Shown here: positions 1 through 64,000 of the stretch, piece after piece
Layout of the letters: every line of letters starts with the position of its first letter
Position numbering within the stretch: the first letter of the stretch is position 1
DNA from: Candidatus Rokuibacteriota bacterium
GTDB taxonomy: Bacteria; Methylomirabilota; Methylomirabilia; Rokubacteriales; CSP1-6
Assembly: GCA_003220435.1 (NCBI GenBank)
Contig: QHSL01000074.1
Location: 62,001-126,000, forward strand
Direction of reading: 5' to 3'
DNA length: 64,000 nt
Made by a program: the position numbers and the translations under genes
Notes under the pieces: generated by a model
Seen by the model: only the letters and a program-made list of their open reading frames with translations
What the model was told of the DNA's origin: nothing
Databases searched by the model: none

Positions 1-1
1 C

Positions 2-142
2 GGCTATCGCGCCCGGCCTTCCGTGCTCGAGCTCGGAGCCTACGTCACCTACCTGATCGTTGCCGGCACGCTGTTGTTTCGGACGAGCGTGCCGCCGAGT
101 CCGCGTTCGCCCAAGGGGAGGGTTCCGGCGCACGTCGCCTGA
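2..142 (+). CDS. C-terminal end of an FTR1-like iron permease (partial)
   Basis: An open frame enters from the left edge and stops with TGA at 140-142, leaving 46 residues. The peptide contains GYRARPSVLELGAY followed by a hydrophobic stretch ending in LLFR and a short basic tail. A GY-x-PS-x-LE motif followed by a last membrane helix is how FTR1-type high-affinity iron permeases usually end, so this is read as the last transmembrane helix and cytoplasmic tail of such a protein. The identification rests on a very short peptide; another polytopic membrane protein is possible. The next gene starts 19 bp downstream on the same strand. Confidence 0.45.
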   Translation, partial: GYRARPSVLELGAYVTYLIVAGTLLFRTSVPPSPRSPKGRVPAHVA

Positions 143-161
143 GGAACGAGGAGATCGGGCC

Positions 162-1328
162 ATGAGGCGTAGCCGCGAGCGGATCCTCACCACCCACGCC
201 GGGAGCCTGCCCCGGCCGGCCGACCTGCTGGAGATGGTGCAGGCGCTGGCCGATGGCCGCCCGTACGATCGAGACGCGTACGCGCGCCGAGTGAAGGCCG
301 CGGTCAGCGAGATCGTCGGCCGGCAGATCGAGCTCGGGGTGGACGTGATCGACGACGGCGAGATGGGCAAGCCGAGCTTCGTGACATACGTCACCGAGCG
401 ACTGAGCGGGTTCGAGCCGAGCGCCAACGCCGCCGAGCTGCTGCCGTGGTCGGGATCGAAGGAATACGTCGCGTTCCCGGAGTTCTACGCGGCCACCGCG
501 GCCCAGAGCGCCAACGCGAGAGCGCGGCGCTTCGCCTGCACCGGGCCGATCGCCTATCGCGGCCAGGCGCAGGTGAGGGCGGACATCGAGAACCTCAAGG
601 CCGCTCTCGCGGGTGGAGGGGCCGAGGAGGCGTTTATTCCCGCCATCTCGCCCTCGAACGTCGAGGGTCGACAGGAGAACAGCTACTACAAGACGGACGA
701 GGAATACCTGTTCGCGATCGCCGACGCGATGCGGGAGGAATACACGGCGATCGTCGATGCCGGGCTCCTGGTGCAGATCGACGATCCGCGTCTGGTGACC
801 TACTACATCATGGACCCGCGCTCGACGGTGGACGAGTGCCGGCGGTGGGCCGAGGTGCGCGTGGAAGCGCTGAATCACGCGCTCCGCGGGCTGCCGCGCG
901 ACCGGGTCCGGTTCCACACGTGCTACGGCATCAACATGGGGCCGCGCGTCCACGACATGGAGCTGAAGGACGTCGTGGACATCATGCTCAAGGTCCGCGC
1001 CGGTGCTTACTCGTTCGAGGCCGCCAACCCGCGCCACGAGCACGAGTGGCGCGTGTGGGAGGGCGTCAAGCTCCCGGAGGGCGCGCTGCTGATCCCGGGG
1101 GTGATCACGCAGTCGACCATCCTCGTCGAGCACCCGGAGCTGGTGGCCGAGCGCATCGTGAAGTTCGCGAAGGTCGTCGGCCGCGAGAACGTCATCGCCG
1201 GGTCCGACTGCGGCTTCGCGACGTTCGCCGGCTCGACCGAGATCCATCCGAGCGTGGTCTGGGCGAAGCTGAAGGCGCTGAGCGAGGGCGCGCGGATCGC
1301 GACCAGGCAGCTCTGGGGCCGCGCGTGA
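162..1328 (+). CDS. cobalamin-independent methionine synthase (MetE C-domain) family protein
   Basis: 388 residues, about half of full MetE, corresponding to a single TIM-barrel of the UROD/MetE-like fold. The N-terminus carries the family signature TTHAGSLPRP (residues 10-19). Zinc ligands expected for thiol activation are visible: HTC at 252-254 and the Cys of GSDCGF at 350. The ATG at 162 is preceded by a purine-rich GAGGAACGAGGAG; the longer upstream frame lacks family sequence and overlaps the preceding gene. Single-domain relatives act as methyltransferases or thiol-activating enzymes on various substrates (for example epoxyalkane:coenzyme M transferase-like proteins), so methionine synthesis should not be assumed. 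The gene is convergent with the HpaB-like gene, with 22 bp between the stops. Confidence 0.8.
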   Translation: MRRSRERILTTHAGSLPRPADLLEMVQALADGRPYDRDAYARRVKAAVSEIVGRQIELGVDVIDDGEMGKPSFVTYVTERLSGFEPSANAAELLPWSGSKEYVAFPEFYAATAAQSANARARRFACTGPIAYRGQAQVRADIENLKAALAGGGAEEAFIPAISPSNVEGRQENSYYKTDEEYLFAIADAMREEYTAIVDAGLLVQIDDPRLVTYYIMDPRSTVDECRRWAEVRVEALNHALRGLPRDRVRFHTCYGINMGPRVHDMELKDVVDIMLKVRAGAYSFEAANPRHEHEWRVWEGVKLPEGALLIPGVITQSTILVEHPELVAERIVKFAKVVGRENVIAGSDCGFATFAGSTEIHPSVVWAKLKALSEGARIATRQLWGRA

Positions 1329-1350
1329 GGCTACGTCAAGCTCGGGTTGA

Positions 1351-2808
1351 TCAGGCCTCGTCGCTCCGCGCCAGGAACTCGCGCACCCGGTCGGTCACTT
1401 CTTTCGCGGGGAAGACCGTCTTCAGCACGCGCGCCCGCGTCAGCGGATCGCTGGCGAAGAAGCGCTCGTAGAGTACCTGCCGGCTGCCGAAGGCGCTGCC
1501 CGCGATGTCCCACGCCAGACGGAAGAGCTTGACCCGCTCGCGCGCGCTCGTGCTGTCGGTGGCCAGGTACTGCTCGATCTCCGGCTTCAGCGGCCCGGAG
1601 AAATCGGCCTCGCTCGGGATAATCATGAAGCTGCTGGACCCCAGGAGCTGGAGGATCTCGACCATCCGCGGATAGGCGGTCATGAACAGGTTGCGCGTGA
1701 CCTCGGCCGGCATCCCCGCCGGGCACATCACGCCCCACTGATCGAGCTTCGCGTCGGCCTCGGCGGCACGCATGCAGGCCTTCATGAGCTCGGTGTACAT
1801 GATCAGCTCGCCGATGCGCTCCTCGGCGTGCGGCAGGTGGGCGTTGCCGAGCGTCTCGGTCATCAGCAGCGCCACGCCGAGCACGAACTCGCACTTGGCC
1901 AGGTTCTTGGCGGCGCCCTGGTGCGCCGTGTGAGTCATCGAGTGGGTGGCGAACGCGGTATCGTTGAGAATCTCGACGTCACCGAGCACGAACACCCGCT
2001 CCCATGGCACCAGCACGTCGTCGAAGAACACGACGCAGTCCATCTCCTCGAAGCGCGAGCCCAGCGGATGGTCGAAACGCGAGCGACCAAGATCGAAGCT
2101 CTCGCGGCAGAGGAACTTCAACCCGGGGGTACCGCAGGGGATCGCGAAGTTGAGCGCGAAGGGGCTGTGGGGGTCCGTGTGCCGCGCCAGGCGCGGGGAG
2201 TAGACGGCGATCTCGTCCGAGATTGGCCCCAGCGTGGCCAGGACCCGGGCGCCGCTCACTACCACGCCCGCGTCGGTCTCCCTGACGATGCGCAGCGCGG
2301 TGCCTTCCTTCAGGTTGAACATGCCGGAGACGTCCCGGCTCCGCTGTAGGTTGATCAGCGAGTGGGTCAGCGTCAGGTCGTTCTCTCGGATGTACTCGTA
2401 GTAACGCTTGATGTTCTGGCCGAACTGGGACCGGCCGCGGGCGAAATAGTCGGCCGCCGCGCCCCACGCCGCGAAGGTGACGTTCATGAAGTCGGGCGAG
2501 CGCCCCATCATCCCGCAGGTCGTGCGCGCCCAGTTCAGCATCATCTTGCCGCGCCGCGCGACGTCTTCATGGGTGCGCGGGTTGATGAACGAGAGCCCCA
2601 CGCGGTCACTGCTGGTGGGCGAGACGTACGTCATCTCGTCGCGAAGCTGCGGGTCGTGCTGCATGTCGTAGAGCGAGGCGATGGCGAGCGCCCCGTTGCG
2701 GAGCCCGGGGTGGGTGGTCACGTCCTTCACCCGCTCGCCCCGCAGCCAGACCTCGCGCTCCTGCGCCTGCAGTCCCTTGAGATATTCGCCGCCCGTACGC
2801 GCTGGCAT
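1351..2808 (-). CDS. 4-hydroxyphenylacetate 3-hydroxylase (HpaB) family oxygenase
   Basis: 485 residues, the usual length for the HpaB/PvcC family of FADH2-dependent oxygenases. The start MPARTGGEYLKGLQ, the N-terminal region around DPQLRDEMTYVSP and the acyl-CoA-dehydrogenase-like helical core match the family throughout. These enzymes hydroxylate phenolic or other substrates with reduced flavin from a separate reductase (HpaC type), which is not encoded nearby. The ATG is preceded by GAGGAG at good spacing. It is the last gene of a leftward run behind hyuB, separated by 81 bp holding a copy of the dispersed hairpin, so its translation may be set separately from hyuB. Substrate unknown. Confidence 0.88.
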   Translation of the reverse strand: MPARTGGEYLKGLQAQEREVWLRGERVKDVTTHPGLRNGALAIASLYDMQHDPQLRDEMTYVSPTSSDRVGLSFINPRTHEDVARRGKMMLNWARTTCGMMGRSPDFMNVTFAAWGAAADYFARGRSQFGQNIKRYYEYIRENDLTLTHSLINLQRSRDVSGMFNLKEGTALRIVRETDAGVVVSGARVLATLGPISDEIAVYSPRLARHTDPHSPFALNFAIPCGTPGLKFLCRESFDLGRSRFDHPLGSRFEEMDCVVFFDDVLVPWERVFVLGDVEILNDTAFATHSMTHTAHQGAAKNLAKCEFVLGVALLMTETLGNAHLPHAEERIGELIMYTELMKACMRAAEADAKLDQWGVMCPAGMPAEVTRNLFMTAYPRMVEILQLLGSSSFMIIPSEADFSGPLKPEIEQYLATDSTSARERVKLFRLAWDIAGSAFGSRQVLYERFFASDPLTRARVLKTVFPAKEVTDRVREFLARSDEA

Positions 2809-2829
2809 CAGCTTCTCCTCTTTTCTAGC

Positions 2830-2878
2830 CGCGCCTCGGCCGGCTGGGCCCAGCCCCGTGACGGCCTGCGGCGCGCAC
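2830..2878 (-). repeat. dispersed ~50-nt hairpin element, copy A
   Basis: First of five related copies (others at 16534, 27996, 28061, 45689). In mRNA sense it reads leftward: outer stem CGCGCC/GGCGCG, internal loop, middle stem GGCCG/CGGCC, and an apical part that here folds as GGCUG/CAGCC around a GGCC loop. It lies between hyuB and the HpaB-like gene, 21 nt before the HpaB ATG and immediately 5' of its GAGGAG Shine-Dalgarno sequence. Confidence 0.8.
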
Positions 2879-2889
2879 GACGCTAAACG

Positions 2890-5193
2890 CTATTCGACGT
2901 CCAGCTCGATGTCGCGGAGCACCGGGTCCGCCGTCCGGCACACCTCGTTCTCCACCAGGCCGCCGCACGCCGGGCAGCAGAACTGGCGGAACTGCACGTC
3001 GTCGTCGATGAACCGACGCGGATCGCCGATGAGCGTGTTGGCCGCCTGGATCGGCCGGTCGACGCGATGGCAGTGGAGCTTGTAGTTCTCGCGGGCATCG
3101 CAGAGCGGCTGGCCGCAGCGCGCGCAGCCCAGCCAGGGACGCCCGTCGCGGTTCAGTAAATCCAGGCAGTCCGTCAGGTGCCGGAGCAGGGGAAGCCGCG
3201 GGCCGGCGTAGGGCTTCGGCTCGCGGCCGAGCCGTTCGACCAGCGCCTGACGGCGCAGCGCCGCCGTCCCTGTCGCGTCGACGCGCAGCTCCTCGTCTTC
3301 ACCCGTGAGCACCACGCGAAATAGCTCGCGCGCCGCGTGCGCCGAGACATCGCCGAGGTAGACGTCCTTCCGGACCGCCTCCGGATCGCGCTCGATCGGG
3401 TCGCCGTAGCCGGCGCCCGCGGCGAACGCGACCTCATAGACGTCGTCCGGCCCCTGCTGGATGTCGATCTGGCGGAGCTGGAGGAGCACGTCCTGGCCGC
3501 TGACCTCGCCGACGTCGCCGGGGATCTCGCGCCGGGCCAGCCACTGCCGGATGTCGCTCCCGCGCTTGAAGCGATAGTAGTTGGTGTTGGCCGGGTAGCC
3601 GCCCATGAGCCCGGGCGCGGTGGGTATCGCGGCGCCCGACGACTCGGTGTCCTGGACGATCCCGTCGGTGCCGTGGGGTATGAAGCTCACGGCCGCCGAA
3701 TTGCCGCCCCGGAACTTGCCGGCGCCGCCGGAGTCGGTGTTCTCGCGGCGGTAGAGCACGAGCAACGGGAAGCTCTGCTCGTTGTGCTCGACGTTGCCGA
3801 TGCGGCAGATGGGACTCCGCACCTGGCCCCCGGTGGCGATCCCGTCGCGGAACGAGAACGCGCCGATCGCGCCCACCATCGGATCGAGCAGGAGATAGCC
3901 GAACTTTTCGCCCCACTGATCGATGCCGCGAAAGACCGTCAGCGGAAACTGGCTGGTGCCGCCGATACACATCACGTCGCGCTTGAGCTCGGGATCGCCC
4001 GACAGCAGCTTCGAGATCGTGTTGTATGCGGGATAAAGGGAAATCTCCATCGCCTGCACCGGCGCCGTCGACACCGAGGCCGGATGCGCGGCCGACGTGA
4101 ACGCGCCGAGCGAGGGCTGGAACTCGATGTGCCGCAGGGCGCCGCCGATCGCGTAGAGCTGGTCCCAGCAGAGCAGCTCGTTGATCGCGGTCATGATGGA
4201 GCCACGCCAGCCCGAGTAGGTGGTGTTGATCGCGCCGACCTGGGGCGCGGTGCCGGCGTTGTCGAAGACGAGCCGGTCGCCCCGCTTCTGCATGTTGAGC
4301 ATGACCTGGTAGGTCTTGCGATCGCCGACGTACGCGACCTCGACGTAGCTCCGCTCGCGCCACACGCCGTCGGGCAGCTTGGCGAGCTTCTGGAGGAAGG
4401 CCTGCTCGGCGTTGTCGATGATCTTTCGCATCACGCCCTTGACGACTTCCGGACCGTAGCGGCGAATCAGGCCGAGGATGCGGCGCTTGGCGGTGTTGTT
4501 GCCGGCGATCTGGGCGCGCAGGTCGAGCGCGACCAGGTACGGCTTGCGCGAAGCGCGCAGGTAGACGCCCTCGATGTCGCGCCTGAGCTCCCCGCGCTCG
4601 ACGATCTTCACCGGTGGGATCAGGATGCCCTCGTCGAAGGCGTCGCGCGCGTTCGGACAGAAGCTGCCGGGCGTGATCCCGCCCACGTCGTACTGGTGCA
4701 GGACGTTGGTGATCCAGCAGAAGAGCTTGCCGTCCCAGAACAGGGGTGTGAGCAGCGTGACGTCCATCTGATGGGCGGCGCCGACCCAGGGATCGTTCGA
4801 GAGGAACATGTCGTCCTCGAAGATGCCCGGGTTTTGCGAGCGGTACTCGAGCGTCCACTTCACCTGCACGTCCGAGACGCCGGACATGTAGAGCTGATAC
4901 GGCCCGTAGTAGATGAACTCGCCGTCCTCGGTGAAGATCGAGGAGTTGAGGTCGAACGCGTACATCGCCACCGGCGAGCCCGAGATGCGCTGGATCGTCA
5001 TCCCCAGCTCTTCGTTGATGTTCCAGAGGTTGTGGCGGATGACTTCGTAGGTGATCGGATCGATCTTGTCCGTCCACTCCTTGTGCAGCGTGAGGCTCGG
5101 GTGGATCGCGAGCGTGTCGCCGGGAATGTAGGAGAAGGTCGTCCCGTCGTGGGGGCCGGAGATCGTCGAGCTCGGGTGGGGGCGGTCGGCCAT
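2890..5193 (-). CDS. hydantoinase B / acetone carboxylase alpha-type subunit with C-terminal Zn-ribbon fusion
   Basis: 767 residues from ATG at 5193 (MADRPHPSST), chosen because GGGAG lies 9 nt upstream and family homology begins soon after at KIDPITYEVIRHNLW. Residues ~35-560 are the HyuB/oxoprolinase B domain (GMTIQRISGSPVA, LSNDPWVGAAHQMD, NTDSGGAGKFRGG). HyuB alone is about 550-600 residues; the extra ~170 residues carry CARCGQPLC and CCPACGG, a four-cysteine zinc ribbon resembling the separate gamma subunit of acetone/acetophenone carboxylases. With hyuA upstream this suggests an ATP-dependent carboxylase or lactam-opening enzyme with alpha and gamma parts fused. Cytoplasmic. The hyuA-hyuB pair is interrupted by two small genes. 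Substrate cannot be read from sequence. Confidence 0.85.
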   Translation of the reverse strand: MADRPHPSSTISGPHDGTTFSYIPGDTLAIHPSLTLHKEWTDKIDPITYEVIRHNLWNINEELGMTIQRISGSPVAMYAFDLNSSIFTEDGEFIYYGPYQLYMSGVSDVQVKWTLEYRSQNPGIFEDDMFLSNDPWVGAAHQMDVTLLTPLFWDGKLFCWITNVLHQYDVGGITPGSFCPNARDAFDEGILIPPVKIVERGELRRDIEGVYLRASRKPYLVALDLRAQIAGNNTAKRRILGLIRRYGPEVVKGVMRKIIDNAEQAFLQKLAKLPDGVWRERSYVEVAYVGDRKTYQVMLNMQKRGDRLVFDNAGTAPQVGAINTTYSGWRGSIMTAINELLCWDQLYAIGGALRHIEFQPSLGAFTSAAHPASVSTAPVQAMEISLYPAYNTISKLLSGDPELKRDVMCIGGTSQFPLTVFRGIDQWGEKFGYLLLDPMVGAIGAFSFRDGIATGGQVRSPICRIGNVEHNEQSFPLLVLYRRENTDSGGAGKFRGGNSAAVSFIPHGTDGIVQDTESSGAAIPTAPGLMGGYPANTNYYRFKRGSDIRQWLARREIPGDVGEVSGQDVLLQLRQIDIQQGPDDVYEVAFAAGAGYGDPIERDPEAVRKDVYLGDVSAHAARELFRVVLTGEDEELRVDATGTAALRRQALVERLGREPKPYAGPRLPLLRHLTDCLDLLNRDGRPWLGCARCGQPLCDARENYKLHCHRVDRPIQAANTLIGDPRRFIDDDVQFRQFCCPACGGLVENEVCRTADPVLRDIELDVE

Positions 5194-5210
5194 GTCAGAA
5201 GTCTCCCACG

Positions 5211-5723
5211 CTATCGAAGGCCTTCCTGCTCGCGGAGGCGCTTGATGGCTTCGAGTTGCAGCAGCGATTCCCGGTCCTTCGGTCGTCCGATATGACGCTT
5301 GATCCGGATGAGATCGTCCAGGCCGATCACGCGAGTCGGTCGGCCACCGATCGACATGGTCTCGGCGTGAGGAAGCAGGTCTTCGTAGGTTCCGATCGGC
5401 TCTAGGTACCCGAGAAAGTCCAGCGGGTACTCGCCATCGACCTCGAACGTGTAGTTCTGACCGAGCGCGAGCGCCTCCGCATCCAGTCTGAATTTCAGTT
5501 CGGGAGGCGCATCTCGCAGGGTCAAGCTCAGCGTCCCGAGGGCCGCGGCGAGGCGCTCGAGATTGTCGCGCGTGCGCCGATAGCACAGATCGACGTCGTA
5601 GGTAACACGCGAGCCGCCCATGAGAGCCTCGGCCTGTCCACCGACGATGATGAACTCTACGCCATGGTCGGCCAGGAGGGCACAGAACCGCTCAAGCGCG
5701 CTTGGCTCGCGCCGCTCTTCCAA
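5211..5723 (-). CDS. nucleotidyltransferase-fold protein (AbiEii/MNT-like)
   Basis: 170 residues. Residues ~15-60 show the minimal nucleotidyltransferase core: VEFIIVGGQAEALMGG (the GG helix) followed by YDVDLCYRR, where the D-x-D supplies metal ligands. Later VIGLDDLIRIKRHIGRPKD is the helical segment typical of AbiEii/DUF6036-type proteins, with the lysine-rich end common to that group. Such proteins often act as toxins or AMP/nucleotide transferases paired with a small upstream partner. Here the partner overlaps by 32 bp upstream, and hyuB begins 17 bp downstream, so the module is co-transcribed within the hyu operon. The biological target is unknown, and chromosomal copies of this family are frequently not demonstrated toxins. 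Confidence 0.75.
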   Translation of the reverse strand: MEERREPSALERFCALLADHGVEFIIVGGQAEALMGGSRVTYDVDLCYRRTRDNLERLAAALGTLSLTLRDAPPELKFRLDAEALALGQNYTFEVDGEYPLDFLGYLEPIGTYEDLLPHAETMSIGGRPTRVIGLDDLIRIKRHIGRPKDRESLLQLEAIKRLREQEGLR

Positions 5724-5916
5724 TGGCCTGCACCCTCTGCGCGTCTCGACGAGCTCGGTCGGCTCGGCGTGCCCGCTCCGTCGGCGAGAGGCGCATGTTG
5801 GCGCGGATCAGTGAGAGATCCACCCCATTTTCATCGTACTGGCCGGCCGCCCCGATAGGCCGGGCCGAAGGAGACGTCTTGGAAGAGTCGCGGCGCTGAT
5901 CATCCACTCCGGCCAT
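5692..5916 (-). CDS. small helical partner of the nucleotidyltransferase (antitoxin-like)
   Basis: 74 residues starting 1 bp after the hyuA stop and overlapping the start of the nucleotidyltransferase gene by 32 bp. The segment GVDLSLIRANMRLSPTERARRADRAR resembles the short helical proteins that precede AbiEii-type nucleotidyltransferases, which commonly read GVDxTLIRxxLxLTPxERL. The first ~30 residues are low-complexity and may not be conserved, so a start inside the frame is possible. The tight spacing on both sides indicates translational coupling. Role as antitoxin is inferred from position only. Confidence 0.6.
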   Translation of the reverse strand: MAGVDDQRRDSSKTSPSARPIGAAGQYDENGVDLSLIRANMRLSPTERARRADRARRDAQRVQAIGRAARAKRA

Positions 5917-5917
5917 T

Positions 5918-8023
5918 CTACTTCCCGCCCAGGTCGATCAACACGTTGCCATACGAATCGAGCCGCGCGCGCTCGAAGGGGTGGACGACGATCGTGGTGT
6001 CGGGGACCTGGATGATGGCCGGCCCGGGGATCACGTTGCCCGGCGCCAGCCGATGGCCCCAGAAGACCGGCGTGGCCTCGAAGTCGCCGAGCTCCGCCCA
6101 GTAGACGCGCCGCGTCCCCGCCCGCGCTTCCTGCACAGGCTCGCGGTCGACCTCGCGCGCGGCGACGATGCGCGGCTTGGCGCTGATCGCCGAGGCGCGC
6201 ACGCGGTAGGTGACGATCTCCACGCGCGCCTCGTGGAACCCGGCGCCCTTGCCGTACACGGTCTCGTAGCGCCGATGGAAGTCGCCGACCAGCGTCGCGA
6301 GCGCCGCGGCGTCGAGGGGCCCCGGCGCCACCGGCACCTCGACCTCGTTGATCTGGCCTTTGTAGCGGATGTCCGCCGAGCGGCCGAGCCGCGCCAGATT
6401 CAGGTCGACGCCGTCGGCGGCGAGCTGGCGCAGGCCCTGCATCTCGAGCGCGGCGAAATGGCTCATGACCCGCGCCGGGTCGAACGGGCTCGACTGGATG
6501 TCGACGGCCTCATAGATATGCAGCAGGTCGGCCGAAGCGGCGCCGAGCGCCGACCAGAGCGAGCAGATCTCGCCCAGCGGGACCACGACGCCCTGAGCGC
6601 CGAGCTCACGCGCGTAGACACCGGCGTGCACGGGACCGGCGCCGCCGTAGGCGAACACCACACAGTCACGCGGGTCGTACCCCTTCTGCACGGTGGCCTT
6701 GCGGATCAGATCGGCCATCTGGTGCTCGACGACCCGCACGGCGCCGCTCGCCGTCTCCACCAGGCCCATCCCGAGCCGCGTGGCGATCGGCCCGAGGCTC
6801 GCGCGGGCCTCGTCGAGATCGAGGCGCAGCCGACCGCCCAGGAAGTACTCGGGATCGATGTAGCCGAGCACCAGGTCGGCGTCGGTCACCGTCGGCTGCG
6901 TGCCGCCGCGTCCGTAGCACGCGGGGCCGGGCTTGGCGCCCGCCGAGATCGGACCGACCCGCATCGTGGCGCTCACCTCGTCGATCCAGATGATCGAGCC
7001 CCCGCCGCTGCCGACCGAGCGGATGTCGATGCGCGGGACGAAGTACTCGTACTGGTGGACGACACTCTGGTAGCTCGCGATCGGCTCGCCGTCCCACACC
7101 AGGCCGACGTCGAACGACGTCCCGCCCATGTCGGTGGCGATGATGTGCTTGGCGCCGATGATCCCGCCCAGGTATTGCGACGCGAGCACGCCCGCCACCG
7201 GCCCGGAGTCGAGCGTCAGGAACGCGCGCCGCGCAGACTCGGCGGCGGGGATCACGCCGCCGCCGCACTGCATAACCTGCAACGGGTAGCGCAGGCCCGC
7301 CGCCTGGGCGCGCGACTCGAGCCGGTCGAGATACCGCGACATCACCGGGCCCAGATACGCGTTGAGCACCGTCGCGACCGTGCGCTCGTACTCGCCCCAG
7401 CGGGGGATCAGGTCGGCCGAGCAGCAGACGAAGACGCCGGGCGCCAGGCGCTCGACCATCTGCTTCACGCGCCGCTCGTGCTCGGGCGCCTTGAAGGACC
7501 AGAGAAAGCAGATCGCGATCGCCTCGACACCCTTGGCGACGAGCCGGGCGATGGCCTGCTCGGCCTCGGCCTCGTTCAGCTCGACGACCACCTGGCCCTT
7601 GCAGTCGACGCGCTCGCTGACCTCGGCGATGAACGGCTTGGGCACGATTGGGTCCGGCTTGCCGCTCTCGGGGAAATGGAGGACCTGGACGTTGTTGAGG
7701 CCGGGCACACCGCGGGCCCCCCGCATGATGTGGATGACGTCGCGGTGTCCCTTGGTCGTGATGAGCCCCACGCGCGCACCCCGACGCTGGAGCATGGCGT
7801 TCGTGCCGACCGTGGTGCCGAGCGCCAGCCGCGCGGTCTCGCCCAACAGCGCCTCGATCGTGACGCCGAGCCGCTCGGCGGCCACCCGCAACGACTCCAT
7901 GACGCCTTCCGAAAAATCGTCCGGGGTGGACGGCGCCTTGGCGGCGGTGAGATTCCCGTCGGCGTCCATCACGATGCAGTCCGTGAAGGTCCCGCCGGTG
8001 TCGATGCCGATGATGTAGGCCAT
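5918..8023 (-). CDS. hydantoinase/oxoprolinase HyuA-type (acetone carboxylase beta-like) ATPase subunit
   Basis: 701 residues from ATG 8023 (MAYIIGIDTGGTFTDC), chosen because the phosphate-binding DTGGTFTD motif always lies within the first ten residues of this family; GGGAG is 8 nt upstream. The ASKHA-type ATPase fold is shown by DTGGTFTD (residues ~7-14), ATDMGGTSFDVG in the middle and SVGSGGGSIIWID. The family couples ATP hydrolysis to hydrolysis of hydantoins or 5-oxoproline, or to carboxylation of ketones when paired with HyuB. It heads the leftward run hyuA, antitoxin-like gene, nucleotidyltransferase, hyuB, HpaB-like gene. A TATACT box lies at 8060-8055. Cytoplasmic; substrate unresolved. 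Confidence 0.88.
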   Translation of the reverse strand: MAYIIGIDTGGTFTDCIVMDADGNLTAAKAPSTPDDFSEGVMESLRVAAERLGVTIEALLGETARLALGTTVGTNAMLQRRGARVGLITTKGHRDVIHIMRGARGVPGLNNVQVLHFPESGKPDPIVPKPFIAEVSERVDCKGQVVVELNEAEAEQAIARLVAKGVEAIAICFLWSFKAPEHERRVKQMVERLAPGVFVCCSADLIPRWGEYERTVATVLNAYLGPVMSRYLDRLESRAQAAGLRYPLQVMQCGGGVIPAAESARRAFLTLDSGPVAGVLASQYLGGIIGAKHIIATDMGGTSFDVGLVWDGEPIASYQSVVHQYEYFVPRIDIRSVGSGGGSIIWIDEVSATMRVGPISAGAKPGPACYGRGGTQPTVTDADLVLGYIDPEYFLGGRLRLDLDEARASLGPIATRLGMGLVETASGAVRVVEHQMADLIRKATVQKGYDPRDCVVFAYGGAGPVHAGVYARELGAQGVVVPLGEICSLWSALGAASADLLHIYEAVDIQSSPFDPARVMSHFAALEMQGLRQLAADGVDLNLARLGRSADIRYKGQINEVEVPVAPGPLDAAALATLVGDFHRRYETVYGKGAGFHEARVEIVTYRVRASAISAKPRIVAAREVDREPVQEARAGTRRVYWAELGDFEATPVFWGHRLAPGNVIPGPAIIQVPDTTIVVHPFERARLDSYGNVLIDLGGK

Positions 8024-8054
8024 GCCCGCTCTCCCACGACCGCGGATTGCGCCG

Positions 8055-8060
8055 AGTATA
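8055..8060 (-). promoter_or_regulatory. possible -10 box for the hyuA operon
   Basis: TATACT on the minus strand stands out in a GC-rich spacer and would give a leader of about 25 nt with GGGAG before the hyuA ATG at 8023. No convincing -35 hexamer is seen. The same AT patch also reads TATAAT on the plus strand, where no gene follows. Confidence 0.35.
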
Positions 8061-8161
8061 ATCCCGCCCGTTGGAGACGACAGCGAATCGTGGATGAGGA
8101 TCTGCTCGAGGGCCGGGATCTCCGGACCTGCAGGGCCCACTAGAATTCGAGGGTAACTGAA

Positions 8162-10432
8162 TCAGCGCTCACGCGGCGGGTGTATTGCCTGGAAGACTCG
8201 CGCCGCCGTCAACGGGAGCGTCGTGATGGCCAGATCCCCCGACCCGAGCGCGTCGCACACCGCGTTGGCAATCGCGCCGCCGAGGCCGGGGTTGCCGACT
8301 TCACCCAGACCGCGCAGGCCGAGCGGGTTCGTGGTCGCGCGCACTTCCTGATAGAAGCCGTTGACCGGCGGGACATCGGGCGCCGCCGGCAGCGCGTAAT
8401 CCATGAAGGTGCCCGACTGCAGCTGGCCATCGGCGCCGTAGACGAGGCTCTCGTGCAGGGTGTTGCCGATGCCGAAGGCGACGCCGCCCACGAGCTGGCC
8501 GTCGACCAGCGCCGGGTTCACGGCGCGGCCAACGTCGGCGCCCACCACCACGCGGACGAGCTTGATGGCGCCGGTCTCCGGGTCGACGTCCACGACCACG
8601 GCGGCGGCACCGCCGGCGTAGGTGATCTTCGGCACCTCGAACGACGCGCCCGCCGTCAGCCGACGCTCCGCCGCCAGCTCGGTCAGCGTCGCGCGGCGGC
8701 CCTTCGACTCCAGAACGCCGCGCGCGTACTTCACGTCGGTCTCCGGGACGCCCCACCGGGCGGCGGCGCGTTGGCGCGCCTCGGCGATCAGCTTCGCCGC
8801 GGCGAGATGCGCGGCGTTGCCGGCGGTGATGGTGCCGCGCGAGCCGTAGGTGCCGACGCCGCTCTCCACCATCGCGGTGTCGGCGTGACGCACCGTAAAC
8901 TTCGCGGTCGGCAGACCGAGCGCCTCGCCCAGGATCTGAGCGAGCACGGTCTCGAGCCCCGGGCCCATGGAGGATGCGCCGGTGTCGACGACCAGCGTGC
9001 CGTCGGGGCGCGCCTCCACTTGCGTCGTCTCGAAGGGACCGAGGCCGGTCTTCTCCACGTAGATCGCGAACCCGATGCCTCGACGGAGCCCGCCGTCCCG
9101 CGCATTCAACGCGGCCTGCTCAGCCCGGGCGCGCTCATAGTCCAGGCGGCGCAGCATCTCATCGAACAGGGCAGGGAAGTCGCCGGAGTCGTAAACCGTG
9201 CTCACGCCGAAGGATTTGGTCCCGCAGTCGTACGGCATTTGGTCGGGCCGGATCAGATTACGCCGGCGGATCTCCGCGGGGTCGAGGCCCAGACGCGCGG
9301 CGGCGTGGTCCATGAGGCGCTCGCGGACGAAGTTGCACTCGGGGCGCCCGGGCGAGCGCAGCGTGCCGGCGGGCGTCTTGTTGGTCACGACCGACCAGAG
9401 ATCGCACGCGTAGTTGGGGACGCGATAGGGCCCGGGCAGCAGCGCGGCGCCGAACTCGGCCGGCACGAGCGCCGCGGTGCGCACGTAGGCGCCGATATCG
9501 GCGTGGATCACCGCGCGCATGCCGACGATGCGGCCTTCGCCATCGAAGCCGACCTCGATCTCGTAGGCGACCTCGCGCGCGTGGTTGGCCGCCATCAAGT
9601 TCTCGCGTCGGCTCTCGATCCAGCGCACGGGCCGGCCGAGCTTCATGGCGGCGAGCGGCACCAGGATGTCCTCGGGATAGAGCTCGCCTCGCACGCCGAA
9701 GCCGCCGCCCACGTCCACCTCGGTGAGGCGCAGCGCGCCCAGCGGAATGCCGAAGATCGGCGCCAGGATGGTCCGGTTGATGTGGATGCACTTGGTGGAC
9801 CCGATCAGGTGGAGCTCGCCGCCCCGCGGGTCGGGCGGCACCGCCACGAGCCCGCGCGTCTCGAGCGCGGCCGCCGTCTGCCGTGGATACGTGAAGCGCT
9901 CACGGAGCACGAGCGCGGCGCCGGCGAGTGCCGCATCGGCGTCGCCCACGCGCATCGTGATCGTGGCGACGTTGTTCGTGTCGGTGCTCTGGAAGAGTCG
10001 CGGGGCCCCGGGAGCGAGCGCGTCGTCGGTCGATGCGCAGGCCGGAAGTGGCTCGTAGGCGACGTCCATCCGCTCGACGGCGTCACGCGCGATGTACGGA
10101 TCGTCGGCGACGACCACCGCCACCGGCTCGCCCACGTAGCGGACGACCTCTCGCGCGATGGCCGGCTGCAGGTAGCGCTCCGTGCCCTTGGGAGCCGGCA
10201 CCCGGTTGGGAATGACGGCGGCCGCGGGGACGTCGGCGCCGGTGAGGACGGCGTGGACGCCGGGCAGGTCGCTCGCGGCCTTCGTGTCGATCGACACCAG
10301 GCGCGCGTGCGCGTGAGGTGAGCGCAACACGACCGCGTGCAGCATCCCGGCCACGCGTACGTCCTCGACGAACCGGCCGGTGCCGGTGACGAACCGATCG
10401 CCGCCCAGTCGTGGATGCGCTTCGCCGATCAC
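8162..10432 (-). CDS. xanthine dehydrogenase/CO dehydrogenase (CoxL) family Mo-binding subunit
   Basis: 756 residues from GTG 10432, with TAGGATC upstream at SD distance; the upstream extension lacks family sequence. The N-terminal a/b-hammerhead domain starts RLGGDRFVTGTGRFVED, followed by Mo-cofactor-binding regions including VDVGGGFGVRGE and the C-terminal RGLGEVGNPGLGG, whose Glu corresponds to the catalytic base of the family. The usual AYRGAGRPE loop is replaced by TLRSPGRPE, a divergent active-site loop. No 2Fe-2S or FAD subunit gene is adjacent, although this family normally works as a heterotrimer. Oxidises a small aldehyde, N-heterocycle or similar compound by hydroxylation; the substrate is not predictable. 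Confidence 0.85.
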   Translation of the reverse strand: MIGEAHPRLGGDRFVTGTGRFVEDVRVAGMLHAVVLRSPHAHARLVSIDTKAASDLPGVHAVLTGADVPAAAVIPNRVPAPKGTERYLQPAIAREVVRYVGEPVAVVVADDPYIARDAVERMDVAYEPLPACASTDDALAPGAPRLFQSTDTNNVATITMRVGDADAALAGAALVLRERFTYPRQTAAALETRGLVAVPPDPRGGELHLIGSTKCIHINRTILAPIFGIPLGALRLTEVDVGGGFGVRGELYPEDILVPLAAMKLGRPVRWIESRRENLMAANHAREVAYEIEVGFDGEGRIVGMRAVIHADIGAYVRTAALVPAEFGAALLPGPYRVPNYACDLWSVVTNKTPAGTLRSPGRPECNFVRERLMDHAAARLGLDPAEIRRRNLIRPDQMPYDCGTKSFGVSTVYDSGDFPALFDEMLRRLDYERARAEQAALNARDGGLRRGIGFAIYVEKTGLGPFETTQVEARPDGTLVVDTGASSMGPGLETVLAQILGEALGLPTAKFTVRHADTAMVESGVGTYGSRGTITAGNAAHLAAAKLIAEARQRAAARWGVPETDVKYARGVLESKGRRATLTELAAERRLTAGASFEVPKITYAGGAAAVVVDVDPETGAIKLVRVVVGADVGRAVNPALVDGQLVGGVAFGIGNTLHESLVYGADGQLQSGTFMDYALPAAPDVPPVNGFYQEVRATTNPLGLRGLGEVGNPGLGGAIANAVCDALGSGDLAITTLPLTAARVFQAIHPPRER

Positions 10433-10578
10433 GCGCGAGATCCTATCATCGCCGGGCGTGCGACACGCGCGCTGCGTGGCACCTCGTCGGAGGGCGTGAT
10501 AGCGTAACGATCCCAAGCACCGCACCTGGCATGAGGAGATCACGATGACCGACGTCACGAAGAGCGGGGCCTAGCGTC

Positions 10579-11646
10579 ATGGCCCGAGCCGACACGATGA
10601 AGGCGATGATCTTGCCGGAGTTCGGGGCGCCGCTCCGGCTCGCGACGGTTCCCGTGCCGAAGATCGGCCCCAACGACGTCCTGCTGCGCGTGCGTGCGGC
10701 CGGCGTCGGGCTCACGGTGGTCATCATGACCGCGAACCCCGGCCGGGTGACGTCGTTCCCGCGTATCCCCGGTCACGAGGTCGCGGGAGACGTCGCCGAG
10801 ATCGGGTCCGAGGTCTCCCACGTCAAGATCGGGGATCGTGTGACCTGTCACTTTTACCTCACCTGCGGGGTCTGTCGCTTCTGTCGTAGCGGGCGGGAGA
10901 CGCTCTGTCCCGCATCGCCCGGGAACGTCGGGATGGCGAGCGACGGCGCCTACGCGGAGTACATGGCCATCCCGGCCAGGAACGTCACGGCGATCCCGAC
11001 CGGCGTGAGCGACGTCGACGCGGCGGTCGCCGCCGACGCGATCGCCACGACCTATCACGCCTGCCGCGAGGAAGCGAGGATCGGCCCGGGTGACTTCGTT
11101 CTGATCGTCGGCGCGGGTGGCGGCGTGGGTATCCACGCCGTGCAGATGGCGAAGCTCTCCGGCGGCTGGGTGCTGGCCGCCGATATTTCAGACGACAAGC
11201 TCGCGGCGGCCAAGGAATGCGGCGCCGACGCGCTGGTCGACGTTCGCCGCGGCGATCTGGCCTCGCAGGTTTCGAAGCTCACGGGCGGCCGCGGCGTCGA
11301 CGCGGCGATCGATTTCGTGGCGTCACGCGAGACGCTCGAGGGCTCGCTCAAGTCGCTCGCCCGCGCCGGCCGGCTCGTGATCATCGGCAGCCGCCCGACG
11401 GCGGTCTTCGGCGTCGATTCGAACTTCACGGTCGACCCGCGCCACATGCTGGCCTCGATGCTCGAGATCCACGGCTCGCGCTACGTGACGCTGACCGAGA
11501 TCGCTCAGACGCTCGAGCTCTTGAGACTGAAGCGCATCCGCGCGATCGTGAGCCGGACGTTTCCGCTCGAGCGTGCCGAGGAGGCGCACGAGCTGCTCAG
11601 GAAGAACGCGCTCATTGGGCGAGCCGCGCTCGTTCTCGCGCACTAG
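10579..11646 (+). CDS. zinc-type medium-chain alcohol dehydrogenase family protein
   Basis: 355 residues, a typical MDR length. The catalytic-domain motif GHEVAG is at 66-71, the structural zinc lobe has four cysteines at 96, 99, 102 and 110, and the Rossmann turn is VGAGGGVGIHAV. The usual catalytic zinc cysteine near residue 44 (GxCxxD) is absent: the segment reads GVGLTVVIM. Either zinc is coordinated differently or the enzyme works without catalytic zinc, as quinone-oxidoreductase-type members do. ATG at 10579 or 10597 are both possible starts. The stop codon shares CTAG with that of the convergent TPR gene. Confidence 0.8.
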   Translation: MARADTMKAMILPEFGAPLRLATVPVPKIGPNDVLLRVRAAGVGLTVVIMTANPGRVTSFPRIPGHEVAGDVAEIGSEVSHVKIGDRVTCHFYLTCGVCRFCRSGRETLCPASPGNVGMASDGAYAEYMAIPARNVTAIPTGVSDVDAAVAADAIATTYHACREEARIGPGDFVLIVGAGGGVGIHAVQMAKLSGGWVLAADISDDKLAAAKECGADALVDVRRGDLASQVSKLTGGRGVDAAIDFVASRETLEGSLKSLARAGRLVIIGSRPTAVFGVDSNFTVDPRHMLASMLEIHGSRYVTLTEIAQTLELLRLKRIRAIVSRTFPLERAEEAHELLRKNALIGRAALVLAH

Positions 11647-13174
11647 CGGCCGAGGAACGCCTTCGCGCGCGCGGTCTCCGGGCGCGCCGTGTCGGCCTTG
11701 CTGGCCAACGCGACGAGCTTCTCGTAGTATCCCGCCGCCTTCTGGCGGTCACCGGCCGCCTCCGCGGCCCGCCCGGCGCCATAGAGACCGCGATAGCGGT
11801 TCGGGTTCTCCTTCAGCGACGCCTCGAACTCACGCTGCGCGGCCGCGCCCTGGCCGATCTGGAGCAAGAGTTCGCCGAGCAGCTCGCGCATCGGATAGAG
11901 CCGGTTCTCCATCGCCACGTGCTTGACGCTGGCGTCCTCGTTGTCGGCGGCGGCCCGCATGAACTTCAGGGCCTGGTCACGCGCCCCCTCGGCATAGGCC
12001 ACCCACGCCGAGACGGCCAGCATCTGCTCTTCGGTCCGGTCGGCCCAGTAGCCTTGATTCGACCTCTCCAGCGCCGTGCGCAGCTCCTGCATCGCCTGGA
12101 TCTCTTGCTTCGCGCCGGCCGGGTTGCCGCTCCGCGCCATCCCGAGGCCTCGGGTGAAGCGAACGAGGGAGTCGGCCTGCGCGCGTCCTGTCGAGACGAC
12201 CGGCAGCGCGGCCGCGCCGGCCCAGTCGCCGCGCTCGAGCACGTAGCGCGTCGGGACCACCGCCACGGCGGTGAACACCGCGATGTTGGGGTACTCCGCC
12301 TTGGGCAACGCGGCGACCTGATCGGCGAGCGTCCTGGCCTTGGCGTCCTGGGCGAGCTGCAGATGGGCGTACACGAGGAAGTCGGTTGCATGATGATAGT
12401 CGGGCTGGATCTCGAGCGCGGACCGGTTCGAGGCGATCGACTCCTCCCACATGCCGACCATGGAGTAGATGTGCGAGGCGGCGCGAGCCGCCCATAGAGC
12501 GCCGCGATCTTGATGCCCTTATCGGCGAGCGGCGGGTAGTCGTACGCGTGCACCAGGTAGTGCGCCACGCCCGGATGGTCGGGGTTCTGCTTGAACAACC
12601 GCTCCAGGATCTCCGCCGACTTGAGCTGGTTGGCGTAGGTCTTGTCGTTCTTGGGCGCCGAGGCCTGCAGGGTCAGCGCGTAGTAGACGGACGCCTCGAA
12701 GTCGTCGGGGTAGCGCTGCGTCAGCTGCTCCATCGCCTTCGTGTAGGCGGCCATGCGGGCGTTCAGCGGCACCTTGTCGTGGTCGCGGTAGTAGACGCCG
12801 ATCGCCTCGATCCAGTCCCGCTCGCGCTGAGTCTTCGGCGCGAGTGCGCGCGCTTTGTCCAGGGCCTCGGCCGCCGCCGCAGCATCTTTCGGCGGCGGCG
12901 CCGCCGCCAGCGAGTTTCCGAGGTAGTTGAGGGCCAGCCCCCAGTACCCCATGGCGCAGCTCGGGTCCTGCTGGATGACCGCGTCGAACACCTTGCGCGC
13001 CTCCGTGAACCAGTACGAGTGCAGCATCGCCACGCCGCGCTCGAACTGCGTCTGCACCTGGGCGTCGCAGGACGTCGGGAAGGTGACCTTGCCAAGCTTG
13101 TCCTGGGCGAATCCCTGGGCCGGGAACGCGACGAGAGCGAGGAGAAGAGCGATCGCCGTCGCCGTGATTCTCAT
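11643..13174 (-). pseudogene. exported TPR protein, interrupted by a frameshift
   Basis: The first part (from ATG 13174) has a signal peptide ending near FPAQGFAQ and TPR-type helices to about 12490, for example VAHYLVHAYDYPPLADKG. The second part resumes in another frame from about 12485 with SHIYSMVGMWEESIASNRSA and runs to a stop at 11643. Relatives usually have about ten residues (LAP-AAPHALHMP-SHIY) between LAP and SHIY; here they are missing and the frame shifts, consistent with a deletion of about 28 nt. Either the gene is broken or the assembly has an error at this GC-rich spot. Intact it would be ~510 residues, periplasmic or secreted, function unknown. Confidence 0.7.
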
Positions 13175-13235
13175 AGACCCTCCGCTAGCAGGCCACCGCT
13201 GCCGCGTCCCAAAGACCCGGCGGACCGAGAGCCCG

Positions 13236-14918
13236 TCAGTGCTCGCGGCCGGCGCGCAGCACGCGGCCGGGGAAGGCGCCGGTGTGCTTGCCGTGCTCCA
13301 GCACCACCTGGCCGCCGACGACGACGTGGTGCACGCCTTCGGCGCCCTGGACCCGACGCGGCGTGCCGGACGGTCCGTCGTGGGTGACCTCGTCCTCCTT
13401 GATGCCGATCGACGCGAGGTCGAACACCATGAGGTCGCCCGCCAGTCCCTCGCGGATCATTCCGCGGTCGTGCAGGCCCATGATGCGGGCGGGCTGGAAC
13501 GTGTACCGACGGATCGCGTCCTCGAGCGTGAGCAACTCGCGATCGCGCACCCACTGGCCCAGCACGTAGCTCGATTCGCCGGCGGTGCAGAAGTTCGTGT
13601 TCAGGTGGGCGCCGGCGTCCGACTGCGTCGGCAGCGCGTGGCCGCTCTTCACCATGTCGGCGATCTGCACTTCTTCCGCGTCCGAGCGCGTCATCAGCTG
13701 GAACTCGGTGTCGAGCCCTTCCTCGAGCGCCAGGTCGAGCATGACGTCGGCCACGTGCTTGTTCAGCTTCTCGGCGAGCGCCGTGAGGCTCTGGTCGACG
13801 AGCCCCTGGTGCTTGGCGAGCTTCACCTTGCGGACGAAGATCGAGCTCCAGGGCACGAGCCGGCCCGGCACGCCCGGCCGCCGCCGCTGAGGCTTCAGCG
13901 CCTGGTCGCGCATCTTCGCGCGCCGCTCGGGGTCGGCCAGCGCGGCCAGCCGATCGGGGACGCGCAGGTGCATCACGACGTCCCACACGTCGAGGTTGTG
14001 GAAGAAGGTCGTCTTCTTCAGCGTGAACCTCGGATTGAAGGGGATAGCCCGCAGCAGGTTGTAGAGCTGCGCGCCCTCACGCGAGGCCTTCTCCACGTAC
14101 GGCCGGGCGTTCGTGTCGAAGCTCAGGAAGAACACCGGGCGGCCGCTCGCCACGGCCACGTCGCGCAGGTGGTCGAGGTCCGCCGGGCTCGGCTTACCGG
14201 CGCCCTTCGGCAGGATTTCGATGATCCCGCGATTGAACTCGCCGAGCGTGCGGCCGAAGGCCACGCGCTCCTCGTCGGCGGCGAGCCGGCTCGGCACGGG
14301 CTGGCCTTGCGGCCCCGCGTGCGTGGGCGAATCCGTCGTGCTCCAGCCCCAGGCGCCGGCCTCGAGCGACTCATGCAGCAGCCGCTGCATGTGCGCGATC
14401 TCGTCCAGCGTCGCGGCCCGGTCCCAGGCGGCCTGGTCCATCGCCGAGAGGCGCAACGGGTTGTGGCCGACCAGCGGCATCAGGTTGAGCCCGAGCCCGA
14501 TGTCGATCGCGGTCAGGTACTCGTCGAAGTTCTCCCATGTCCACGGAACGACGGACGCGAGCGAGCGCACCGGGATGTCCTCGACGCAGCAAAACGTCGC
14601 GAGCATCGCGTCGCGATGCTCAGGCCGCAGCGGCGCCAGGGTCAGGCCGCAGTTGCCCATCAGCACCGTAGTGACGCCGTGCCAGATGGACGAGGTGCAG
14701 AGCTTGTCCCAGAACGGCTGGGCGTCGTAGTGGGTGTGCGTGTCGATGATGCCCGGAGCGACGAAGAGGCCCTCGGCATCGATCGTCGCGGCCGCCGAGG
14801 AGCGGATCTTGCCGATCTCGACGATCTTGCCGTCCTTCATCCCGACGTCGGCGCGATAGCGGGAAAACCCTGAGCCGTCGACGACCATGCCGTTCTTGAT
14901 GACGAGATCGTGAGCCAT
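13236..14918 (-). CDS. N-acyl-D-amino-acid deacylase / D-aminoacylase family amidohydrolase
   Basis: 560 residues. It begins with the amidohydrolase b-sandwich (DLVIKNGMVVDGSG) and then the metal-binding DTHTHYDAQ at about 59-67, followed by GNCGLTLAP, the Cys-containing loop typical of D-aminoacylases. The C-terminal part has SDAGAHLNT with the conserved catalytic aspartate and returns to the b-sandwich (GLAGDLMVFD). Members hydrolyse N-acyl-D-amino acids or related amides with zinc; several close relatives are only annotated as amidohydrolase family 3. A good SD lies 6-8 nt upstream of the ATG. The gene stands alone between the CMD-family gene and the TPR pseudogene on the same strand. Confidence 0.85.
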   Translation of the reverse strand: MAHDLVIKNGMVVDGSGFSRYRADVGMKDGKIVEIGKIRSSAAATIDAEGLFVAPGIIDTHTHYDAQPFWDKLCTSSIWHGVTTVLMGNCGLTLAPLRPEHRDAMLATFCCVEDIPVRSLASVVPWTWENFDEYLTAIDIGLGLNLMPLVGHNPLRLSAMDQAAWDRAATLDEIAHMQRLLHESLEAGAWGWSTTDSPTHAGPQGQPVPSRLAADEERVAFGRTLGEFNRGIIEILPKGAGKPSPADLDHLRDVAVASGRPVFFLSFDTNARPYVEKASREGAQLYNLLRAIPFNPRFTLKKTTFFHNLDVWDVVMHLRVPDRLAALADPERRAKMRDQALKPQRRRPGVPGRLVPWSSIFVRKVKLAKHQGLVDQSLTALAEKLNKHVADVMLDLALEEGLDTEFQLMTRSDAEEVQIADMVKSGHALPTQSDAGAHLNTNFCTAGESSYVLGQWVRDRELLTLEDAIRRYTFQPARIMGLHDRGMIREGLAGDLMVFDLASIGIKEDEVTHDGPSGTPRRVQGAEGVHHVVVGGQVVLEHGKHTGAFPGRVLRAGREH

Positions 14919-15000
14919 CAGTTTCTTCCTCCGGAAGCTCCCTCACAGGCTGGAGATCGCGGGATCGGTCAAGGAACAGCACAGGCTTCTCGTAGCACAC

Positions 15001-15648
15001 CTATCGGGGTATCGGCAACAAAGGCTTCCGGCCGGGGTGAAGCTGCTGGTCGACGGCCCTGAACATCAGCGCTGTCGCGGCGTAGTTCCCCATCAGCGCC
15101 ACGAGCTCGACCACACCCTGCCGCCCGAACAAGTCGACGGCCCGGGCGAACGTCCGCGACTGAACCTTACGACGGCGAAAGAGCTCCCGGCCGAAGGCGA
15201 CGATCATGGCTTCCTTGGCCGGCAGCCCGGACACGGGGCGCCGGCGCTTCACGACGTCGATGATCTTCTGCTCCAGCCCCTCGCCGAGCGCGGCGGGCTC
15301 GTGAGCCGTCCACTCGAACTGGCTGTCGAGCTCGCGCGCGGCGACCAGGATCGCCAGCTCGGTCAGACGGCGGTCGAGCGCAGCGTCGAAGCGCAGGTGC
15401 TGGTTCACGGCGCGCTGGAGCTCGCCGAGCCTGGGACTGTGGAGCCAGATCCCACTTGGCCCCTGCAGCCCCGCCAGCGTCCGGCTCTGCTGGCTGACGA
15501 CCGCGTCGTAGAGCTTCTTTCCCTGGTCGTCCATCTCCCCGCGCTTGCGCAGAGGCAGACGGGACAGGGACTCGGCGTGTACGTCCGCCGGCAGTGCGGA
15601 CGCCGTCGCCGCCGCGGCGGCGCGGCGGCGGGAGCGACGCGCCCTCAA
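15001..15648 (-). CDS. carboxymuconolactone decarboxylase (AhpD-like) family protein
   Basis: About 215 residues, all-helical CMD fold. The segment DQGKKLYDAVVSQ, then LGELQRAVNQHLRFDAALDRRLTELAILVAAR and the QFEWTAHEPAA region are characteristic. The CxxC of peroxidase-type AhpD proteins is absent, so a peroxidase role is unlikely. The start is uncertain: the TTG at 15648 overlaps the previous stop (TTGA) and gives an N-terminus RRRAAAAATASALPADVHAESL that could be a short signal sequence; the conserved LPADVHxESLSRLPL element means the start must lie upstream of it. Coupled to the NHL-repeat gene. Function in these clusters is not established. Confidence 0.75.
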   Translation of the reverse strand: MRARRSRRRAAAAATASALPADVHAESLSRLPLRKRGEMDDQGKKLYDAVVSQQSRTLAGLQGPSGIWLHSPRLGELQRAVNQHLRFDAALDRRLTELAILVAARELDSQFEWTAHEPAALGEGLEQKIIDVVKRRRPVSGLPAKEAMIVAFGRELFRRRKVQSRTFARAVDLFGRQGVVELVALMGNYAATALMFRAVDQQLHPGRKPLLPIPR

Positions 15649-16508
15649 CGCTTGCGCGCGTATTTGGTGAGGCGCTTGCCGCCGGCCTCGGCGAGGTAAA
15701 TATCGCCCCGGGAGTCGGCCCAGATGCCGTGGCCCGAGGGTGAGTCAAAGCGCGCCAGCACCTTGCCGGTCTTCTCCATCACGCTGACCGACGGCCGCTG
15801 CTCGCTGACGTACGCGATCTCCTGCGCGTCGAAGTAGATGTCCGTGGGCTTGTGGACGTCGCGCCACTGGGCGACGAACTTGCCCTCGGGCGTGAAGACC
15901 TGGATGCGGCTGTTCTCCCGATCGCACACGTAGACCGTGCCCGCACGGTCGACCCAGAGGCTGTGGGGGAGATGGAACTCCCCGGGCTCCTGTTTGCCAG
16001 GCTTGCCCCAGGAGGCGATCAGCTTGCCGTCGGCCGCGAAGCGGTGCACGCGGCTGTTCCGGTAGCCGTCGGACACGTAGAGCTCGCCGGACGGCGCCGG
16101 GAACATCTCGGTCGGCTTGTTGAACGGCCCGGCGGCCCGCGGCGGAAGCTCGATGTCCTTCGTCGCCCCGGTGTCGGAGGCCTGGCCCCGGACGCCCAGC
16201 GAGAGCAGCGGCTTGCCGTCGAGGGTGAACTTCATTGCCAGATGATCGTTGCGGTCGGTCACATAGATCACGTCGTCCTTGATGGAGATGCCGTGGGGGT
16301 CGGTGATGAGGCCGCTGCCCCACGACGTGAGGTATTGTCCGTTGCGGTCGAACACGACGATGGGCGGATCCTTGCGCTGGAAGGCGTAGACGCGGTCCTG
16401 AGAGTCGGTGGCCACCGCGCTCACCTGGCCCCACGTCCAGCCGCTCGGCAGCTGGGCCCACTTCTCGTTCAGCTCGTACTGGTAGGTGCCGCTGCCCACG
16501 ATCGTCAT
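15645..16508 (-). CDS. NHL-repeat beta-propeller, peptidyl-a-hydroxyglycine lyase-like
   Basis: 287 residues with repeated NHL blades: DRVYAFQRKDPPIVVFDRNG, GELYVSDGYRNSRVHRF, GTVYVCDRENSRIQVF, GDIYLAEAGG. The order and spacing resemble the propeller of peptidyl-alpha-hydroxyglycine alpha-amidating lyase, but bacterial homologues of this kind are usually of unknown activity. There is no obvious signal peptide. A strong GAGGAGG SD precedes the ATG, and a copy of the dispersed hairpin sits directly upstream of it. It is the first gene of a two-gene unit with the CMD-family gene (4-bp overlap). Confidence 0.75.
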   Translation of the reverse strand: MTIVGSGTYQYELNEKWAQLPSGWTWGQVSAVATDSQDRVYAFQRKDPPIVVFDRNGQYLTSWGSGLITDPHGISIKDDVIYVTDRNDHLAMKFTLDGKPLLSLGVRGQASDTGATKDIELPPRAAGPFNKPTEMFPAPSGELYVSDGYRNSRVHRFAADGKLIASWGKPGKQEPGEFHLPHSLWVDRAGTVYVCDRENSRIQVFTPEGKFVAQWRDVHKPTDIYFDAQEIAYVSEQRPSVSVMEKTGKVLARFDSPSGHGIWADSRGDIYLAEAGGKRLTKYARKR

Positions 16509-16533
16509 GGACGATTCCTCCTCTGTTTAGAGT

Positions 16534-16583
16534 CGCGCCTCGGCCGGCGGGGCCCCAGCCCCACGACGGCCCGCGGCGCGCAC
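16534..16583 (-). repeat. dispersed ~50-nt hairpin element, copy B
   Basis: mRNA-sense fold: CGCGCC/GGCGCG outer stem, GGCCG/CGGCC middle stem and GUGGGGC-UGGG-GCCCCGC apical hairpin (one G-U pair). It ends 25 nt before the ATG at 16508. The copy is flanked by an 11-bp direct repeat TGTTTAGAGTC (16524-16534 and 16588-16598), giving a 64-bp repeat unit. Confidence 0.82.
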
Positions 16584-16644
16584 TGCGTGTTTAGAGTCCC
16601 ACCGCGGGAGAGGCGAGGGCGCTTGACGCGCGCCCGTCTCGGGG

Positions 16645-16850
16645 ATGATGATTCGTGCACTCCACTTAACGGAGGCCGAGATCCCGCATCCCACGCCCAC
16701 GCCCTCCAGCCACTTCGCGCTCGAGATCGACGATACTGGGACGCCATGCTATCTCACCTGGACGAGCTCGGCATCAAGCACGTCCGGACGTCGGCGGCCA
16801 GCGTGAGCGCGAACCTCGGCCGCACACGAGCTGGTCTACAACTCGGTATG
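16645..16850 (+). pseudogene. degraded VOC/glyoxalase-family fragment
   Basis: This fills most of the 405-bp gap before the rhodanese gene. One frame reads ALHLTEAEIPHPTPTPSSHF then ALEIDD, the pattern of the second half of a glyoxalase/VOC module. It then shifts frame near 16735 to WDAMLSHLDELGIKHVR, the following helix. No intact reading frame joins them and the first half of the domain is missing, so it is a decayed remnant. The rest of the gap (16590-16645) shows nothing else recognisable. Confidence 0.45.
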
Positions 16851-16913
16851 GACGCTCAGGGGAGCAAAGTGGAGCCGGCGTCTCACAGCTAACAACGGGA
16901 GAATGAAGCGATC

Positions 16914-18500
16914 ATGGCCGACAAGATCTCTGCGCCGACGCTGAAGGGTCTTCTCGAGGGCAGCGCGCCGTTCGCGCTGATCGACGTCAGGGAAGCGGGC
17001 GAGCACAACAGCAGCCATATCCCCGGTGCCAGCCTGATTGCTCGGCGGCAGCTTGAGCTCTCGATCAGGCACGCCGTCCCGCTGACCGGCACGCACGTGG
17101 TCCTGTGCGACGACGACGCGCGGCGCGCCCAGCTCGCGGCCGCCACCGTCGAGCGGCTGGGCTACCGTCGCGTGTCGGTGCTCGACGGCGGGATCAACCG
17201 CTGGGTGACCGACGGCTTCGAGACCGAGTGGGGCAGCAACGTGCCCAGCAAGGACTTCGGCGAGAAGGTCGAGGTCGTCAACCACGTCCCGGAGATCGAG
17301 GCCAAGGAGCTCGCCGAGCGCATCGCCAGGGGCGAGAAGTTCGTCATCCTGGATAGCCGCACGCCCGAGGAGTTCCGGCGCTTCTGCATCCCAGGCGGCC
17401 GGAGCGTGCCGGGCGGCGAGCTGTCGCTGCGCATCACCGACATCGCCAAGAACCTCGACAGGGACACGACGATCATCATCAACTGCGCGGGCCGCACGCG
17501 CAGCATCATCGGCACGCGCGTCCTGCAGCGCATGGGGATCCCCAACGTGTGCGGCCTGAAGAACGGGACCGCCGGCTGGGTGCTCGCGGGCCACAAGCTG
17601 GAGACCGGCGCGGATCGCGTGCAGCTGGCCCCGCCGTCGCCCGAGGGCGTGGCGGCGGCGGAAGCGTACGCCGCGAAGCTCGCCGCCGAAGACGGCGTGC
17701 GCTACCTCGACGTCGCCGGGTTGTCGAGGATGGTCGAACGCGGCCGCCAGGAGGTCGTCTACCTGATCGACGTCCGCACCGCCGAGGAGTACGCCGCGGG
17801 CCACATTCCCGGCTTCCGCTGGTTCCCGGGTGGCCAGGCCGTCCAGCGCTCCGACGACGTGGCGGTCGTGAAGAACGCGCCGATCGTGTTCGCCTGCGAC
17901 GGCAAGGCGCGCGCGACCCTGATCGCGTCCTGGTACCGCCAGATGGGCTTCCGCGAGGTCTACGCCGTCAGCGGCGGCACGTCCGCCTGGACCGCGAGCG
18001 GCCGCTCGCTCGAGCGCGGCGTTCCGGACGAGACTCCAGTCGGCTACCGCGAAGCGCGCGGCAGCGAGAAGGCCGTGTCGCCGGCCGCGCTGCACGCCTC
18101 GCCGCCGCCGGCCATCATCTTCGTCGACACCAGCCAGGACTTCGCGCGCGGACACGTGCCCGGCGCCCGCTGGGTCCCGCGCGGGTGGCTCGAGCTCTGG
18201 ATCGGCGACGTCGTGCCGTCGAAGAGCATGCCGGTCACGGTGACCTGCCTCAACGATCAGAGCTCGATGCTCGCTGCGGTGACGCTCAAGGAGCTCGGCT
18301 ACCAGCACGTGTCGGTGCTCGACGGGGGCATGGCGGCGTGGCAGAAGGCGGGGCTCCCGCTCGAGAAGGGGCTGTCAGGCGTGATGGCGCCGCCGACCGA
18401 CGTCGTGCCCGCCGGACCCGATCGCAACTTCGCTGATATGCAGAATTACCTGCGATGGGAAGAAGCGCTGGGATACAAGTACGCCCCGGCGAAAGGGTAG
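16914..18500 (+). CDS. four-domain rhodanese-like sulfurtransferase
   Basis: 528 residues made of four tandem rhodanese domains, roughly residues 8-110, 125-235, 265-372 and 385-490. Each keeps the loop cysteine: C65 (LCDDDAR), C191 (NCAGRTRS), C328 (ACDGKARA) and C445 (TCLNDQS), and each has the preceding DxR/DTS and HIPGA or HVPGA elements. Most rhodaneses have one or two domains and often only one active Cys, so four with cysteines is unusual. Role is probably transfer of sulfane sulfur between protein persulfides, or breakdown of a sulfur compound; cytoplasmic, no signal peptide. It is followed after 6 bp by the binding-protein-like gene, so the two are likely one operon. Confidence 0.85.
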   Translation: MADKISAPTLKGLLEGSAPFALIDVREAGEHNSSHIPGASLIARRQLELSIRHAVPLTGTHVVLCDDDARRAQLAAATVERLGYRRVSVLDGGINRWVTDGFETEWGSNVPSKDFGEKVEVVNHVPEIEAKELAERIARGEKFVILDSRTPEEFRRFCIPGGRSVPGGELSLRITDIAKNLDRDTTIIINCAGRTRSIIGTRVLQRMGIPNVCGLKNGTAGWVLAGHKLETGADRVQLAPPSPEGVAAAEAYAAKLAAEDGVRYLDVAGLSRMVERGRQEVVYLIDVRTAEEYAAGHIPGFRWFPGGQAVQRSDDVAVVKNAPIVFACDGKARATLIASWYRQMGFREVYAVSGGTSAWTASGRSLERGVPDETPVGYREARGSEKAVSPAALHASPPPAIIFVDTSQDFARGHVPGARWVPRGWLELWIGDVVPSKSMPVTVTCLNDQSSMLAAVTLKELGYQHVSVLDGGMAAWQKAGLPLEKGLSGVMAPPTDVVPAGPDRNFADMQNYLRWEEALGYKYAPAKG

Positions 18501-18506
18501 GCCCGC

Positions 18507-19442
18507 GTGGCCGCGAACGAGATGAAGATCGCGACGCCCGACCTGGTCACGAACTCCTACTTCCCGGCGCTCGCCGCCGAGGAGCTCGGCGTCTATCGCG
18601 AGGAGGGGCTCGATGCCCACGTCGAGCTGCTCCCGTCGCTCGACGCGGTGAACGCGCTGCGTGACGGCGCCGTGGACTTCGTGGCGGGAGGCGCGCACAC
18701 GATGCTGCTGGCGTTCCCGAACTGGAGCGGCGCCAAGCTGGTGGTCACGCTGTCCCAGGGAACGCCGTGGCTCCTGGTCCTGCGCGCGGACCTGCCGGCC
18801 CGGCGCGGCGACGTCGGCGCCGTGAAGGGGCTTCGCATCGGCGCCGCGCCCGGCCCGGACCGGGCCTTCATGAGGCTCCTGCACGAGGCCGGTGTCGATC
18901 CGGTCCGCGACGGCGTCACGATCGCGCCCGTGCCCGGCGGCACGGCGCCGGGCGCCTCCTTCGGCGTCCTCGCCGCCGAGGCGCTCGAGCGCGGCGCCGT
19001 GGACGGGTTCTGGGCGAACGCGCTCGGCAGTGAGACCGCGGTGCGCCGCGGCGTCGGCAAGATCGTGCTCGACGTTCGTCGCGGCGACGGGCCGCCCGAC
19101 GCCGGGCGGTACACGTTCGCGGCGCTCTCGACGACCGACGCGCTGATCGCGCGCGACCCCGAGCGCGTCGCCGCGGCCGTGCGCGCGATCGTCCGCGCCC
19201 AGCAGATCCTCAAGAAAGAGCCGGCGCGCGCGACCGAGGTCGGGCGGCGACGGTTTCCACCGGCGGCGGCCGATCTCATCGCGGCGGTCGTCGAACGCGA
19301 CTTGCCCTTCTACGATCCGCGGATCGACGAGCGGGCCGTGACCGTCATGAACGGCTTCGCTCGGACGCTCGGGCTCCTGACAGGGCCGGTGAGCCACGAG
19401 CGCGTGGTCGCGACGCGCTTCCGAACTCTCTGGAGCGTCTGA
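18507..19442 (+). CDS. NMT1/SsuA-like substrate-binding-fold protein without signal peptide
   Basis: 311 residues of the type-2 periplasmic-binding fold of the NitT/TauT/THI5 group: KIATPDLVTNSYFPALAAEE, VELLPSLDAVNALRDGAVDF, later KGLRIGAAPGPDRAFMRLL. There is no signal peptide or lipobox: either the GTG at 18507 or the ATG at 18522 puts the domain right at the N-terminus. No ABC permease or ATPase gene accompanies it; its partner is the upstream rhodanese. It could be a cytoplasmic binding protein or enzyme (as THI5 is), or use transporter parts elsewhere. It is convergent with oppF, 3 bp apart. Confidence 0.7.
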   Translation: MAANEMKIATPDLVTNSYFPALAAEELGVYREEGLDAHVELLPSLDAVNALRDGAVDFVAGGAHTMLLAFPNWSGAKLVVTLSQGTPWLLVLRADLPARRGDVGAVKGLRIGAAPGPDRAFMRLLHEAGVDPVRDGVTIAPVPGGTAPGASFGVLAAEALERGAVDGFWANALGSETAVRRGVGKIVLDVRRGDGPPDAGRYTFAALSTTDALIARDPERVAAAVRAIVRAQQILKKEPARATEVGRRRFPPAAADLIAAVVERDLPFYDPRIDERAVTVMNGFARTLGLLTGPVSHERVVATRFRTLWSV

Positions 19443-19445
19443 GCG

Positions 19446-20399
19446 TCAATAGAGATGACAGGCCGTGACACGGCCGGGCTTGATCTCGCGAGCCGCCGGC
19501 TCTTCCGTCTCGCACCGCTCCATCGCCTTCGGACAGCGCGGGTGAAAGCGGCACCCGGCGGGCGGCTTCACCGGATTTGGCACCTCGCCCCGCAGGACGA
19601 TCCGCTGCCGTCGCGCCGAGGGATGCAGCGGCAGCGCCGCAGACAAGAGCGCCTCCGTGTAGGGATGCAGGGGCTCGGCGTAAACCGCGTCGCACTCGCC
19701 GGTCTCGACCAGCTTGCCCGCGTACATGACCGCCAGGCGCGTCGCCAGGTAGCGGGCGGCCGCGAGATCGTGGGAGATGATCACGTAGGCGAGGCCGAGT
19801 TTTTCTTGCAGTCCCTTCAGGAGATTCAGGATCTGGGCGCGGATCGAGACGTCGAGCGCCGACACCGGCTCGTCGAGGACGATGAACTTCGGATAGGTCA
19901 CGAGCGCGCGCGCGATCGCGATGCGCTGGCGCTGGCCGCCGCTGAACTCGTGCGGATAGAGCCCGGCGCTGTCGCGCCGGAGTCCCACGAGCTGCAGGAC
20001 TTCGCGCACGCGATCGCTCTTCTCGGCGCGGCTCAGGCCACCGTCGCGCGGCAGCGGCTCGCTGACGATGTGCTCGACGCGCATGCGCGGATTGAGCGAG
20101 CTGTAGGGATCCTGGAACACGGCCTGGACCGAGCGGCGGTAGCGCGCCAGGTCGTCGCGGGTGAACGCCGTGACCTCCTTGCCATCGAAGCGCAGCGAGC
20201 CAGCGGTCGGGCGCTCCAGCAGCAGGATGATCTTGGCCAGCGTCGTCTTGCCCGACCCGGACTCGCCCACGATGCCGAGCGTCTCGCCGGCGCCGACCTT
20301 CATGCTCACTCCGTCCAGCGCCTTGACCGATGCGCTGGGGCCGATCGCGAAGCCGGTGCTCACCGGGAAGTACTTCTTGAGACCGACCGCCTCGATCAT
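19446..20399 (-). CDS. oppF: oligopeptide/dipeptide ABC transporter ATPase (OppF/DppF-type)
   Basis: 317 residues. Start ATG 20399 overlaps the oppD stop (ATGA). Walker A GESGSGKTTLAK, signature LSGGQ-type EFSGGQRQRIAIARAL, Walker B FIVLDEPVSALD and the C-terminal oligopeptide-transporter extension with cysteines (CRFHPRCPKAMERC) that often binds an Fe-S cluster. With OppD it forms the ATPase pair that powers uptake through OppB/OppC. Last gene of the leftward opp operon. Confidence 0.92.
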   Translation of the reverse strand: MIEAVGLKKYFPVSTGFAIGPSASVKALDGVSMKVGAGETLGIVGESGSGKTTLAKIILLLERPTAGSLRFDGKEVTAFTRDDLARYRRSVQAVFQDPYSSLNPRMRVEHIVSEPLPRDGGLSRAEKSDRVREVLQLVGLRRDSAGLYPHEFSGGQRQRIAIARALVTYPKFIVLDEPVSALDVSIRAQILNLLKGLQEKLGLAYVIISHDLAAARYLATRLAVMYAGKLVETGECDAVYAEPLHPYTEALLSAALPLHPSARRQRIVLRGEVPNPVKPPAGCRFHPRCPKAMERCETEEPAAREIKPGRVTACHLY

Positions 20400-21385
20400 G
20401 CGCGGGTGCCCGCGGCCTTCGCCGCCCAGCACTCCGCCAGGTGGCCGCTGCCGACCGAGACCGTGGGCGGCGATTGCTCCTCGCAGATCGACTGTCGCTC
20501 CGGACACCGCGGGGCGAAGGGGCACCCGGCCGGGAGCCGCGCGAGATCAGGCGGCTGACCGCCGATCTCGACGAGCTGCTGGCGGCCGAGCCCGACGTCG
20601 GGGAGGCAACGAAGGAGCGCACGCGTGTAGGGGTGGCTCGGGTTGCTGAAGACCTCCAGCGTGGTTCCCGTCTCGACGATGCGCCCGGCGTACATCACCG
20701 CGACACGATCGGCGATGGCCGCGACGATGCCGAAATCGTGGGTGACCAGGATGATCGCGACGCCGGCCGCCGCCTGGACTTCCTTGAGCAGGTCCAGGTA
20801 CTGCGCCTGGATGGTCACGTCGAGCGACGTCGTCGGCTCGTCCGCGATCAAGAGCCGCGGTTCGCACGAGAGCCCGATCGCGCTCGACACGCGCTGGCGC
20901 ATCCCGCCGCTGAACTGGTGGGGGTACTGGCCGAGCCGCGTGTCGGCCGCCGAGATGCGCAAGCGTCCCAGCGCCCCCAGGACGCGCTCGCGCAGCGCCG
21001 AGCCGCGCAGCCCCTGGTGGAGCCGAACGACCTCGCTGACCTGCGTCCCGATGGTGAGGGCGGGGTTGAGTGAGGTCATCGGGTCCTGGAGGACCATTGC
21101 GATCTTCTTGCCGCGCACGCGCCGCATCTCACCCGGGCTCTTGGTGAGGAGATCCTCGCCCTCGAACAGTATGCGGCCGCCGACGATCCGGCCTGCCGGC
21201 TCGGGCACCAGCCGCACCAGCGAGAGGCACGTGACAGACTTGCCGCAGCCGGACTCGCCCACGAGCGCCAGTGTCTCGCCGGCGTGGAGCGTGAAGCTGA
21301 CGCCGTCGACCGCCTTGGTGACGCCGCGGCGGGTGAAGAAGTGGGTTTTGAGATCCTCGACGACCAGCAGCGGGGCCGCGGCCAC
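20396..21385 (-). CDS. oppD: oligopeptide/dipeptide ABC transporter ATPase (OppD/DppD-type)
   Basis: 329 residues from GTG 21385, which directly abuts the oppC stop. Walker A GESGCGKSVTCLS, signature FSGGMRQRVSSAIGL, Walker B LLIADEPTTSLDVT and the C-terminal oligo_HPY region CPFAPRCPERQSIC are all present. Works with OppF as a heterodimeric cytoplasmic ATPase on the inner membrane. Confidence 0.92.
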   Translation of the reverse strand: MAAAPLLVVEDLKTHFFTRRGVTKAVDGVSFTLHAGETLALVGESGCGKSVTCLSLVRLVPEPAGRIVGGRILFEGEDLLTKSPGEMRRVRGKKIAMVLQDPMTSLNPALTIGTQVSEVVRLHQGLRGSALRERVLGALGRLRISAADTRLGQYPHQFSGGMRQRVSSAIGLSCEPRLLIADEPTTSLDVTIQAQYLDLLKEVQAAAGVAIILVTHDFGIVAAIADRVAVMYAGRIVETGTTLEVFSNPSHPYTRALLRCLPDVGLGRQQLVEIGGQPPDLARLPAGCPFAPRCPERQSICEEQSPPTVSVGSGHLAECWAAKAAGTRA

Positions 21386-22306
21386 CTATCCTCCGTCCGC
21401 GCCGGCGGCGGCGCCCCGGGGGCGCGCCTCCGGGACCGGCTCGATCGCCGGCTCGGCCTCGGCGCGGCTCCCGAGCTGGCGCAGCTTGGGATCCAGGTGA
21501 TCGCGGAGCCAGTCGCCCATCAGGTTGACGGCCAGGACGGTCAACAGCATCGCCAGGCCGGGAAAGAGCGTGATCCACCAGGCCGTGGCCAGGAAGCCGC
21601 GCCCGTCGGCGATCATCAGTCCCCAGGCCGGATTCGGCGGCGGCACGCCCACGCCGAGGAAGCTGAGCGTGCCCTCCAGCAGAATCACGTATCCGACCTG
21701 AAGCGTCGAGATCACCAGCAGCGTCGGCACCACGTTGGGGAAGATGTGGCGGCAGATGATCCAGGTGCTCGAGCGCCCGGCGACCACGGCGAGCGCGACG
21801 AAGTCCTGCTCCTTGATCCCGAGCGTCTCGCCGCGAATCTGCCGGGCGAAGCGCGGCCAGAGCAGGAGCGAGATGACCAGGATGACGTTGCGGAAGCTCG
21901 GCTCGGACACCGCGACCAGCACGACCGCGATCAAGATCGTCGGCAGCGACAGGCCGATGTCGGCGAAGCGCATCAGGAGCGAATCGGTGAAGCCCCCGCG
22001 GTAGCCGGAGATCAGCCCCAGCGCCGTCCCGAACGTGCCCGAGAGGCCGATGGCGAGCAGCGAGACCACGAGCGAAATCCGGCTGCCGTAGATGACCCGG
22101 CTCAGCACGTCGCGCCCGAAGCGATCGGTCCCGAGCGGGTGCCGGCCCTCGCCGCGCTCCATCCAGACCGGCGGGATCAGCTTCTGCGTGATGTCGCCCT
22201 CGGTCGGGCTCTGCGGGGCCAGGTACGGCGCGAACACCGCCGTGAGCACGAGCGTGACCAGGATCGCACCGGCAAACCAGGGGAGCTCGCGGCTACGCGC
22301 GGGCAT
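21386..22306 (-). CDS. oppC: peptide/nickel-type ABC transporter permease (OppC/DppC)
   Basis: 306 residues with an N-terminal transmembrane segment (OppC_N domain) and the EAA-loop permease core: HPLGTDRFGRDVLSRVIYGSR, then QDFVALAVVAGRSSTWIICRH and PNVVPTLLV, with five or six hydrophobic segments. A Pro/Ala-rich tail follows the core. The start overlaps the end of oppB by 14 bp, so it is coupled. Confidence 0.92.
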   Translation of the reverse strand: MPARSRELPWFAGAILVTLVLTAVFAPYLAPQSPTEGDITQKLIPPVWMERGEGRHPLGTDRFGRDVLSRVIYGSRISLVVSLLAIGLSGTFGTALGLISGYRGGFTDSLLMRFADIGLSLPTILIAVVLVAVSEPSFRNVILVISLLLWPRFARQIRGETLGIKEQDFVALAVVAGRSSTWIICRHIFPNVVPTLLVISTLQVGYVILLEGTLSFLGVGVPPPNPAWGLMIADGRGFLATAWWITLFPGLAMLLTVLAVNLMGDWLRDHLDPKLRQLGSRAEAEPAIEPVPEARPRGAAAGADGG

Positions 22307-23216
22307 GGCGGATCCTCGGGTTGAGATAGCTGTAGAGCACGTCTACGAAGAGGTTGCCGACGAGGTAGAGCGCGCTCAGCACCAGCACGCCGGCCTGCAC
22401 GATGGGATAGTCGCGCGTCGTGATCGACTCGAGGATCAGGCGTCCGAGCCCCGGCCACGCGAACACGGTCTCGGTCACCACGGCGCCGCCCAGAAATTGC
22501 ACGAAGAGCATGACCGCGAAGGTGACGACGGGCAGCAGCGCGTTCTTCAGGCCGTGCTTCCACAGCACGACCTGCTCGTGCAGCCCCTTGAGCCGCGCGA
22601 ACTTGACGTAGTCGGAGCCGAGCACCTCCAGCATCGCGGAGCGCGTCAGACGCAGGATCGCCGCCGAGGTGAAGTAGCCGAGCGTGAAGGCCGGCAGGAT
22701 GATGCTCTCGACACCGCCGCGGCCGCCGGCCGGGAAGAGCCCGAGAATGACGGCGAAGATCAAGATCAGCATCAGCCCGAGCCAGAACGCGGGCATGGAC
22801 TGGCCGAGCACGGCGAACACGCGCGCTGCGCTGTCCAGCACGCTGCCGCGGTGCACCGCGGAGTACATGCCGAGCGGTACACCGATGAGGACGGACAGGA
22901 ACATCGCGACGAAGCCGAGCTCGACGGTGGCGGGCAACCGCTCCCAGATGTGCTCGGTGACCGGGCGGCGGGTCAGCACCGAGTTGCCGAAGTCGCCCAT
23001 GAAGATGTTCCTGACATAGATCCCGTACTGCACGGGCAGGGGCTTGTCGAGGCCGAGGTGATGCGTGAGGATCGCCTGGTCGCGCTCGGTTGCGTTGACG
23101 TCCAGCAGCAGGTGGACCGGGTTGCCCGAGAGCCGCGTCAGAACGAACACGATGCTGATCACGACCAGCATGCTCAGCACCATCTGCAGCGCGCGGCCGA
23201 TCAGATACCGCCACAT
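22293..23216 (-). CDS. oppB: peptide/nickel-type ABC transporter permease (OppB/DppB)
   Basis: 307 residues from ATG 23216 (MWRYLIGRALQMVLSM), a standard OppB N-terminus; a longer frame upstream would run into the preceding gene. Contains GLDKPLPVQYGIYVRNIF, the EAA loop DYVKFARLKGLHEQVVLWKH and six hydrophobic segments. The start lies 1 bp after the stop of the first binding-protein gene, so the order of transcription is binding proteins, oppB, oppC, oppD, oppF. Confidence 0.92.
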   Translation of the reverse strand: MWRYLIGRALQMVLSMLVVISIVFVLTRLSGNPVHLLLDVNATERDQAILTHHLGLDKPLPVQYGIYVRNIFMGDFGNSVLTRRPVTEHIWERLPATVELGFVAMFLSVLIGVPLGMYSAVHRGSVLDSAARVFAVLGQSMPAFWLGLMLILIFAVILGLFPAGGRGGVESIILPAFTLGYFTSAAILRLTRSAMLEVLGSDYVKFARLKGLHEQVVLWKHGLKNALLPVVTFAVMLFVQFLGGAVVTETVFAWPGLGRLILESITTRDYPIVQAGVLVLSALYLVGNLFVDVLYSYLNPRIRHARA

Positions 23217-23217
23217 G

Positions 23218-24816
23218 CTAGCGGGCTCGCATGACGTATTCCCAGTTGTGCACACCCATGTGGCCGGGGATCAGCGGCCAGTCGCCCACCTTCGGCCCTA
23301 CGCCAGCGATCGAGTGCGTCGCGCCGATGGCGACCGCCGGCATATAGTCGTAGAGCCACGGCCCCATCTCGTCCCGTAGAATCCGGGCCCGCTCGGTGGG
23401 ATTCGGCTCCGCCCCGAGCCGCTCGATAAACGCGTCCAGCTTCGGGTGCTCGGTCAGAAGATGGACGGCGGCTTTACTGTACGAGATCCGGTAGAAAAGC
23501 TCCCACGGCTCCGGACCGATGATCGGCCCGGCGTACGCCAGCGCGACCCCGGCGTAGGAGCGCGCCCGGAAGTCGGCGGCGAACACGGCCCGATCCACGG
23601 GCCGCCGCTTGACCTTGAGCCCGATCTTCTCCCAGTAGGTCGCGACTGCTTCGCCGACGTCGGGAAGGAATCCACGTCCCGGCCAGGCGGTCAGGTTCAT
23701 CGTGACCTCGAAGCCGCTGGGGTAGCCCGCCTCCGCGAGCAGCGTCTTCGCCCGGACCGGATCATAAGGAATCGGTTTGAGCAGGGCGTCGGAAATCCAC
23801 GGATCCGTTGGGTAATAGTTCACCGTCCCCACGGGCGCACCCACGCCGCCCAGCACCTGCTGGAAGAGCGCCTTCTTGTCCACCGCCAGGTTGAGCGCGA
23901 GCCGCACCTTGCGCGCCCGCTCGGCGTCCGGCAGAGCCCACGGCACCTTCGGGTCGTAGCTCGGCCGGGTGGGCCACTGGCCGCCCAGGATCACCCAGAT
24001 CGCTACGGTGTTGGGCATGGTGAGCGTTCGCATGCCGACCTTCTTGAGCTCGTCCACGTACTCGCCCCCGCTCTCGATGACGTCCGCGCTGCCCGTGCGC
24101 AGCATGGCCATGCGCGTCGCCGGCTCGGGCACTTTGAGGAACACGAGCCGCTTGAAGTGGGGCACGGCGCGCCAGTGGCCCTCCACCGCTTCGTAGACGA
24201 TGCGATCGCCACGCACGTGCTCCACGAACTTCCAGGGCCCGGTGCCGACGGGGTGGCGCTCGGCGCCGTCTTCGCCGGTGGTTTCGATGTACTTCTTCGA
24301 CTGGATGTAGGCAACCGAGCCGAACAACCCCTGGGTGACCCGGTTACCCAATGTCACGAAGGGCTTCTCGAAGCGGATCGCGATCGCGTACGGCCCCTCG
24401 ACCTCCATGCTCTTGACGAGCCGGAACTCCGGGGCCAGCGAGTTCGCCGAGCCTTCCTTCGCGATCGCGGTGAAGGTGAACTTCACGTCCTCGGCCGTGA
24501 GCTCGGCGCCGTTGTGGAACCGCACCGCTTTTCTCAGGTGGAACCGCCAGGTCCGCCCGCCGTCCAGCACCTGCCAGCGCTCGGCCAGCAGGGGAATCAG
24601 GTTGCCCTTGCCGTCCCGGCTCAGGAGGTTCTCCCACAGCGGCTTGAGCACGACGTCCTCGGCTCCGACGTAGAGGTGCGGGAGCCAGCGCTCGTTGCCG
24701 AACGTGGCGACCGCCACGGTCAGCGTTCCTTCAGGGGCCGCGAGCGCGGGCGCCGGCGCCGCGACGCAGAGGAAGACGGTCGCGATCAGCACGATGGTCT
24801 CGAGCGATCGCCTCAT
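23218..24816 (-). CDS. ABC transporter substrate-binding protein, SBP family 5 (copy 1)
   Basis: 532 residues, exported: signal sequence MRRSLETIVLIATVFLCVAA ending at ALA. The mature part is a family 5 (DppA/OppA) binding protein: ENLLSRDGKGNLIPLLAERW, TGPWKFVEHVRGDRIVYEAV, LALNLAVDKKALFQQVLGG, LLAEAGYPSGFEVTMNLTAW. No lipobox. It is closely paralogous over its whole length to the next gene upstream. It delivers the substrate to OppBCDF, which begin 1 bp downstream. Ligand (peptide, opine, glutathione, metal chelate) cannot be told. Confidence 0.9.
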   Translation of the reverse strand: MRRSLETIVLIATVFLCVAAPAPALAAPEGTLTVAVATFGNERWLPHLYVGAEDVVLKPLWENLLSRDGKGNLIPLLAERWQVLDGGRTWRFHLRKAVRFHNGAELTAEDVKFTFTAIAKEGSANSLAPEFRLVKSMEVEGPYAIAIRFEKPFVTLGNRVTQGLFGSVAYIQSKKYIETTGEDGAERHPVGTGPWKFVEHVRGDRIVYEAVEGHWRAVPHFKRLVFLKVPEPATRMAMLRTGSADVIESGGEYVDELKKVGMRTLTMPNTVAIWVILGGQWPTRPSYDPKVPWALPDAERARKVRLALNLAVDKKALFQQVLGGVGAPVGTVNYYPTDPWISDALLKPIPYDPVRAKTLLAEAGYPSGFEVTMNLTAWPGRGFLPDVGEAVATYWEKIGLKVKRRPVDRAVFAADFRARSYAGVALAYAGPIIGPEPWELFYRISYSKAAVHLLTEHPKLDAFIERLGAEPNPTERARILRDEMGPWLYDYMPAVAIGATHSIAGVGPKVGDWPLIPGHMGVHNWEYVMRAR

Positions 24817-24850
24817 AGATGCGCCCCTTTGGCCGGCAAGCGATGAGTCT

Positions 24851-26479
24851 CTACTTCGCTCGCCCGACGTATTCCCAGTTGTGGAACCCCATGTGTCCCG
24901 CGATCAGCGGCCACTCGCCGACCTTCGGCCCGAGCCCGGCGATCGAGTGGGCAGCGCCGATCGCGACACCGGGGACGTGCTCGTAGAGCCACGGGCCCAT
25001 CTCGTCGCGCATGATGCGCACCCGCTCCTGGTAGCTCGGCTGGACCGCGAGGCGATCGATGAACTCGTCGAGCTTGGGGTGCTCGATGAACAGGCACAGA
25101 CCGGCCTTCGAGTAGCCGGCGCGATAGACGACTTCCCACGGCTCCGGCGCCACCAGCGGCGACGCGTACGCGAGGCTCACCCCGGAGTACGCGCGCGCCC
25201 TGAAGTCGGCCGCGAACACGGCGCGGTCGATCGGGCGGCGCTTCACCCTGACGCCGACCTTTTCCCAGTAGGTCGCGACCGCTTCACCGACGTCCGGCAG
25301 GAATCCGCGCCCGGGCCAGGCGGTGAGGTTCATGGTGGTCTCGAACCCGTTCGGATAACCCGCTTCGGCGAGCAACGCCTTGGCCTTCGCCGGATCGTAC
25401 GGGTACGGCTTCTTCAGCGCGTCCGAGGCCCACGGGTCGCTCGGGTAGCTGAGCCAGCTTCCCATCACCGTGCCCAGGCCCCCGAGCACCCGCTGCATGA
25501 TGGCGTTCTTGTCGACGGCCAGGTTGAGCGCGAGCCGCACCTTGCGGGCGCGCTCAGCGTCGGGCTGCGCCCACGGCACTTTCGGATCATACGTCGCCTT
25601 CGTCGGCCACTGACCGCCGAGAATCACGTAGACCCAGGACACGTTGGGCATCACGAGCGTGCGCACGCCCACCTTCTTCAGCTCGTCCGCGTACTCGCCA
25701 CCGATCTCGATCACGTCCACGCTGCCGGCCCGTAGCATCGCCATCCGCGTCGACGGCTCCGGCACCTTGAGAAACACCAGCCGCTTGAAGTGCGGGGTCG
25801 CTCGCCAGTGGTTCTCGACGGCTTCGTAGACGATGCGGTCGCCCCGGATGTGCTCCACGAACTTCCACGGACCCGTCGCGATCGGCTGCCGCTCGGCGCC
25901 GTCCTCCCTGGCGCTCTCGACGTGGCGCTTCGATTGGATGAACGCCACCGACGCGAACAACCCCTGGTTGACCTTGTTGCCGAACGCCACGAACGGCTTC
26001 TCGAAGCGGACGGTGATCGTATACGGGTCCTCGACCTCCATGCTCTTGATCAGCCGGAACTCCGGGGCCAGCGAGTTCGCCGAGCCTTCCTTGGCGAGCG
26101 TGGCGAACGTGAACCGGACGTCTTCCGCGGTGAGCTCGCCCCGGCCGCCGTGGAACTGCACGCCCTTGCGCAGGTAGAAGGTCCAGGTGCGGCCACCGTC
26201 GCCGACCTTCCAGCGCTCCGCCAGCATCGGGGAGAGGTCGCCGGTCTTGGGATCGCGAGAGAGGAGGTTCTCGTACATGGGCTTGAGGACGACGTCCTCG
26301 GCCCCGACGTAGAGATGCGGAAGCCAGCGCTCGTTGCCGAAGGTCGCCACCGCGACGGTGAGGGTGCCCGTCGGCGCCTCGGCCCGCGCGGGAGCCTTGG
26401 GCGCCTGACCCAGTGCCCGGCCGGCACCAGCGAGGGATAGGATCACGATCAGTGGCGCAATCCAGGATCGCGCTCTCAT
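24851..26479 (-). CDS. ABC transporter substrate-binding protein, SBP family 5 (copy 2)
   Basis: 542 residues with signal peptide (MRARSWIAPLIVILSLAGA ... ALGQA). Long stretches are identical to copy 1, e.g. GTLTVAVATFGNERWLPHLY and YPxGFExTMNLTAWPGRGF, showing a tandem duplication. AGGAGG lies six nt before the ATG, a near-ideal SD, suggesting high expression. It is the first gene of the opp operon; 34 bp separate it from copy 1. Two binding proteins sharing one permease would widen the ligand range. Confidence 0.9.
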   Translation of the reverse strand: MRARSWIAPLIVILSLAGAGRALGQAPKAPARAEAPTGTLTVAVATFGNERWLPHLYVGAEDVVLKPMYENLLSRDPKTGDLSPMLAERWKVGDGGRTWTFYLRKGVQFHGGRGELTAEDVRFTFATLAKEGSANSLAPEFRLIKSMEVEDPYTITVRFEKPFVAFGNKVNQGLFASVAFIQSKRHVESAREDGAERQPIATGPWKFVEHIRGDRIVYEAVENHWRATPHFKRLVFLKVPEPSTRMAMLRAGSVDVIEIGGEYADELKKVGVRTLVMPNVSWVYVILGGQWPTKATYDPKVPWAQPDAERARKVRLALNLAVDKNAIMQRVLGGLGTVMGSWLSYPSDPWASDALKKPYPYDPAKAKALLAEAGYPNGFETTMNLTAWPGRGFLPDVGEAVATYWEKVGVRVKRRPIDRAVFAADFRARAYSGVSLAYASPLVAPEPWEVVYRAGYSKAGLCLFIEHPKLDEFIDRLAVQPSYQERVRIMRDEMGPWLYEHVPGVAIGAAHSIAGLGPKVGEWPLIAGHMGFHNWEYVGRAK

Positions 26480-26559
26480 AGCCTTCCTCCTAGCCCGATG
26501 GCAGGACGGTATTTTCGGGTCAGGGACGCGCTACGGGAAAGAGGTCGCGCTATCCTACC

Positions 26560-27972
26560 TCACTCCAGCCCGTAATCGGCCCAATGGGCGTCCACCCGGT
26601 CCAGATCCTCCTGCGGGGGAATGGACCGGGCCGGGAACTTGTGCTTCCGCGTCGCGTCGACGCCCACCTTGGACGAGAGCACGGTCTTCCGCTCGAGCTG
26701 GTTCACGTCCTCCTCGGCGGTCGACGGGTCGAGCGCGACGCCGGCGGTGCCCCGGTTGACGTAGAGGTCGTGCTCGGGCTGGACGTGCCAGGACATCGCC
26801 CACAGCACCTGGAAGTAGTCACGGACGTCGATGTCCTCGTCGACGACCACCACCCACTTGGAAAACGACGGGTCGTACGCCCACGCCGCCCACATCGCCC
26901 GCTGGGGCAGGCCGGGATGGTCGCGCCGGAGCGAGATGGCCAGGAACGCGGCGCCTCCGCCGGCCTCGAGCAGGTGCAGGTCGCGCACCGGGAGCTTCAG
27001 GTCCCGCCGCATGTGCTGGAGCAGCGCGACGTCGCGGCCGGTGCCGCGGATGCAGCTCGACTCGCTGGGCGGCATCTGGCTGAAGAACGCTTGGTAGATG
27101 GGATCCGCGCGGTGGGTGATCGCGGTCACCTCGATCACGAAGCTCGGACCCGAGGAGCCCATGTAGCCCGTGTACTCGCCGAAGGGCCCCTCGTGCTCGC
27201 GGACGCCGGCGGGCACGAACCCCTCGATCACGATCTCGGCGTGCGCCGGCACCTCGAGGTCGTGCGTCTCGCACTTCACGACCTCGAGCGGCGCGCCGCG
27301 GAGCGCGCCGGCGACCCCGAGCTCGTCACCGCGGATCCGGGCCACCGACGTCAGCGGCACGGACGGATCGCAGCCGATCACCACGGCGCACGGCGTCGGC
27401 TTGCCATTCTTCTCGTTCTTCATGATGTGCGCGTACATGTCGCGCCACGTGGTGCTGAGGAAGAGCCCGAACTTGCGGGGCCCCTTCAGCATGAGGCGGT
27501 ACGTGCCCATGTTGCGCTCGCCGGTCTCCGGGTCCTGCGAGATCACGCACGGCCCGGTGACGTACGGCGCGGGGTCCTGATCGCGTGTCCAGCGACAGAG
27601 CGGCAGCTGTGTCGCGTCGATCCGATCGCCCCTCAGAATCACGTCCTTCACCGGTCCGGTGGCGACGCGCACGGGTGGAATCGGCTTGCTCTGCGCCTGC
27701 GCCCACTTGTCGGCGATCTGGTCCACGGTGGTCTCGAGCGCGAGCGCGTACACCTCCGGCGAGGCGCCGAGAATTCCCGCGACCACCGGCATGCGGAAGC
27801 CCTTGACGCGCTCGAACATCACCGCGGGACGGCGCGGCGGCGGCAGGCGCTGGAAGACGCGGCGCATGACCGCGGCGACTTCCCAATCGCCGTCCACCTC
27901 TTTCTTGACGTGGTGGAGCTTGCCTCGCATCTCGAGCGCAGCCAGATACTCACGGAGATCTCTGTAGGCCAT
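26560..27972 (-). CDS. UbiD-family prenylated-FMN decarboxylase
   Basis: 470 residues, typical UbiD length. Starts MAYRDLREYLAALEMRGKLH; the active-site signature EGPFGEYTGYMG is present, as are NMGTYRLMLKGPRKFGL and the C-terminal VNQLERKTVLSSKVGVDATRK. UbiD enzymes reversibly decarboxylate aromatic or unsaturated acids with prenylated FMN supplied by a UbiX, which is not in the window. It follows the deacetylase gene on the same strand, with two tandem copies of the dispersed hairpin between or across them, the nearer one 23 nt before the ATG. Quinone synthesis or aromatic catabolism are both possible. Confidence 0.88.
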   Translation of the reverse strand: MAYRDLREYLAALEMRGKLHHVKKEVDGDWEVAAVMRRVFQRLPPPRRPAVMFERVKGFRMPVVAGILGASPEVYALALETTVDQIADKWAQAQSKPIPPVRVATGPVKDVILRGDRIDATQLPLCRWTRDQDPAPYVTGPCVISQDPETGERNMGTYRLMLKGPRKFGLFLSTTWRDMYAHIMKNEKNGKPTPCAVVIGCDPSVPLTSVARIRGDELGVAGALRGAPLEVVKCETHDLEVPAHAEIVIEGFVPAGVREHEGPFGEYTGYMGSSGPSFVIEVTAITHRADPIYQAFFSQMPPSESSCIRGTGRDVALLQHMRRDLKLPVRDLHLLEAGGGAAFLAISLRRDHPGLPQRAMWAAWAYDPSFSKWVVVVDEDIDVRDYFQVLWAMSWHVQPEHDLYVNRGTAGVALDPSTAEEDVNQLERKTVLSSKVGVDATRKHKFPARSIPPQEDLDRVDAHWADYGLE

Positions 27973-27995
27973 GTCAGGTCGCCTCTCTGTCTTGG

Positions 27996-28045
27996 CGCGC
28001 CTCGGCCGGCGGGTCCCCAGCCTCGCGACGGCCTGCGGCGCGCAC
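27996..28045 (-). repeat. dispersed ~50-nt hairpin element, copy C
   Basis: Outer and middle stems are intact (CGCGCC/GGCGCG, GGCCG/CGGCC); the apical part is weaker (GCGAGG...ACCCGC). Ends 23 nt before the ubiD ATG, directly 5' of GAGAGGCG. Flanked by TGTCTT on both sides (27988-27993 and 28053-28058); with copy D it forms a tandem pair with a 65-bp period. Its 5' edge (mRNA sense) abuts the stop codon of the deacetylase gene. Confidence 0.82.
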
Positions 28046-29040
28046 TACCCCTTGTCTTCGCGCGCCTCGGCCGGCGGGTCCCCAGGCCCGCGACGGCCTG
28101 CGGCGCGCACTTCCACTCGATACGGATGGTGCTCCATCCAGTGCCGGGCGATGTCGACGCGCCGGCAGACCCACACCCGGTCGTGCCGCGCGACGTGTTC
28201 GAGGAAGTGCGCGAGCGCGGCGGCGCGCCCGGGCCGTCCCATGAGCCGCATGTGCAGGCCTATCGACATCATCTTCGGATGCTCGACGCCCTCGGCGTAG
28301 AGGAGGTCGAAGGCGTCCCGGACGTAGGCGAGCCACTCGTCGCCCGTGGCGAACCCACCGGGCAGCCCGAACTTCATATCGTTGTTGTCCAGGGTATACG
28401 GAATGACGAGATGCGGCTTGCCGGATACCTGGGTCCAGTAGGGCAGGTCGTCGTCGTAGGCGTCGGCGTCGTAGAGGAACCCGCCTTCCTCGACCACCAG
28501 GCGGCGCGTGTTCGGGCTGAGGCGTCCCGTGTACCAGCCGAGCGGCCGGCTGCCCGTCAGGCGCGTGAGGCTCTCGACGGCGCGACGCATGTGCGCGCGC
28601 TCGACCTTCTCGCTCACGAACTGATAGTCGAGCCAGCGCCAGCCGTGGCTCACGACTTCGTGGCCGGCCTCGACGATGGCGGCCGCGGCCTCGGGATTGC
28701 GCTCGAGCGCCATGGCCACGGCGAACACGCTTATCTTGAGACCCCGTTGGGCGAACATGCGCATGAGCCGCCAGAACCCCGCCCGGCTTCCGTATTCGTA
28801 CATCGACTCGACCTGGAGGTTGCGCACGCGCCGGAGGACCGGCATGCCGACGACCTCCTGCAGGAACGCCTCGGACTCCGCATCGCCGTGAAGGATGGAC
28901 CGCTCGCCGCCCTCCTCGTAGTTCATCACGATCTGGAGCGCCAGGCGCGCGCCGCCCGGCCACTTCGGATCCGGCGGCGTCTTTCCGTAGCCGACGAGGT
29001 CCCGCGGATATTTGCTCTGCTTCCTCGGTGCTCGGCTCAT
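28045..29040 (-). CDS. puuE: polysaccharide deacetylase family, PuuE-type allantoinase
   Basis: 331 residues. The NodB-like fold matches the PuuE subgroup: N-terminal LVGYGKTPPDPKWPGGARL, NYEEGGERSILHGDA, then SHGWRWLDYQ and GWYTGRLSPNTRRL, the metal/active-site elements of metal-independent allantoinases (allantoin to allantoate). Its place beside ureidoglycine aminotransferase and opposite the urate-oxidase genes supports purine catabolism. The ATG overlaps the upstream stop (ATGA), so it is coupled to pucG. The last ~20 residues (from VRAAGRR) come from a copy of the dispersed hairpin; the true family C-terminus ends near HHPYRVE. Confidence 0.85.
   Translation of the reverse strand: MSRAPRKQSKYPRDLVGYGKTPPDPKWPGGARLALQIVMNYEEGGERSILHGDAESEAFLQEVVGMPVLRRVRNLQVESMYEYGSRAGFWRLMRMFAQRGLKISVFAVAMALERNPEAAAAIVEAGHEVVSHGWRWLDYQFVSEKVERAHMRRAVESLTRLTGSRPLGWYTGRLSPNTRRLVVEEGGFLYDADAYDDDLPYWTQVSGKPHLVIPYTLDNNDMKFGLPGGFATGDEWLAYVRDAFDLLYAEGVEHPKMMSIGLHMRLMGRPGRAAALAHFLEHVARHDRVWVCRRVDIARHWMEHHPYRVEVRAAGRRGPGDPPAEAREDKG
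28061..28110 (-). repeat. dispersed ~50-nt hairpin element, copy D (inside a coding region)
   Basis: Same element 65 bp upstream (mRNA sense) of copy C. Apical stem GCGGG/CCCGC. This copy is translated: it encodes VRAAGRRGPGDPPAEAR at the C-terminal end of the deacetylase. Relative to copy C it restores pairing at the apical stem. Confidence 0.82.
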
Positions 29041-30251
29041 AGGCGGCCGATTCCGCCGGCCCCGAGGTTGTCGTCGACGGCGAGGGGGCCGGCGGCGCCG
29101 GCGGCGGCGTAGTGAGCCAGGGCGGCGTCGACGCCGGCGCCGGCCGCGGCGCGGAAGCCCTCGCCGCGAAGGACGCTCTCGAGGGCGGTGAGGCAGAGCA
29201 GGATGTTCTGCCTTTGCGCCGAATACCCCATGGTGCCGATCCGCCAGATCTTCCCCTGGAGCGGCCCGAATGCGGCGCCGATCTCGATCGCGAAATCCTC
29301 GATGAGCCTGCGCCGAACGCGAAGATCGTCGACGCCTTCCGGCACGACCACGGGCGTGATGAAGGGAAGGCGCCGCTCGGGCGGCTCCTTGCCGAACAGC
29401 GAGAGGCCGAGCGCATCGATGCCGGCGCGCAACGCGTCGCCGTGCAGGCGGTGCCGGGCGAACCGGGCCTCGAGCCCTTCCTCGCGCACTGCGCGCAACG
29501 CTTCGCGCAGGCCGTACACCATCGAGGTCGGGGCCGTGTGGTGGTTGAATCGGGCGGGGCTCCAGTAGTCCGCGAGCTGGCCGAGGTCGAGGTAGTTGCT
29601 GCGCACCTTGCTCCGCCGTTCCCTGATGACGCGCTCGGCCCGCGCGTTGAACGTCACGGGCGCCAGTCCCGACGGACAGCTCAGGCACTTCTGGGTGCCC
29701 GCGGTCGCGACGTCCACGGCCCACCGGTCGACCGCGACCGCGCACCCGCCGAGCGTCACGACGCAATCGGCGACGAGGAGCGCGCCGTGGGCGTGGGCCA
29801 GGCGCGCGATCTCCTCGAGCGGCTGCAGCACGCCCGTCGACGTCTCCCCGTGGACGACCGCGAGGATCTTAGTGCGGCCCCCCTCGAGCGCCGAGGCGAT
29901 CGCGTCGGGCTCGATGATCCGGCCCCACTCGCCGCGCACGGGAACAACCTCGGCGCCGCACCGCTCGGCGATCTCGATCGTCAGCAGGCCGAAGCGGCCG
30001 CACTCGGCCACGACCACCCGATCGCCGGGCTCCACGAGCGAAACGATCGCGGCTTCGAGCCCGGCGCGCCCGGTCCCCGGCACGGGGAACGCCCGCGCGT
30101 TCGCAGTCTGGAAGGCGAACCGTGAGAGCTCGACGACCTCGCCCATGATCGCCGTGAATTCCGGGTCGAACTGGCCGAGAAGCGGCGTGGACATCGCGCG
30201 CAGCACGCGGGGATCGGCCATGGTGGGTCCGGGGCCGAGAAGGATCCTCAT
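29037..30251 (-). CDS. pucG: (S)-ureidoglycine-glyoxylate aminotransferase (PucG-like)
   Basis: 404 residues, class V PLP aminotransferase of the alanine-glyoxylate type. N-terminus LLGPGPTMADPRVLRAM, PLP-binding lysine K188 in GTQKCLSCPSGLAP, and FNHHTAPTSMVYGLREAL, all as in PucG and AGT-like proteins. In purine degradation PucG transfers the amino group of ureidoglycine (from allantoate) to glyoxylate; genes on both sides fit that pathway. A serine- or alanine-glyoxylate aminotransferase cannot be excluded by sequence alone. The start codon overlaps that of the divergent Mo-hydroxylase gene (CATG at 30249-30252), so its transcript is probably leaderless or nearly so. First gene of the leftward pucG-puuE-ubiD run. 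Confidence 0.8.
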   Translation of the reverse strand: MRILLGPGPTMADPRVLRAMSTPLLGQFDPEFTAIMGEVVELSRFAFQTANARAFPVPGTGRAGLEAAIVSLVEPGDRVVVAECGRFGLLTIEIAERCGAEVVPVRGEWGRIIEPDAIASALEGGRTKILAVVHGETSTGVLQPLEEIARLAHAHGALLVADCVVTLGGCAVAVDRWAVDVATAGTQKCLSCPSGLAPVTFNARAERVIRERRSKVRSNYLDLGQLADYWSPARFNHHTAPTSMVYGLREALRAVREEGLEARFARHRLHGDALRAGIDALGLSLFGKEPPERRLPFITPVVVPEGVDDLRVRRRLIEDFAIEIGAAFGPLQGKIWRIGTMGYSAQRQNILLCLTALESVLRGEGFRAAAGAGVDAALAHYAAAGAAGPLAVDDNLGAGGIGRL

Positions 30252-32610
30252 GCCGCGGGATTATATAATTGGTGTCCTCGGCAGCCACGTGCCAACGCCA
30301 TTCACCGGTCAGCCCCTGACGCGCCTCGAGGACCCGCGGCTCTTACGCGGCCAGGCGGCGTTCCTCGACGACTTGCGCCTTCCCGGCGTCCGTCACCTGG
30401 CACTGGCCCGCAGCATCTACCCGCACGCGCGCTTCCGCGTCGACGCCGGGGCGGCGAAGGGTCTCGACGGGGTGGTCGGCGTGTTCACGGCGGCCGACTT
30501 CCCGCCGGGCAGCGGCTTTCGAGACATTCCGGCGATCATCGCGCACCCGTCGCTGCGTGCGTGTGGCCAGCCTCCGCTGGCGGTCGGCAAGGTCCGCTAT
30601 GTCGGCGAGCCGATCGCCGCCGTCGTCGCCACGAGCCGCTATGTGGCGGAGGACGGCGCGGCGGCGCTGGCCATCGAGTACGAGGCGTTCGATCCGGTGC
30701 CCGACGCCCACACGGCCGTCGGGGCCGGCGCGGCGCTGCTCCACGACCAGGTGGCGTCCAACGTCGCCGCGGAGTTCGCCGTGCGCGTCGGCGACGCCGA
30801 CGCCGTCTTCCGCACCGCCGAGGTCGTGACGCGCGAGCGCTACTACGTCCAGCGCTACACCGGGATGCCCCTGGAGACGCGCGGGGTCGCCGCCGACTAC
30901 GACGCCGGCACCGGACGACTCACGGTGTGGACGTCCACGCAGTGGCCCCACACGGTGCGCGATTTCCTGAGAGACGTGCTCGGGCTCGCCGAGCATCGGA
31001 TCCGCGTGATCGCTCCCGACGTGGGCGGTGGCTTCGGCGTGAAGCAAGAGATCTATCCGGAGGAGGTCCTGCTCCCGCTCCTGGCGATGCGCCTGGGCGC
31101 GCCCGTGAAGTGGATCGAGACCCGGCGCGAGCACGTGACGACCGCGGCGCACGCGCGCGAGCAGTGGCACGACATCGAGCTGGCCGCCCGCCGGGACGGG
31201 ACGATTCTCGCGATGCGCGCCGAGCTGCTCGCCGACATCGGGGCGTACACGCGCAGCCTCGGCGTGCTGTGCCCCTCGATCACCGCGGCGAGCCTGCCGG
31301 GCCCCTACCGGATCAAGCACTACACCTGCCGCGTGCGCGCCGCGCTCACGTGCAAGGCGCCGGCGGCGGCCTATCGCGGCGCCGGCCAGCCCGAGGCGGT
31401 CTTCGCCACCGAGCGCGCCGTCGACCATCTGGCGCGCGAGCTCGGAATGGACCCGGCCGAGCTCCGCCGCAAGAACTTCATCGGCCGCGACGAGTTCCCA
31501 TGGGAGGTCGGCACCGAGTCGGCCCAGGTCCCTATCGTCTACGACAGCGGCGACTACGCGCGCGCGCTCGATCGTGCGCTGACCCTCGCCCGCTACGGGG
31601 AGCGACGTGCCGAGCAGGCCGCGGAGCGCGCCAAGGGCGAGCGGGGTCGCCTGCTCGGCATCGGCGTCGCCGCCTACGTGCTGCTCACGGGACTCGGGCC
31701 CCACGAGGGCGCGGTGCTCCGCGTCGATGCGACCGGCCAGGTGCTGCTCGTGACCGGCGCGTCCCCGCACGGGCAGGGCACCGCCACCGCGCTCGCTCAG
31801 ATCGTCGCCGACGAGCTCGGGCTGGTACCGCGCCACGTCGTCGTGCGTCACGGCGACACCGCGATGATCCCGTTCGGCGTCGGCACCTACGCGAGCCGCA
31901 ACGCCGTGGTGGCCGGCAGCGCGGCGTTCGTGGCCGCGCAGATGGTGGCCGCGAAAGCGCGGCGGCTCGCCGCGCGCCTTCTCGAGGTCGGCGAGGGGGA
32001 CCTCGAGCTCGCGGACGGTGTCGTTCGGGTCGTGGGCGCTCCGCACCGTCACGTCTCGCTCGGCGAGCTGGCGGCCGCGTGCGCGCCCGGCTCGCCGCTG
32101 CCCGACGGCATGACCCCGGGCCTCGAGGCCACGCACTACTTCCTGGCGCCCCGACCGACATTCGGCAGCGGACTACACATCGCGGTCGTCGAGATCGACC
32201 GCGATACCGGCTCCGTCTCGATCGTCGACTACGCCGCGGTGAGCGACGCGGGCCGGCTGATCAACCCGCTCATCGTCGAGGGACAGATCCACGGTGGCTT
32301 CGCCCAGGGACTCGGCGGCGCGCTCTACGAAGAGCTCGCGTACGACGAGAACGGTCAGCCGCGGACCCAGTCGTTGCTCGAATACACGATGCCGTCGGCC
32401 GCGCAGATCCCGCCGCTGAAGATCGCTAACGTCGTCACGCCGAGCCCGCTGAACCCGCTCGGCGTGAAGGGCGTCGGCGAAGGCGGGGCGCTGGCGCCCC
32501 CGGCGGCGATCGCCGCCGCCGTCGAGGACGCGCTGAGCCACGTCGGTGCCCGGATCACGAGCACGCCGATCCGGCCCGAGAGCCTGCTCCGGCTCATGCT
32601 CCGGTCTTGA
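30250..32610 (+). CDS. xanthine dehydrogenase family molybdopterin-binding subunit (purine island)
   Basis: 786 residues from ATG 30250; the alternative GTG at 30289 gives MPTPFTGQPLTRLEDPRLL, closer to the usual N-terminus and downstream of the TATAAT patch. Mo-binding regions: VGGGFGVKQEI, AAYRGAGQPEAV (the AYRGAG form-II loop) and C-terminal KGVGEGGALAPP with the catalytic Glu. Its place at the head of the urate oxidase genes argues for hypoxanthine/xanthine hydroxylation to urate. Again no FAD or 2Fe-2S subunit is adjacent, so electron transfer must use partners encoded elsewhere. Confidence 0.85.
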   Translation: MPRDYIIGVLGSHVPTPFTGQPLTRLEDPRLLRGQAAFLDDLRLPGVRHLALARSIYPHARFRVDAGAAKGLDGVVGVFTAADFPPGSGFRDIPAIIAHPSLRACGQPPLAVGKVRYVGEPIAAVVATSRYVAEDGAAALAIEYEAFDPVPDAHTAVGAGAALLHDQVASNVAAEFAVRVGDADAVFRTAEVVTRERYYVQRYTGMPLETRGVAADYDAGTGRLTVWTSTQWPHTVRDFLRDVLGLAEHRIRVIAPDVGGGFGVKQEIYPEEVLLPLLAMRLGAPVKWIETRREHVTTAAHAREQWHDIELAARRDGTILAMRAELLADIGAYTRSLGVLCPSITAASLPGPYRIKHYTCRVRAALTCKAPAAAYRGAGQPEAVFATERAVDHLARELGMDPAELRRKNFIGRDEFPWEVGTESAQVPIVYDSGDYARALDRALTLARYGERRAEQAAERAKGERGRLLGIGVAAYVLLTGLGPHEGAVLRVDATGQVLLVTGASPHGQGTATALAQIVADELGLVPRHVVVRHGDTAMIPFGVGTYASRNAVVAGSAAFVAAQMVAAKARRLAARLLEVGEGDLELADGVVRVVGAPHRHVSLGELAAACAPGSPLPDGMTPGLEATHYFLAPRPTFGSGLHIAVVEIDRDTGSVSIVDYAAVSDAGRLINPLIVEGQIHGGFAQGLGGALYEELAYDENGQPRTQSLLEYTMPSAAQIPPLKIANVVTPSPLNPLGVKGVGEGGALAPPAAIAAAVEDALSHVGARITSTPIRPESLLRLMLRS
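30261..30270. promoter_or_regulatory. AT-rich divergent promoter core between pucG and the Mo-hydroxylase
   Basis: A ten-base all-A/T patch, TTATATAATT, in very GC-rich surroundings. It contains TATAAT on the plus strand (30264-30269) and TTATAT/AATTAT on the minus strand. It lies only ~10 bp upstream of the pucG ATG, which fits a leaderless mRNA, and ~20 bp upstream of an in-frame GTG (30289) of the plus-strand gene. A TTGGCA hexamer lies at 30295-30290 on the minus strand, though its spacing is long. Confidence 0.45.
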
Positions 32611-32687
32611 CGGCGGCCATCGTGGCGCTCTACGGCGTCTTCGCGGTCATCGAGCGAAGGCTGACGGGTTGGGCCTACGCGGAGTAG
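32604..32687 (+). pseudogene. C-terminal remnant of an ABC permease
   Basis: In the frame ending TAG at 32685-32687 the DNA encodes LTAAIVALYGVFAVIERRLT then GWAYAE, resembling the last membrane helix and ERRL-W tail of NitT/TauT-type permeases. It begins within the last codons of the Mo-hydroxylase gene and has no start. Probably a leftover of a gene lost when the present order arose; short, so uncertain. Confidence 0.35.
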
Positions 32688-32708
32688 GGTAGGGGCCCGG
32701 GAGCGCCC

Positions 32709-33923
32709 ATGATCGACACCTCGATCCTCGACTGGCTCAACGTCGGCTTGCGCTGGGTCCACCTGATCGCCGGCATCGGCTGGATCGGGACCTCGCTCTA
32801 CTTCATGTGGCTCGACGCCGCGCTGATCCGGAACGACCCGTCGCGGCCGGACGTCGAGGGCCACACCTGGCTGCTCCACAGCGGCGGCTTCTATCTCGTC
32901 GAGCGGCGGAAGCTGCCGCCGGGGCAGCTGCCGGCGCCGATCCACTGGTTCAAGTGGGAGGCCGCGATGACGTGGCTCACCGGCTTCCCGCTGCTGGTCA
33001 TCGTCTACTACCTCACGCGCGGCGTGTACCTCGTCGATCCCGCCATCTCCACGATCAGCCCGGGCCAGGCGGCCGCGCTGGGGATCGGCCTCCTCATCGT
33101 CGCGTGGGCCGCGTACGACCTGCTGTGGAGCTCGCCGCTGGCCCGCGACGGCGGCCGCGCCGCCACCGTGCTCTCGTGGGCGCTGCTGCTGGCCGTCGTG
33201 TACGGGTTGACGCGCGTGCTGAGCGGCCGCGCCGCGTACATCCACGCGGGCGCCATGCTCGGGACGATCATGGTCGCGAACGTATGGATGCGCATCGTGC
33301 CGGCGCAGCGCGACCAGATCGCGGCGGCCACCGCCGGCCGGACGCCGGACGCCACGCTCGCCACGCGCGCCAAGCAACGCTCGACCCACAACAGCTACGT
33401 GACGTTCCCTGTGATCTTCATGATGCTGAGCCACCACTACCCGCTGACCTACGGGCACCGGCTGAACTGGCTGATCCTCTGGCTGCTCATCGGCGTGGGC
33501 GCGGGCGTCCGTCACGTCATGATCGCGCGCGAGCACGGTCGGCGGGCCGACTGGTGGCTCGTGCCCGTGGCCGCCGCCGTCGCCGTGGTCGTCTATCTGA
33601 CGTCGCCGGCGTGGCTCGGCGGCGCGACGCGGGGCGGGGATCGGGTCGGCTTCGACGCAGCGAAGGAGGTCATCGACCGCCGCTGCGTCTCCTGCCACTC
33701 CGGCCGGCCGAGCGACGACGTCTTTCGCATCGCGCCCAACGGCGTGACCTTCGAGACACCCGAGAGCATCCGCGACCGTGCCGAGACGATCCGCGTGCGG
33801 GTCGCAATTCTGAAAAATATGCCCCTCGCCAACAAGACCGGTATGACGGACGCCGAGCGCGAGCTGCTGGCCCGCTGGGTCGATCAGGGGGCGGCGATCG
33901 ACGCCGGCCCCCGGGGTCACTGA
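32709..33923 (+). CDS. puuD: membrane urate oxidase (urate hydroxylase) PuuD with C-terminal cytochrome c domain
   Basis: 404 residues. N-terminal ~310 residues hold about seven or eight hydrophobic segments of the PuuD family (WVHLIAGIGWIGTSLYFMWL, HSGGFYLVERRKLP, RSTHNSYVTFPVIFMMLSHHYP). The C-terminal ~80 residues form a cytochrome c domain with heme motif C326-x-x-C329-H330. This type converts urate to 5-hydroxyisourate and passes electrons to the respiratory chain rather than making H2O2. Downstream by 2 bp is uraD, then hiuH, the next two enzymes of the pathway, which makes the assignment firm. GGGAGCGCCC precedes the ATG. Confidence 0.92.
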   Translation: MIDTSILDWLNVGLRWVHLIAGIGWIGTSLYFMWLDAALIRNDPSRPDVEGHTWLLHSGGFYLVERRKLPPGQLPAPIHWFKWEAAMTWLTGFPLLVIVYYLTRGVYLVDPAISTISPGQAAALGIGLLIVAWAAYDLLWSSPLARDGGRAATVLSWALLLAVVYGLTRVLSGRAAYIHAGAMLGTIMVANVWMRIVPAQRDQIAAATAGRTPDATLATRAKQRSTHNSYVTFPVIFMMLSHHYPLTYGHRLNWLILWLLIGVGAGVRHVMIAREHGRRADWWLVPVAAAVAVVVYLTSPAWLGGATRGGDRVGFDAAKEVIDRRCVSCHSGRPSDDVFRIAPNGVTFETPESIRDRAETIRVRVAILKNMPLANKTGMTDAERELLARWVDQGAAIDAGPRGH

Positions 33924-33925
33924 GC

Positions 33926-34438
33926 GTGGCGGCCGCGACGCTCACGCTCGACGGCCTGAACCGGCTGAGCCCCGGGGACTTCGAGCGGGCGCTGGGGGAG
34001 ATCTTCGAGAGCTCGCCCTGGGTCGCCCGCCGCGCCGCGCCGGCGCGCCCGTTCGCGACCGTCGCGGACCTGCACGCGGCGATGGCGGCGGCCGTGCGTC
34101 GAGCCTCGCGTGACGAGCAGCTGGCGCTGCTCCGAGCCCACCCGGATCTGGCCGTGCGCGCCGGAGCGATGAGCCGGACGTCCGTCGCCGAGCAATCGGG
34201 CGCCGGGTTGGACCGACTCGACGAGGCGGAGTATGCGCGGTTCCACCGGTTGAACGCGGCGTACCGAGAGAAGTTCGGGTTTCCGTTCATCATCGCGGTG
34301 CGCCGCCATGACAAGCACGCGATCCTGGCCGCGTTCGAGACGCGACTGCTCAACACGCACACGGAGGAGATCGAGGGTGCGCTGGCGCAGGTCTTCGAGA
34401 TCGCGCGACTCCGCCTCGGTGGTCTCGTGAGCGGGTGA
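33926..34438 (+). CDS. uraD: 2-oxo-4-hydroxy-4-carboxy-5-ureidoimidazoline (OHCU) decarboxylase
   Basis: 170 residues from GTG 33926, 2 bp after puuD. Family markers: [18 protein letters not shown] at the start, catalytic HPDL (H72), [11 protein letters not shown] and [11 protein letters not shown]. Decarboxylates OHCU to S-allantoin, the third step after urate oxidation. Cytoplasmic. The stop overlaps the hiuH start (TGATG), so the two are coupled. Confidence 0.93.
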
Positions 34439-34809
34439 TGAGCGCCGAGTCGCGGGCCGGCCTCACGACCCACGTCCTCGACACGTCTCGCGGCCGTCCG
34501 GCCGCAGGGCTCCGGATCGATCTCTCTCGCGTGGAACCTGACGGACGGACGCGCCTCGTCAAGAGCGCGACGACCAACGCCGACGGCCGCTGCGACGCGC
34601 CGCTCCTCGGTCCAGCCGAGATGGAGGCGGGGCGCTACGAGCTCGTCTTCCACGTCGGCCCTTACTTCCGCGCGATCGGCGCGCCGACCACGGATCCGCC
34701 GTTCCTCGATCAGATCCCGGTGCGCTTCGCGATCGGCGAGCGTACGGGCCACTACCATGTGCCCCTGCTCGTCTCCCCCTACGGCTACACGATCTACCGC
34801 GGGAGCTGA
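34438..34809 (+). CDS. hiuH: 5-hydroxyisourate hydrolase (transthyretin-like)
   Basis: 123 residues from ATG 34438; a GTG three bases upstream would add one residue. Contains [17 protein letters not shown] (catalytic His 12), the central [13 protein letters not shown] and the diagnostic C-terminal YRGS. Hydrolyses 5-hydroxyisourate to OHCU. No signal peptide. Last gene of the rightward purine operon; the 197 bp that follow show no gene or clear terminator. Confidence 0.95.
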
Positions 34810-35006
34810 ACCCCGCGGCGATCGGACTCGTGATCGGCTCGCTCGGCCGCTCCCTGTCAAGTAGATGGCGCGATACGCGCTCTTGCGGCGAAGCGCGCGG
34901 CCGAGTACGCTGGCGAGGCTCGCGGCGCCGACCAGCGCCCGGGGACCTCAACGCGCGCCGGCTCCGCTTCGAGACGGTCGCCGGCGAGAGGGGCGGAACA
35001 CCAGAG

Positions 35007-36791
35007 ATGAAGCCGACGATTGTTCCCGAGACCCCGCTGCCATCGACCTCGCGCGACGAGCTGTGGTCGAGCGATGCCATCGCCCGCATGCTCCAGGCGC
35101 TCGATGTGCCCTGGGTCGCCCTGGTCCCGGGGGCGAGCTTCCGCGGGCTCCACGACAGCCTCGTCAATCACATCGGCAACCAGCAGCCGCAGATGCTGCT
35201 CTGTCTGCACGAACAGAGCGCGATCGCGATGGCGCACGGCTACGCGAAAGCCAGTGGCCGGATGATGGGCGCCATCCTGCACTCGAACGTCGGGCTGCTG
35301 AACGGCAGCATGGGGATCTTCAACGCATGGTGCGACCGGGTCCCAATGCTCGTCCTGGGCGCCACGGGACCCTGGGATGCGGCCAAGCGCCGGCCCTGGA
35401 TCGACTGGATCCACACCGTGTCGGATCAGGGCGCGCTGGTTCGTGGATTCACCAAGTGGGACAACCAGCCGGCGTCCGTGCCGGCGGCGTACGATGCGCT
35501 CCTGCGCGCAGCGCAGATGGCCCGGACGGCGCCGTGCGGCCCGACCTACGTGAACCTCGACGCGGGCCTCCAGGAGGCGAAGCTCGGCGACCTGCCGCCG
35601 CTTCCCGACGCGTCGCGCTTCCAGGCGCCCGAGCCGCCGCGCCCGGCGCCCGAGCTGATGGCGCGCGCCGCCGCGCTGCTCTCCGGCGCCGCCGCGCCGG
35701 TGATCATGGTCGGCCGCGGCCGGCGCACGATCGAGAGCTGGCGCGCGCGCGTCGCGCTCGCCGAGAAGCTGGGCGCTCGCGTGGTCACCGACCTCAAGCC
35801 GGGCGCAAGCTTTCCGACTCGCCATCCCTTGCACGTCGGCCCGCCCGGCACCTATCTTTCCGAGGCCGCCGTTCGAGTCGTCCGCGAGGCCGACGTCGTC
35901 CTCGCCCTCGATTGGATCGACCTGGCGGGAACGCTCAAGCAGGTGTACGCCGATCGTCCCGCCAGCGCCAAGATCGTCTCGGCGTCCGTCGACGTCCACC
36001 TGCACCGGGGCTTCGGCATGGAATACTTCGGCCTGCCTCCGGTGGATGTCCAGCTGCTGGTCGAGCCCGACGTCGCGGTGCCGCTGCTGCTCGAGGCCTG
36101 TCGCGCGCGCGCCGACACGCCGCCGGTCGCGGCGGCGCCGGAGCCGGCGCGTCGCGCGCACGAGGTCCTGAGCCTTCGCGCGGTCGCCGACGCGCTCAAC
36201 GACGCCGCCGAGGGCGTCGACGTGTGCCTGACGCGTCTGCCGCTCGGGTGGCCGGGCGAGAGCCGCCACTTCGATCACCCGCTCGACTATCTCGGCGGCG
36301 ACGGCGGCGCGGGCGTCGGGGCGGGGCCCGGCATCACCGTCGGCGCCGCGCTCGCCCTCAAGGGCACGGGACGCGTGCCGATCGGGATATTGGGTGACGG
36401 CGACTACCTGATGAGCGTGACCGCGCTGTGGACGGCAGCCCACTACCGGATCCCCGCGCTGTTCCTGATCTGCAACAACCGCTCGTTCTACAACGACGAG
36501 GCTCACCAGGAGCGCGTCGCGCGGCTGCGGGGGAGACCGGTCGAGAACAAGTGGATCGGCCAGCGAATCAACGAGCCCGACATCGATCTGGCGATGCTGG
36601 CGGTGGCGCAGGGCGCCAAGGGCATCGGACCCGTGACGGATCCCGACAAGCTACGGAGCGCGATCGCGCAGGGCATGGCCGCGGTGCAGGACGGCGACGT
36701 CGTCGTCATCGACGCCCGGGTGCGGCCCGGCTACGACGCGGATATCAGCGGCGAGCGCGCCGCCATGCAGGAGCGCATGGCGCGGCGGTGA
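35007..36791 (+). CDS. thiamine-diphosphate-dependent enzyme, acetolactate synthase/benzoylformate decarboxylase-like
   Basis: 594 residues from ATG 35007. Three-domain ThDP fold: N-terminal PYR domain with the activating glutamate E69 in LHEQSAIAMAHGYA, a central domain with VIMVGRGRR, and C-terminal PP domain with GDGDYLMSVTAL to CNNRSFYN, the Mg/ThDP motif GDG-x(25-30)-NN near residue 463. It could be an acetolactate synthase-like, glyoxylate carboligase-like or 2-oxoacid decarboxylase; no small regulatory subunit gene is adjacent. It lies directly after the urate genes, where a glyoxylate carboligase (tartronate-semialdehyde synthase) would make sense, but sequence details do not prove that. 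Confidence 0.8.
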   Translation: MKPTIVPETPLPSTSRDELWSSDAIARMLQALDVPWVALVPGASFRGLHDSLVNHIGNQQPQMLLCLHEQSAIAMAHGYAKASGRMMGAILHSNVGLLNGSMGIFNAWCDRVPMLVLGATGPWDAAKRRPWIDWIHTVSDQGALVRGFTKWDNQPASVPAAYDALLRAAQMARTAPCGPTYVNLDAGLQEAKLGDLPPLPDASRFQAPEPPRPAPELMARAAALLSGAAAPVIMVGRGRRTIESWRARVALAEKLGARVVTDLKPGASFPTRHPLHVGPPGTYLSEAAVRVVREADVVLALDWIDLAGTLKQVYADRPASAKIVSASVDVHLHRGFGMEYFGLPPVDVQLLVEPDVAVPLLLEACRARADTPPVAAAPEPARRAHEVLSLRAVADALNDAAEGVDVCLTRLPLGWPGESRHFDHPLDYLGGDGGAGVGAGPGITVGAALALKGTGRVPIGILGDGDYLMSVTALWTAAHYRIPALFLICNNRSFYNDEAHQERVARLRGRPVENKWIGQRINEPDIDLAMLAVAQGAKGIGPVTDPDKLRSAIAQGMAAVQDGDVVVIDARVRPGYDADISGERAAMQERMARR

Positions 36792-36839
36792 CGGCGGCCT
36801 CGGCTTTCGCCGCTCACTAATCGACAAGGGAGAACTGCG

Positions 36840-38057
36840 ATGGCACAGAACGGCGCGATGAAGAACATGCGGCTCCTGAGCCACAACGACCTCGGCGGCT
36901 TCGGCAACTGCGGCGAGGGCATGGCGATCCAGCTCGCCCGCGACGGCCGCCGCGTGCTATGGCTCGGCCACGAGTCGGCGCCGAAGAACTTCACCGCCGT
37001 GGACGTGACGAATCCCCGCAAGCCTTCGGTCATCGTCCAGACCGATCTGCCCCACGGCGACATGCGCTCGAACAACCTCGAGCTGCTCGGCGACCTCCTC
37101 ATGGTCCCCTACCAGACGAGCCGGGTCGGCCTGAAGCCGGCCGGTGTCGAGTTCTTCGACGTCTCCGACCCGAGCCATCCCAAGTCGGTCGCGTTCTTCG
37201 ACGCCTCCGGGCCCCACTCGCGAGGCGTGCACCACATGTGGTTCGTCGACGGGTCGTATCTCCACCTGGCGAGCGGTGCTCCCGACTTCAAGCCACGCAA
37301 TCCCAAGGACGACCAGTTCTATCGCATCGTCGACGTGCGCCAGCCGACGCGTCCGGTCGAGGTCGGTCGCTGGTGGCTGCCGGGCACACGCGACGGAGAT
37401 TCCGAGCCGGCGCCGACGCGGCACACGAAGATCGACGCGGGCTTCCGCGCCCACAACACCAACGTGTACCCGCGGCGGCCCGACCGCGCGTGGATCGGCT
37501 ATCTCGACGCCGGCGCGATCGTCCTCGATATCTCGGACATGGCCCGACCCAAGCTGGTGAGCCGCTGGGACTATCACCCGCCGTATCCAGGGTTCACGCA
37601 CACGGTCCTGCCGCTCTTCGACCAGCAGCTGATGATCGTCTCCGACGAGGCCACCGCGGTCGGCGGCGCTGACTGGCCGAAGCTCGTGTGGGTTGTCGAC
37701 GTCAGGGACGAGGGGAACCCGGTGCCGATCGCGACGTGTCCGATCCCGCCCGTCGGCGAGTTCGCCGGACGCGGCGGCCGGTACGGCGCCCACAACCTGC
37801 ACGAGAACCGGCCGGTCCCGGGATCGTTCGTCTCCGAGACGCTCATCTTCGGCACGTTCTTCAACGGCGGTGTGCGCGTCTTCGACGTCTCCAACCCGTT
37901 CCGACCTGAAGAAGTCGCGTACTGCGTCCCCGACGCGCCGCGCGGGTCGAAGGCCGGCGCCATCCAGATCAACGACGTGTTCGTCGACGAGCGCCGCGTC
38001 GTCTACGCGGTGGACCGCCTGATCGGCGGCCTGTACGTGCTGCAGCTGGACATTTAG
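36840..38057 (+). CDS. LVIVD-repeat beta-propeller protein
   Basis: 405 residues from ATG 36840 with GGGAG upstream. Repeats of the type VxVFDVSNPxxPEEVA recur: FTAVDVTNPRKPSVI, VEFFDVSDPSHPKSVAFFD, YRIVDVRQPTRPVEV, IVLDISDMARPKLVSRWDY, VRVFDVSNPFRPEEVAYC. This is the LVIVD propeller pattern. Three conserved HH/HxxN segments (HHMWFVDGSYLHL, AHNTNVYP, AHNLHENRP) could bind metal. No signal peptide. Function unknown; it may share transcription with the ThDP enzyme 48 bp upstream. Confidence 0.75.
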   Translation: MAQNGAMKNMRLLSHNDLGGFGNCGEGMAIQLARDGRRVLWLGHESAPKNFTAVDVTNPRKPSVIVQTDLPHGDMRSNNLELLGDLLMVPYQTSRVGLKPAGVEFFDVSDPSHPKSVAFFDASGPHSRGVHHMWFVDGSYLHLASGAPDFKPRNPKDDQFYRIVDVRQPTRPVEVGRWWLPGTRDGDSEPAPTRHTKIDAGFRAHNTNVYPRRPDRAWIGYLDAGAIVLDISDMARPKLVSRWDYHPPYPGFTHTVLPLFDQQLMIVSDEATAVGGADWPKLVWVVDVRDEGNPVPIATCPIPPVGEFAGRGGRYGAHNLHENRPVPGSFVSETLIFGTFFNGGVRVFDVSNPFRPEEVAYCVPDAPRGSKAGAIQINDVFVDERRVVYAVDRLIGGLYVLQLDI

Positions 38058-38135
38058 CGAGCGCGCTCGGTTGGAGTTGAGGCGGGAGACCTCGCCAGCT
38101 CCCCGGCTGGCCCGGGCGTGAGCGGAATGTCCGGC

Positions 38136-38441
38136 TTACGGCTTCTGCGTCATCAACACGTCAAGCCCGGCTTGGCGCCACAGGTCTGCGACCGGGGGCG
38201 GCACACGCTCCAGACGGAGAACGCCGCCGGTCGCCGCCAGACTCAGCTGCAGGGCGAGCAGCACCTGCGTCGCGCAGGTGTCGAGCGCCTCGAGCCCCGC
38301 GCATTCGACCACGACGATACGCGGTGCCCCGCGCGCGGCCTCTCGGGCTGCCGCATGGAGAGGATCGGCTTCGCTGACATTCACGATGCCGGCCAGGCGT
38401 AGCGTCCACGTCTCGCCGTCCTTCAGCAGCGCCACGCTCAT
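38136..38441 (-). CDS. STAS-domain protein
   Basis: 101 residues covering a single STAS (anti-sigma antagonist-like) domain: LAGIVNVSEADPLHAAAREA, RIVVVECAGLEALDTCATQV, LRLERVPPPVADLWRQAGL. The phosphorylatable Ser normally found in the DTSG/DSSG loop is replaced (LDTCATQ keeps Thr and Cys). Last gene of the chemotaxis operon, 10 bp after cheD; STAS proteins occur in several such operons and may tune the pathway. Confidence 0.8.
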   Translation of the reverse strand: MSVALLKDGETWTLRLAGIVNVSEADPLHAAAREAARGAPRIVVVECAGLEALDTCATQVLLALQLSLAATGGVLRLERVPPPVADLWRQAGLDVLMTQKP

Positions 38442-38451
38442 GCGGCCGTCC

Positions 38452-39000
38452 TCAAACCCTCTCGTTCTCGTCGAAGAGCGTGACGCTGCCGTACGGCGGC
38501 GGGACCACGGCGCGCGACTGCTTCTCGACGACGGCGCGCGCGCGGGTGCCCTGCAGTCGCTTGACGAACGCCCGCCCGGTCCCGGTGTGGAAGTGAACGT
38601 GGCGAGCGCAGTGGCCGCCGACGTCCGAGCTCAGGACGGGAATTCCCTCGGCCGCGAGGAACTCGTCGACGAAATCCAGGTTCTTGCGGGGCACCGCGGA
38701 GAGTGGGCCCTTGATGGCCAACACGTGGGCCCCCCCGAACACCTTGGCGACCAGGCGGCGGCGGTCGCCGCCCGCCTTCATGATGGCGCCGATGAGACAG
38801 TCCATCGCGTGGACGCCGAAGCGGAGCGCGTCCTCGCCCGGGCCACCGCCGTGAGGGAGCATGAAGTGGTTCATCCCGCCCACGCGGGCGATCGGATCGT
38901 GCAGGCACACGCCGACGCAGGAGCCGAGGAGCGTCTTGATGACCGTCGGCGATGGGCTCGCGTGAACGCCTCCGATGTAGATCCGGATCTCGCCGCTCAT
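38452..39000 (-). CDS. cheD: chemoreceptor glutamine deamidase CheD
   Basis: 182 residues. Catalytic Cys in LGSCVGVCLHD (C28) and His in GGMNHFMLPHG (H45); the C-terminal FHTGTGRAFVKRL is also conserved. CheD deamidates glutamines in receptors and can bind CheC; no cheC is present here. Starts within the stop of cheY (4-bp overlap). Confidence 0.93.
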   Translation of the reverse strand: MSGEIRIYIGGVHASPSPTVIKTLLGSCVGVCLHDPIARVGGMNHFMLPHGGGPGEDALRFGVHAMDCLIGAIMKAGGDRRRLVAKVFGGAHVLAIKGPLSAVPRKNLDFVDEFLAAEGIPVLSSDVGGHCARHVHFHTGTGRAFVKRLQGTRARAVVEKQSRAVVPPPYGSVTLFDENERV

Positions 39001-39374
39001 CGCGCTCGTGCCGCGAGCACGCGCCGCACCGTGTGACGGAGCTGCTCGGGATCGAAGGGCTTCACCAGCCAGCCGGTCGCGCCGGCCTCGCGGCCGAGTC
39101 GCTTCATGTCCTCGCCGCCTTCGGTAGTGAGGACGAGCACGGGCGTGAAACGCTCGCGAGGGCGGCCGCGAAGGGTCCGCACCAGCGCGAGGCCGTCGGC
39201 GTCGGGCATGTTCACGTCGGTGATGACCAGGTCGACGGTCTCCGCGTCGAGCGCCGCGAGCGCCTCCCGCACGCCCGGGGCTTCGACGACACGATGGTCG
39301 TCGGCGGTCAGCGCGCCCCGAACCATGCCGCGGACGACCTTGGAGTCGTCGACGATCAGGATGGTGGCCGGCAT
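38997..39374 (-). CDS. cheY: CheY-type single-domain response regulator
   Basis: 125 residues, receiver only. Acidic pair D9-D10 (LIVDDSKVV), phospho-acceptor D53 (ITDVNMPDADG), conserved Thr in VLTTEGG and Lys in LVKPFDPEQL. The start lies inside cheR (19-bp overlap). Output partner is the flagellar switch or another motility device not in the window. Confidence 0.9.
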   Translation of the reverse strand: MPATILIVDDSKVVRGMVRGALTADDHRVVEAPGVREALAALDAETVDLVITDVNMPDADGLALVRTLRGRPRERFTPVLVLTTEGGEDMKRLGREAGATGWLVKPFDPEQLRHTVRRVLAARAR

Positions 39375-40243
39375 GGGTCGCTCTCCTTTCGGTACATGGT
39401 GTTACCGGCGTGACGGAGGCCCGACACCAGTGCGTGCACCCCCTCGGCGTGCCCGAGGACCAGCAGGCCGTCGTCCTTCACGAAGCGCAGGAGCCGCTCG
39501 AGCACGCGTGTCTGGGTCGGGCGATCGAAGTAGATGAGCACGTTCCGGCAGAACACGACGTCGAAGGCGGTGCGGATCGGCCAGGCGTCGTCGAGCAGGT
39601 TGATCCGACGGAACGCCACGCGCCGGCGCAGCTCGGGCCGGACCCGGGCGAGGCCGTCGTTGTCACCGACCCCGCGCAGGAAATATCGGTGCAGCGCCGT
39701 CCGCGGCACGGCGGCGACCTCCTCGAGCGTGTACGTCCCGACTCTCGCCCGCTCCAGCACGTCGGTGTCGATGTCCGAGGCGAGGATCCTGACGTCCCAC
39801 CCCTCCGCGCTCGGAAGGGCGTCCGCGAGCGTGATGGCGATCGAGTAGGGCTCCTCGCCGCTGCTGCAGCCCGCGCTCCACACGCGTACGACGCGCTCGG
39901 CGCCTTCGGCGGCCGCCGCCTCGAGCGCCGGAGCAACGTGTTCGCGCAGGTGGTCGAAGTGGTGCGCTTCCCGGAAGAATTCGGTCTTGTTGGTGGTCAC
40001 GGCGTTGACGAAACGGACGAGCTCGGGGCCGTCGGCGCCCTGATCCTTCAGGATCCGGTAGTATTCCATAAACGTCGAGAGGCCGAGGGCCCGCAGTCGC
40101 CTTCCGAGTCGAGCCTGCAGCAACGCGCGCTTGTCGCTCCCGAGCGCGATGCCCGTGTGCGAGGCCACGAGTGCGCTGAGGATCCCGAACTCGAGGTCGG
40201 TCAGCTCGCGCTCGGTCGGGGCGGCGGGGGCGCGGGGCGGCAT
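39356..40243 (-). CDS. cheR: CheR chemoreceptor glutamate O-methyltransferase
   Basis: 295 residues: N-terminal helical domain (ALVASHTGIALGSDKRALLQ), then the SAM-dependent methyltransferase domain with VWSAGCSSGEEPYSIAI, the SAM-binding motif, and DVVFCRNVLIYFDRPTQ. It methylates receptor glutamates using SAM. No cheB (methylesterase) is seen in the operon, so demethylation must rely on a protein encoded elsewhere. Confidence 0.93.
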   Translation of the reverse strand: MPPRAPAAPTERELTDLEFGILSALVASHTGIALGSDKRALLQARLGRRLRALGLSTFMEYYRILKDQGADGPELVRFVNAVTTNKTEFFREAHHFDHLREHVAPALEAAAAEGAERVVRVWSAGCSSGEEPYSIAITLADALPSAEGWDVRILASDIDTDVLERARVGTYTLEEVAAVPRTALHRYFLRGVGDNDGLARVRPELRRRVAFRRINLLDDAWPIRTAFDVVFCRNVLIYFDRPTQTRVLERLLRFVKDDGLLVLGHAEGVHALVSGLRHAGNTMYRKESDPCRPPS

Positions 40244-40251
40244 GCGACGTC

Positions 40252-40737
40252 TCAGCTCGTTCGGGCGGTCGCCGCCGGATCATCGAGCTGCAGAATGGCT
40301 TCGAGGTCGAGGAGCATCACGATCCGCTCCCCGGTGTGCGCCAGCCCGGCGACGAAGAGGACGTCGTGGTCGTTCGACAGACGCGGTGGGGGCTCGACGT
40401 CGTCCGCCGAGATGGCCAGGACGTCGCACACGCTGTCCACGACCAGCCCGACCACCCGGCCGGCCAGCACGACGACGATGATGACGGTGAACCGACTGTA
40501 CGAAGTCTCCGCCATTCCCAGTCGCACCCTCAGGTCGAGGACCGGAATGATGGCCCCTCGGAGATTCATCACACCCTTCACGCAGGGCGGCGTGTTCGGC
40601 ACCGGGGTGATCGAGACGACCGCTTTGATCTCCTGAACCTTGAGGATCTCCAGGCCGTACTCCTCCGTGCCGAGTCGAAAGGTCAAGTACTGGACGACCG
40701 TGCCGCTCTCGACGCTCGGCGGCTCCGCCTGCGCCAT
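40252..40737 (-). CDS. cheW: CheW adaptor protein
   Basis: 161 residues. YLTFRLGTEEYGLEILKVQEI, TPVPNTPPCVKGVMNLRGAI and IPVLDLRVRLG are the standard CheW blocks. Links the receptor below to CheA. Its start is 1 bp from the stop of the receptor gene, giving a strict stoichiometric unit. Confidence 0.93.
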   Translation of the reverse strand: MAQAEPPSVESGTVVQYLTFRLGTEEYGLEILKVQEIKAVVSITPVPNTPPCVKGVMNLRGAIIPVLDLRVRLGMAETSYSRFTVIIVVVLAGRVVGLVVDSVCDVLAISADDVEPPPRLSNDHDVLFVAGLAHTGERIVMLLDLEAILQLDDPAATARTS

Positions 40738-40738
40738 C

Positions 40739-42451
40739 TCAAAACTCCTCGAACCCGTCGTCGGTCGATTCGGTCGGGCCGTTCCGTCGCAGGGCGGTCA
40801 CGGCGACGGGGGCGCGGGCGGCGAGGGGCGGTCTGGGCACCGCCCGCGTCGAGGTCATGCGAGCCGCGGCCGCAGCGGACGCGAGCATGCGGACCTCGGC
40901 CGAGGCGGCCGGCTCCGCGCGCTCGAGGAGGAAGCGTGCCACCAGCGCCTGGAGCTGCTCCGCCTGCACCGCCAGCGCCTGGGCCGTCGAGGACAGCTCC
41001 TCGGTCTGCGCGGCGTTCGACTGGGTGAGCCGGTCCATCAACGTGACCGCCCGGTTCACCTGATCGATCCCCGACGCCTGCTCGCGACCGGCCGCGGCGA
41101 TCTCGGTCACGATGTCGGTCACGCGCTTGGCCGCCTCGACGATCTCCTCCAGGGTCTGGCCCGACTGGTTCACCAGCGCCGTGCCCGCCTCGACCTTGTT
41201 CACGGTGTCGTGGATCAGCCCCTTGATCTCCTTGGCGGCCTCCGCGCTGCGTTGGGCGAGACTCCGCACCTCGGCGGCCACCACCGCGAAGCCACGGCCT
41301 TGATCGCCGGCCCGGGCGGCCTCGACCGCGGCATTGAGCGCCAGCAGATTCGTCTGGAAGGCGATCTCGTCGATCGTGCCGATGATGTCGGCGATCCGCT
41401 CGGACGCCGTATTGATCTCCGCCATCGCGCCCACGGCGGATGCGACGACCTTGCCACCCTTCTCGGCGACCGCACGGGCGTCGAGCGCCAGTCGGTTCGC
41501 CTGCGCGGCGTGGTCGGCGTTCTGCTTGACGGTCCCGCCCATCTCCTCCAGTGACGCGGCGGTCTCCTCCAGGCTGGACGCCTGCTCCTGCGCGGACCTC
41601 GCCAGCTCCTGGGCGGCCGACGCCAGCTCCTGCGAGGCCATCGCCGATTGCTGCGCCGACACCCCGACCTCGCCGAGCGCCGCGCTCACCGCGTCCACCG
41701 CCTGGTTGAGCGCCGCGCCCATCCGTCCCATCTCGTCGTGGCTCTGGAGGTCGAGCCGCTGCGTGAAGTCGCGTCGGGCCACCGCTTCCAGGACTCCGAC
41801 GGCCGTGCCCAGCGGCTGGGTGACACTGCGGCTCACGGTGAAGGCCAGCCCGAACCCGATGGCGATCACGATGGCGAGCACCGCGCCGCCGATGGCCCAC
41901 GCCTGGGCGCTGGCCACCGCCGCGACCTGCCGGCGCTCGGCGATGGTCCGCTGGAGGGCGACGAGCTTCGACAGGGTCGTGATCGCGCCGGTGGCGAGCG
42001 GTGTGGTGACGGTGTTGCGCCACCGGGCTGCCTCCTCGAAGCGGTTCGTCGTGTACAGCTCGATGAACTGGGGGCGCGCGGCGACGTACTTCATCCACAG
42101 GTCATTCCACTCGACGAGGACGGCCCGCTCCTCCGGCGTGGTCGCGTGGATCTCGAACGCCTTCATGCGGTCGGTGACGAGCCCCTGGAGCCTTCGGTCG
42201 TCCTCGAGGAGCTTGCCGCGATCGTTGAGGTCCGACACGATCATGAACTCGGAGAGGCCGTAGCGGAGCCGGGCCAGCGCGTCCTGCGCCTCGGAGAGCT
42301 GCACCGTCGCCTGGACGTTTCGCTTGAACAGCTCGTCGAACTCGACCGCGTGCCCGACCGCCGACCGCCAGCTGGCGACGCCGACCACCACGATGAGCGC
42401 GAGCATGACCCCGAATCCGCTGAGCAGCTTGTTGCGAATCGTGAGTTTCAT
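40739..42451 (-). CDS. methyl-accepting chemotaxis protein
   Basis: 570 residues from ATG 42451 (GGAG 7 nt upstream). An N-terminal membrane helix ([14 protein letters not shown]), a ~160-residue periplasmic four-helix-bundle-type sensor, a second helix ([20 protein letters not shown]), HAMP, and a long coiled-coil signalling domain with the hairpin tip [20 protein letters not shown] and [16 protein letters not shown]. Ligand unknown. The C-terminus after the coil is Ala/Arg-rich and lacks an obvious NWETF-like tether. Confidence 0.93.
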
Positions 42452-42470
42452 CGGTCGCTCCACTCCGCGT

Positions 42471-44453
42471 TCATTGCGGTGACACCGCGCACGCCGCCTC
42501 GCGGACCGCCGTCGTGCGCGTCAGCCCGACGAGTCCGGGCACGTCGAGGATCAGAGCGACCCGGCCGTCACCGAGGATCGTCGCGCCACCGATCCCGTCG
42601 ACCTTCCGGAAGTGCGTCTCGAGACTCTTGATCACCACTTGCTGCTGACCGAGCAACCGGTCGACCAGCAGCGCCGCGCAGCGGTCCTCGTGCTCCACCA
42701 CCACGACGAGCCCCGCGTACGGGTCAGTGCCGCGCGCCGGAACGTCGAGAAGGCGGTGGAGTCGCAGGAGCGGCACCGCCCTCCGGCGGACCACCACCAC
42801 CTCGACGGCGTCGCCGATCTTGCGGACGCTGCCCGCCGCGGGCCGTAGCGACTCGGTGATGGAGGCCAGCGGCAGGACGTAGGCCTGATCGCCGACCGCG
42901 AGGATTTGTCCGTCGAGCACCGCGAGCGTCAGCGGAAGCTTGATGCGGAACCGTGTGCCCTCTCCCGCCTGGGTCCACACGCTGACCGTGCCGCCCAGTG
43001 CCCCGACGTTCTCCTTGACGACGTCCATGCCGACCCCGCGCCCGGACACGTCGGTCACGGCGTCGGCGGTCGAGAACCCGGGGTGGAAGATGAGCGCGAA
43101 GATGTCGTCGTCCGGCGGAACGTCGCTGGGACCGACGAGCCCCCGGCGGCGCGCCATGGCCAGGATGAGATCGCGGCGGAGACCGCGCCCGTCGTCGATG
43201 ACGTCGATGTACACGTTGCCGCCGCGCTGGTAGGCCTCCAGGCGCACACGGCCGACTTCGGGCTTTCCGGCGGCGAGCCGGTCCGCCGGAGACTCCAGGC
43301 CGTGGTCGACGGCGTTGCGGACGAGATGGAGGAGCGGGTCGCCGATCTTTTCGATGACGGTCTTGTCGAGCTCGGTCTCCTCGCCCACCAGCTCGATGCG
43401 GACCTGCTTGCCGGTGGCAGCGGCGAGATCGCGCACCAGGCGAGGGAGCCGCGCGAAAAGCGTCTTCACGGAAACCATGCGCACGGCCAGGATCCGGTGG
43501 TGAAGCTCGCGCGCGTGGCGCTCGAGGTGAGCCACCGCGGCCCGGAGCTGGGCGCTTCCACCCGGCGTCGGGTCGGCCGCGGCCTGGGCCAGCATCGATT
43601 GTGTGGTCACCAGCTCTCCGACGAGGTCGACGAGTCGATCGACCTTGTCGACGGCCACCCGGATCACGGTGGCGTCGTCCCGGTCGCTGGCGCGTCGGTG
43701 GGGCGGCGCGAGCGGCAGGGGCGGCGCCGTCGGAGATTCGACCGCGGACGTGATGCGCGCTCCGTCGGCATCGGCGGCGAAGCTCAGCAGCCCGTCGAGC
43801 TCGTGCTGCGGGCGCGCCGTCAACAAGGTCACCGTCCAGGCCAGGTAGCAGCGCTCCGCCTGCAACTCGGAGAGTGGGGGCAGGGCGCTGAGGTCGGCCG
43901 TCACCGCTCGTACCTGACCGAGCTCGACGAGCTGTGCCAGAATCCGCAGCGGATCGAGCCCACGCTGGAGCGCGTCCGGCGAAGGCCGGAAGTCGATCCG
44001 CAGGAGCCGCGGGGCTTCGCTGAGGCTCGCGCCGGCGGCCTGCGGCTCCGGCGTGTGGGCGCTCTCGAGGAGCGCGGTGAGGGAGGCGCGCACGCGTTCG
44101 GTGAACTCGTCCGGATGGGCGGGCGCTTCGGGCCCGACGGCGATGCGCGCGAGGACGCCGCGCAGGACGTCTCCCGACGCGAGCAACGCGTCGACGACGG
44201 CCGGAGTGGCGACTCGAGCGCCCCGACGGAGTTGATCGAGAAGGCTCTCGAGAATGTGCGTGAAGCCCGCCATCTCGGTGAATCCCATCATCGAGCTGCC
44301 GCCCTTGAGGCTGTGAGCCAGGCGGAAGATCAGGGCCACGGTCCCGGGGTCGTCGGGGTTCCTCTCGAGCTGAAGAAGGCCCGCTTCGAACTCCGCGATG
44401 CTTTGAGTGGCTTCTTCGATGAAGAGCGGCAGGAGATCTTCGTTGCCGGTCAC
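42471..44453 (-). CDS. cheA: chemotaxis histidine kinase CheA
   Basis: 660 residues from GTG 44453 with GGAGG just upstream. N-terminal Hpt domain with phospho-His H47 in [14 protein letters not shown]; dimerisation domain ([20 protein letters not shown]); kinase domain with [13 protein letters not shown] (N box) and DDGRGLRRD (G1), [13 protein letters not shown] (G2); C-terminal CheW-like domain ([14 protein letters not shown] onward). The P2 region is poorly conserved. First gene of the leftward chemotaxis operon. Confidence 0.95.
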
Positions 44454-44613
44454 GTCGCCTCCCGGCGAACCTATTGCAATCGGGGGGCCACCTCACTATG
44501 ATCTGCAGGTACTAGAGAACACGAGCGGTTCACGAGGCCGGGAGTGAGCGCGCGAGGTGTCCGCCACTTCTGTCAAAGCTGAGTGCCACGAAAGCGCTCA
44601 GAGGTCTTCCCGG

Positions 44614-44632
44614 AAGGTGGGGACAGACCCCT
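44614..44632. other. short GTGGGGACAGACCCC sequence of REP/transposon-remnant type
   Basis: In the 205-bp spacer between cheA and the binding-protein gene lies AAGGTGGGGACAGACCCCT, with GGGG/CCCC inverted ends. Similar GGGGACAGACCC strings are, from memory, common next to REP-associated IS200-like transposase genes in many bacteria. No transposase is present; the rest of the spacer shows nothing recognisable. Confidence 0.3.
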
Positions 44633-44658
44633 CAACGCCTGTGGCGGGCTACGGCCAC

Positions 44659-45666
44659 CTACTTCTTGCCGAGCTCCGAAATGGCCCGATCCCGGTAGGC
44701 GAAATTGAAGAGCCTGGTCGGCGGCAGGAGGTCCTTGTACTTGAGGAAGCCGTACTCACCGCTGAGCCGCTGCATCGACTCGAGCACGGCCGGATCCATC
44801 TCGAGATTCGGGTCCAGCACGTGGGCGCGTGCGCGGCGGATCACGTCGGCCTTGGCGCCGGTGTACTTGACCATCAGGTCGATGTTGCGCTCCTGCTTCC
44901 ATCCGTTGTCGAGAGCGAGATCGCGCACCGCCTTGACGTAGGCCACCATGACGTTGTGCGCGAGGTCAGGGTTCTTGGTCGCCCAGTCCTTGTTCCACAC
45001 GACGCCCGTCATCGGCGTGGCCCGGACGCCGGCCTGGCGGGCCAGCGGGCGTTGCGCGATGCCGCGCTCCTCGGCCAGTGTGGGGAACGGCTCGGTGAGG
45101 ATCGCCGCCTCTATCGCGCCCGATTCCAGCGCGGGCACCATGTCGGGGAAGGGGATGATCTTGATCTGGACGTCGCGAAGGCCCAGGCCTTCCTTCTTGA
45201 GAATTTGCTCGAGCATCCATTCCACAGCCGCTCCGCGAACGTTGAGGGCCACCGGCTTGCCCCTGAGATCCCCGATTCGCTTGATGTCCTTTCCCCAGGT
45301 GGCCGTGCGGACGACGAAGTAGTCCTCCATGTACGCCAGGTGCAGCGGCGCGACCCACTCGAGCGGGAGTCCCGACGCCACTGCGTTGAAGCCCGCGGCG
45401 CCCATGCCCGAGCCGCCGAGCTGGAGCTGGCCCGTCGCGACCTGCGAGACGACCTCGGGCCCACCGGCCAGCCGCACCATCTCTACGGCCACGCCCGCCG
45501 CCGGGAGGTAACGATCGGCCAGGATGAACAACGCGGAGAACGAGTCGGCGGGCAAGTAGCCGATCCTCACGCTCGGCTTCGGCTGGGGCGACACGACGGG
45601 CGCGGCAGCGAGCGCGGTCAACACCGCGACGGCGAGCCACAGGGCAGGCGTCCGGATTCGGGTCAT
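44659..45666 (-). CDS. NitT/TauT-family ABC substrate-binding protein
   Basis: 335 residues from ATG 45666, GAGGAG 6 nt upstream. Signal peptide (LWLAVAVLTALAAAPVVS), then the NMT1/SsuA-type fold: SVRIGYLPADSFSALFILAD, GNVVSQ-like segment GGPEVVSQVATGQLQLGGSG, and IGDLRGKPVALNVRGAAVEW. No lipobox. The transporter ATPase and two permeases of the matching NitT/TauT type start 1 kb away on the opposite strand, so they probably work together. A hairpin copy lies 22 nt upstream of the ATG. Ligand unknown (sulfonate, nitrate, pyrimidine precursor or other anion). Confidence 0.85.
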   Translation of the reverse strand: MTRIRTPALWLAVAVLTALAAAPVVSPQPKPSVRIGYLPADSFSALFILADRYLPAAGVAVEMVRLAGGPEVVSQVATGQLQLGGSGMGAAGFNAVASGLPLEWVAPLHLAYMEDYFVVRTATWGKDIKRIGDLRGKPVALNVRGAAVEWMLEQILKKEGLGLRDVQIKIIPFPDMVPALESGAIEAAILTEPFPTLAEERGIAQRPLARQAGVRATPMTGVVWNKDWATKNPDLAHNVMVAYVKAVRDLALDNGWKQERNIDLMVKYTGAKADVIRRARAHVLDPNLEMDPAVLESMQRLSGEYGFLKYKDLLPPTRLFNFAYRDRAISELGKK

Positions 45667-45688
45667 GAGAGACTCCTCGATGCGTCGC

Positions 45689-45738
45689 CGCGCCTCAGCC
45701 GGCGGGGGCCCAGCCCCGCGACGGCTTGCGGCACGCAC
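45689..45738 (-). repeat. dispersed ~50-nt hairpin element, copy E (with compensatory change)
   Basis: Most divergent copy. In mRNA sense the middle stem reads AGCCG/CGGCU instead of GGCCG/CGGCC: a G-C pair has become A-U through changes on both sides. The outer stem has one U-G wobble (CGUGCC/GGCGCG), and the apical stem is GCGGGG/CCCCGC. It ends 22 nt before the ATG at 45666, just 5' of GAGGAG, between the Sec protein gene and the binding-protein gene. Confidence 0.82.
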
Positions 45739-45754
45739 GACAACGGCGGCGCGA

Positions 45755-45982
45755 TCAGCGTCGGGACTCGAGGAGGCGCGCGATCTCGCCGGGTGCCGGA
45801 ACGCGCCCGGCCTCGCGCTTGGAGAACACGGTGCGACCGTCGACGGTCACCGTCAGCTCTCCCAGGCCGCCCCAGCGGATCCTCGCCGGCTCGTGAAGAG
45901 TCGTCTGGAGCTCATCGCGGAGGCGGACCGCCTCCCGCCGCAAGTCCATTCAGAGTGCGCAGCGCTTGATCTCGATCTTCAT
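45755..45982 (-). CDS. Rdx/SelW-like selenoprotein (in-frame UGA read as selenocysteine)
   Basis: Read from ATG 45982 the gene gives MKIEIKRCAL, then TGA at 45952-45950 (codon 11), then MDLRREAVRL and on to GELTVTVDGRTVFSKREAGR and VPAPGEIARLLESRR, stop at 45755: 75 residues. With Sec at codon 11 the N-terminus has the C8-x-x-U11 redox motif after the first b-strand, exactly where SelT/SelW/SelH (Rdx) proteins have it, and the C-terminal VTVDGxxVFSKxxxGRxPxPGEI block is the family hallmark. A stem-loop with a GU apical loop follows the UGA (separate entry). Conventional annotation would give a truncated 64-residue product starting at the ATG after UGA. Likely a thioredoxin-like cytoplasmic redox protein. 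selA-selD genes are not in the window. Confidence 0.8.
45917..45938 (-). promoter_or_regulatory. SECIS-like stem-loop after the UGA codon
   Basis: Starting 12 nt after the UGA, the mRNA can pair GGAGGCG with CGCCUCC (7 bp) around a GUC loop, plus two further pairs across a bulged G. The apical G-U is about 22 nt downstream of UGA. Bacterial SECIS elements lie immediately after the UGA, with a small apical loop carrying G (often GU) about 16-37 nt away, so position, stem and loop fit. The hairpin is inside the coding sequence, as expected in bacteria. Confidence 0.65.
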
Positions 45983-46099
45983 GGTTCGCGTTTTACACAC
46001 AGATCATCGCTGAAGGCAAGTGTGGTATAGGGAACCTCCAACGGACGCAGCGAGTTAAACCGCGCGACATTGCACCATCCACCCACGAGGAGGAGACCC

Positions 46100-46612
46100 A
46101 TGACAATGGAACGGCTCCTATTCCCGGTCATCGGCGCGGCGCTGATCCTGGCTGCCGCCACCGCGAGCGCACAGCAACCGCCGGCCGCGGCGCCGCCGCC
46201 ACCGCCGCCGTACGGTCAGGCGATCGGCCTTGAGCAGGCCAAGAAGGTCATGGCCGGTGCCGAGGCCGAGGCGAAGAAGAACAACTGGAACGTCTGCATC
46301 GTCGTGCTCGACTCCGGCGGCAACGTCGTGATGGTGCAGCGGATGGACGGCGCGCAGTTCGGGAGCATCGAGGTCGCGCGCGAGAAGGCCTACTCGTCCG
46401 TCGCCTTCCGCCGGCCCACCAAGGCCTTCGATGATGCGCTGGCTCAGGGCGGCAACAATTTGAGAATCCTCCGGCTCCCCGGCGCGAGCCCGCTCGAGGG
46501 GGGGATCCCGATCGTCGTCGACGGCAAGCTCATCGGCGGGATCGGCGTCTCCGGCGTCACCTCGGCGCAGGACGCCCAGATCGGCCGGGCCGGAATCGAC
46601 TCGCTGAAGTAG
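46100..46612 (+). CDS. exported GlcG/HbpS-family (DUF336) protein
   Basis: 170 residues from ATG 46100 (GAGGAGGAG upstream). Signal peptide LLFPVIGAALILAAATASA, a proline-rich linker (PPAAAPPPPPPYG), then the GlcG domain: GLEQAKKVMAGAEAEAKKNN, CIVVLDSGGNVVMVQRMDGA, RREKAYSSVAFRRPTKAF, and GGIPIVVDGKLIGGIGVSG. Members bind heme or small ligands, and some accompany glycolate genes; here it sits between the Sec protein and a TauT-type transporter. Periplasmic. Function unknown. Confidence 0.8.
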   Translation: MTMERLLFPVIGAALILAAATASAQQPPAAAPPPPPPYGQAIGLEQAKKVMAGAEAEAKKNNWNVCIVVLDSGGNVVMVQRMDGAQFGSIEVAREKAYSSVAFRRPTKAFDDALAQGGNNLRILRLPGASPLEGGIPIVVDGKLIGGIGVSGVTSAQDAQIGRAGIDSLK

Positions 46613-46664
46613 CCTCGCCGGGCGGCGGGCCGCGGATCACACCGCGGCCTGTCGCTTCCCTCGA

Positions 46665-46672
46665 TATACAAT
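46665..46672 (+). promoter_or_regulatory. possible -10 box of the TauT-type transporter operon
   Basis: TATACAAT on the plus strand, about 26 bp before the ATG at 46698, with TTGGAGG between as the ribosome-binding site. It is the only AT-rich patch in the spacer. No clear -35. Confidence 0.4.
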
Positions 46673-46697
46673 CCCGGCGCCGTCTGATTGGAGGCCC

Positions 46698-47498
46698 ATG
46701 CCGGGACGCTCGCCCAAAGTCGTCGTGCACGAAGTCAGCGTGACCTTCGAGAGCCACGGGCGCTCGGCGACCGCGCTCGACCGGATCTCGCTGCAGGCCG
46801 GGGTGGGCGAGTTCCTTTGCATCGTGGGGCCGAGCGGCAGCGGCAAGTCCACGTTGCTGCGCGTCCTGGCCGGCCTCGTCGAGCCGAGCGGCGGCCAAGT
46901 GCGTATCGAGGCCGAGCAGCCGGGGACGCCGCTGACCGCGATGGTCTTCCAGGAGCACGCGCTGCTGCCGTGGCGCACCGTGCGCGACAACGTCACGTTC
47001 GGCTTGGAGAACCGCGGCGTGGCCCGCGCCGAGCGCGAGGCGCGCGCCCGGGAGATGCTGGCGATGGTCGGGCTCACGCGCTGCGCGCAGCACTATCCGC
47101 ACCAGCTCTCCGGCGGCATGAAGCAGCGCGTGGGCATCGCCCGCGCGCTCGCCACCGACCCCGAGGTGCTGCTGATGGACGAGCCGCTGGCGGCGCTCGA
47201 CGCGCAGACGCGGACGATCATGCAGGAGGAGCTGCTGCGGATCTGGGCCGCCCTCGGCAAGACCGTGATCTACGTCACCCACTCGCTCGAGGAGGCGCTG
47301 TTGCTGGGCGACCGCATCGTGCTGCTCACCGCGCGCCCGGGCCGCGTGAGCCAGGTCTACCCGGTCGATCTCGGCCGGCCGCGCGCGCTCGAGATCCGCG
47401 GCTCGCCCGCCTACGGCGCGCTGCTCGAGAAGATCTGGTCGCAGCTCCGCGAGGAGGTCGTCCGCGCGATGGCGGAAGACCGCGGCGGCGACGCGTGA
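46698..47498 (+). CDS. NitT/TauT-family ABC transporter ATPase
   Basis: 266 residues. Walker A GPSGSGKSTLLRVLAG, Q-loop FQEHALLPWRTV, signature LSGGMKQRVGIARAL, Walker B VLLMDEPLAALDAQTR and H-loop YVTHSLEEA: a complete SsuB/TauB/NrtD-type cytoplasmic ATPase. The stop overlaps the start of the first permease (GTGA), and the operon continues through a serine hydrolase to a second permease. Confidence 0.93.
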   Translation: MPGRSPKVVVHEVSVTFESHGRSATALDRISLQAGVGEFLCIVGPSGSGKSTLLRVLAGLVEPSGGQVRIEAEQPGTPLTAMVFQEHALLPWRTVRDNVTFGLENRGVARAEREARAREMLAMVGLTRCAQHYPHQLSGGMKQRVGIARALATDPEVLLMDEPLAALDAQTRTIMQEELLRIWAALGKTVIYVTHSLEEALLLGDRIVLLTARPGRVSQVYPVDLGRPRALEIRGSPAYGALLEKIWSQLREEVVRAMAEDRGGDA

Positions 47499-48274
47499 CG
47501 GCGCCCGGCCGCTGGGTCGCCGAGCACTGGATCGCCGTGGGCTCGCCCCTCGTCTCGCTGATCGCCTGGGAGTGGGCGAGCGCGAGCGGCGTCCTGCGCG
47601 AGGCGTTCTTCCCGCGTCCGTCGACCATGTTCGTGCATCTGGTCCAGCTATCGGCCGACGGCACGCTCTGGGCCCACACCGCCCGGAGCCTCGTACGCAT
47701 CGGCTGGGCGTTCGCGCTGGCCGCCGTGTTCGGCGTGGGGATCGGGCTCGCCATGGGGCTCTGGCGACGCCTTCGCGACGGGCTCGACCCGGTGTTCGCG
47801 GTGATCTATCCGATCCCGAGCGTGTTGTTCCTGCCGCTGGTGAGCTTCCTGGTCCCGCCGGGCGAGATCGCACTGATCGTGACGACCGCCGTGACGTCGT
47901 TCTTCCTGGTGGCGTTTACCACGACGCACGGCGTGCGCCAGATCGACCGCCTCGTGGTGGAGGCCGCCGTCCACTACGGCGCGCGCGGCCCGCGCCTCTT
48001 CGCCTCGGTGCTGTTGCCGGGGGCGCTGCCGTTCATCTTCACCGGGCTGCGACTCGGTCTCGGCTTCGCGCTGATCGTCGTGGTGGCGGTCGAGATCGTC
48101 TCGGCGAGCACCGGGCTCGGCGCCCTCCTCTGGCTTTCGTGGCAGATCCTCAAGGTCGAGGACATGTACGCCACGTTTTTCGTCATCGCCCTCCTGGGCG
48201 CGGTCCTCTCCTACGGTCTGTCCGCGCTCCGCGCGTGGCTCCTGCCGTGGGTACAGGACGTGGCCGAGCCCTGA
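47495..48274 (+). CDS. NitT/TauT-family ABC permease (first)
   Basis: 259 residues from GTG 47495, coupled to the ATPase gene. Six hydrophobic segments in the BPD_transp_1 fold: SLVRIGWAFALAAVFGVGIG, the EAA loop region VEAAVHYGARGPRLFASVLLPGALPF, GLRLGLGFALIVVVAVEIV. The typical ABC interaction loop is complete. Pairs with the second permease (49566) and the ATPase to form the channel. Confidence 0.9.
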   Translation: MTAPGRWVAEHWIAVGSPLVSLIAWEWASASGVLREAFFPRPSTMFVHLVQLSADGTLWAHTARSLVRIGWAFALAAVFGVGIGLAMGLWRRLRDGLDPVFAVIYPIPSVLFLPLVSFLVPPGEIALIVTTAVTSFFLVAFTTTHGVRQIDRLVVEAAVHYGARGPRLFASVLLPGALPFIFTGLRLGLGFALIVVVAVEIVSASTGLGALLWLSWQILKVEDMYATFFVIALLGAVLSYGLSALRAWLLPWVQDVAEP

Positions 48275-48275
48275 G

Positions 48276-49559
48276 ATGAAACGACGCGACGTCACCGCTT
48301 CGCTCGCGCTGTCGTTGCTGTGGGGGGTCGTTCGCGCACCCCGGGCGTCCGCGCAGCAGCGCGGAACGTCGGCGTCGGTGGGCGAACGCCTCCAGCGGCT
48401 CGAACGGCAGCTGGAGGACCTGCGCCAGACGCTCAAGATCCCGGGCATCTCGGCGGCCGTCGTCAAGGAGCGGAGACTCCTGTGGGTGAAAGGCCTCGGG
48501 CTTGCGGACGTCGAGCACAAGATGCCCGCCCTGCCCGAGACCACCTACCGTATCGCCTCCCTCACCAAGCCGTTCGCGTCCACGCTGCTGATGCAGCTGG
48601 TGGAGCAGGGCAGGCTGGATCTCGACGACCCGATGGCGAAATATTCACCCGACTTCCGGCAGCGCTTCGGCCGCGGACCGGTCACGGTGCGTCACGTCCT
48701 CACTCACACCTCGCACGATCCGTCGGGGGATACCTACTGGTACGACGGTTTTCGCTTTTCCCACCTGGCCGACGTCGTCGCTCGAGCGTCGGGCAAACCG
48801 TTCCGCGAGCGGCTCGCGAGGAACATCCTCGACGTCATCGGCATGGCCGACAGCGTGCCGGGACAGGATGTTCTGGACGACCGCGCGAAGTGGTCCGCGT
48901 TCCTGGACGCGGATCACGCGCGACACTACGAGGCAGGGCTGGCGAAGCTCGCCAAGCCGTATCGGCTCGATGGCGCCGAGACGGTCCGGGGCATCTATCC
49001 GCCACGGGGGATCAGCGCGGCGGCCGGCCTAGTCTCCAACGTCCTCGACCTGGCCAAGTACGACGTGGCGATCGACGGTCACACCCTCGTCCGGGCCGAG
49101 ACGCAGGAACGCGCGTGGACGCCGGCCAGCACGATCGACGGCAGGAAGCTCCCGTACGGTCTGGGCTGGTTCATCCAGCCGCATGAAGGCGCGCGGCTGG
49201 TGTGGCGCTACGGCTACTGGCCGGAGTCGTTCTCGTCGCTCTACCTGAAGCTGCCCGAGCGGAGGATCACGCTGGTCCTCCTCGCGAACAGCGACGGGCT
49301 GAGCGCGCCGTTCCTGCTGGGCGCCGGCGACGTGACACGGTCGGCATTCGCCAATAGCTTCCTGAGAATCTTCGTGCGCGAGGAGAGCCTGGGCCGCCCC
49401 TTGCCGGACCCGCGCTGGTCGCAATCGAGCGACCGGTTCAACGCGGAGGTCGAGCAGATCGCCACCCAGACCGGCGGCTACCGCTACGACGCGGAAAAGA
49501 TCTCGCACGAGCTCCTGACTCGCTGGCTGGACGAGCGCCGGCGGGCGGCGCCCGGGTAG
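48276..49559 (+). CDS. class C beta-lactamase-like serine hydrolase
   Basis: 427 residues from ATG 48276, with a signal peptide (ASLALSLLWGVVRAPRASAQ). Beta-lactamase/DD-peptidase fold: nucleophile Ser-x-x-Lys as SLTK in TYRIASLTKPF; the second motif Tyr is in YWYDGFRFSH, where Y-x-N is not clear, and the third motif (HTG-type) seems to be WRYGYW. LTHTSHDPSGD is the usual block around the active-site region. Likely an esterase or peptidase in the periplasm rather than a resistance enzyme. It sits between the two permease genes, 1 bp after the first and 6 bp before the second, so it belongs to the transporter operon and may process the substrate. Confidence 0.8.
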   Translation: MKRRDVTASLALSLLWGVVRAPRASAQQRGTSASVGERLQRLERQLEDLRQTLKIPGISAAVVKERRLLWVKGLGLADVEHKMPALPETTYRIASLTKPFASTLLMQLVEQGRLDLDDPMAKYSPDFRQRFGRGPVTVRHVLTHTSHDPSGDTYWYDGFRFSHLADVVARASGKPFRERLARNILDVIGMADSVPGQDVLDDRAKWSAFLDADHARHYEAGLAKLAKPYRLDGAETVRGIYPPRGISAAAGLVSNVLDLAKYDVAIDGHTLVRAETQERAWTPASTIDGRKLPYGLGWFIQPHEGARLVWRYGYWPESFSSLYLKLPERRITLVLLANSDGLSAPFLLGAGDVTRSAFANSFLRIFVREESLGRPLPDPRWSQSSDRFNAEVEQIATQTGGYRYDAEKISHELLTRWLDERRRAAPG

Positions 49560-49565
49560 CCGCCC

Positions 49566-50309
49566 GTGGTGTACGCGGTGCCGGCCGTGCTGCTCGGTCT
49601 TTGGGAGGTCTGCTCCCGGCTGGCGATCGTGTCGCCGCGATACTTCCCGCCGCCCACGCAGGTCGCCTGGGTGCTGGTGGACCGCTTCGCCGACGGCGAC
49701 CTCGGCGCCAACACGCTGGTGACCGTGACGCGCCTGGCCGCGGCCTTCGCGCTGGCGGCGGTGCCGGCGGTGCCGCTGGGCCTCCTGATGGGGATCGCGC
49801 GGCCGGTGCGCGAAGTCGTCGAGCCCTACATCGCGTTCATCTTCCCGGTCCCGAAGATCACGCTCCTGCCGTTTCTGCTGATCATCCTCGGCGTGGGCGA
49901 GGCCGCCTTCGTGCTCACCGCCGCGACCTCCGCGTTCTTCCAGATCGTGATCAGCACGCTGGCCGGCGTGCAGACGATGGACCCGCGCCTGCTCGAGGTC
50001 GGCCGCAACTACGGCGCCCACGGTCCGCGGCTCTTCTGGAAGATCATCCTGCCGGCCGCGCTGCCGGCGATCTTCACGGGCCTGCGGCTGGGGCTGGGGC
50101 TCGCGCTGGTGGCGCTGGTCGCCGTCGAGTTCATCGCCGCGAAGTCGGGGCTCGGCCACCTGGTCTACCGGCACTGGCAGATGCTGAGCACCCCTGAGAT
50201 GTACGCGGCCTTCGCGCTTGTGGGCGCGCTCGGTCTCGGACTCACGCGGGGCCTGCGCGCGCTGCAGGCGCGGTTACTGGCGTGGCAGGAGGACGTCGGA
50301 CGACTGTAG
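49566..50309 (+). CDS. NitT/TauT-family ABC permease (second)
   Basis: 247 residues from GTG 49566. Six hydrophobic segments; EAA-type loop EVGRNYGAHGPRLFWKIILP then GLRLGLGLALVALVAVEF. About the same length as the first permease, and similar to it in the C-terminal half, as expected for a heterodimeric channel. The start codon choice is the only one that fits before the first membrane helix. The operon ends here; the RutE-like gene is convergent, 7 bp away. Confidence 0.88.
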   Translation: MVYAVPAVLLGLWEVCSRLAIVSPRYFPPPTQVAWVLVDRFADGDLGANTLVTVTRLAAAFALAAVPAVPLGLLMGIARPVREVVEPYIAFIFPVPKITLLPFLLIILGVGEAAFVLTAATSAFFQIVISTLAGVQTMDPRLLEVGRNYGAHGPRLFWKIILPAALPAIFTGLRLGLGLALVALVAVEFIAAKSGLGHLVYRHWQMLSTPEMYAAFALVGALGLGLTRGLRALQARLLAWQEDVGRL

Positions 50310-50316
50310 CCCCGCG

Positions 50317-50904
50317 CTACAGGATGGTGCACACCTCGTCGAAGGGCATGCGGGGCAGGCGCTGCATGACCTTGCTCGGATCGCCGTGGCCGATGTTGCA
50401 CAGGAAGTTCGACTTCACGCGCCCGTCGGGGAAGAACTCGGCGTCCACCTTCGCGTTGTCGAAGCCGGACATCCCGCCGACGTCGAGGCCGACCGCGCGG
50501 GCGGCGATCATGAAGTAGGCGCCCTGGAGCGTGCCGTTGCGGAACGCCACCGTCTCGGCGAGCCTGGCGTTCGCCTCGTACGGGTTCTTCATCTCGGGCC
50601 GATGCGGGAACAGGCGCGGCAAGAGCTCGTAGAAGCGCGTGTCGTACCCGATGATCGCGGTGACCGGGGCCTGCTTGGTCTTGTCCTGGTTGCCAGCGCT
50701 CAGCGCGGGCAGCAGCCGCGCCTTCGCCTCGGGCGTCCGAACGAACAGAATCCGCGCCGGGCATGAGTTGGCGCTGGTCGGGCCGAATTTCATGATGTCG
50801 TAGATCGCCCGCAGCTGGTCGTCGGTGACCGGCGTCGGGAGCCAGCCGTTCTGGGTCCGGGCCTGGAGCAAGATGAGGTCGAGCGATTTTTCGTCGAGGG
50901 TCAT
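50317..50904 (-). CDS. rutE: nitroreductase family protein, RutE (malonic semialdehyde reductase)-like
   Basis: 195 residues from ATG 50904, the size of RutE (196). Close RutE features: [97 protein letters not shown]. An FMN enzyme that reduces malonic semialdehyde to 3-hydroxypropionate in the Rut pyrimidine pathway, or a related reductase. No other rut gene is near; the neighbour, with which it overlaps by 4 bp, is a Mo-hydroxylase. Function in this setting is therefore uncertain. Confidence 0.8.
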
Positions 50905-53225
50905 TGTTTCCTCGCGTCCTGGATGGCCCGCCACACGCGCTCGGCGGTGGCGGGCATGTCGAGCTGGCGCACGCCGACCTGGGCGAGCGCGTCGATGACC
51001 GCGTTCATCACGGCGGGTAGCGCGCCCACGGTCCCGGCCTCGCCGGCGCCCTTGGCGCCCATCGGGTTGAGCTTCGTGGGCACCGGGTTGCTCTCGATGT
51101 GCATGTCCGGGAACGTGTCGCCGCGCGGCATCGCGTAGTCCATGAACGACGCGGTCATGAGCTGACCGGACTCCCGGTCGTAGACGACCTGCTCCATCAG
51201 CGCCTGGCCCACGCCCTGCGCCACGCCGCCGTGGATCTGCCCCTTGAGGGTCACGGGATTGATGACGGTCCCCACGTCGTCGACGATCACGTAGCTCACG
51301 AGCGCGACGTTGCCCGTGTCGGGCTCGACCTCGACCTCGCAGACGTGGCAGCCGTTCGGCCAGGTCGCCTGTTTGGGCGAGAACGTCCCGGTCTCGTAGA
51401 GGCCGGGCTCGACGCCCGACGGGAGCTGCGCCGGCTGGAACGCGGCGCGCGCCACGTCTCGGAGGACGACCGCCCGATCGGTGCCGACCACGCCGAATTT
51501 CCCGTCGGCGAACGTGACATCCGCCTCGGCCGCCTCCAGCAGGCGCGCCGCGATCTTCTTGCCCTTGGCGATCACCTTGTCGGCGGCCATCCACAGCGCG
51601 GTGCCGCCGATGACGGTCGACCGTGAGCCCATCGTGCCCATGCCGAACGCGACACGGTCGGTGTCGCCATCGACGTAGAGGACGTCCTTCGGGTCGAGTC
51701 CGAGCCGCTCGTTGAGGATTTGCTTGAAGGTGGTCTCGTGACCCTGGCCCTGGTTCTTGGAGCCCATCAGGACGGTCGCGCTGCCGCTCGGGGCGAACCG
51801 GATCTCGGCGAACTCCGGCTGGGCGCCGGCCGCCTGCTCGATCGGGTTGACGACGGCCAGCCCGCGCAGCTTGCCGCGCCGCCGCGCCTCGTCACGCCGG
51901 AGCGCGAAGCCGGCGACCTCGCCGAGCTTGAGCGCGCGCTCCATGCTCGTCGCGAAGTCGCCGCAGTCGTACGTCGCGCCGAGCGGGTTTTTGTACGGCA
52001 TCGCCGAGGCCGGGATGAGGTTCTTGCGGCGCAGCTCAAGCGGGTCCAGGCCGAGCTCGCGGGCCGTGTCGTCGATCAGCCGCTCGAGCACGTAGGTGGC
52101 CTCGGGCCGCCCGGCGCCTCGGTATGGCGCCGTCGAGTTCGTGTTGGTCATGACGCTGGTCACGTGCACGTAGGCCGCCTGGAACTTGTAAACGCCGACC
52201 AGCGTGACCACGTTGCTGAAGGTCGCCAATAGATTTCGGTCCGAGGAGACGTAGGCGCCCACGTTGGCGAGGGTGTGGACGCGCATCCCAAGGAAGCGAC
52301 CGTCGGCGTCCAGGGCCAGCTCGGCGTCGGTGACGTTGTCCCGCGCGTGCTCGTCGGCGAGGATCGCCTCTCGCCGCTCGCACGTCCACTTCACCGGCCG
52401 GCGAAGCTTGCGCGCCGCCCACAGCATGAGCTTGTGCTCCGGATACTGCCAGCCCTTGGTGCCGAAGGCGCCGCCGACGTCACCGGCGACGACGCGGATC
52501 CTATGCTCCGGGACCTTGAAGATGCTGCTGGCCAGCGCGTTGCGGACCCGATGCGGGTACTGCACGTCGGCGTAGAGCGTGTAGCGGTCCTCGTTCGGAT
52601 CGTAGACGCCGAGCGAGCCCCGTGGCTCCAGGTACTGCGCGTGCACCCGCGTGATGACGTAGCGACGACGGACGATCCGGTGGGCCTTGGCAAACGCCGC
52701 TTCGGTCGCCGCACGGTCGCCCGACTCGAAGACGTTACAGATGTTGTCTGGGCACTCGTCCCAGACCGGAGCGGCGCCGGGCTGGGTGGCCTCGGCGGTC
52801 GCCGTCACCGAGGGCAGCGGCTCGTAGTCGATCCGAACGAGGTCGGCCGCGTCCTCGGCCTGGGCGCGCGTCTCGGCGACGACGAGCGCGATCGGGTCGC
52901 CCACGTATCGCACCCGGTCGCGGGTGAGGCCTCGGTGAGGGCGAGCGAACATCGGGGACCCGTCGGGCCGCTTGCGCTTGAGGGTCATCGTCATCGTGCC
53001 GAGGCCGTCGACGTCGGCGCCGGTGAAGACCGCGAGGACGCCGGGCGCGCGCAGCACCGCCGTGGTGTCGACGGCGCGCAGCCGCGCGTGCGCGTGCAGC
53101 GAGCGCACGATCACGGCGTGCGCCTGGCCCGGGACGTTCACGTCGTCGAGATAGCGGCCGCCGCCCTGCAAGAGTCGGACGTCCTCGACCCGCTTGATGC
53201 CTTGCCCGATCCCGAACTGGCCCAT
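50901..53225 (-). CDS. xanthine dehydrogenase/CoxL family Mo-binding subunit (third copy)
   Basis: 774 residues from ATG 53225, GGGAGGG upstream. Hammerhead domain at the N-terminus ([20 protein letters not shown]), Mo-binding motifs [32 protein letters not shown] (form-II type loop) and C-terminal [13 protein letters not shown] with the catalytic Glu. About as long as CO dehydrogenase large subunits, but it lacks the CoxL-specific AYRCSFR loop, so it is not a true CO dehydrogenase. No small or medium subunit gene follows; the next gene is rutE. Substrate unknown. Confidence 0.86.
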
Positions 53226-53410
53226 CAGCGCAACCCTCCCCTGGCGATCGCTACGGCCGCCGGCGCGAGCCGGGAGCCGCGCGAACTCCTCCGGCCACCG
53301 CCGTCGCCGTCCAGGTGACGACGAACACCGCGGCGAGGACGACGAGACGCGACGTCGTTCGCGAGACGACCATGAGCGAGCGAGAGACTACCCGCGCGGG
53401 TAGCGGAGAG

Positions 53411-53800
53411 TCAAGCGTCGGGGGCCCGGCGAGACGTGAGCGACTCGAGCTCGAAGCGCAGCCAGGAGACGTCGACGGGCTTCTCGAGCACCGCCACCAC
53501 GCCGCGCTCGGCCAGATCTCCGGGAATGTTCTCCTCGGAGCTCGAAATCACGATGCCGCACGTGGACGGGTGGCCTCGCCGCGCGAGGCGAAGGAGATCG
53601 AGGACCCCCATGCTCGGACGGCGGTCTGGGCCGAGATCGGCGTCGAGCAGGAGCAGATCGAACCGCTGCGAGGCGACCCGGGCAAGACCGGTCAGCGTGT
53701 CCCCGGCGATGCTGACCTCGTGGCCATCCGACGCCAGGATGTCCCGGAGGCCCTCCCGAGCGTGGAGGCCCTGTTCGACCACAAGGATGCGCAGCGACAT
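53411..53800 (-). CDS. single-domain response regulator with altered acidic pocket
   Basis: 129 residues from ATG 53800. Receiver fold: LRILVVEQGLHAREGLRD, phospho-acceptor D53 in LLLDADLGPDRR, switch Ser in IVISSSEEN and Lys in VLEKPVD. The acidic pair before the first helix is E9-Q10 instead of D-D, so Mg2+ binding and phosphorylation may be changed. No output domain, no adjacent kinase on the same transcript (147 bp to the lipoprotein gene). Upstream starts in the frame are possible but lack family sequence. Confidence 0.75.
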   Translation of the reverse strand: MSLRILVVEQGLHAREGLRDILASDGHEVSIAGDTLTGLARVASQRFDLLLLDADLGPDRRPSMGVLDLLRLARRGHPSTCGIVISSSEENIPGDLAERGVVAVLEKPVDVSWLRFELESLTSRRAPDA

Positions 53801-53947
53801 GTCGTGTCTCACTGGTCCTCCCGAGCAACCTGCATGCCGAGTGAGCCGAGGCGGAGCGGCGAAATCCAAATAGCTGAAAATCCTCGACACCGGCGCGAGC
53901 GCGTAAAACACACGCCGGCGGCGGGATATAAAACCTGCGCGTAGGAC

Positions 53948-54340
53948 TTACCTGGTGGTGGCGGCGAGGTCGTCGCCAAGCGCCCTGGCCTTGCCGGCCA
54001 GGTTCACCGCTCGCTGATAGTCGCGCTGACCCAGGGCGGTCCGCGCCTGGTCCAGGAAGGTCTTCGACGCCGTGAGCGCCTCGAGCTGCGGCGGATTCAT
54101 CTGACGGCCCTCGAGATCGCGGAGGAGTCGCTCGACCTCGCCGATCCTCAGTCGAGCCTCGTCGAGGAACTTCTGCTCCTCGTCCGCGGACAGCTCGGGC
54201 CGCAGCGGGCCGGTCGGCGGCGGGGCCGCGCGCGCGACGACGGGGACGGGCGGTCGGGCCGGCTGCTTGAGCACGGCCTCGAGGTGGCCACACCCGAGCA
54301 CGGTGACCACGCTCGACGCCAGGAGGATGCTCGATCTCAC
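53948..54340 (-). CDS. small lipoprotein
   Basis: 130 residues from GTG 54340, whose GTGA overlaps the histidine kinase stop. The N-terminus SSILLASSVVTVLGCGHLE is a type II signal with lipobox LGC, then a Pro-rich linker (ARPPVPVVARAAPPPTG) and helices with KTFLDQARTALGQRDYQRAV, reminiscent of one TPR-like helical repeat. Membrane-anchored. Last gene of the sigma-54 two-component operon; role unknown, possibly sensing or envelope-related. Confidence 0.7.
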   Translation of the reverse strand: MRSSILLASSVVTVLGCGHLEAVLKQPARPPVPVVARAAPPPTGPLRPELSADEEQKFLDEARLRIGEVERLLRDLEGRQMNPPQLEALTASKTFLDQARTALGQRDYQRAVNLAGKARALGDDLAATTR

Positions 54341-56088
54341 GGCGGCGCCACCGGCAGCGTCAGGACCATGGTGGTGCCGCGGCCCATCTCGGACTCGATG
54401 TCGATGCGTCCGTCGTGGAGCTGCACGATCCGGTAGACCATCGAGAGACCGATGCCCGACCCGCCCGGCTTCGTCGTGTAGTAGAGACGAAAGATGCGGT
54501 CGAGGTCCTCCGGCGGGATCCCGACGCCCTCGTCGGCGACGCGGACCTCGATCGTCCCCTCCGCGCCGGGGCGGGCAACGAGGGTCACCGTGCCACCCCC
54601 CGGCATCGCCTGAATCGCGTTGGTCACCAGATTGGTGCACGCCTGCTGGAGCAGCTCGGCGTCTCCCGAGACCGGCGGGACCTCGGCCGCCACGTCGAGC
54701 ACGATCTTCGTGCCGGCGCGGGCCGCCTCCGGCTCCATGAGCCGCACGACCTCGGCCAGGAACGCCCCGACCGCCACCGGACCCACGTTGAGCTCTTGGG
54801 GGCGCATGAATTTCAGAAATCCCTGGACGACCCGGTCGAGTCGCTGGATCTCCTGGGCGATCACGTCGAGGTTGTCGCGAACGTCGGCCTGGCCCCCGAG
54901 GGCGAGCCGCGTCTTCACGAGCTCGAGGTGGATGCGCATCGCGTTGAGTGGGTTCTTCACCTCGTGCGCCACCCCGGAGGTCAGGCGGCCGAGGGCCGCG
55001 AGCTTCTGCGAGTAGGTCACGAGCGATTGCACGGCGCGCACCGGCTCCAGGTTTCTCAGCGCAAGGACGCCGCCCCCGGCGCCGCTCCCGTCGGCGATCC
55101 GGTCGCTCGACACCGCCAGCTCCCGGGGCTGGCCGTCCGGTGAGGGAACCTCCACCGACGCGTTCCGGCGCTCGATCCCGTGATCGAAGAGCTCGGCGAC
55201 CACGGTCGCCAGCGGGTGCTCGTTCGGCAGGACCGCCGCGGACCGAGGGCCCAGCAGCGCCTCGGCCGCCTGATTGTGGAACACCACCTCGCGGTTCGCG
55301 TTGAGCACGATGACCGCGTCCTCGAGCTTGTCGAAGATTCCGTCGGTGCGCGTGCGCTCCCCGAGCCGGTCGACCCGCGCGGCGAGCTCGCCCAGCTCGT
55401 CGTCCCGCGTCAGGTCCGCCGCGGCGTGGCGCTCGCCGCGAGCGAGACGCTCCATCCCCTGGGCGATCTTCCGCAAGGCCTGGAGCAGCATGTGCCCGAC
55501 CCCGAGGCCCACGATGACCGCAACCGAGAGCGCGGCGAGCGCCACCACGAGGCTGTGGAGCGCGGCGCGGCCGAGCTCCTGTCGCAGGAGGCTCGTCGAG
55601 ACCCCGACGCGCACGGTCGCGAACGGCCGCTCTCCCAGCACCATCGGCACCTGCGCCTCGTAGATGTCCGGCTCGCCCAGCAACGACAGGACCGACCGCA
55701 GGGTCGACCACTCCTTCAGGTGCTCGAGGCTCTGCCGGCGAGGCAGCATCTCGCCCTCGAGCTTGGGATTGCTGTGGGCGAGGACCCGCCCCGACGGGTC
55801 GACGACGGCCGCGTACACGACGGTGTGGGAGTAGCCGACGATCCCTTCGAGCATGGCGCGGATCCCGGGATCGCGCTGCAGGACGGTCGGCGAGGGGGCC
55901 GGGGCGGCGTCGAGCACCCGCGAGCTCTGGTACGAGAGCTGCCGCGCCAGGAGCTCACCCTCTTCCGACGCGGCGCCGAGCGCGATCCGCGTCACGCTCG
56001 CCAGGTGGCCGACGGTCGACCCCGCGACCACTAAAAGGACAACGACGGCCAGCGCGAGGCCTCGTCGGGCGCGGAGGGTCAAGCCCAT
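54337..56088 (-). CDS. NtrB-type sensor histidine kinase
   Basis: 583 residues. Membrane helices at ~10-30 and ~178-200 enclose a periplasmic sensor of ~150 residues; then HAMP (~200-250), a PAS domain (~250-345), the DHp helix with phospho-His H375 in GVAHEVKNPLNAMR, and the catalytic domain with NLVTNAIQAMPGG (N box), DEGVGIPPEDL (G1) and GGSGIGLSMVYRI (G2). It phosphorylates the NtrC-type regulator encoded 5 bp upstream. The signal sensed is unknown; its operon carries a secreted protein and a lipoprotein that may report on the envelope. Confidence 0.92.
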   Translation of the reverse strand: MGLTLRARRGLALAVVVLLVVAGSTVGHLASVTRIALGAASEEGELLARQLSYQSSRVLDAAPAPSPTVLQRDPGIRAMLEGIVGYSHTVVYAAVVDPSGRVLAHSNPKLEGEMLPRRQSLEHLKEWSTLRSVLSLLGEPDIYEAQVPMVLGERPFATVRVGVSTSLLRQELGRAALHSLVVALAALSVAVIVGLGVGHMLLQALRKIAQGMERLARGERHAAADLTRDDELGELAARVDRLGERTRTDGIFDKLEDAVIVLNANREVVFHNQAAEALLGPRSAAVLPNEHPLATVVAELFDHGIERRNASVEVPSPDGQPRELAVSSDRIADGSGAGGGVLALRNLEPVRAVQSLVTYSQKLAALGRLTSGVAHEVKNPLNAMRIHLELVKTRLALGGQADVRDNLDVIAQEIQRLDRVVQGFLKFMRPQELNVGPVAVGAFLAEVVRLMEPEAARAGTKIVLDVAAEVPPVSGDAELLQQACTNLVTNAIQAMPGGGTVTLVARPGAEGTIEVRVADEGVGIPPEDLDRIFRLYYTTKPGGSGIGLSMVYRIVQLHDGRIDIESEMGRGTTMVLTLPVAPP

Positions 56089-56093
56089 ACGCG

Positions 56094-57604
<1,511 letters not shown>

Positions 57605-57608
<4 letters not shown>

Positions 57609-57835
57609 GACGTCGCGACGTGCTGCCCGACGCTCGCGGCCCCGACGAGGCGAAGCGTCCCCCGGGTGCCCCTCCATCGCGACGGGATGGACCATTCCAG
57701 GCGGGCCGTGCGCTCGATGACGTGACCGCAAGGCCCGAGCACGATCGACAGCATCTCGTCGCGAATCTCGGACCAGTCTTCAACCCAGCGAAGCGTGCGG
57801 CACTCCTCGCAGAACGTCGTTCTCGTGCTCTTCAT
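57605..57835 (-). CDS. small Cys-rich (putative zinc-binding) protein
   Basis: 76 residues, unrecognised. FCEECRTLRWVE carries C-x-x-C and LGPCGHVIERTARLEW adds a C-x-x-H, a plausible zinc-binding set of four ligands. The C-terminus is basic. The 4-bp overlap with the start of the NtrC-type regulator and the 36-bp gap from the secreted-protein gene support it as a real, translated, co-regulated gene. It may be a small DNA- or protein-binding modulator. Confidence 0.6.
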
Positions 57836-57871
57836 GCCTTCCCTCGCCTTTCGTCCGCTGGCGCGGACGCT

Positions 57872-58162
57872 TTACCGGGTTTCGACTTCCTCGCCGGCGT
57901 CGTCATCCTCGTCGGTCGCGACCATCGCCAGAATCACGGCGTCGGGAAGCACGCGCGCTCCGTCGACCCGCATGCGCGAGAGACCCATCGCCAGGGCGCC
58001 GCGAACGGAGATCTCGAATGCTTCACGCAAGGCTTGCTTGACCGACGGCTCCGAACGATCCTCCAACGCTACCGTTGTCTCCATCCGAACGACGCGAGCC
58101 CAGGCAGGTGAAGCGACGGTGAGCAGCATCAGAACCGTCGCGAGCCACACGACCATCCGCAT
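57872..58162 (-). CDS. small exported protein, first gene of the sigma-54 operon
   Basis: 96 residues from ATG 58162, AGGAGGG 4-5 nt upstream. The signal peptide is MRMVVWLATVLMLLTVASPA ending at WA, then RVVRMETTVALEDRSEPSVK and a helical region, ending acidic (ATDEDDDAGEEVE). Two similar segments are not seen, and no family is recognised. The position directly behind a sigma-54 promoter and ahead of the regulator and kinase suggests it is a target product as well as an operon member. Periplasmic or secreted. Confidence 0.65.
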   Translation of the reverse strand: MRMVVWLATVLMLLTVASPAWARVVRMETTVALEDRSEPSVKQALREAFEISVRGALAMGLSRMRVDGARVLPDAVILAMVATDEDDDAGEEVETR

Positions 58163-58210
58163 GTCGCCCTCCTGAGTACCGGTGGTTCGACTGCGTGCGC
58201 CGAGAGGGGC

Positions 58211-58226
58211 AGCATGGCTCGTGCCA
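58211..58226 (-). promoter_or_regulatory. sigma-54 promoter of the two-component operon
   Basis: Minus strand TGGCACGAGCCATGCT: -24 element TGGCACG and -12 ATGC(T), with exactly ten bases between the GG and the GC. The consensus is TGGCACG-N4-TTGCW. Transcription would start near 58200, giving a leader of ~38 nt with a good SD before ATG 58162. The operon it drives encodes an NtrC-type activator. Confidence 0.72.
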
Positions 58227-58350
58227 GCGGCGCCGCCGCGCCCCCTAACTATGGGACTTTGCGGGGCGTTGACTGAGTCGTGGGCCCTCCGGGTGGGGGA
58301 ATCGCCGGGCAAGAACTATCGATTCGGAGAGTAAGGATTACATACACGGA

Positions 58351-58402
58351 GTCAGCCCGCCGACAGGGCTGACAGGGTTCCACGGGGCCCCTCGAAGGGC
58401 CC
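58351..58402 (-). terminator. two consecutive hairpins after the PBP gene
   Basis: The first (58385-58402) pairs GGGCCC with GGGCCC around a six-base loop; the second (58351-58373) pairs GTCAGCCC with GGGCTGAC, 8 bp with a 7-base loop. Both lie just downstream of the PBP stop codon and separate it from the sigma-54 promoter. No long U run follows, so termination efficiency is uncertain; the second hairpin could also insulate the downstream promoter. Confidence 0.5.
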
Positions 58403-58407
58403 GCACG

Positions 58408-60771
58408 TTAACGGTTGCCGAATTTTTCGGGTGGGGCGGCGGGTTCGGGAGCGGGGCGACGGAACCAGTCGGTCAGGCGGTTCCAGCCGTTGACGACGTG
58501 ATCGACGACGCCGCGGTGCTCGTCGCACATCGGCGGCTCCGTACCGACGAGGAACGACTCTCGGACGACTACCGGACAGGACCATCCGGCGCGCTTGCCG
58601 TTGGTCGCGTCGATCTCGGTGAGCACGATCCCCGAAGGGACGGCGAAGTCGGGCTGCGGATATGCGTCGAGCGCCGACTTCATGAAGTCGATCCAGATCG
58701 GAAGCGCGGCCTGGGCGCCGCTGAGACCGTGGACGTCGCCGCCGTCATAGCCGACCCAGACAAGCGCCAGCAGCCGCGGCGTGTAGCCCACGAACCACGC
58801 GTCGCGCCCGTCGTTGGTCGTGCCGGTCTTGCCCGCGATCACGTCGGGGAGCCCGCTCGCGCGCGCCGCGCCGCCGGTGCCCGACGTCACGACGCCCTTG
58901 AGCAGCGAGGTGACCAGCCAGGCCTCGGCCGCCGAGATGACCGGCACCGGCGGCTCGCCGCTGATGGGCTTCACTTCCTCGTCGCGATAGTGGACGGCAC
59001 GCACCCCGATGGCCGCGGGGAGCCGGATGCCTCCGTTTGCCAGCGGCAGGTAGGCGAGGGCCAGGTCGAGCGGCGTGACCTCGAATGCGCCGAGCGCCAT
59101 CGCCGGGACCGGCGCCAGCTGGCCATGCAGCCCGAGCGTCCGGGCCGTCTTCACCACGTTCGCCAGGCCGACCGCCTGGGCGATACGAACCGTGGCGGCG
59201 TTGAGCGACCGCTCGAGCGCCTGGCGCACGGTCACGGTGCCCTCGTACCGGTCTTCGTAGTTGCGCGGGCTCCACGGCCGGCCACCCACCTGGAGCGTGA
59301 GGGGCAGGTCGTCGACGCGCGTCGCGGCCGTGAAGCTGGGCACGCCCTCGCCCGCGCGCAGGGCCGCGAGATAGACGAACGGCTTGAACGCGGAGCCCGG
59401 CTGGCGGCGGGCCAGCGTGCCGCGGTTGAACTGACTGCTCAGATAGTCTCGGCCGCCGACCAGGGCGCGGATCTCTCCGGTCTCGGGCTCGACCACGATC
59501 ATGACCGCCTGCAGGCGCCGCGCGGGATCTCGTCGCCGCAGGCGCGGTGTGCTCGTTTCGAGGCGGTCGAGACCCCGTGCGACCGCGCCCTCGGCGAACC
59601 GCTGCAAGTTGAGGTCGAGGGTGGTGACGATACGGGCGCCGCGCACGCCGGAGGCGTCGGAGCCGAAGCGCTGCTCGAGCTCCTGGCGGACGTGATCCAC
59701 GAAGTACGGCGCCGACTGTCCCGGGGCGACCAGCGAGCGGACGCGCACAGGCTCGCGCCGAGCCCGGTCGTAGTCGCGCGGCGCGAGCGTTCCGAGATCG
59801 CGCATGCGCGCCAGGATCGCGTTGCGGCGATCACGTGCGCGGCTGGGGTCCACCGCGGGAGAGTAGCTGTTCGGCCCCCGGAACATCGCCGCCAACAACG
59901 CCGCCTCGGCCGGCGTGAGCTGATGGACCTCTTTGCCGAAGTAGGCGCGCGTCGCCGCCCCCACGCCGCGGATCGCGATCGGCCCGCGCTGGCCGAGATA
60001 GACCTCGTTCAGATACGCCTCGAGGATTCGCTCCTTGGAGTAGCGCGACTCGACGAGCGCCGCCAGCCACGCCTCGCGCAGCTTGCGGCCGAGCGTCCGC
60101 TGCGGGCTGAGCAACCGGATCTTGACCAGCTGCTGGGTGATCGTGCTCCCGCCTTCCTTCACGCGGCCGGCCCGCAGATTCGCCCACGCGGCGCGCGCGA
60201 GCGCGCGGAGGTCGAGGCCACCGTGCTCGAAGAAGCGATGGTCCTCGGCGGCGAGCACTGCGTCGATCAGCACGCGGGGCGCCTCCTCGAGCCGGACCGG
60301 CCGGTGATCCTCGCCCGGACGGTCCATTGCGCTCGCCAGCACCTCTCCCTCGAGCACGACGTCTGCGATCTCCTGGCCGCCGTCGGTGACCTGGGTGATG
60401 CGGTCGTCGTCCACCTGCAACCGGACGAGCCGGGAGTCGCGGCCTCCACCCTCGGCGCCGCGCAAGAAGATCTCCCACGCGCCGCCGGCGCGTCGGAACT
60501 GCCCCGGAGCCTTCGGCGTAGAGCGCGTCTCGCCGTAGCCGAGACGGATGAGCGTAGCCGCCAGGGCGATGCGCTGGACGTGGACACCGGGGGTCAGAGA
60601 TTGGCCGGATGCGTAGACGAACGTCGTGCGGCGCGCGTCCGCGCGCTCGAACCGGACGAGCTCGACGGTCGAATAGACGACCGGGGTGAGCACCGCGAGG
60701 GTGAGCGCGGCAATGAGCGCCGGCCGGCGCCAGCGGGCAAGCGGCCTTGTTGGTTTCAGCTCCGGATCCAT
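58408..60771 (-). CDS. bifunctional class A penicillin-binding protein (PBP1B-like)
   Basis: 787 residues. A short cytoplasmic basic tail, membrane anchor ~17-37, a UB2H-like region (~55-150), the GT51 glycosyltransferase domain with catalytic E176 in AAEDHRFFEHGG and EGGSTITQQLVK, and the transpeptidase with S460-x-x-K463 (PGSAFKP), SLN 522-524 and KTGT at 648-651. It polymerises and cross-links peptidoglycan in the periplasm. The C-terminus is proline-rich. Stand-alone gene; the ATG at 60771 has a weak SD, so the start may be slightly different. Confidence 0.93.
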   Translation of the reverse strand: MDPELKPTRPLARWRRPALIAALTLAVLTPVVYSTVELVRFERADARRTTFVYASGQSLTPGVHVQRIALAATLIRLGYGETRSTPKAPGQFRRAGGAWEIFLRGAEGGGRDSRLVRLQVDDDRITQVTDGGQEIADVVLEGEVLASAMDRPGEDHRPVRLEEAPRVLIDAVLAAEDHRFFEHGGLDLRALARAAWANLRAGRVKEGGSTITQQLVKIRLLSPQRTLGRKLREAWLAALVESRYSKERILEAYLNEVYLGQRGPIAIRGVGAATRAYFGKEVHQLTPAEAALLAAMFRGPNSYSPAVDPSRARDRRNAILARMRDLGTLAPRDYDRARREPVRVRSLVAPGQSAPYFVDHVRQELEQRFGSDASGVRGARIVTTLDLNLQRFAEGAVARGLDRLETSTPRLRRRDPARRLQAVMIVVEPETGEIRALVGGRDYLSSQFNRGTLARRQPGSAFKPFVYLAALRAGEGVPSFTAATRVDDLPLTLQVGGRPWSPRNYEDRYEGTVTVRQALERSLNAATVRIAQAVGLANVVKTARTLGLHGQLAPVPAMALGAFEVTPLDLALAYLPLANGGIRLPAAIGVRAVHYRDEEVKPISGEPPVPVISAAEAWLVTSLLKGVVTSGTGGAARASGLPDVIAGKTGTTNDGRDAWFVGYTPRLLALVWVGYDGGDVHGLSGAQAALPIWIDFMKSALDAYPQPDFAVPSGIVLTEIDATNGKRAGWSCPVVVRESFLVGTEPPMCDEHRGVVDHVVNGWNRLTDWFRRPAPEPAAPPEKFGNR

Positions 60772-60904
60772 CGAGCCATGGCCTGCGCGAGCACCGGTGC
60801 ACCCGTTGTGCCAGCGGCTGACGGCCTTACTTCAGTGTACTTAGCCAGGAAAGCAGGGCGGAGGAGTCGCCCTGTGACCGTCAGGGCGTTGACACCTGTC
60901 GCGG

Positions 60905-61315
60905 CTATGCGGGTGGCGACGCGCCTGGCTGGGCCAGCGCCGCCGACACCTGGCGATGGAGATCCGAGAGCGACAGCGGCTTCGGCACGTACGCGAACGC
61001 GCCCATGGCCATGGCCCGCGGACGGAGTGTGGAATCGCCACTCCCCGAGATCATGATCACGCGAATCGCCGGATCGAGCGCGCGGATGCGCTCGAGCACC
61101 TGAACGCCGCTGAGTCCTTCCATGAGGACGTCCAGTAGCACGACGTCCGGGCGGTATTGCGAGACCGCAATGAGCGCGTCGCCGCCGTGCGACGCCGCGT
61201 CGACCAGGAAGCCGGCGTCGGAGAAGTACCTGGTGAGGATCGTGACGACGTCGGGTTCGTCGTCGACGACGAGGATTCGGCGCTGAAGCCGCGGCACAGT
61301 GTCGCGTTGATCCAC
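60905..61315 (-). CDS. single-domain response regulator
   Basis: 136 residues from GTG 61315 (AGG 8 nt upstream); a longer frame to a TTG at 61363 lacks an SD. Receiver domain: acidic pair D18-D19 in ILVVDDEPDVV, phospho-acceptor D62 in VVLLDVLMEGLSG, switch Ser in MISGSGD, Lys in YVPKPLSL. No output domain and no kinase next to it, so it takes phosphate from an unlinked kinase. Follows, on the same strand, a small Zn-ribbon gene after a 76-bp gap. Confidence 0.8.
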   Translation of the reverse strand: MDQRDTVPRLQRRILVVDDEPDVVTILTRYFSDAGFLVDAASHGGDALIAVSQYRPDVVLLDVLMEGLSGVQVLERIRALDPAIRVIMISGSGDSTLRPRAMAMGAFAYVPKPLSLSDLHRQVSAALAQPGASPPA

Positions 61316-61391
61316 GAGAGTTGCCTGAAGGGAAATCTGCGCCGCATCTCCCGGGAGTGTCAAGATTTTCGTGGTGAAGCGCCCGCACCAC

Positions 61392-61589
61392 TCACGCGAG
61401 CGCGTTCGCCTCCGCGACCACCATCGATCCGTTGCTCCGGGCGACCGTCGCCTGCTCCAGCCAGAGCGAGCGGCCGCAGAGACAGCACTTCCACAGCAGG
61501 CGTGTGGTCGTCAGACAGTTGAAGCGCTGCGCCTCAGAGATATGAGCCAGGTCCAGCCGCAGGGGTCCGCCGCAGCGGCACGTCATCAT
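61392..61589 (-). CDS. small zinc-ribbon protein
   Basis: 65 residues from ATG 61589 with GGAGG nine nt upstream; a longer frame to 61691 is possible but lacks an SD. Two knuckles: MMTCRCGGPLRLDL with C-x-C and LLWKCCLCGRSLWLEQ with C-x-x-C, separated by ~28 residues, as in small zinc ribbons. Ends SMVVAEANALA. No function is recognised. Likely the first gene of a two-gene unit with the response regulator. Confidence 0.55.
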   Translation of the reverse strand: MMTCRCGGPLRLDLAHISEAQRFNCLTTTRLLWKCCLCGRSLWLEQATVARSNGSMVVAEANALA

Positions 61590-61763
61590 GTCCCGGCACC
61601 TCCACGACGGCTCCAATGCATCGTGCGAGCCAGGCCGCAAGTAGCGGACTCTCTTACGGTCTGCGGGCATGTCCCCCGGTCGGATTGACAAGAAGCGAAG
61701 CCCCGGTGACGAGGCTCGTCACCGACCTGCCGGAGGGAGCGAGAACGCTGCTACCGTATCGCC

Positions 61764-62615
61764 ATGCGCCTCGCCGAGCGCCTGCAGGCCCAGTTCCCTG
61801 GTGCATCGCGCAGACGCGTCAAACAGTGGCTCGAGGCCTCGCGGGTTCGCGTCGACGGTGCGGTCGTCCGCCACGGCTCGGTGGCGATCGGTGACCATGC
61901 GCGCGTGGAGCTGACCGCGCCGCCCCCGCCGGAATGTCCTCGGCCCCTCCGGCTCGTTCACGAGGACACCGCCCTCCTGGTCGTCGACAAGCCCGCCGGG
62001 CTACTGACCATCGCCACCGAGCGCGAGCGAGAACGAACGGCGTATCGACTGCTGAGGGATTGGGTCGCCGCGCGCGGGTCGAGCACGGGCCGACTCCTGA
62101 TCGTTCACCGGCTCGATCGCGAGACTTCGGGGCTCGTCGTGTTTGCGAAGACCCCCGCCGCCAAGCGGAGCCTCCAGGCGCAGTTCGCCGCGCGCAGTGT
62201 CGAGCGAGTCTACGTCGCGCTCGTGGAGGGAACCGTCCGCCGGGACGGGGGCACACTGATCGGGCGGGTCGTGGAAGACCGCTCGCTGCGCGTCCGGACC
62301 ACGGTCGACCGGGGCGCGGGCCGCGACGCAATCACGCGCTATCGCGTCCTCGAGCGGCGAGGCGACGCGACGCTGCTCGAGCTCTCGCTGGTGACCGGGC
62401 GCCGCGGCCAGATCCGAGCCCAGCTTGCCGCGCTCGGCCATCCGATCATTGGCGACAGGGAGTTCGGGAGCCGCCGGAACCCGCTGCGACGTGTCGCGCT
62501 GCACGCGACGCGGCTGGGGTTCGTTCATCCGGCCGGTGGAAGATCGAGCTTCGAAAGCCCGATCCCATCCTCGTTCGCCATCGCCGCGCTCCGCGAGAAG
62601 CCGCCGCGGCGTTAG
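61764..62615 (+). CDS. RluA-family RNA pseudouridine synthase
   Basis: 283 residues. N-terminal S4 domain (~1-50: RLAERLQAQFPGASRRRVKQWL, RVRVDGAVV), then the RluA catalytic domain with VVDKPAGLLT and the signature HRLDRETSGL, whose Asp is the nucleophile, and GRRGQIRAQLAALGHPIIGD. Isomerises uridine to pseudouridine in rRNA or tRNA; the exact target cannot be told. No strong SD; a TATCGCC patch directly before the ATG could mean a nearly leaderless transcript. Confidence 0.92.
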   Translation: MRLAERLQAQFPGASRRRVKQWLEASRVRVDGAVVRHGSVAIGDHARVELTAPPPPECPRPLRLVHEDTALLVVDKPAGLLTIATERERERTAYRLLRDWVAARGSSTGRLLIVHRLDRETSGLVVFAKTPAAKRSLQAQFAARSVERVYVALVEGTVRRDGGTLIGRVVEDRSLRVRTTVDRGAGRDAITRYRVLERRGDATLLELSLVTGRRGQIRAQLAALGHPIIGDREFGSRRNPLRRVALHATRLGFVHPAGGRSSFESPIPSSFAIAALREKPPRR

Positions 62616-62624
62616 GGGCGGTGC

Positions 62625-62630
62625 TATCAT
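62625..62630 (+). promoter_or_regulatory. possible -10 box for the amidase unit
   Basis: TATCAT ten bases after the rluA stop and ~19 bp before the ATG at 62649, implying a leader of about 12 nt. No -35 is evident. Confidence 0.35.
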
Positions 62631-62648
62631 GCGCCGGCAGAGAGCGCC

Positions 62649-62801
62649 ATGAGCGAGCCGGAGCGCAGACCGAGCGCGGAGGTCGCGGGCCTCGCCGCCG
62701 CCATCGAGCGAGCGGCGGCCGATCTCGCCATCGGCGAGGAGCCGGCGGGCTTCACGGTCGCGCTCGAAGGCGAGAGCGATCTCGGCGAGCGTCGTGACTG
62801 A
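62649..62801 (+). CDS. GatC/AtzG-like micro-protein preceding the amidase
   Basis: 50 residues, too short for usual ORF calling: MSEPERRPSAEVAGLAAAIE then RAAADLAIGEEPAGFTVALE and GESDLGERRD. One amphipathic helix followed by a GEEPAGF loop, the pattern of small proteins that sit before GatA-type amidases (AtzG/GatC-like), which may stabilise or activate the amidase. The stop (62799-62801) overlaps the amidase GTG (62794-62796) by 8 bp, indicating coupling. Identification rests on pattern and position. Confidence 0.6.
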   Translation: MSEPERRPSAEVAGLAAAIERAAADLAIGEEPAGFTVALEGESDLGERRD

Positions 62802-64000
62802 CTGGACGCTCGACACGCTCTCGCGGGCCATCGCCGCGAGGAAGATCTCACCCGTCGAGGCGACCCAGGCGTGTCTGGCCCGCATCGAGCAGCTCGATCC
62901 GCACATCCGGGCCTTCATCACCGTCGACGCCGAAGGGGCGCTGGCGAGCGCGCGCGCCCTCGAAGCCGAGCTCACCCAGGGTCGATCGCGCGGCTCGCTC
63001 CACGGGGTGCCACTCGCCTACAAAGACCTCTGCCACGTGCCAGGCCTGCCGACCTCCTGCGGGACTCGCACGCGCGAGTACTTCACCTCGACGATCGAGT
63101 GCACGGCGACCGCGCGCCTGCGCGAGGCCGGCGCCGTGACGCTCGGCAAGCTCAACATGACCGAGCTGGCGATGGGCCCGTTCGGCGACAACGCCCACCA
63201 CGGCGACGTCCAGAACCCGTGGAAGCCCGGCCACTGCGCCGGCGGCTCCAGCAGCGGCTCAGCGGCGGCGGTGGCCGCCGGGTTCGCGCTCGGCGCGCTG
63301 GGCAGCGACACCGGCGGCTCCATCCGGTTGCCGGCGGCCTGCTGCGGCGTCGTGGGTCTCAAGCCCACGTACGGTCGCGTGAGCCGCGCCGGCGCGATGC
63401 CGCTCTCGTGGTCGCTCGACCACCTCGGGCCGCTGACCCGCACGGTCGCCGATGCCGCGCGGCTACTGGGAATCGTCGCGGGGTACGATCCGCACGACGC
63501 GACGTCGAGTCGCCGCGGGGTGCCGTTCTACGAGCGGATGCTCGACGGCCCGGTCGGCGGCCTCCGCGTCGGCGTGCCCGAGAACTACTACTTCGACGGT
63601 GTCGCCGCCGAGATCGACGCCTCCATCCGGGCCGCCGCGCAGGAGCTCGAGGGGCTGGGGGCGCGCATCGTTCCTCTCCGCGTTCCCGATCCTCGCCCGC
63701 TCGCGGATGTCTGCAACGTCATCTCGCGCTCCGAGGCCGCGGCGATCCACGCCCGCCTGGCTCGCGAGCGGCCGCACGAGCTGCAGCCGGCGGTCCGGGC
63801 GCGCATCGAGGTCGGCTTCCACATCTCGGCTCACGACTACCTGCAGGCGCTCCGCCTGCGCGCCCGCCTCACGCGCGAGTTCATCGCGGACGTGTTCACC
63901 GAGGTCGACGCGCTCCTGGCGCCGGTGATCCCCGAGCCCGCGCCGGAGCTGGCGGCGGTGAAGGCCGGCGGCGCCGACGAGGTCGTCGCCCGGATGGGTC
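62794..64000 (+). CDS. amidase signature family enzyme (GatA/AtzF/AtzE-like), truncated by the window
   Basis: 402 residues to the window edge, from GTG 62794. The amidase-signature triad region: K77 in LAYKDLCHVPG, the glycine/serine signature CAGGSSSGSAAAVAAG (148-163) with the cis-Ser, and the nucleophile Ser S176 in GSDTGGSIRLPAACC. Hydrolyses an amide; the link to a GatC/AtzG-like partner suggests a catabolic (biuret/allophanate-type) or a general amidase rather than tRNA-dependent amidotransferase, but GatA cannot be ruled out without the C-terminus or gatB. Confidence 0.9.
   Translation, partial: MTDWTLDTLSRAIAARKISPVEATQACLARIEQLDPHIRAFITVDAEGALASARALEAELTQGRSRGSLHGVPLAYKDLCHVPGLPTSCGTRTREYFTSTIECTATARLREAGAVTLGKLNMTELAMGPFGDNAHHGDVQNPWKPGHCAGGSSSGSAAAVAAGFALGALGSDTGGSIRLPAACCGVVGLKPTYGRVSRAGAMPLSWSLDHLGPLTRTVADAARLLGIVAGYDPHDATSSRRGVPFYERMLDGPVGGLRVGVPENYYFDGVAAEIDASIRAAAQELEGLGARIVPLRVPDPRPLADVCNVISRSEAAAIHARLARERPHELQPAVRARIEVGFHISAHDYLQALRLRARLTREFIADVFTEVDALLAPVIPEPAPELAAVKAGGADEVVARMG

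Follow-up and report, generated by a model that had tools for sequence, protein, structure and literature searches.

A predicted selenoprotein branch of the Rdx superfamily in Rokubacteriales, with relatives that carry UGA at both motif positions

An in-frame UGA within a conserved reading frame

We asked whether a short minus-strand frame that runs through an in-frame UGA encodes a selenoprotein whose active site is missed by ordinary gene calling. The frame lies in the window, by which we mean the whole stretch of 64,000 nucleotides analysed here. It opens with an ATG at 45982 and closes with a TGA stop at 45757-45755, and its single internal TGA, at 45952-45950, is codon 11. Reading through that codon gives MKIEIKRCALU-MDLRREAVRLRDELQTTLHEPARIRWGGLGELTVTVDGRTVFSKREAGRVPAPGEIARLLESRR, in which the residues after U begin MDLRREA. 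Frame and translation agree with the preliminary description of this DNA, which had placed the UGA of an ATG-initiated minus-strand frame at codon 11, in a C-x-x-U motif. That description had also expected gene calling to start after the UGA and lose the motif, and the mechanical list of open reading frames indeed holds a 64-aa frame opening with the ATG that directly follows the UGA. When the 64-kb window was scanned for further read-through candidates, nothing convincing emerged. The features of the gene are as follows.

45755..45982, minus strand: predicted selenoprotein gene of Rdx/SelW-like type, 75 aa, residue 11 being Sec; TGA serves as the terminal stop too
45980..45982, minus strand: start codon ATG; ATG, GTG or TTG in orthologues, and ATC in one (L024)
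45959..45961, minus strand: Cys8 codon TGC of C-x-x-U; TGA in four orthologues (U-x-x-U)
45950..45952, minus strand: predicted Sec11 codon TGA; invariant in 18/18 branch members
45755..45949, minus strand: 64-aa open reading frame of ordinary gene calling, from the ATG at codon 12

Among 60 genomes of the order, 17 carry the gene, counting that of the window, and these represent seven genera. Eight of the nine genomes in the genus of the window carry it, the exception being G018. TGA occupies codon 11 in all 17 orthologues, at identities down to 41%, and the downstream frames are intact. A Planctomycetota relative of the same branch (E 1.8e-22) has C-x-x-U and keeps the TGA as well; no other match near its score was found among 392 Planctomycetota genomes, and a search of 95 genomes of the phylum returned no further branch members, just other Rdx genes. 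The preliminary description had suggested looking for Cys homologues aligned at this position. Such C-x-x-C forms exist in the wider Rdx family, in two archaeal MAGs, but inside the branch none of the 17 Rokubacterial sequences and the one Planctomycetota sequence has Cys in place of Sec11.

Using the eight genomes of the genus, we compared codons 2-10 with the 30 nt before the start. Codons 2-10 have accumulated 0.17 changes per site, distributed 58/19/49 over codon positions 1/2/3 with second positions depleted, whereas the 30 nt before the start show 0.50 changes per site, spread evenly (138/123/148). By this substitution pattern, the codons ahead of the UGA are evolving as coding sequence. 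Where the preliminary description had allowed for close relatives with a stop and unconserved upstream codons, the relatives keep both the upstream coding sequence and the UGA.

A divergent branch of the Rdx superfamily

The Pfam Rdx domain (PF10262) matches the window protein across the UGA, over residues 2-72, with 31.0 bits against a gathering cut-off of 22.6, and is matched by all 17 orthologues at E<=0.01. When the part ahead of the UGA is removed, the match still reaches 25.7 bits, which bears out the Rdx-family C-terminus noticed earlier after the UGA; the higher score of the full protein indicates that the upstream part contributes to the match. The best NCBIfam match is SelTWH_Campy (NF041051; 43 bits, 3.9e-11), yet its equivalog cut-off is 88 bits and the window protein is no member of that Campylobacter equivalog. 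CXXU_selWTH (TIGR02174) scores 23.8 bits, under its curated cut-off of 34.2. Because it falls below both cut-offs, we file the window protein outside both families. A tree calculated with the two motif columns left out sets the branch apart from canonical Rdx with support of 100/100. The motifs also differ, being R-C-x-x-U-x-D-x-R-R-E-A in the window branch and Y-C-x-x-U-N-Y-x-P-R-A in canonical Rdx, a form found in Desulfobulbaceae, SAR324, Gemmatimonadetes, Acidobacteria and others. The window protein thus represents a divergent branch of the Rdx (SelT/SelW/SelH) superfamily.

We modelled the protein with AlphaFold2 on the 17-row alignment, substituting Cys for Sec. The model (pLDDT 91.7) has a thioredoxin-like fold in which Cys8-x-x-Sec11 sits in the loop between strand 1 (E3-7) and helix 1 (H12-29). 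In a Foldseek search with this model, the best PDB matches are the SelW-related proteins 3dex, 2fa8, 2obk and 2p0g, with TM up to 0.86, and the predicted fold is that of these solved SelW-related proteins.

Bacterial SelW-like selenoproteins (PF10262 Rdx, C-x-x-U) have been on record since the Sargasso Sea survey (PMC1088965) or earlier. The window protein is like them in fold, domain and small single-domain size, in having Sec at the second C-x-x-U position near the N-terminus, and in a SECIS just downstream. The window branch differs from them in its separate, fully supported position in the tree, in the scores of the window protein below the NCBIfam cut-offs, and in its inclusion of U-x-x-U members.

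A covarying hairpin downstream of the UGA

The hairpin that follows the UGA occupies the following position.

45919..45935, minus strand: candidate bSECIS hairpin, stem 45935-45929 / 45925-45919, loop GUC 45928-45926

This hairpin, GGAGGCG-GUC-CGCCUCC, has seven perfect pairs, and its loop begins 21 nt past the UGA. The 7-bp stem and GUC loop are therefore as the preliminary description gave them, with a spacing of 21 nt rather than about 22. By the published bSECIS rules (PMC13188914), the stem has 4-16 bp and the loop 3-9 nt, with a G within its first two positions; the spacing is 16-37 nt and the MFE no higher than -7.5 kcal/mol. The window hairpin lies within all of these limits, at -11.5 kcal/mol for the hairpin alone, and of the 18 branch members only one, L026 at -6.6, falls outside the energy limit. 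However, in this GC-rich window 17% of TGA trinucleotides have a hairpin that agrees with the same rules, and 4.4% have one at least as stable, so that the hairpin by itself is weak evidence.

Covariation is more informative. Pairing holds in 87% of cells over the 18 branch members, versus 40-52% in slid controls, and seven cells, in three pairs, have changed on both sides. Leu21 is encoded by CTC in 16/17, whereas the other Leu codons are mixed; in two sequences, L039 and L058, the partner base is C and Leu21 is CTG. We rely on covariation since the energy-based comparisons were too weak: the folding z-score of the whole stretch under dinucleotide shuffling is only -1.1, and against a synonymous-codon control the hairpin was only modestly more stable (mean z -0.4 to -0.8). 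The hairpin codons (EAVRL) are constrained by the protein sequence, and the modest excess on synonymous recoding indicates that protein sequence accounts for part of the hairpin. No Rfam family matched within the window at gathering score, so Rfam speaks neither for nor against it.

Selenocysteine machinery in the host genome

In the window genome, selA, selB and tRNA-Sec lie within 5 kb of one another on contig C138. The selA, selB, tRNA-Sec and selD genes score over their curated cut-offs, and ARAGORN gives the tRNA-Sec the anticodon TCA (UCA). Absence of selA, selB, selC and selD had been named beforehand as evidence against a selenoprotein; all four are present. SelD (L019, G000:C100:66727-67671) has a UGA in frame within the CAGU motif of its N-terminal part, and the selenophosphate synthetase is thus itself a selenoprotein in this genome. 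Beyond the window genome, selB is over its curated cut-off in 17/17 genomes carrying the gene, and selA in 53/59 genomes of the order. Rokubacteriales belong to the phylum Methylomirabilota (PMC8780371), for which a 2026 review describes one MAG that has 63 predicted selenoproteins (PMC13188914).

Two more Rdx genes with an in-frame UGA were seen in the window genome, one with C-G-E-U (L040, G000:C101:35947-36156) and one with C-V-A-U (L041, G000:C50:54458-54634).

Weighing the readings of the UGA

The locus is almost certainly a real selenoprotein gene of the Rdx superfamily, in which the UGA at codon 11 is predicted to be decoded as Sec. UGA conservation, the Rdx match, the Sec machinery and the covarying hairpin together support the overlooked Rdx/SelW-like selenoprotein that had been proposed here. 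We considered whether the true gene might instead be the 64-aa frame that begins with the ATG at codon 12, leaving the upstream codons as a leader. That frame exists and its product still matches Rdx, but the product would have neither strand 1 nor the redox motif, and no Shine-Dalgarno-like sequence is visible ahead of the codon-12 ATG. Of the 17 orthologues, just 5 have Met at codon 12, which together with the coding constraint on the codons ahead of the UGA disfavours a downstream start and makes it very unlikely.

DNA shows the codon and not the residue, and the UGA could in principle be read by suppression or as a residue other than Sec, such as Trp or Cys. Against this stand the full Sec pathway in the window genome, a motif position that is Sec or Cys throughout the Rdx family, the covariation of the SECIS-like hairpin, and the use of UGA as the gene's own stop codon; we consider such a reading even less probable than a downstream start. 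The genomes are metagenome assemblies, which would fit a premature TGA arising from a pseudogene or a sequencing error. Yet the TGA stands at the same codon in genomes of seven genera as well as in a Planctomycetota genome, with intact frames downstream, and the orthologues refute this explanation, to which we give practically no chance.

Returning to the selenoprotein reading, we infer that SelB with Sec-tRNA(Sec) would decode the UGA at codon 11, aided by the hairpin just downstream. The product would be a 75-aa protein of thioredoxin-like fold with a Cys8-x-x-Sec11 redox motif. It would most likely act as a small thiol oxidoreductase, cycling between the reduced thiol/selenol and a selenenylsulfide; in the four U-x-x-U relatives, with Sec predicted at the first position too, the couple would be a diselenide. 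Glutathione interaction has been reported for SelW (PMC1088965).

Relatives with UGA at both motif positions

Four orthologues have TGA at both motif positions. Three of them (L034 in G010, L036 in G008 and L037 in G009) come from three genomes of one genus, and the fourth (L039 in G057) from another family of the order. In the tree without motif columns the four fall in two places, and a single clade is rejected (p-AU 0.0055), in an alignment of 71 columns in which L039 is a long branch. The coding stretch before the first UGA is short in these genes, about seven codons, yet conserved. Their hairpin lies 17-20 nt past the second UGA and hence, with the 9-nt offset, 26-29 nt past the first, which puts one hairpin within range of both UGA codons. 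It is probable that, in this branch, Sec has replaced the remaining motif Cys in two separate lineages, giving a diselenide U-x-x-U Rdx whose two UGAs, nine nt apart, are decoded via one shared hairpin.

In the 2022 and 2026 catalogues of prokaryotic selenoproteins, Rdx appears solely in the single-Sec form C-x-x-U, whereas other families are the only ones given with U-x-x-U (PMC9312934, PMC13188914). Prx-like PF00578, MerA-like metal-binding NF041115 and the FmdB family share the arrangement of two Sec codons with two codons between them (PMC9312934, PMC13188914), but are protein families other than Rdx. No Rdx match in the 392 Planctomycetota genomes has two TGAs. Relative to the 2022 and 2026 catalogues, the U-x-x-U form of Rdx is new.

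Upstream element and gene neighbourhood

Upstream of the start codon we found one further feature.

45991..46019, minus strand: promoter-like element, TTGCCT (46019-46014), 17 nt, GTAAAA (45996-45991), with its end 8 nt ahead of the ATG

TTGCCT and the 17-nt spacing recur in 8/8 genomes of the genus that have the gene, with an AT-rich hexamer that is mostly TTAAAA or GTAAAA. Within the genus the element ends 8-10 nt ahead of the start codon, and there is no clear Shine-Dalgarno sequence. A sigma-70 consensus scan did not flag the element at 45991-46019. The arrangement suggests that the selenoprotein mRNA may be leaderless or near-leaderless. Orthologues of another genus, g8 (L032 and L033), have a GGGAGG/AGGAGG site instead.

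The neighbours of the gene in the window are an NMT1-like binding protein gene and an HbpS-like gene. The U-x-x-U Rdx gene of genus g5 is flanked by genes for an ApbA/PanE-like reductase and a metallo-beta-lactamase-fold hydrolase (L053 2931-5082; also L051 and L056), and a similar hydrolase gene lies downstream of the Rdx gene in genus g8. None of the gene neighbours examined is conserved across the branch, and we therefore propose no functional partner.

Significance

With this locus, the SelW-like selenoproteins gain a branch that had gone unrecognised, in a soil lineage of a phylum known to be selenoprotein-rich, and automated annotation of the gene would cut off exactly the active site. 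Members with C-x-x-U and members with U-x-x-U form natural matched pairs for asking what benefit a second selenium brings, and the U-x-x-U genes let one ask how a single bacterial SECIS can serve two neighbouring UGA codons.
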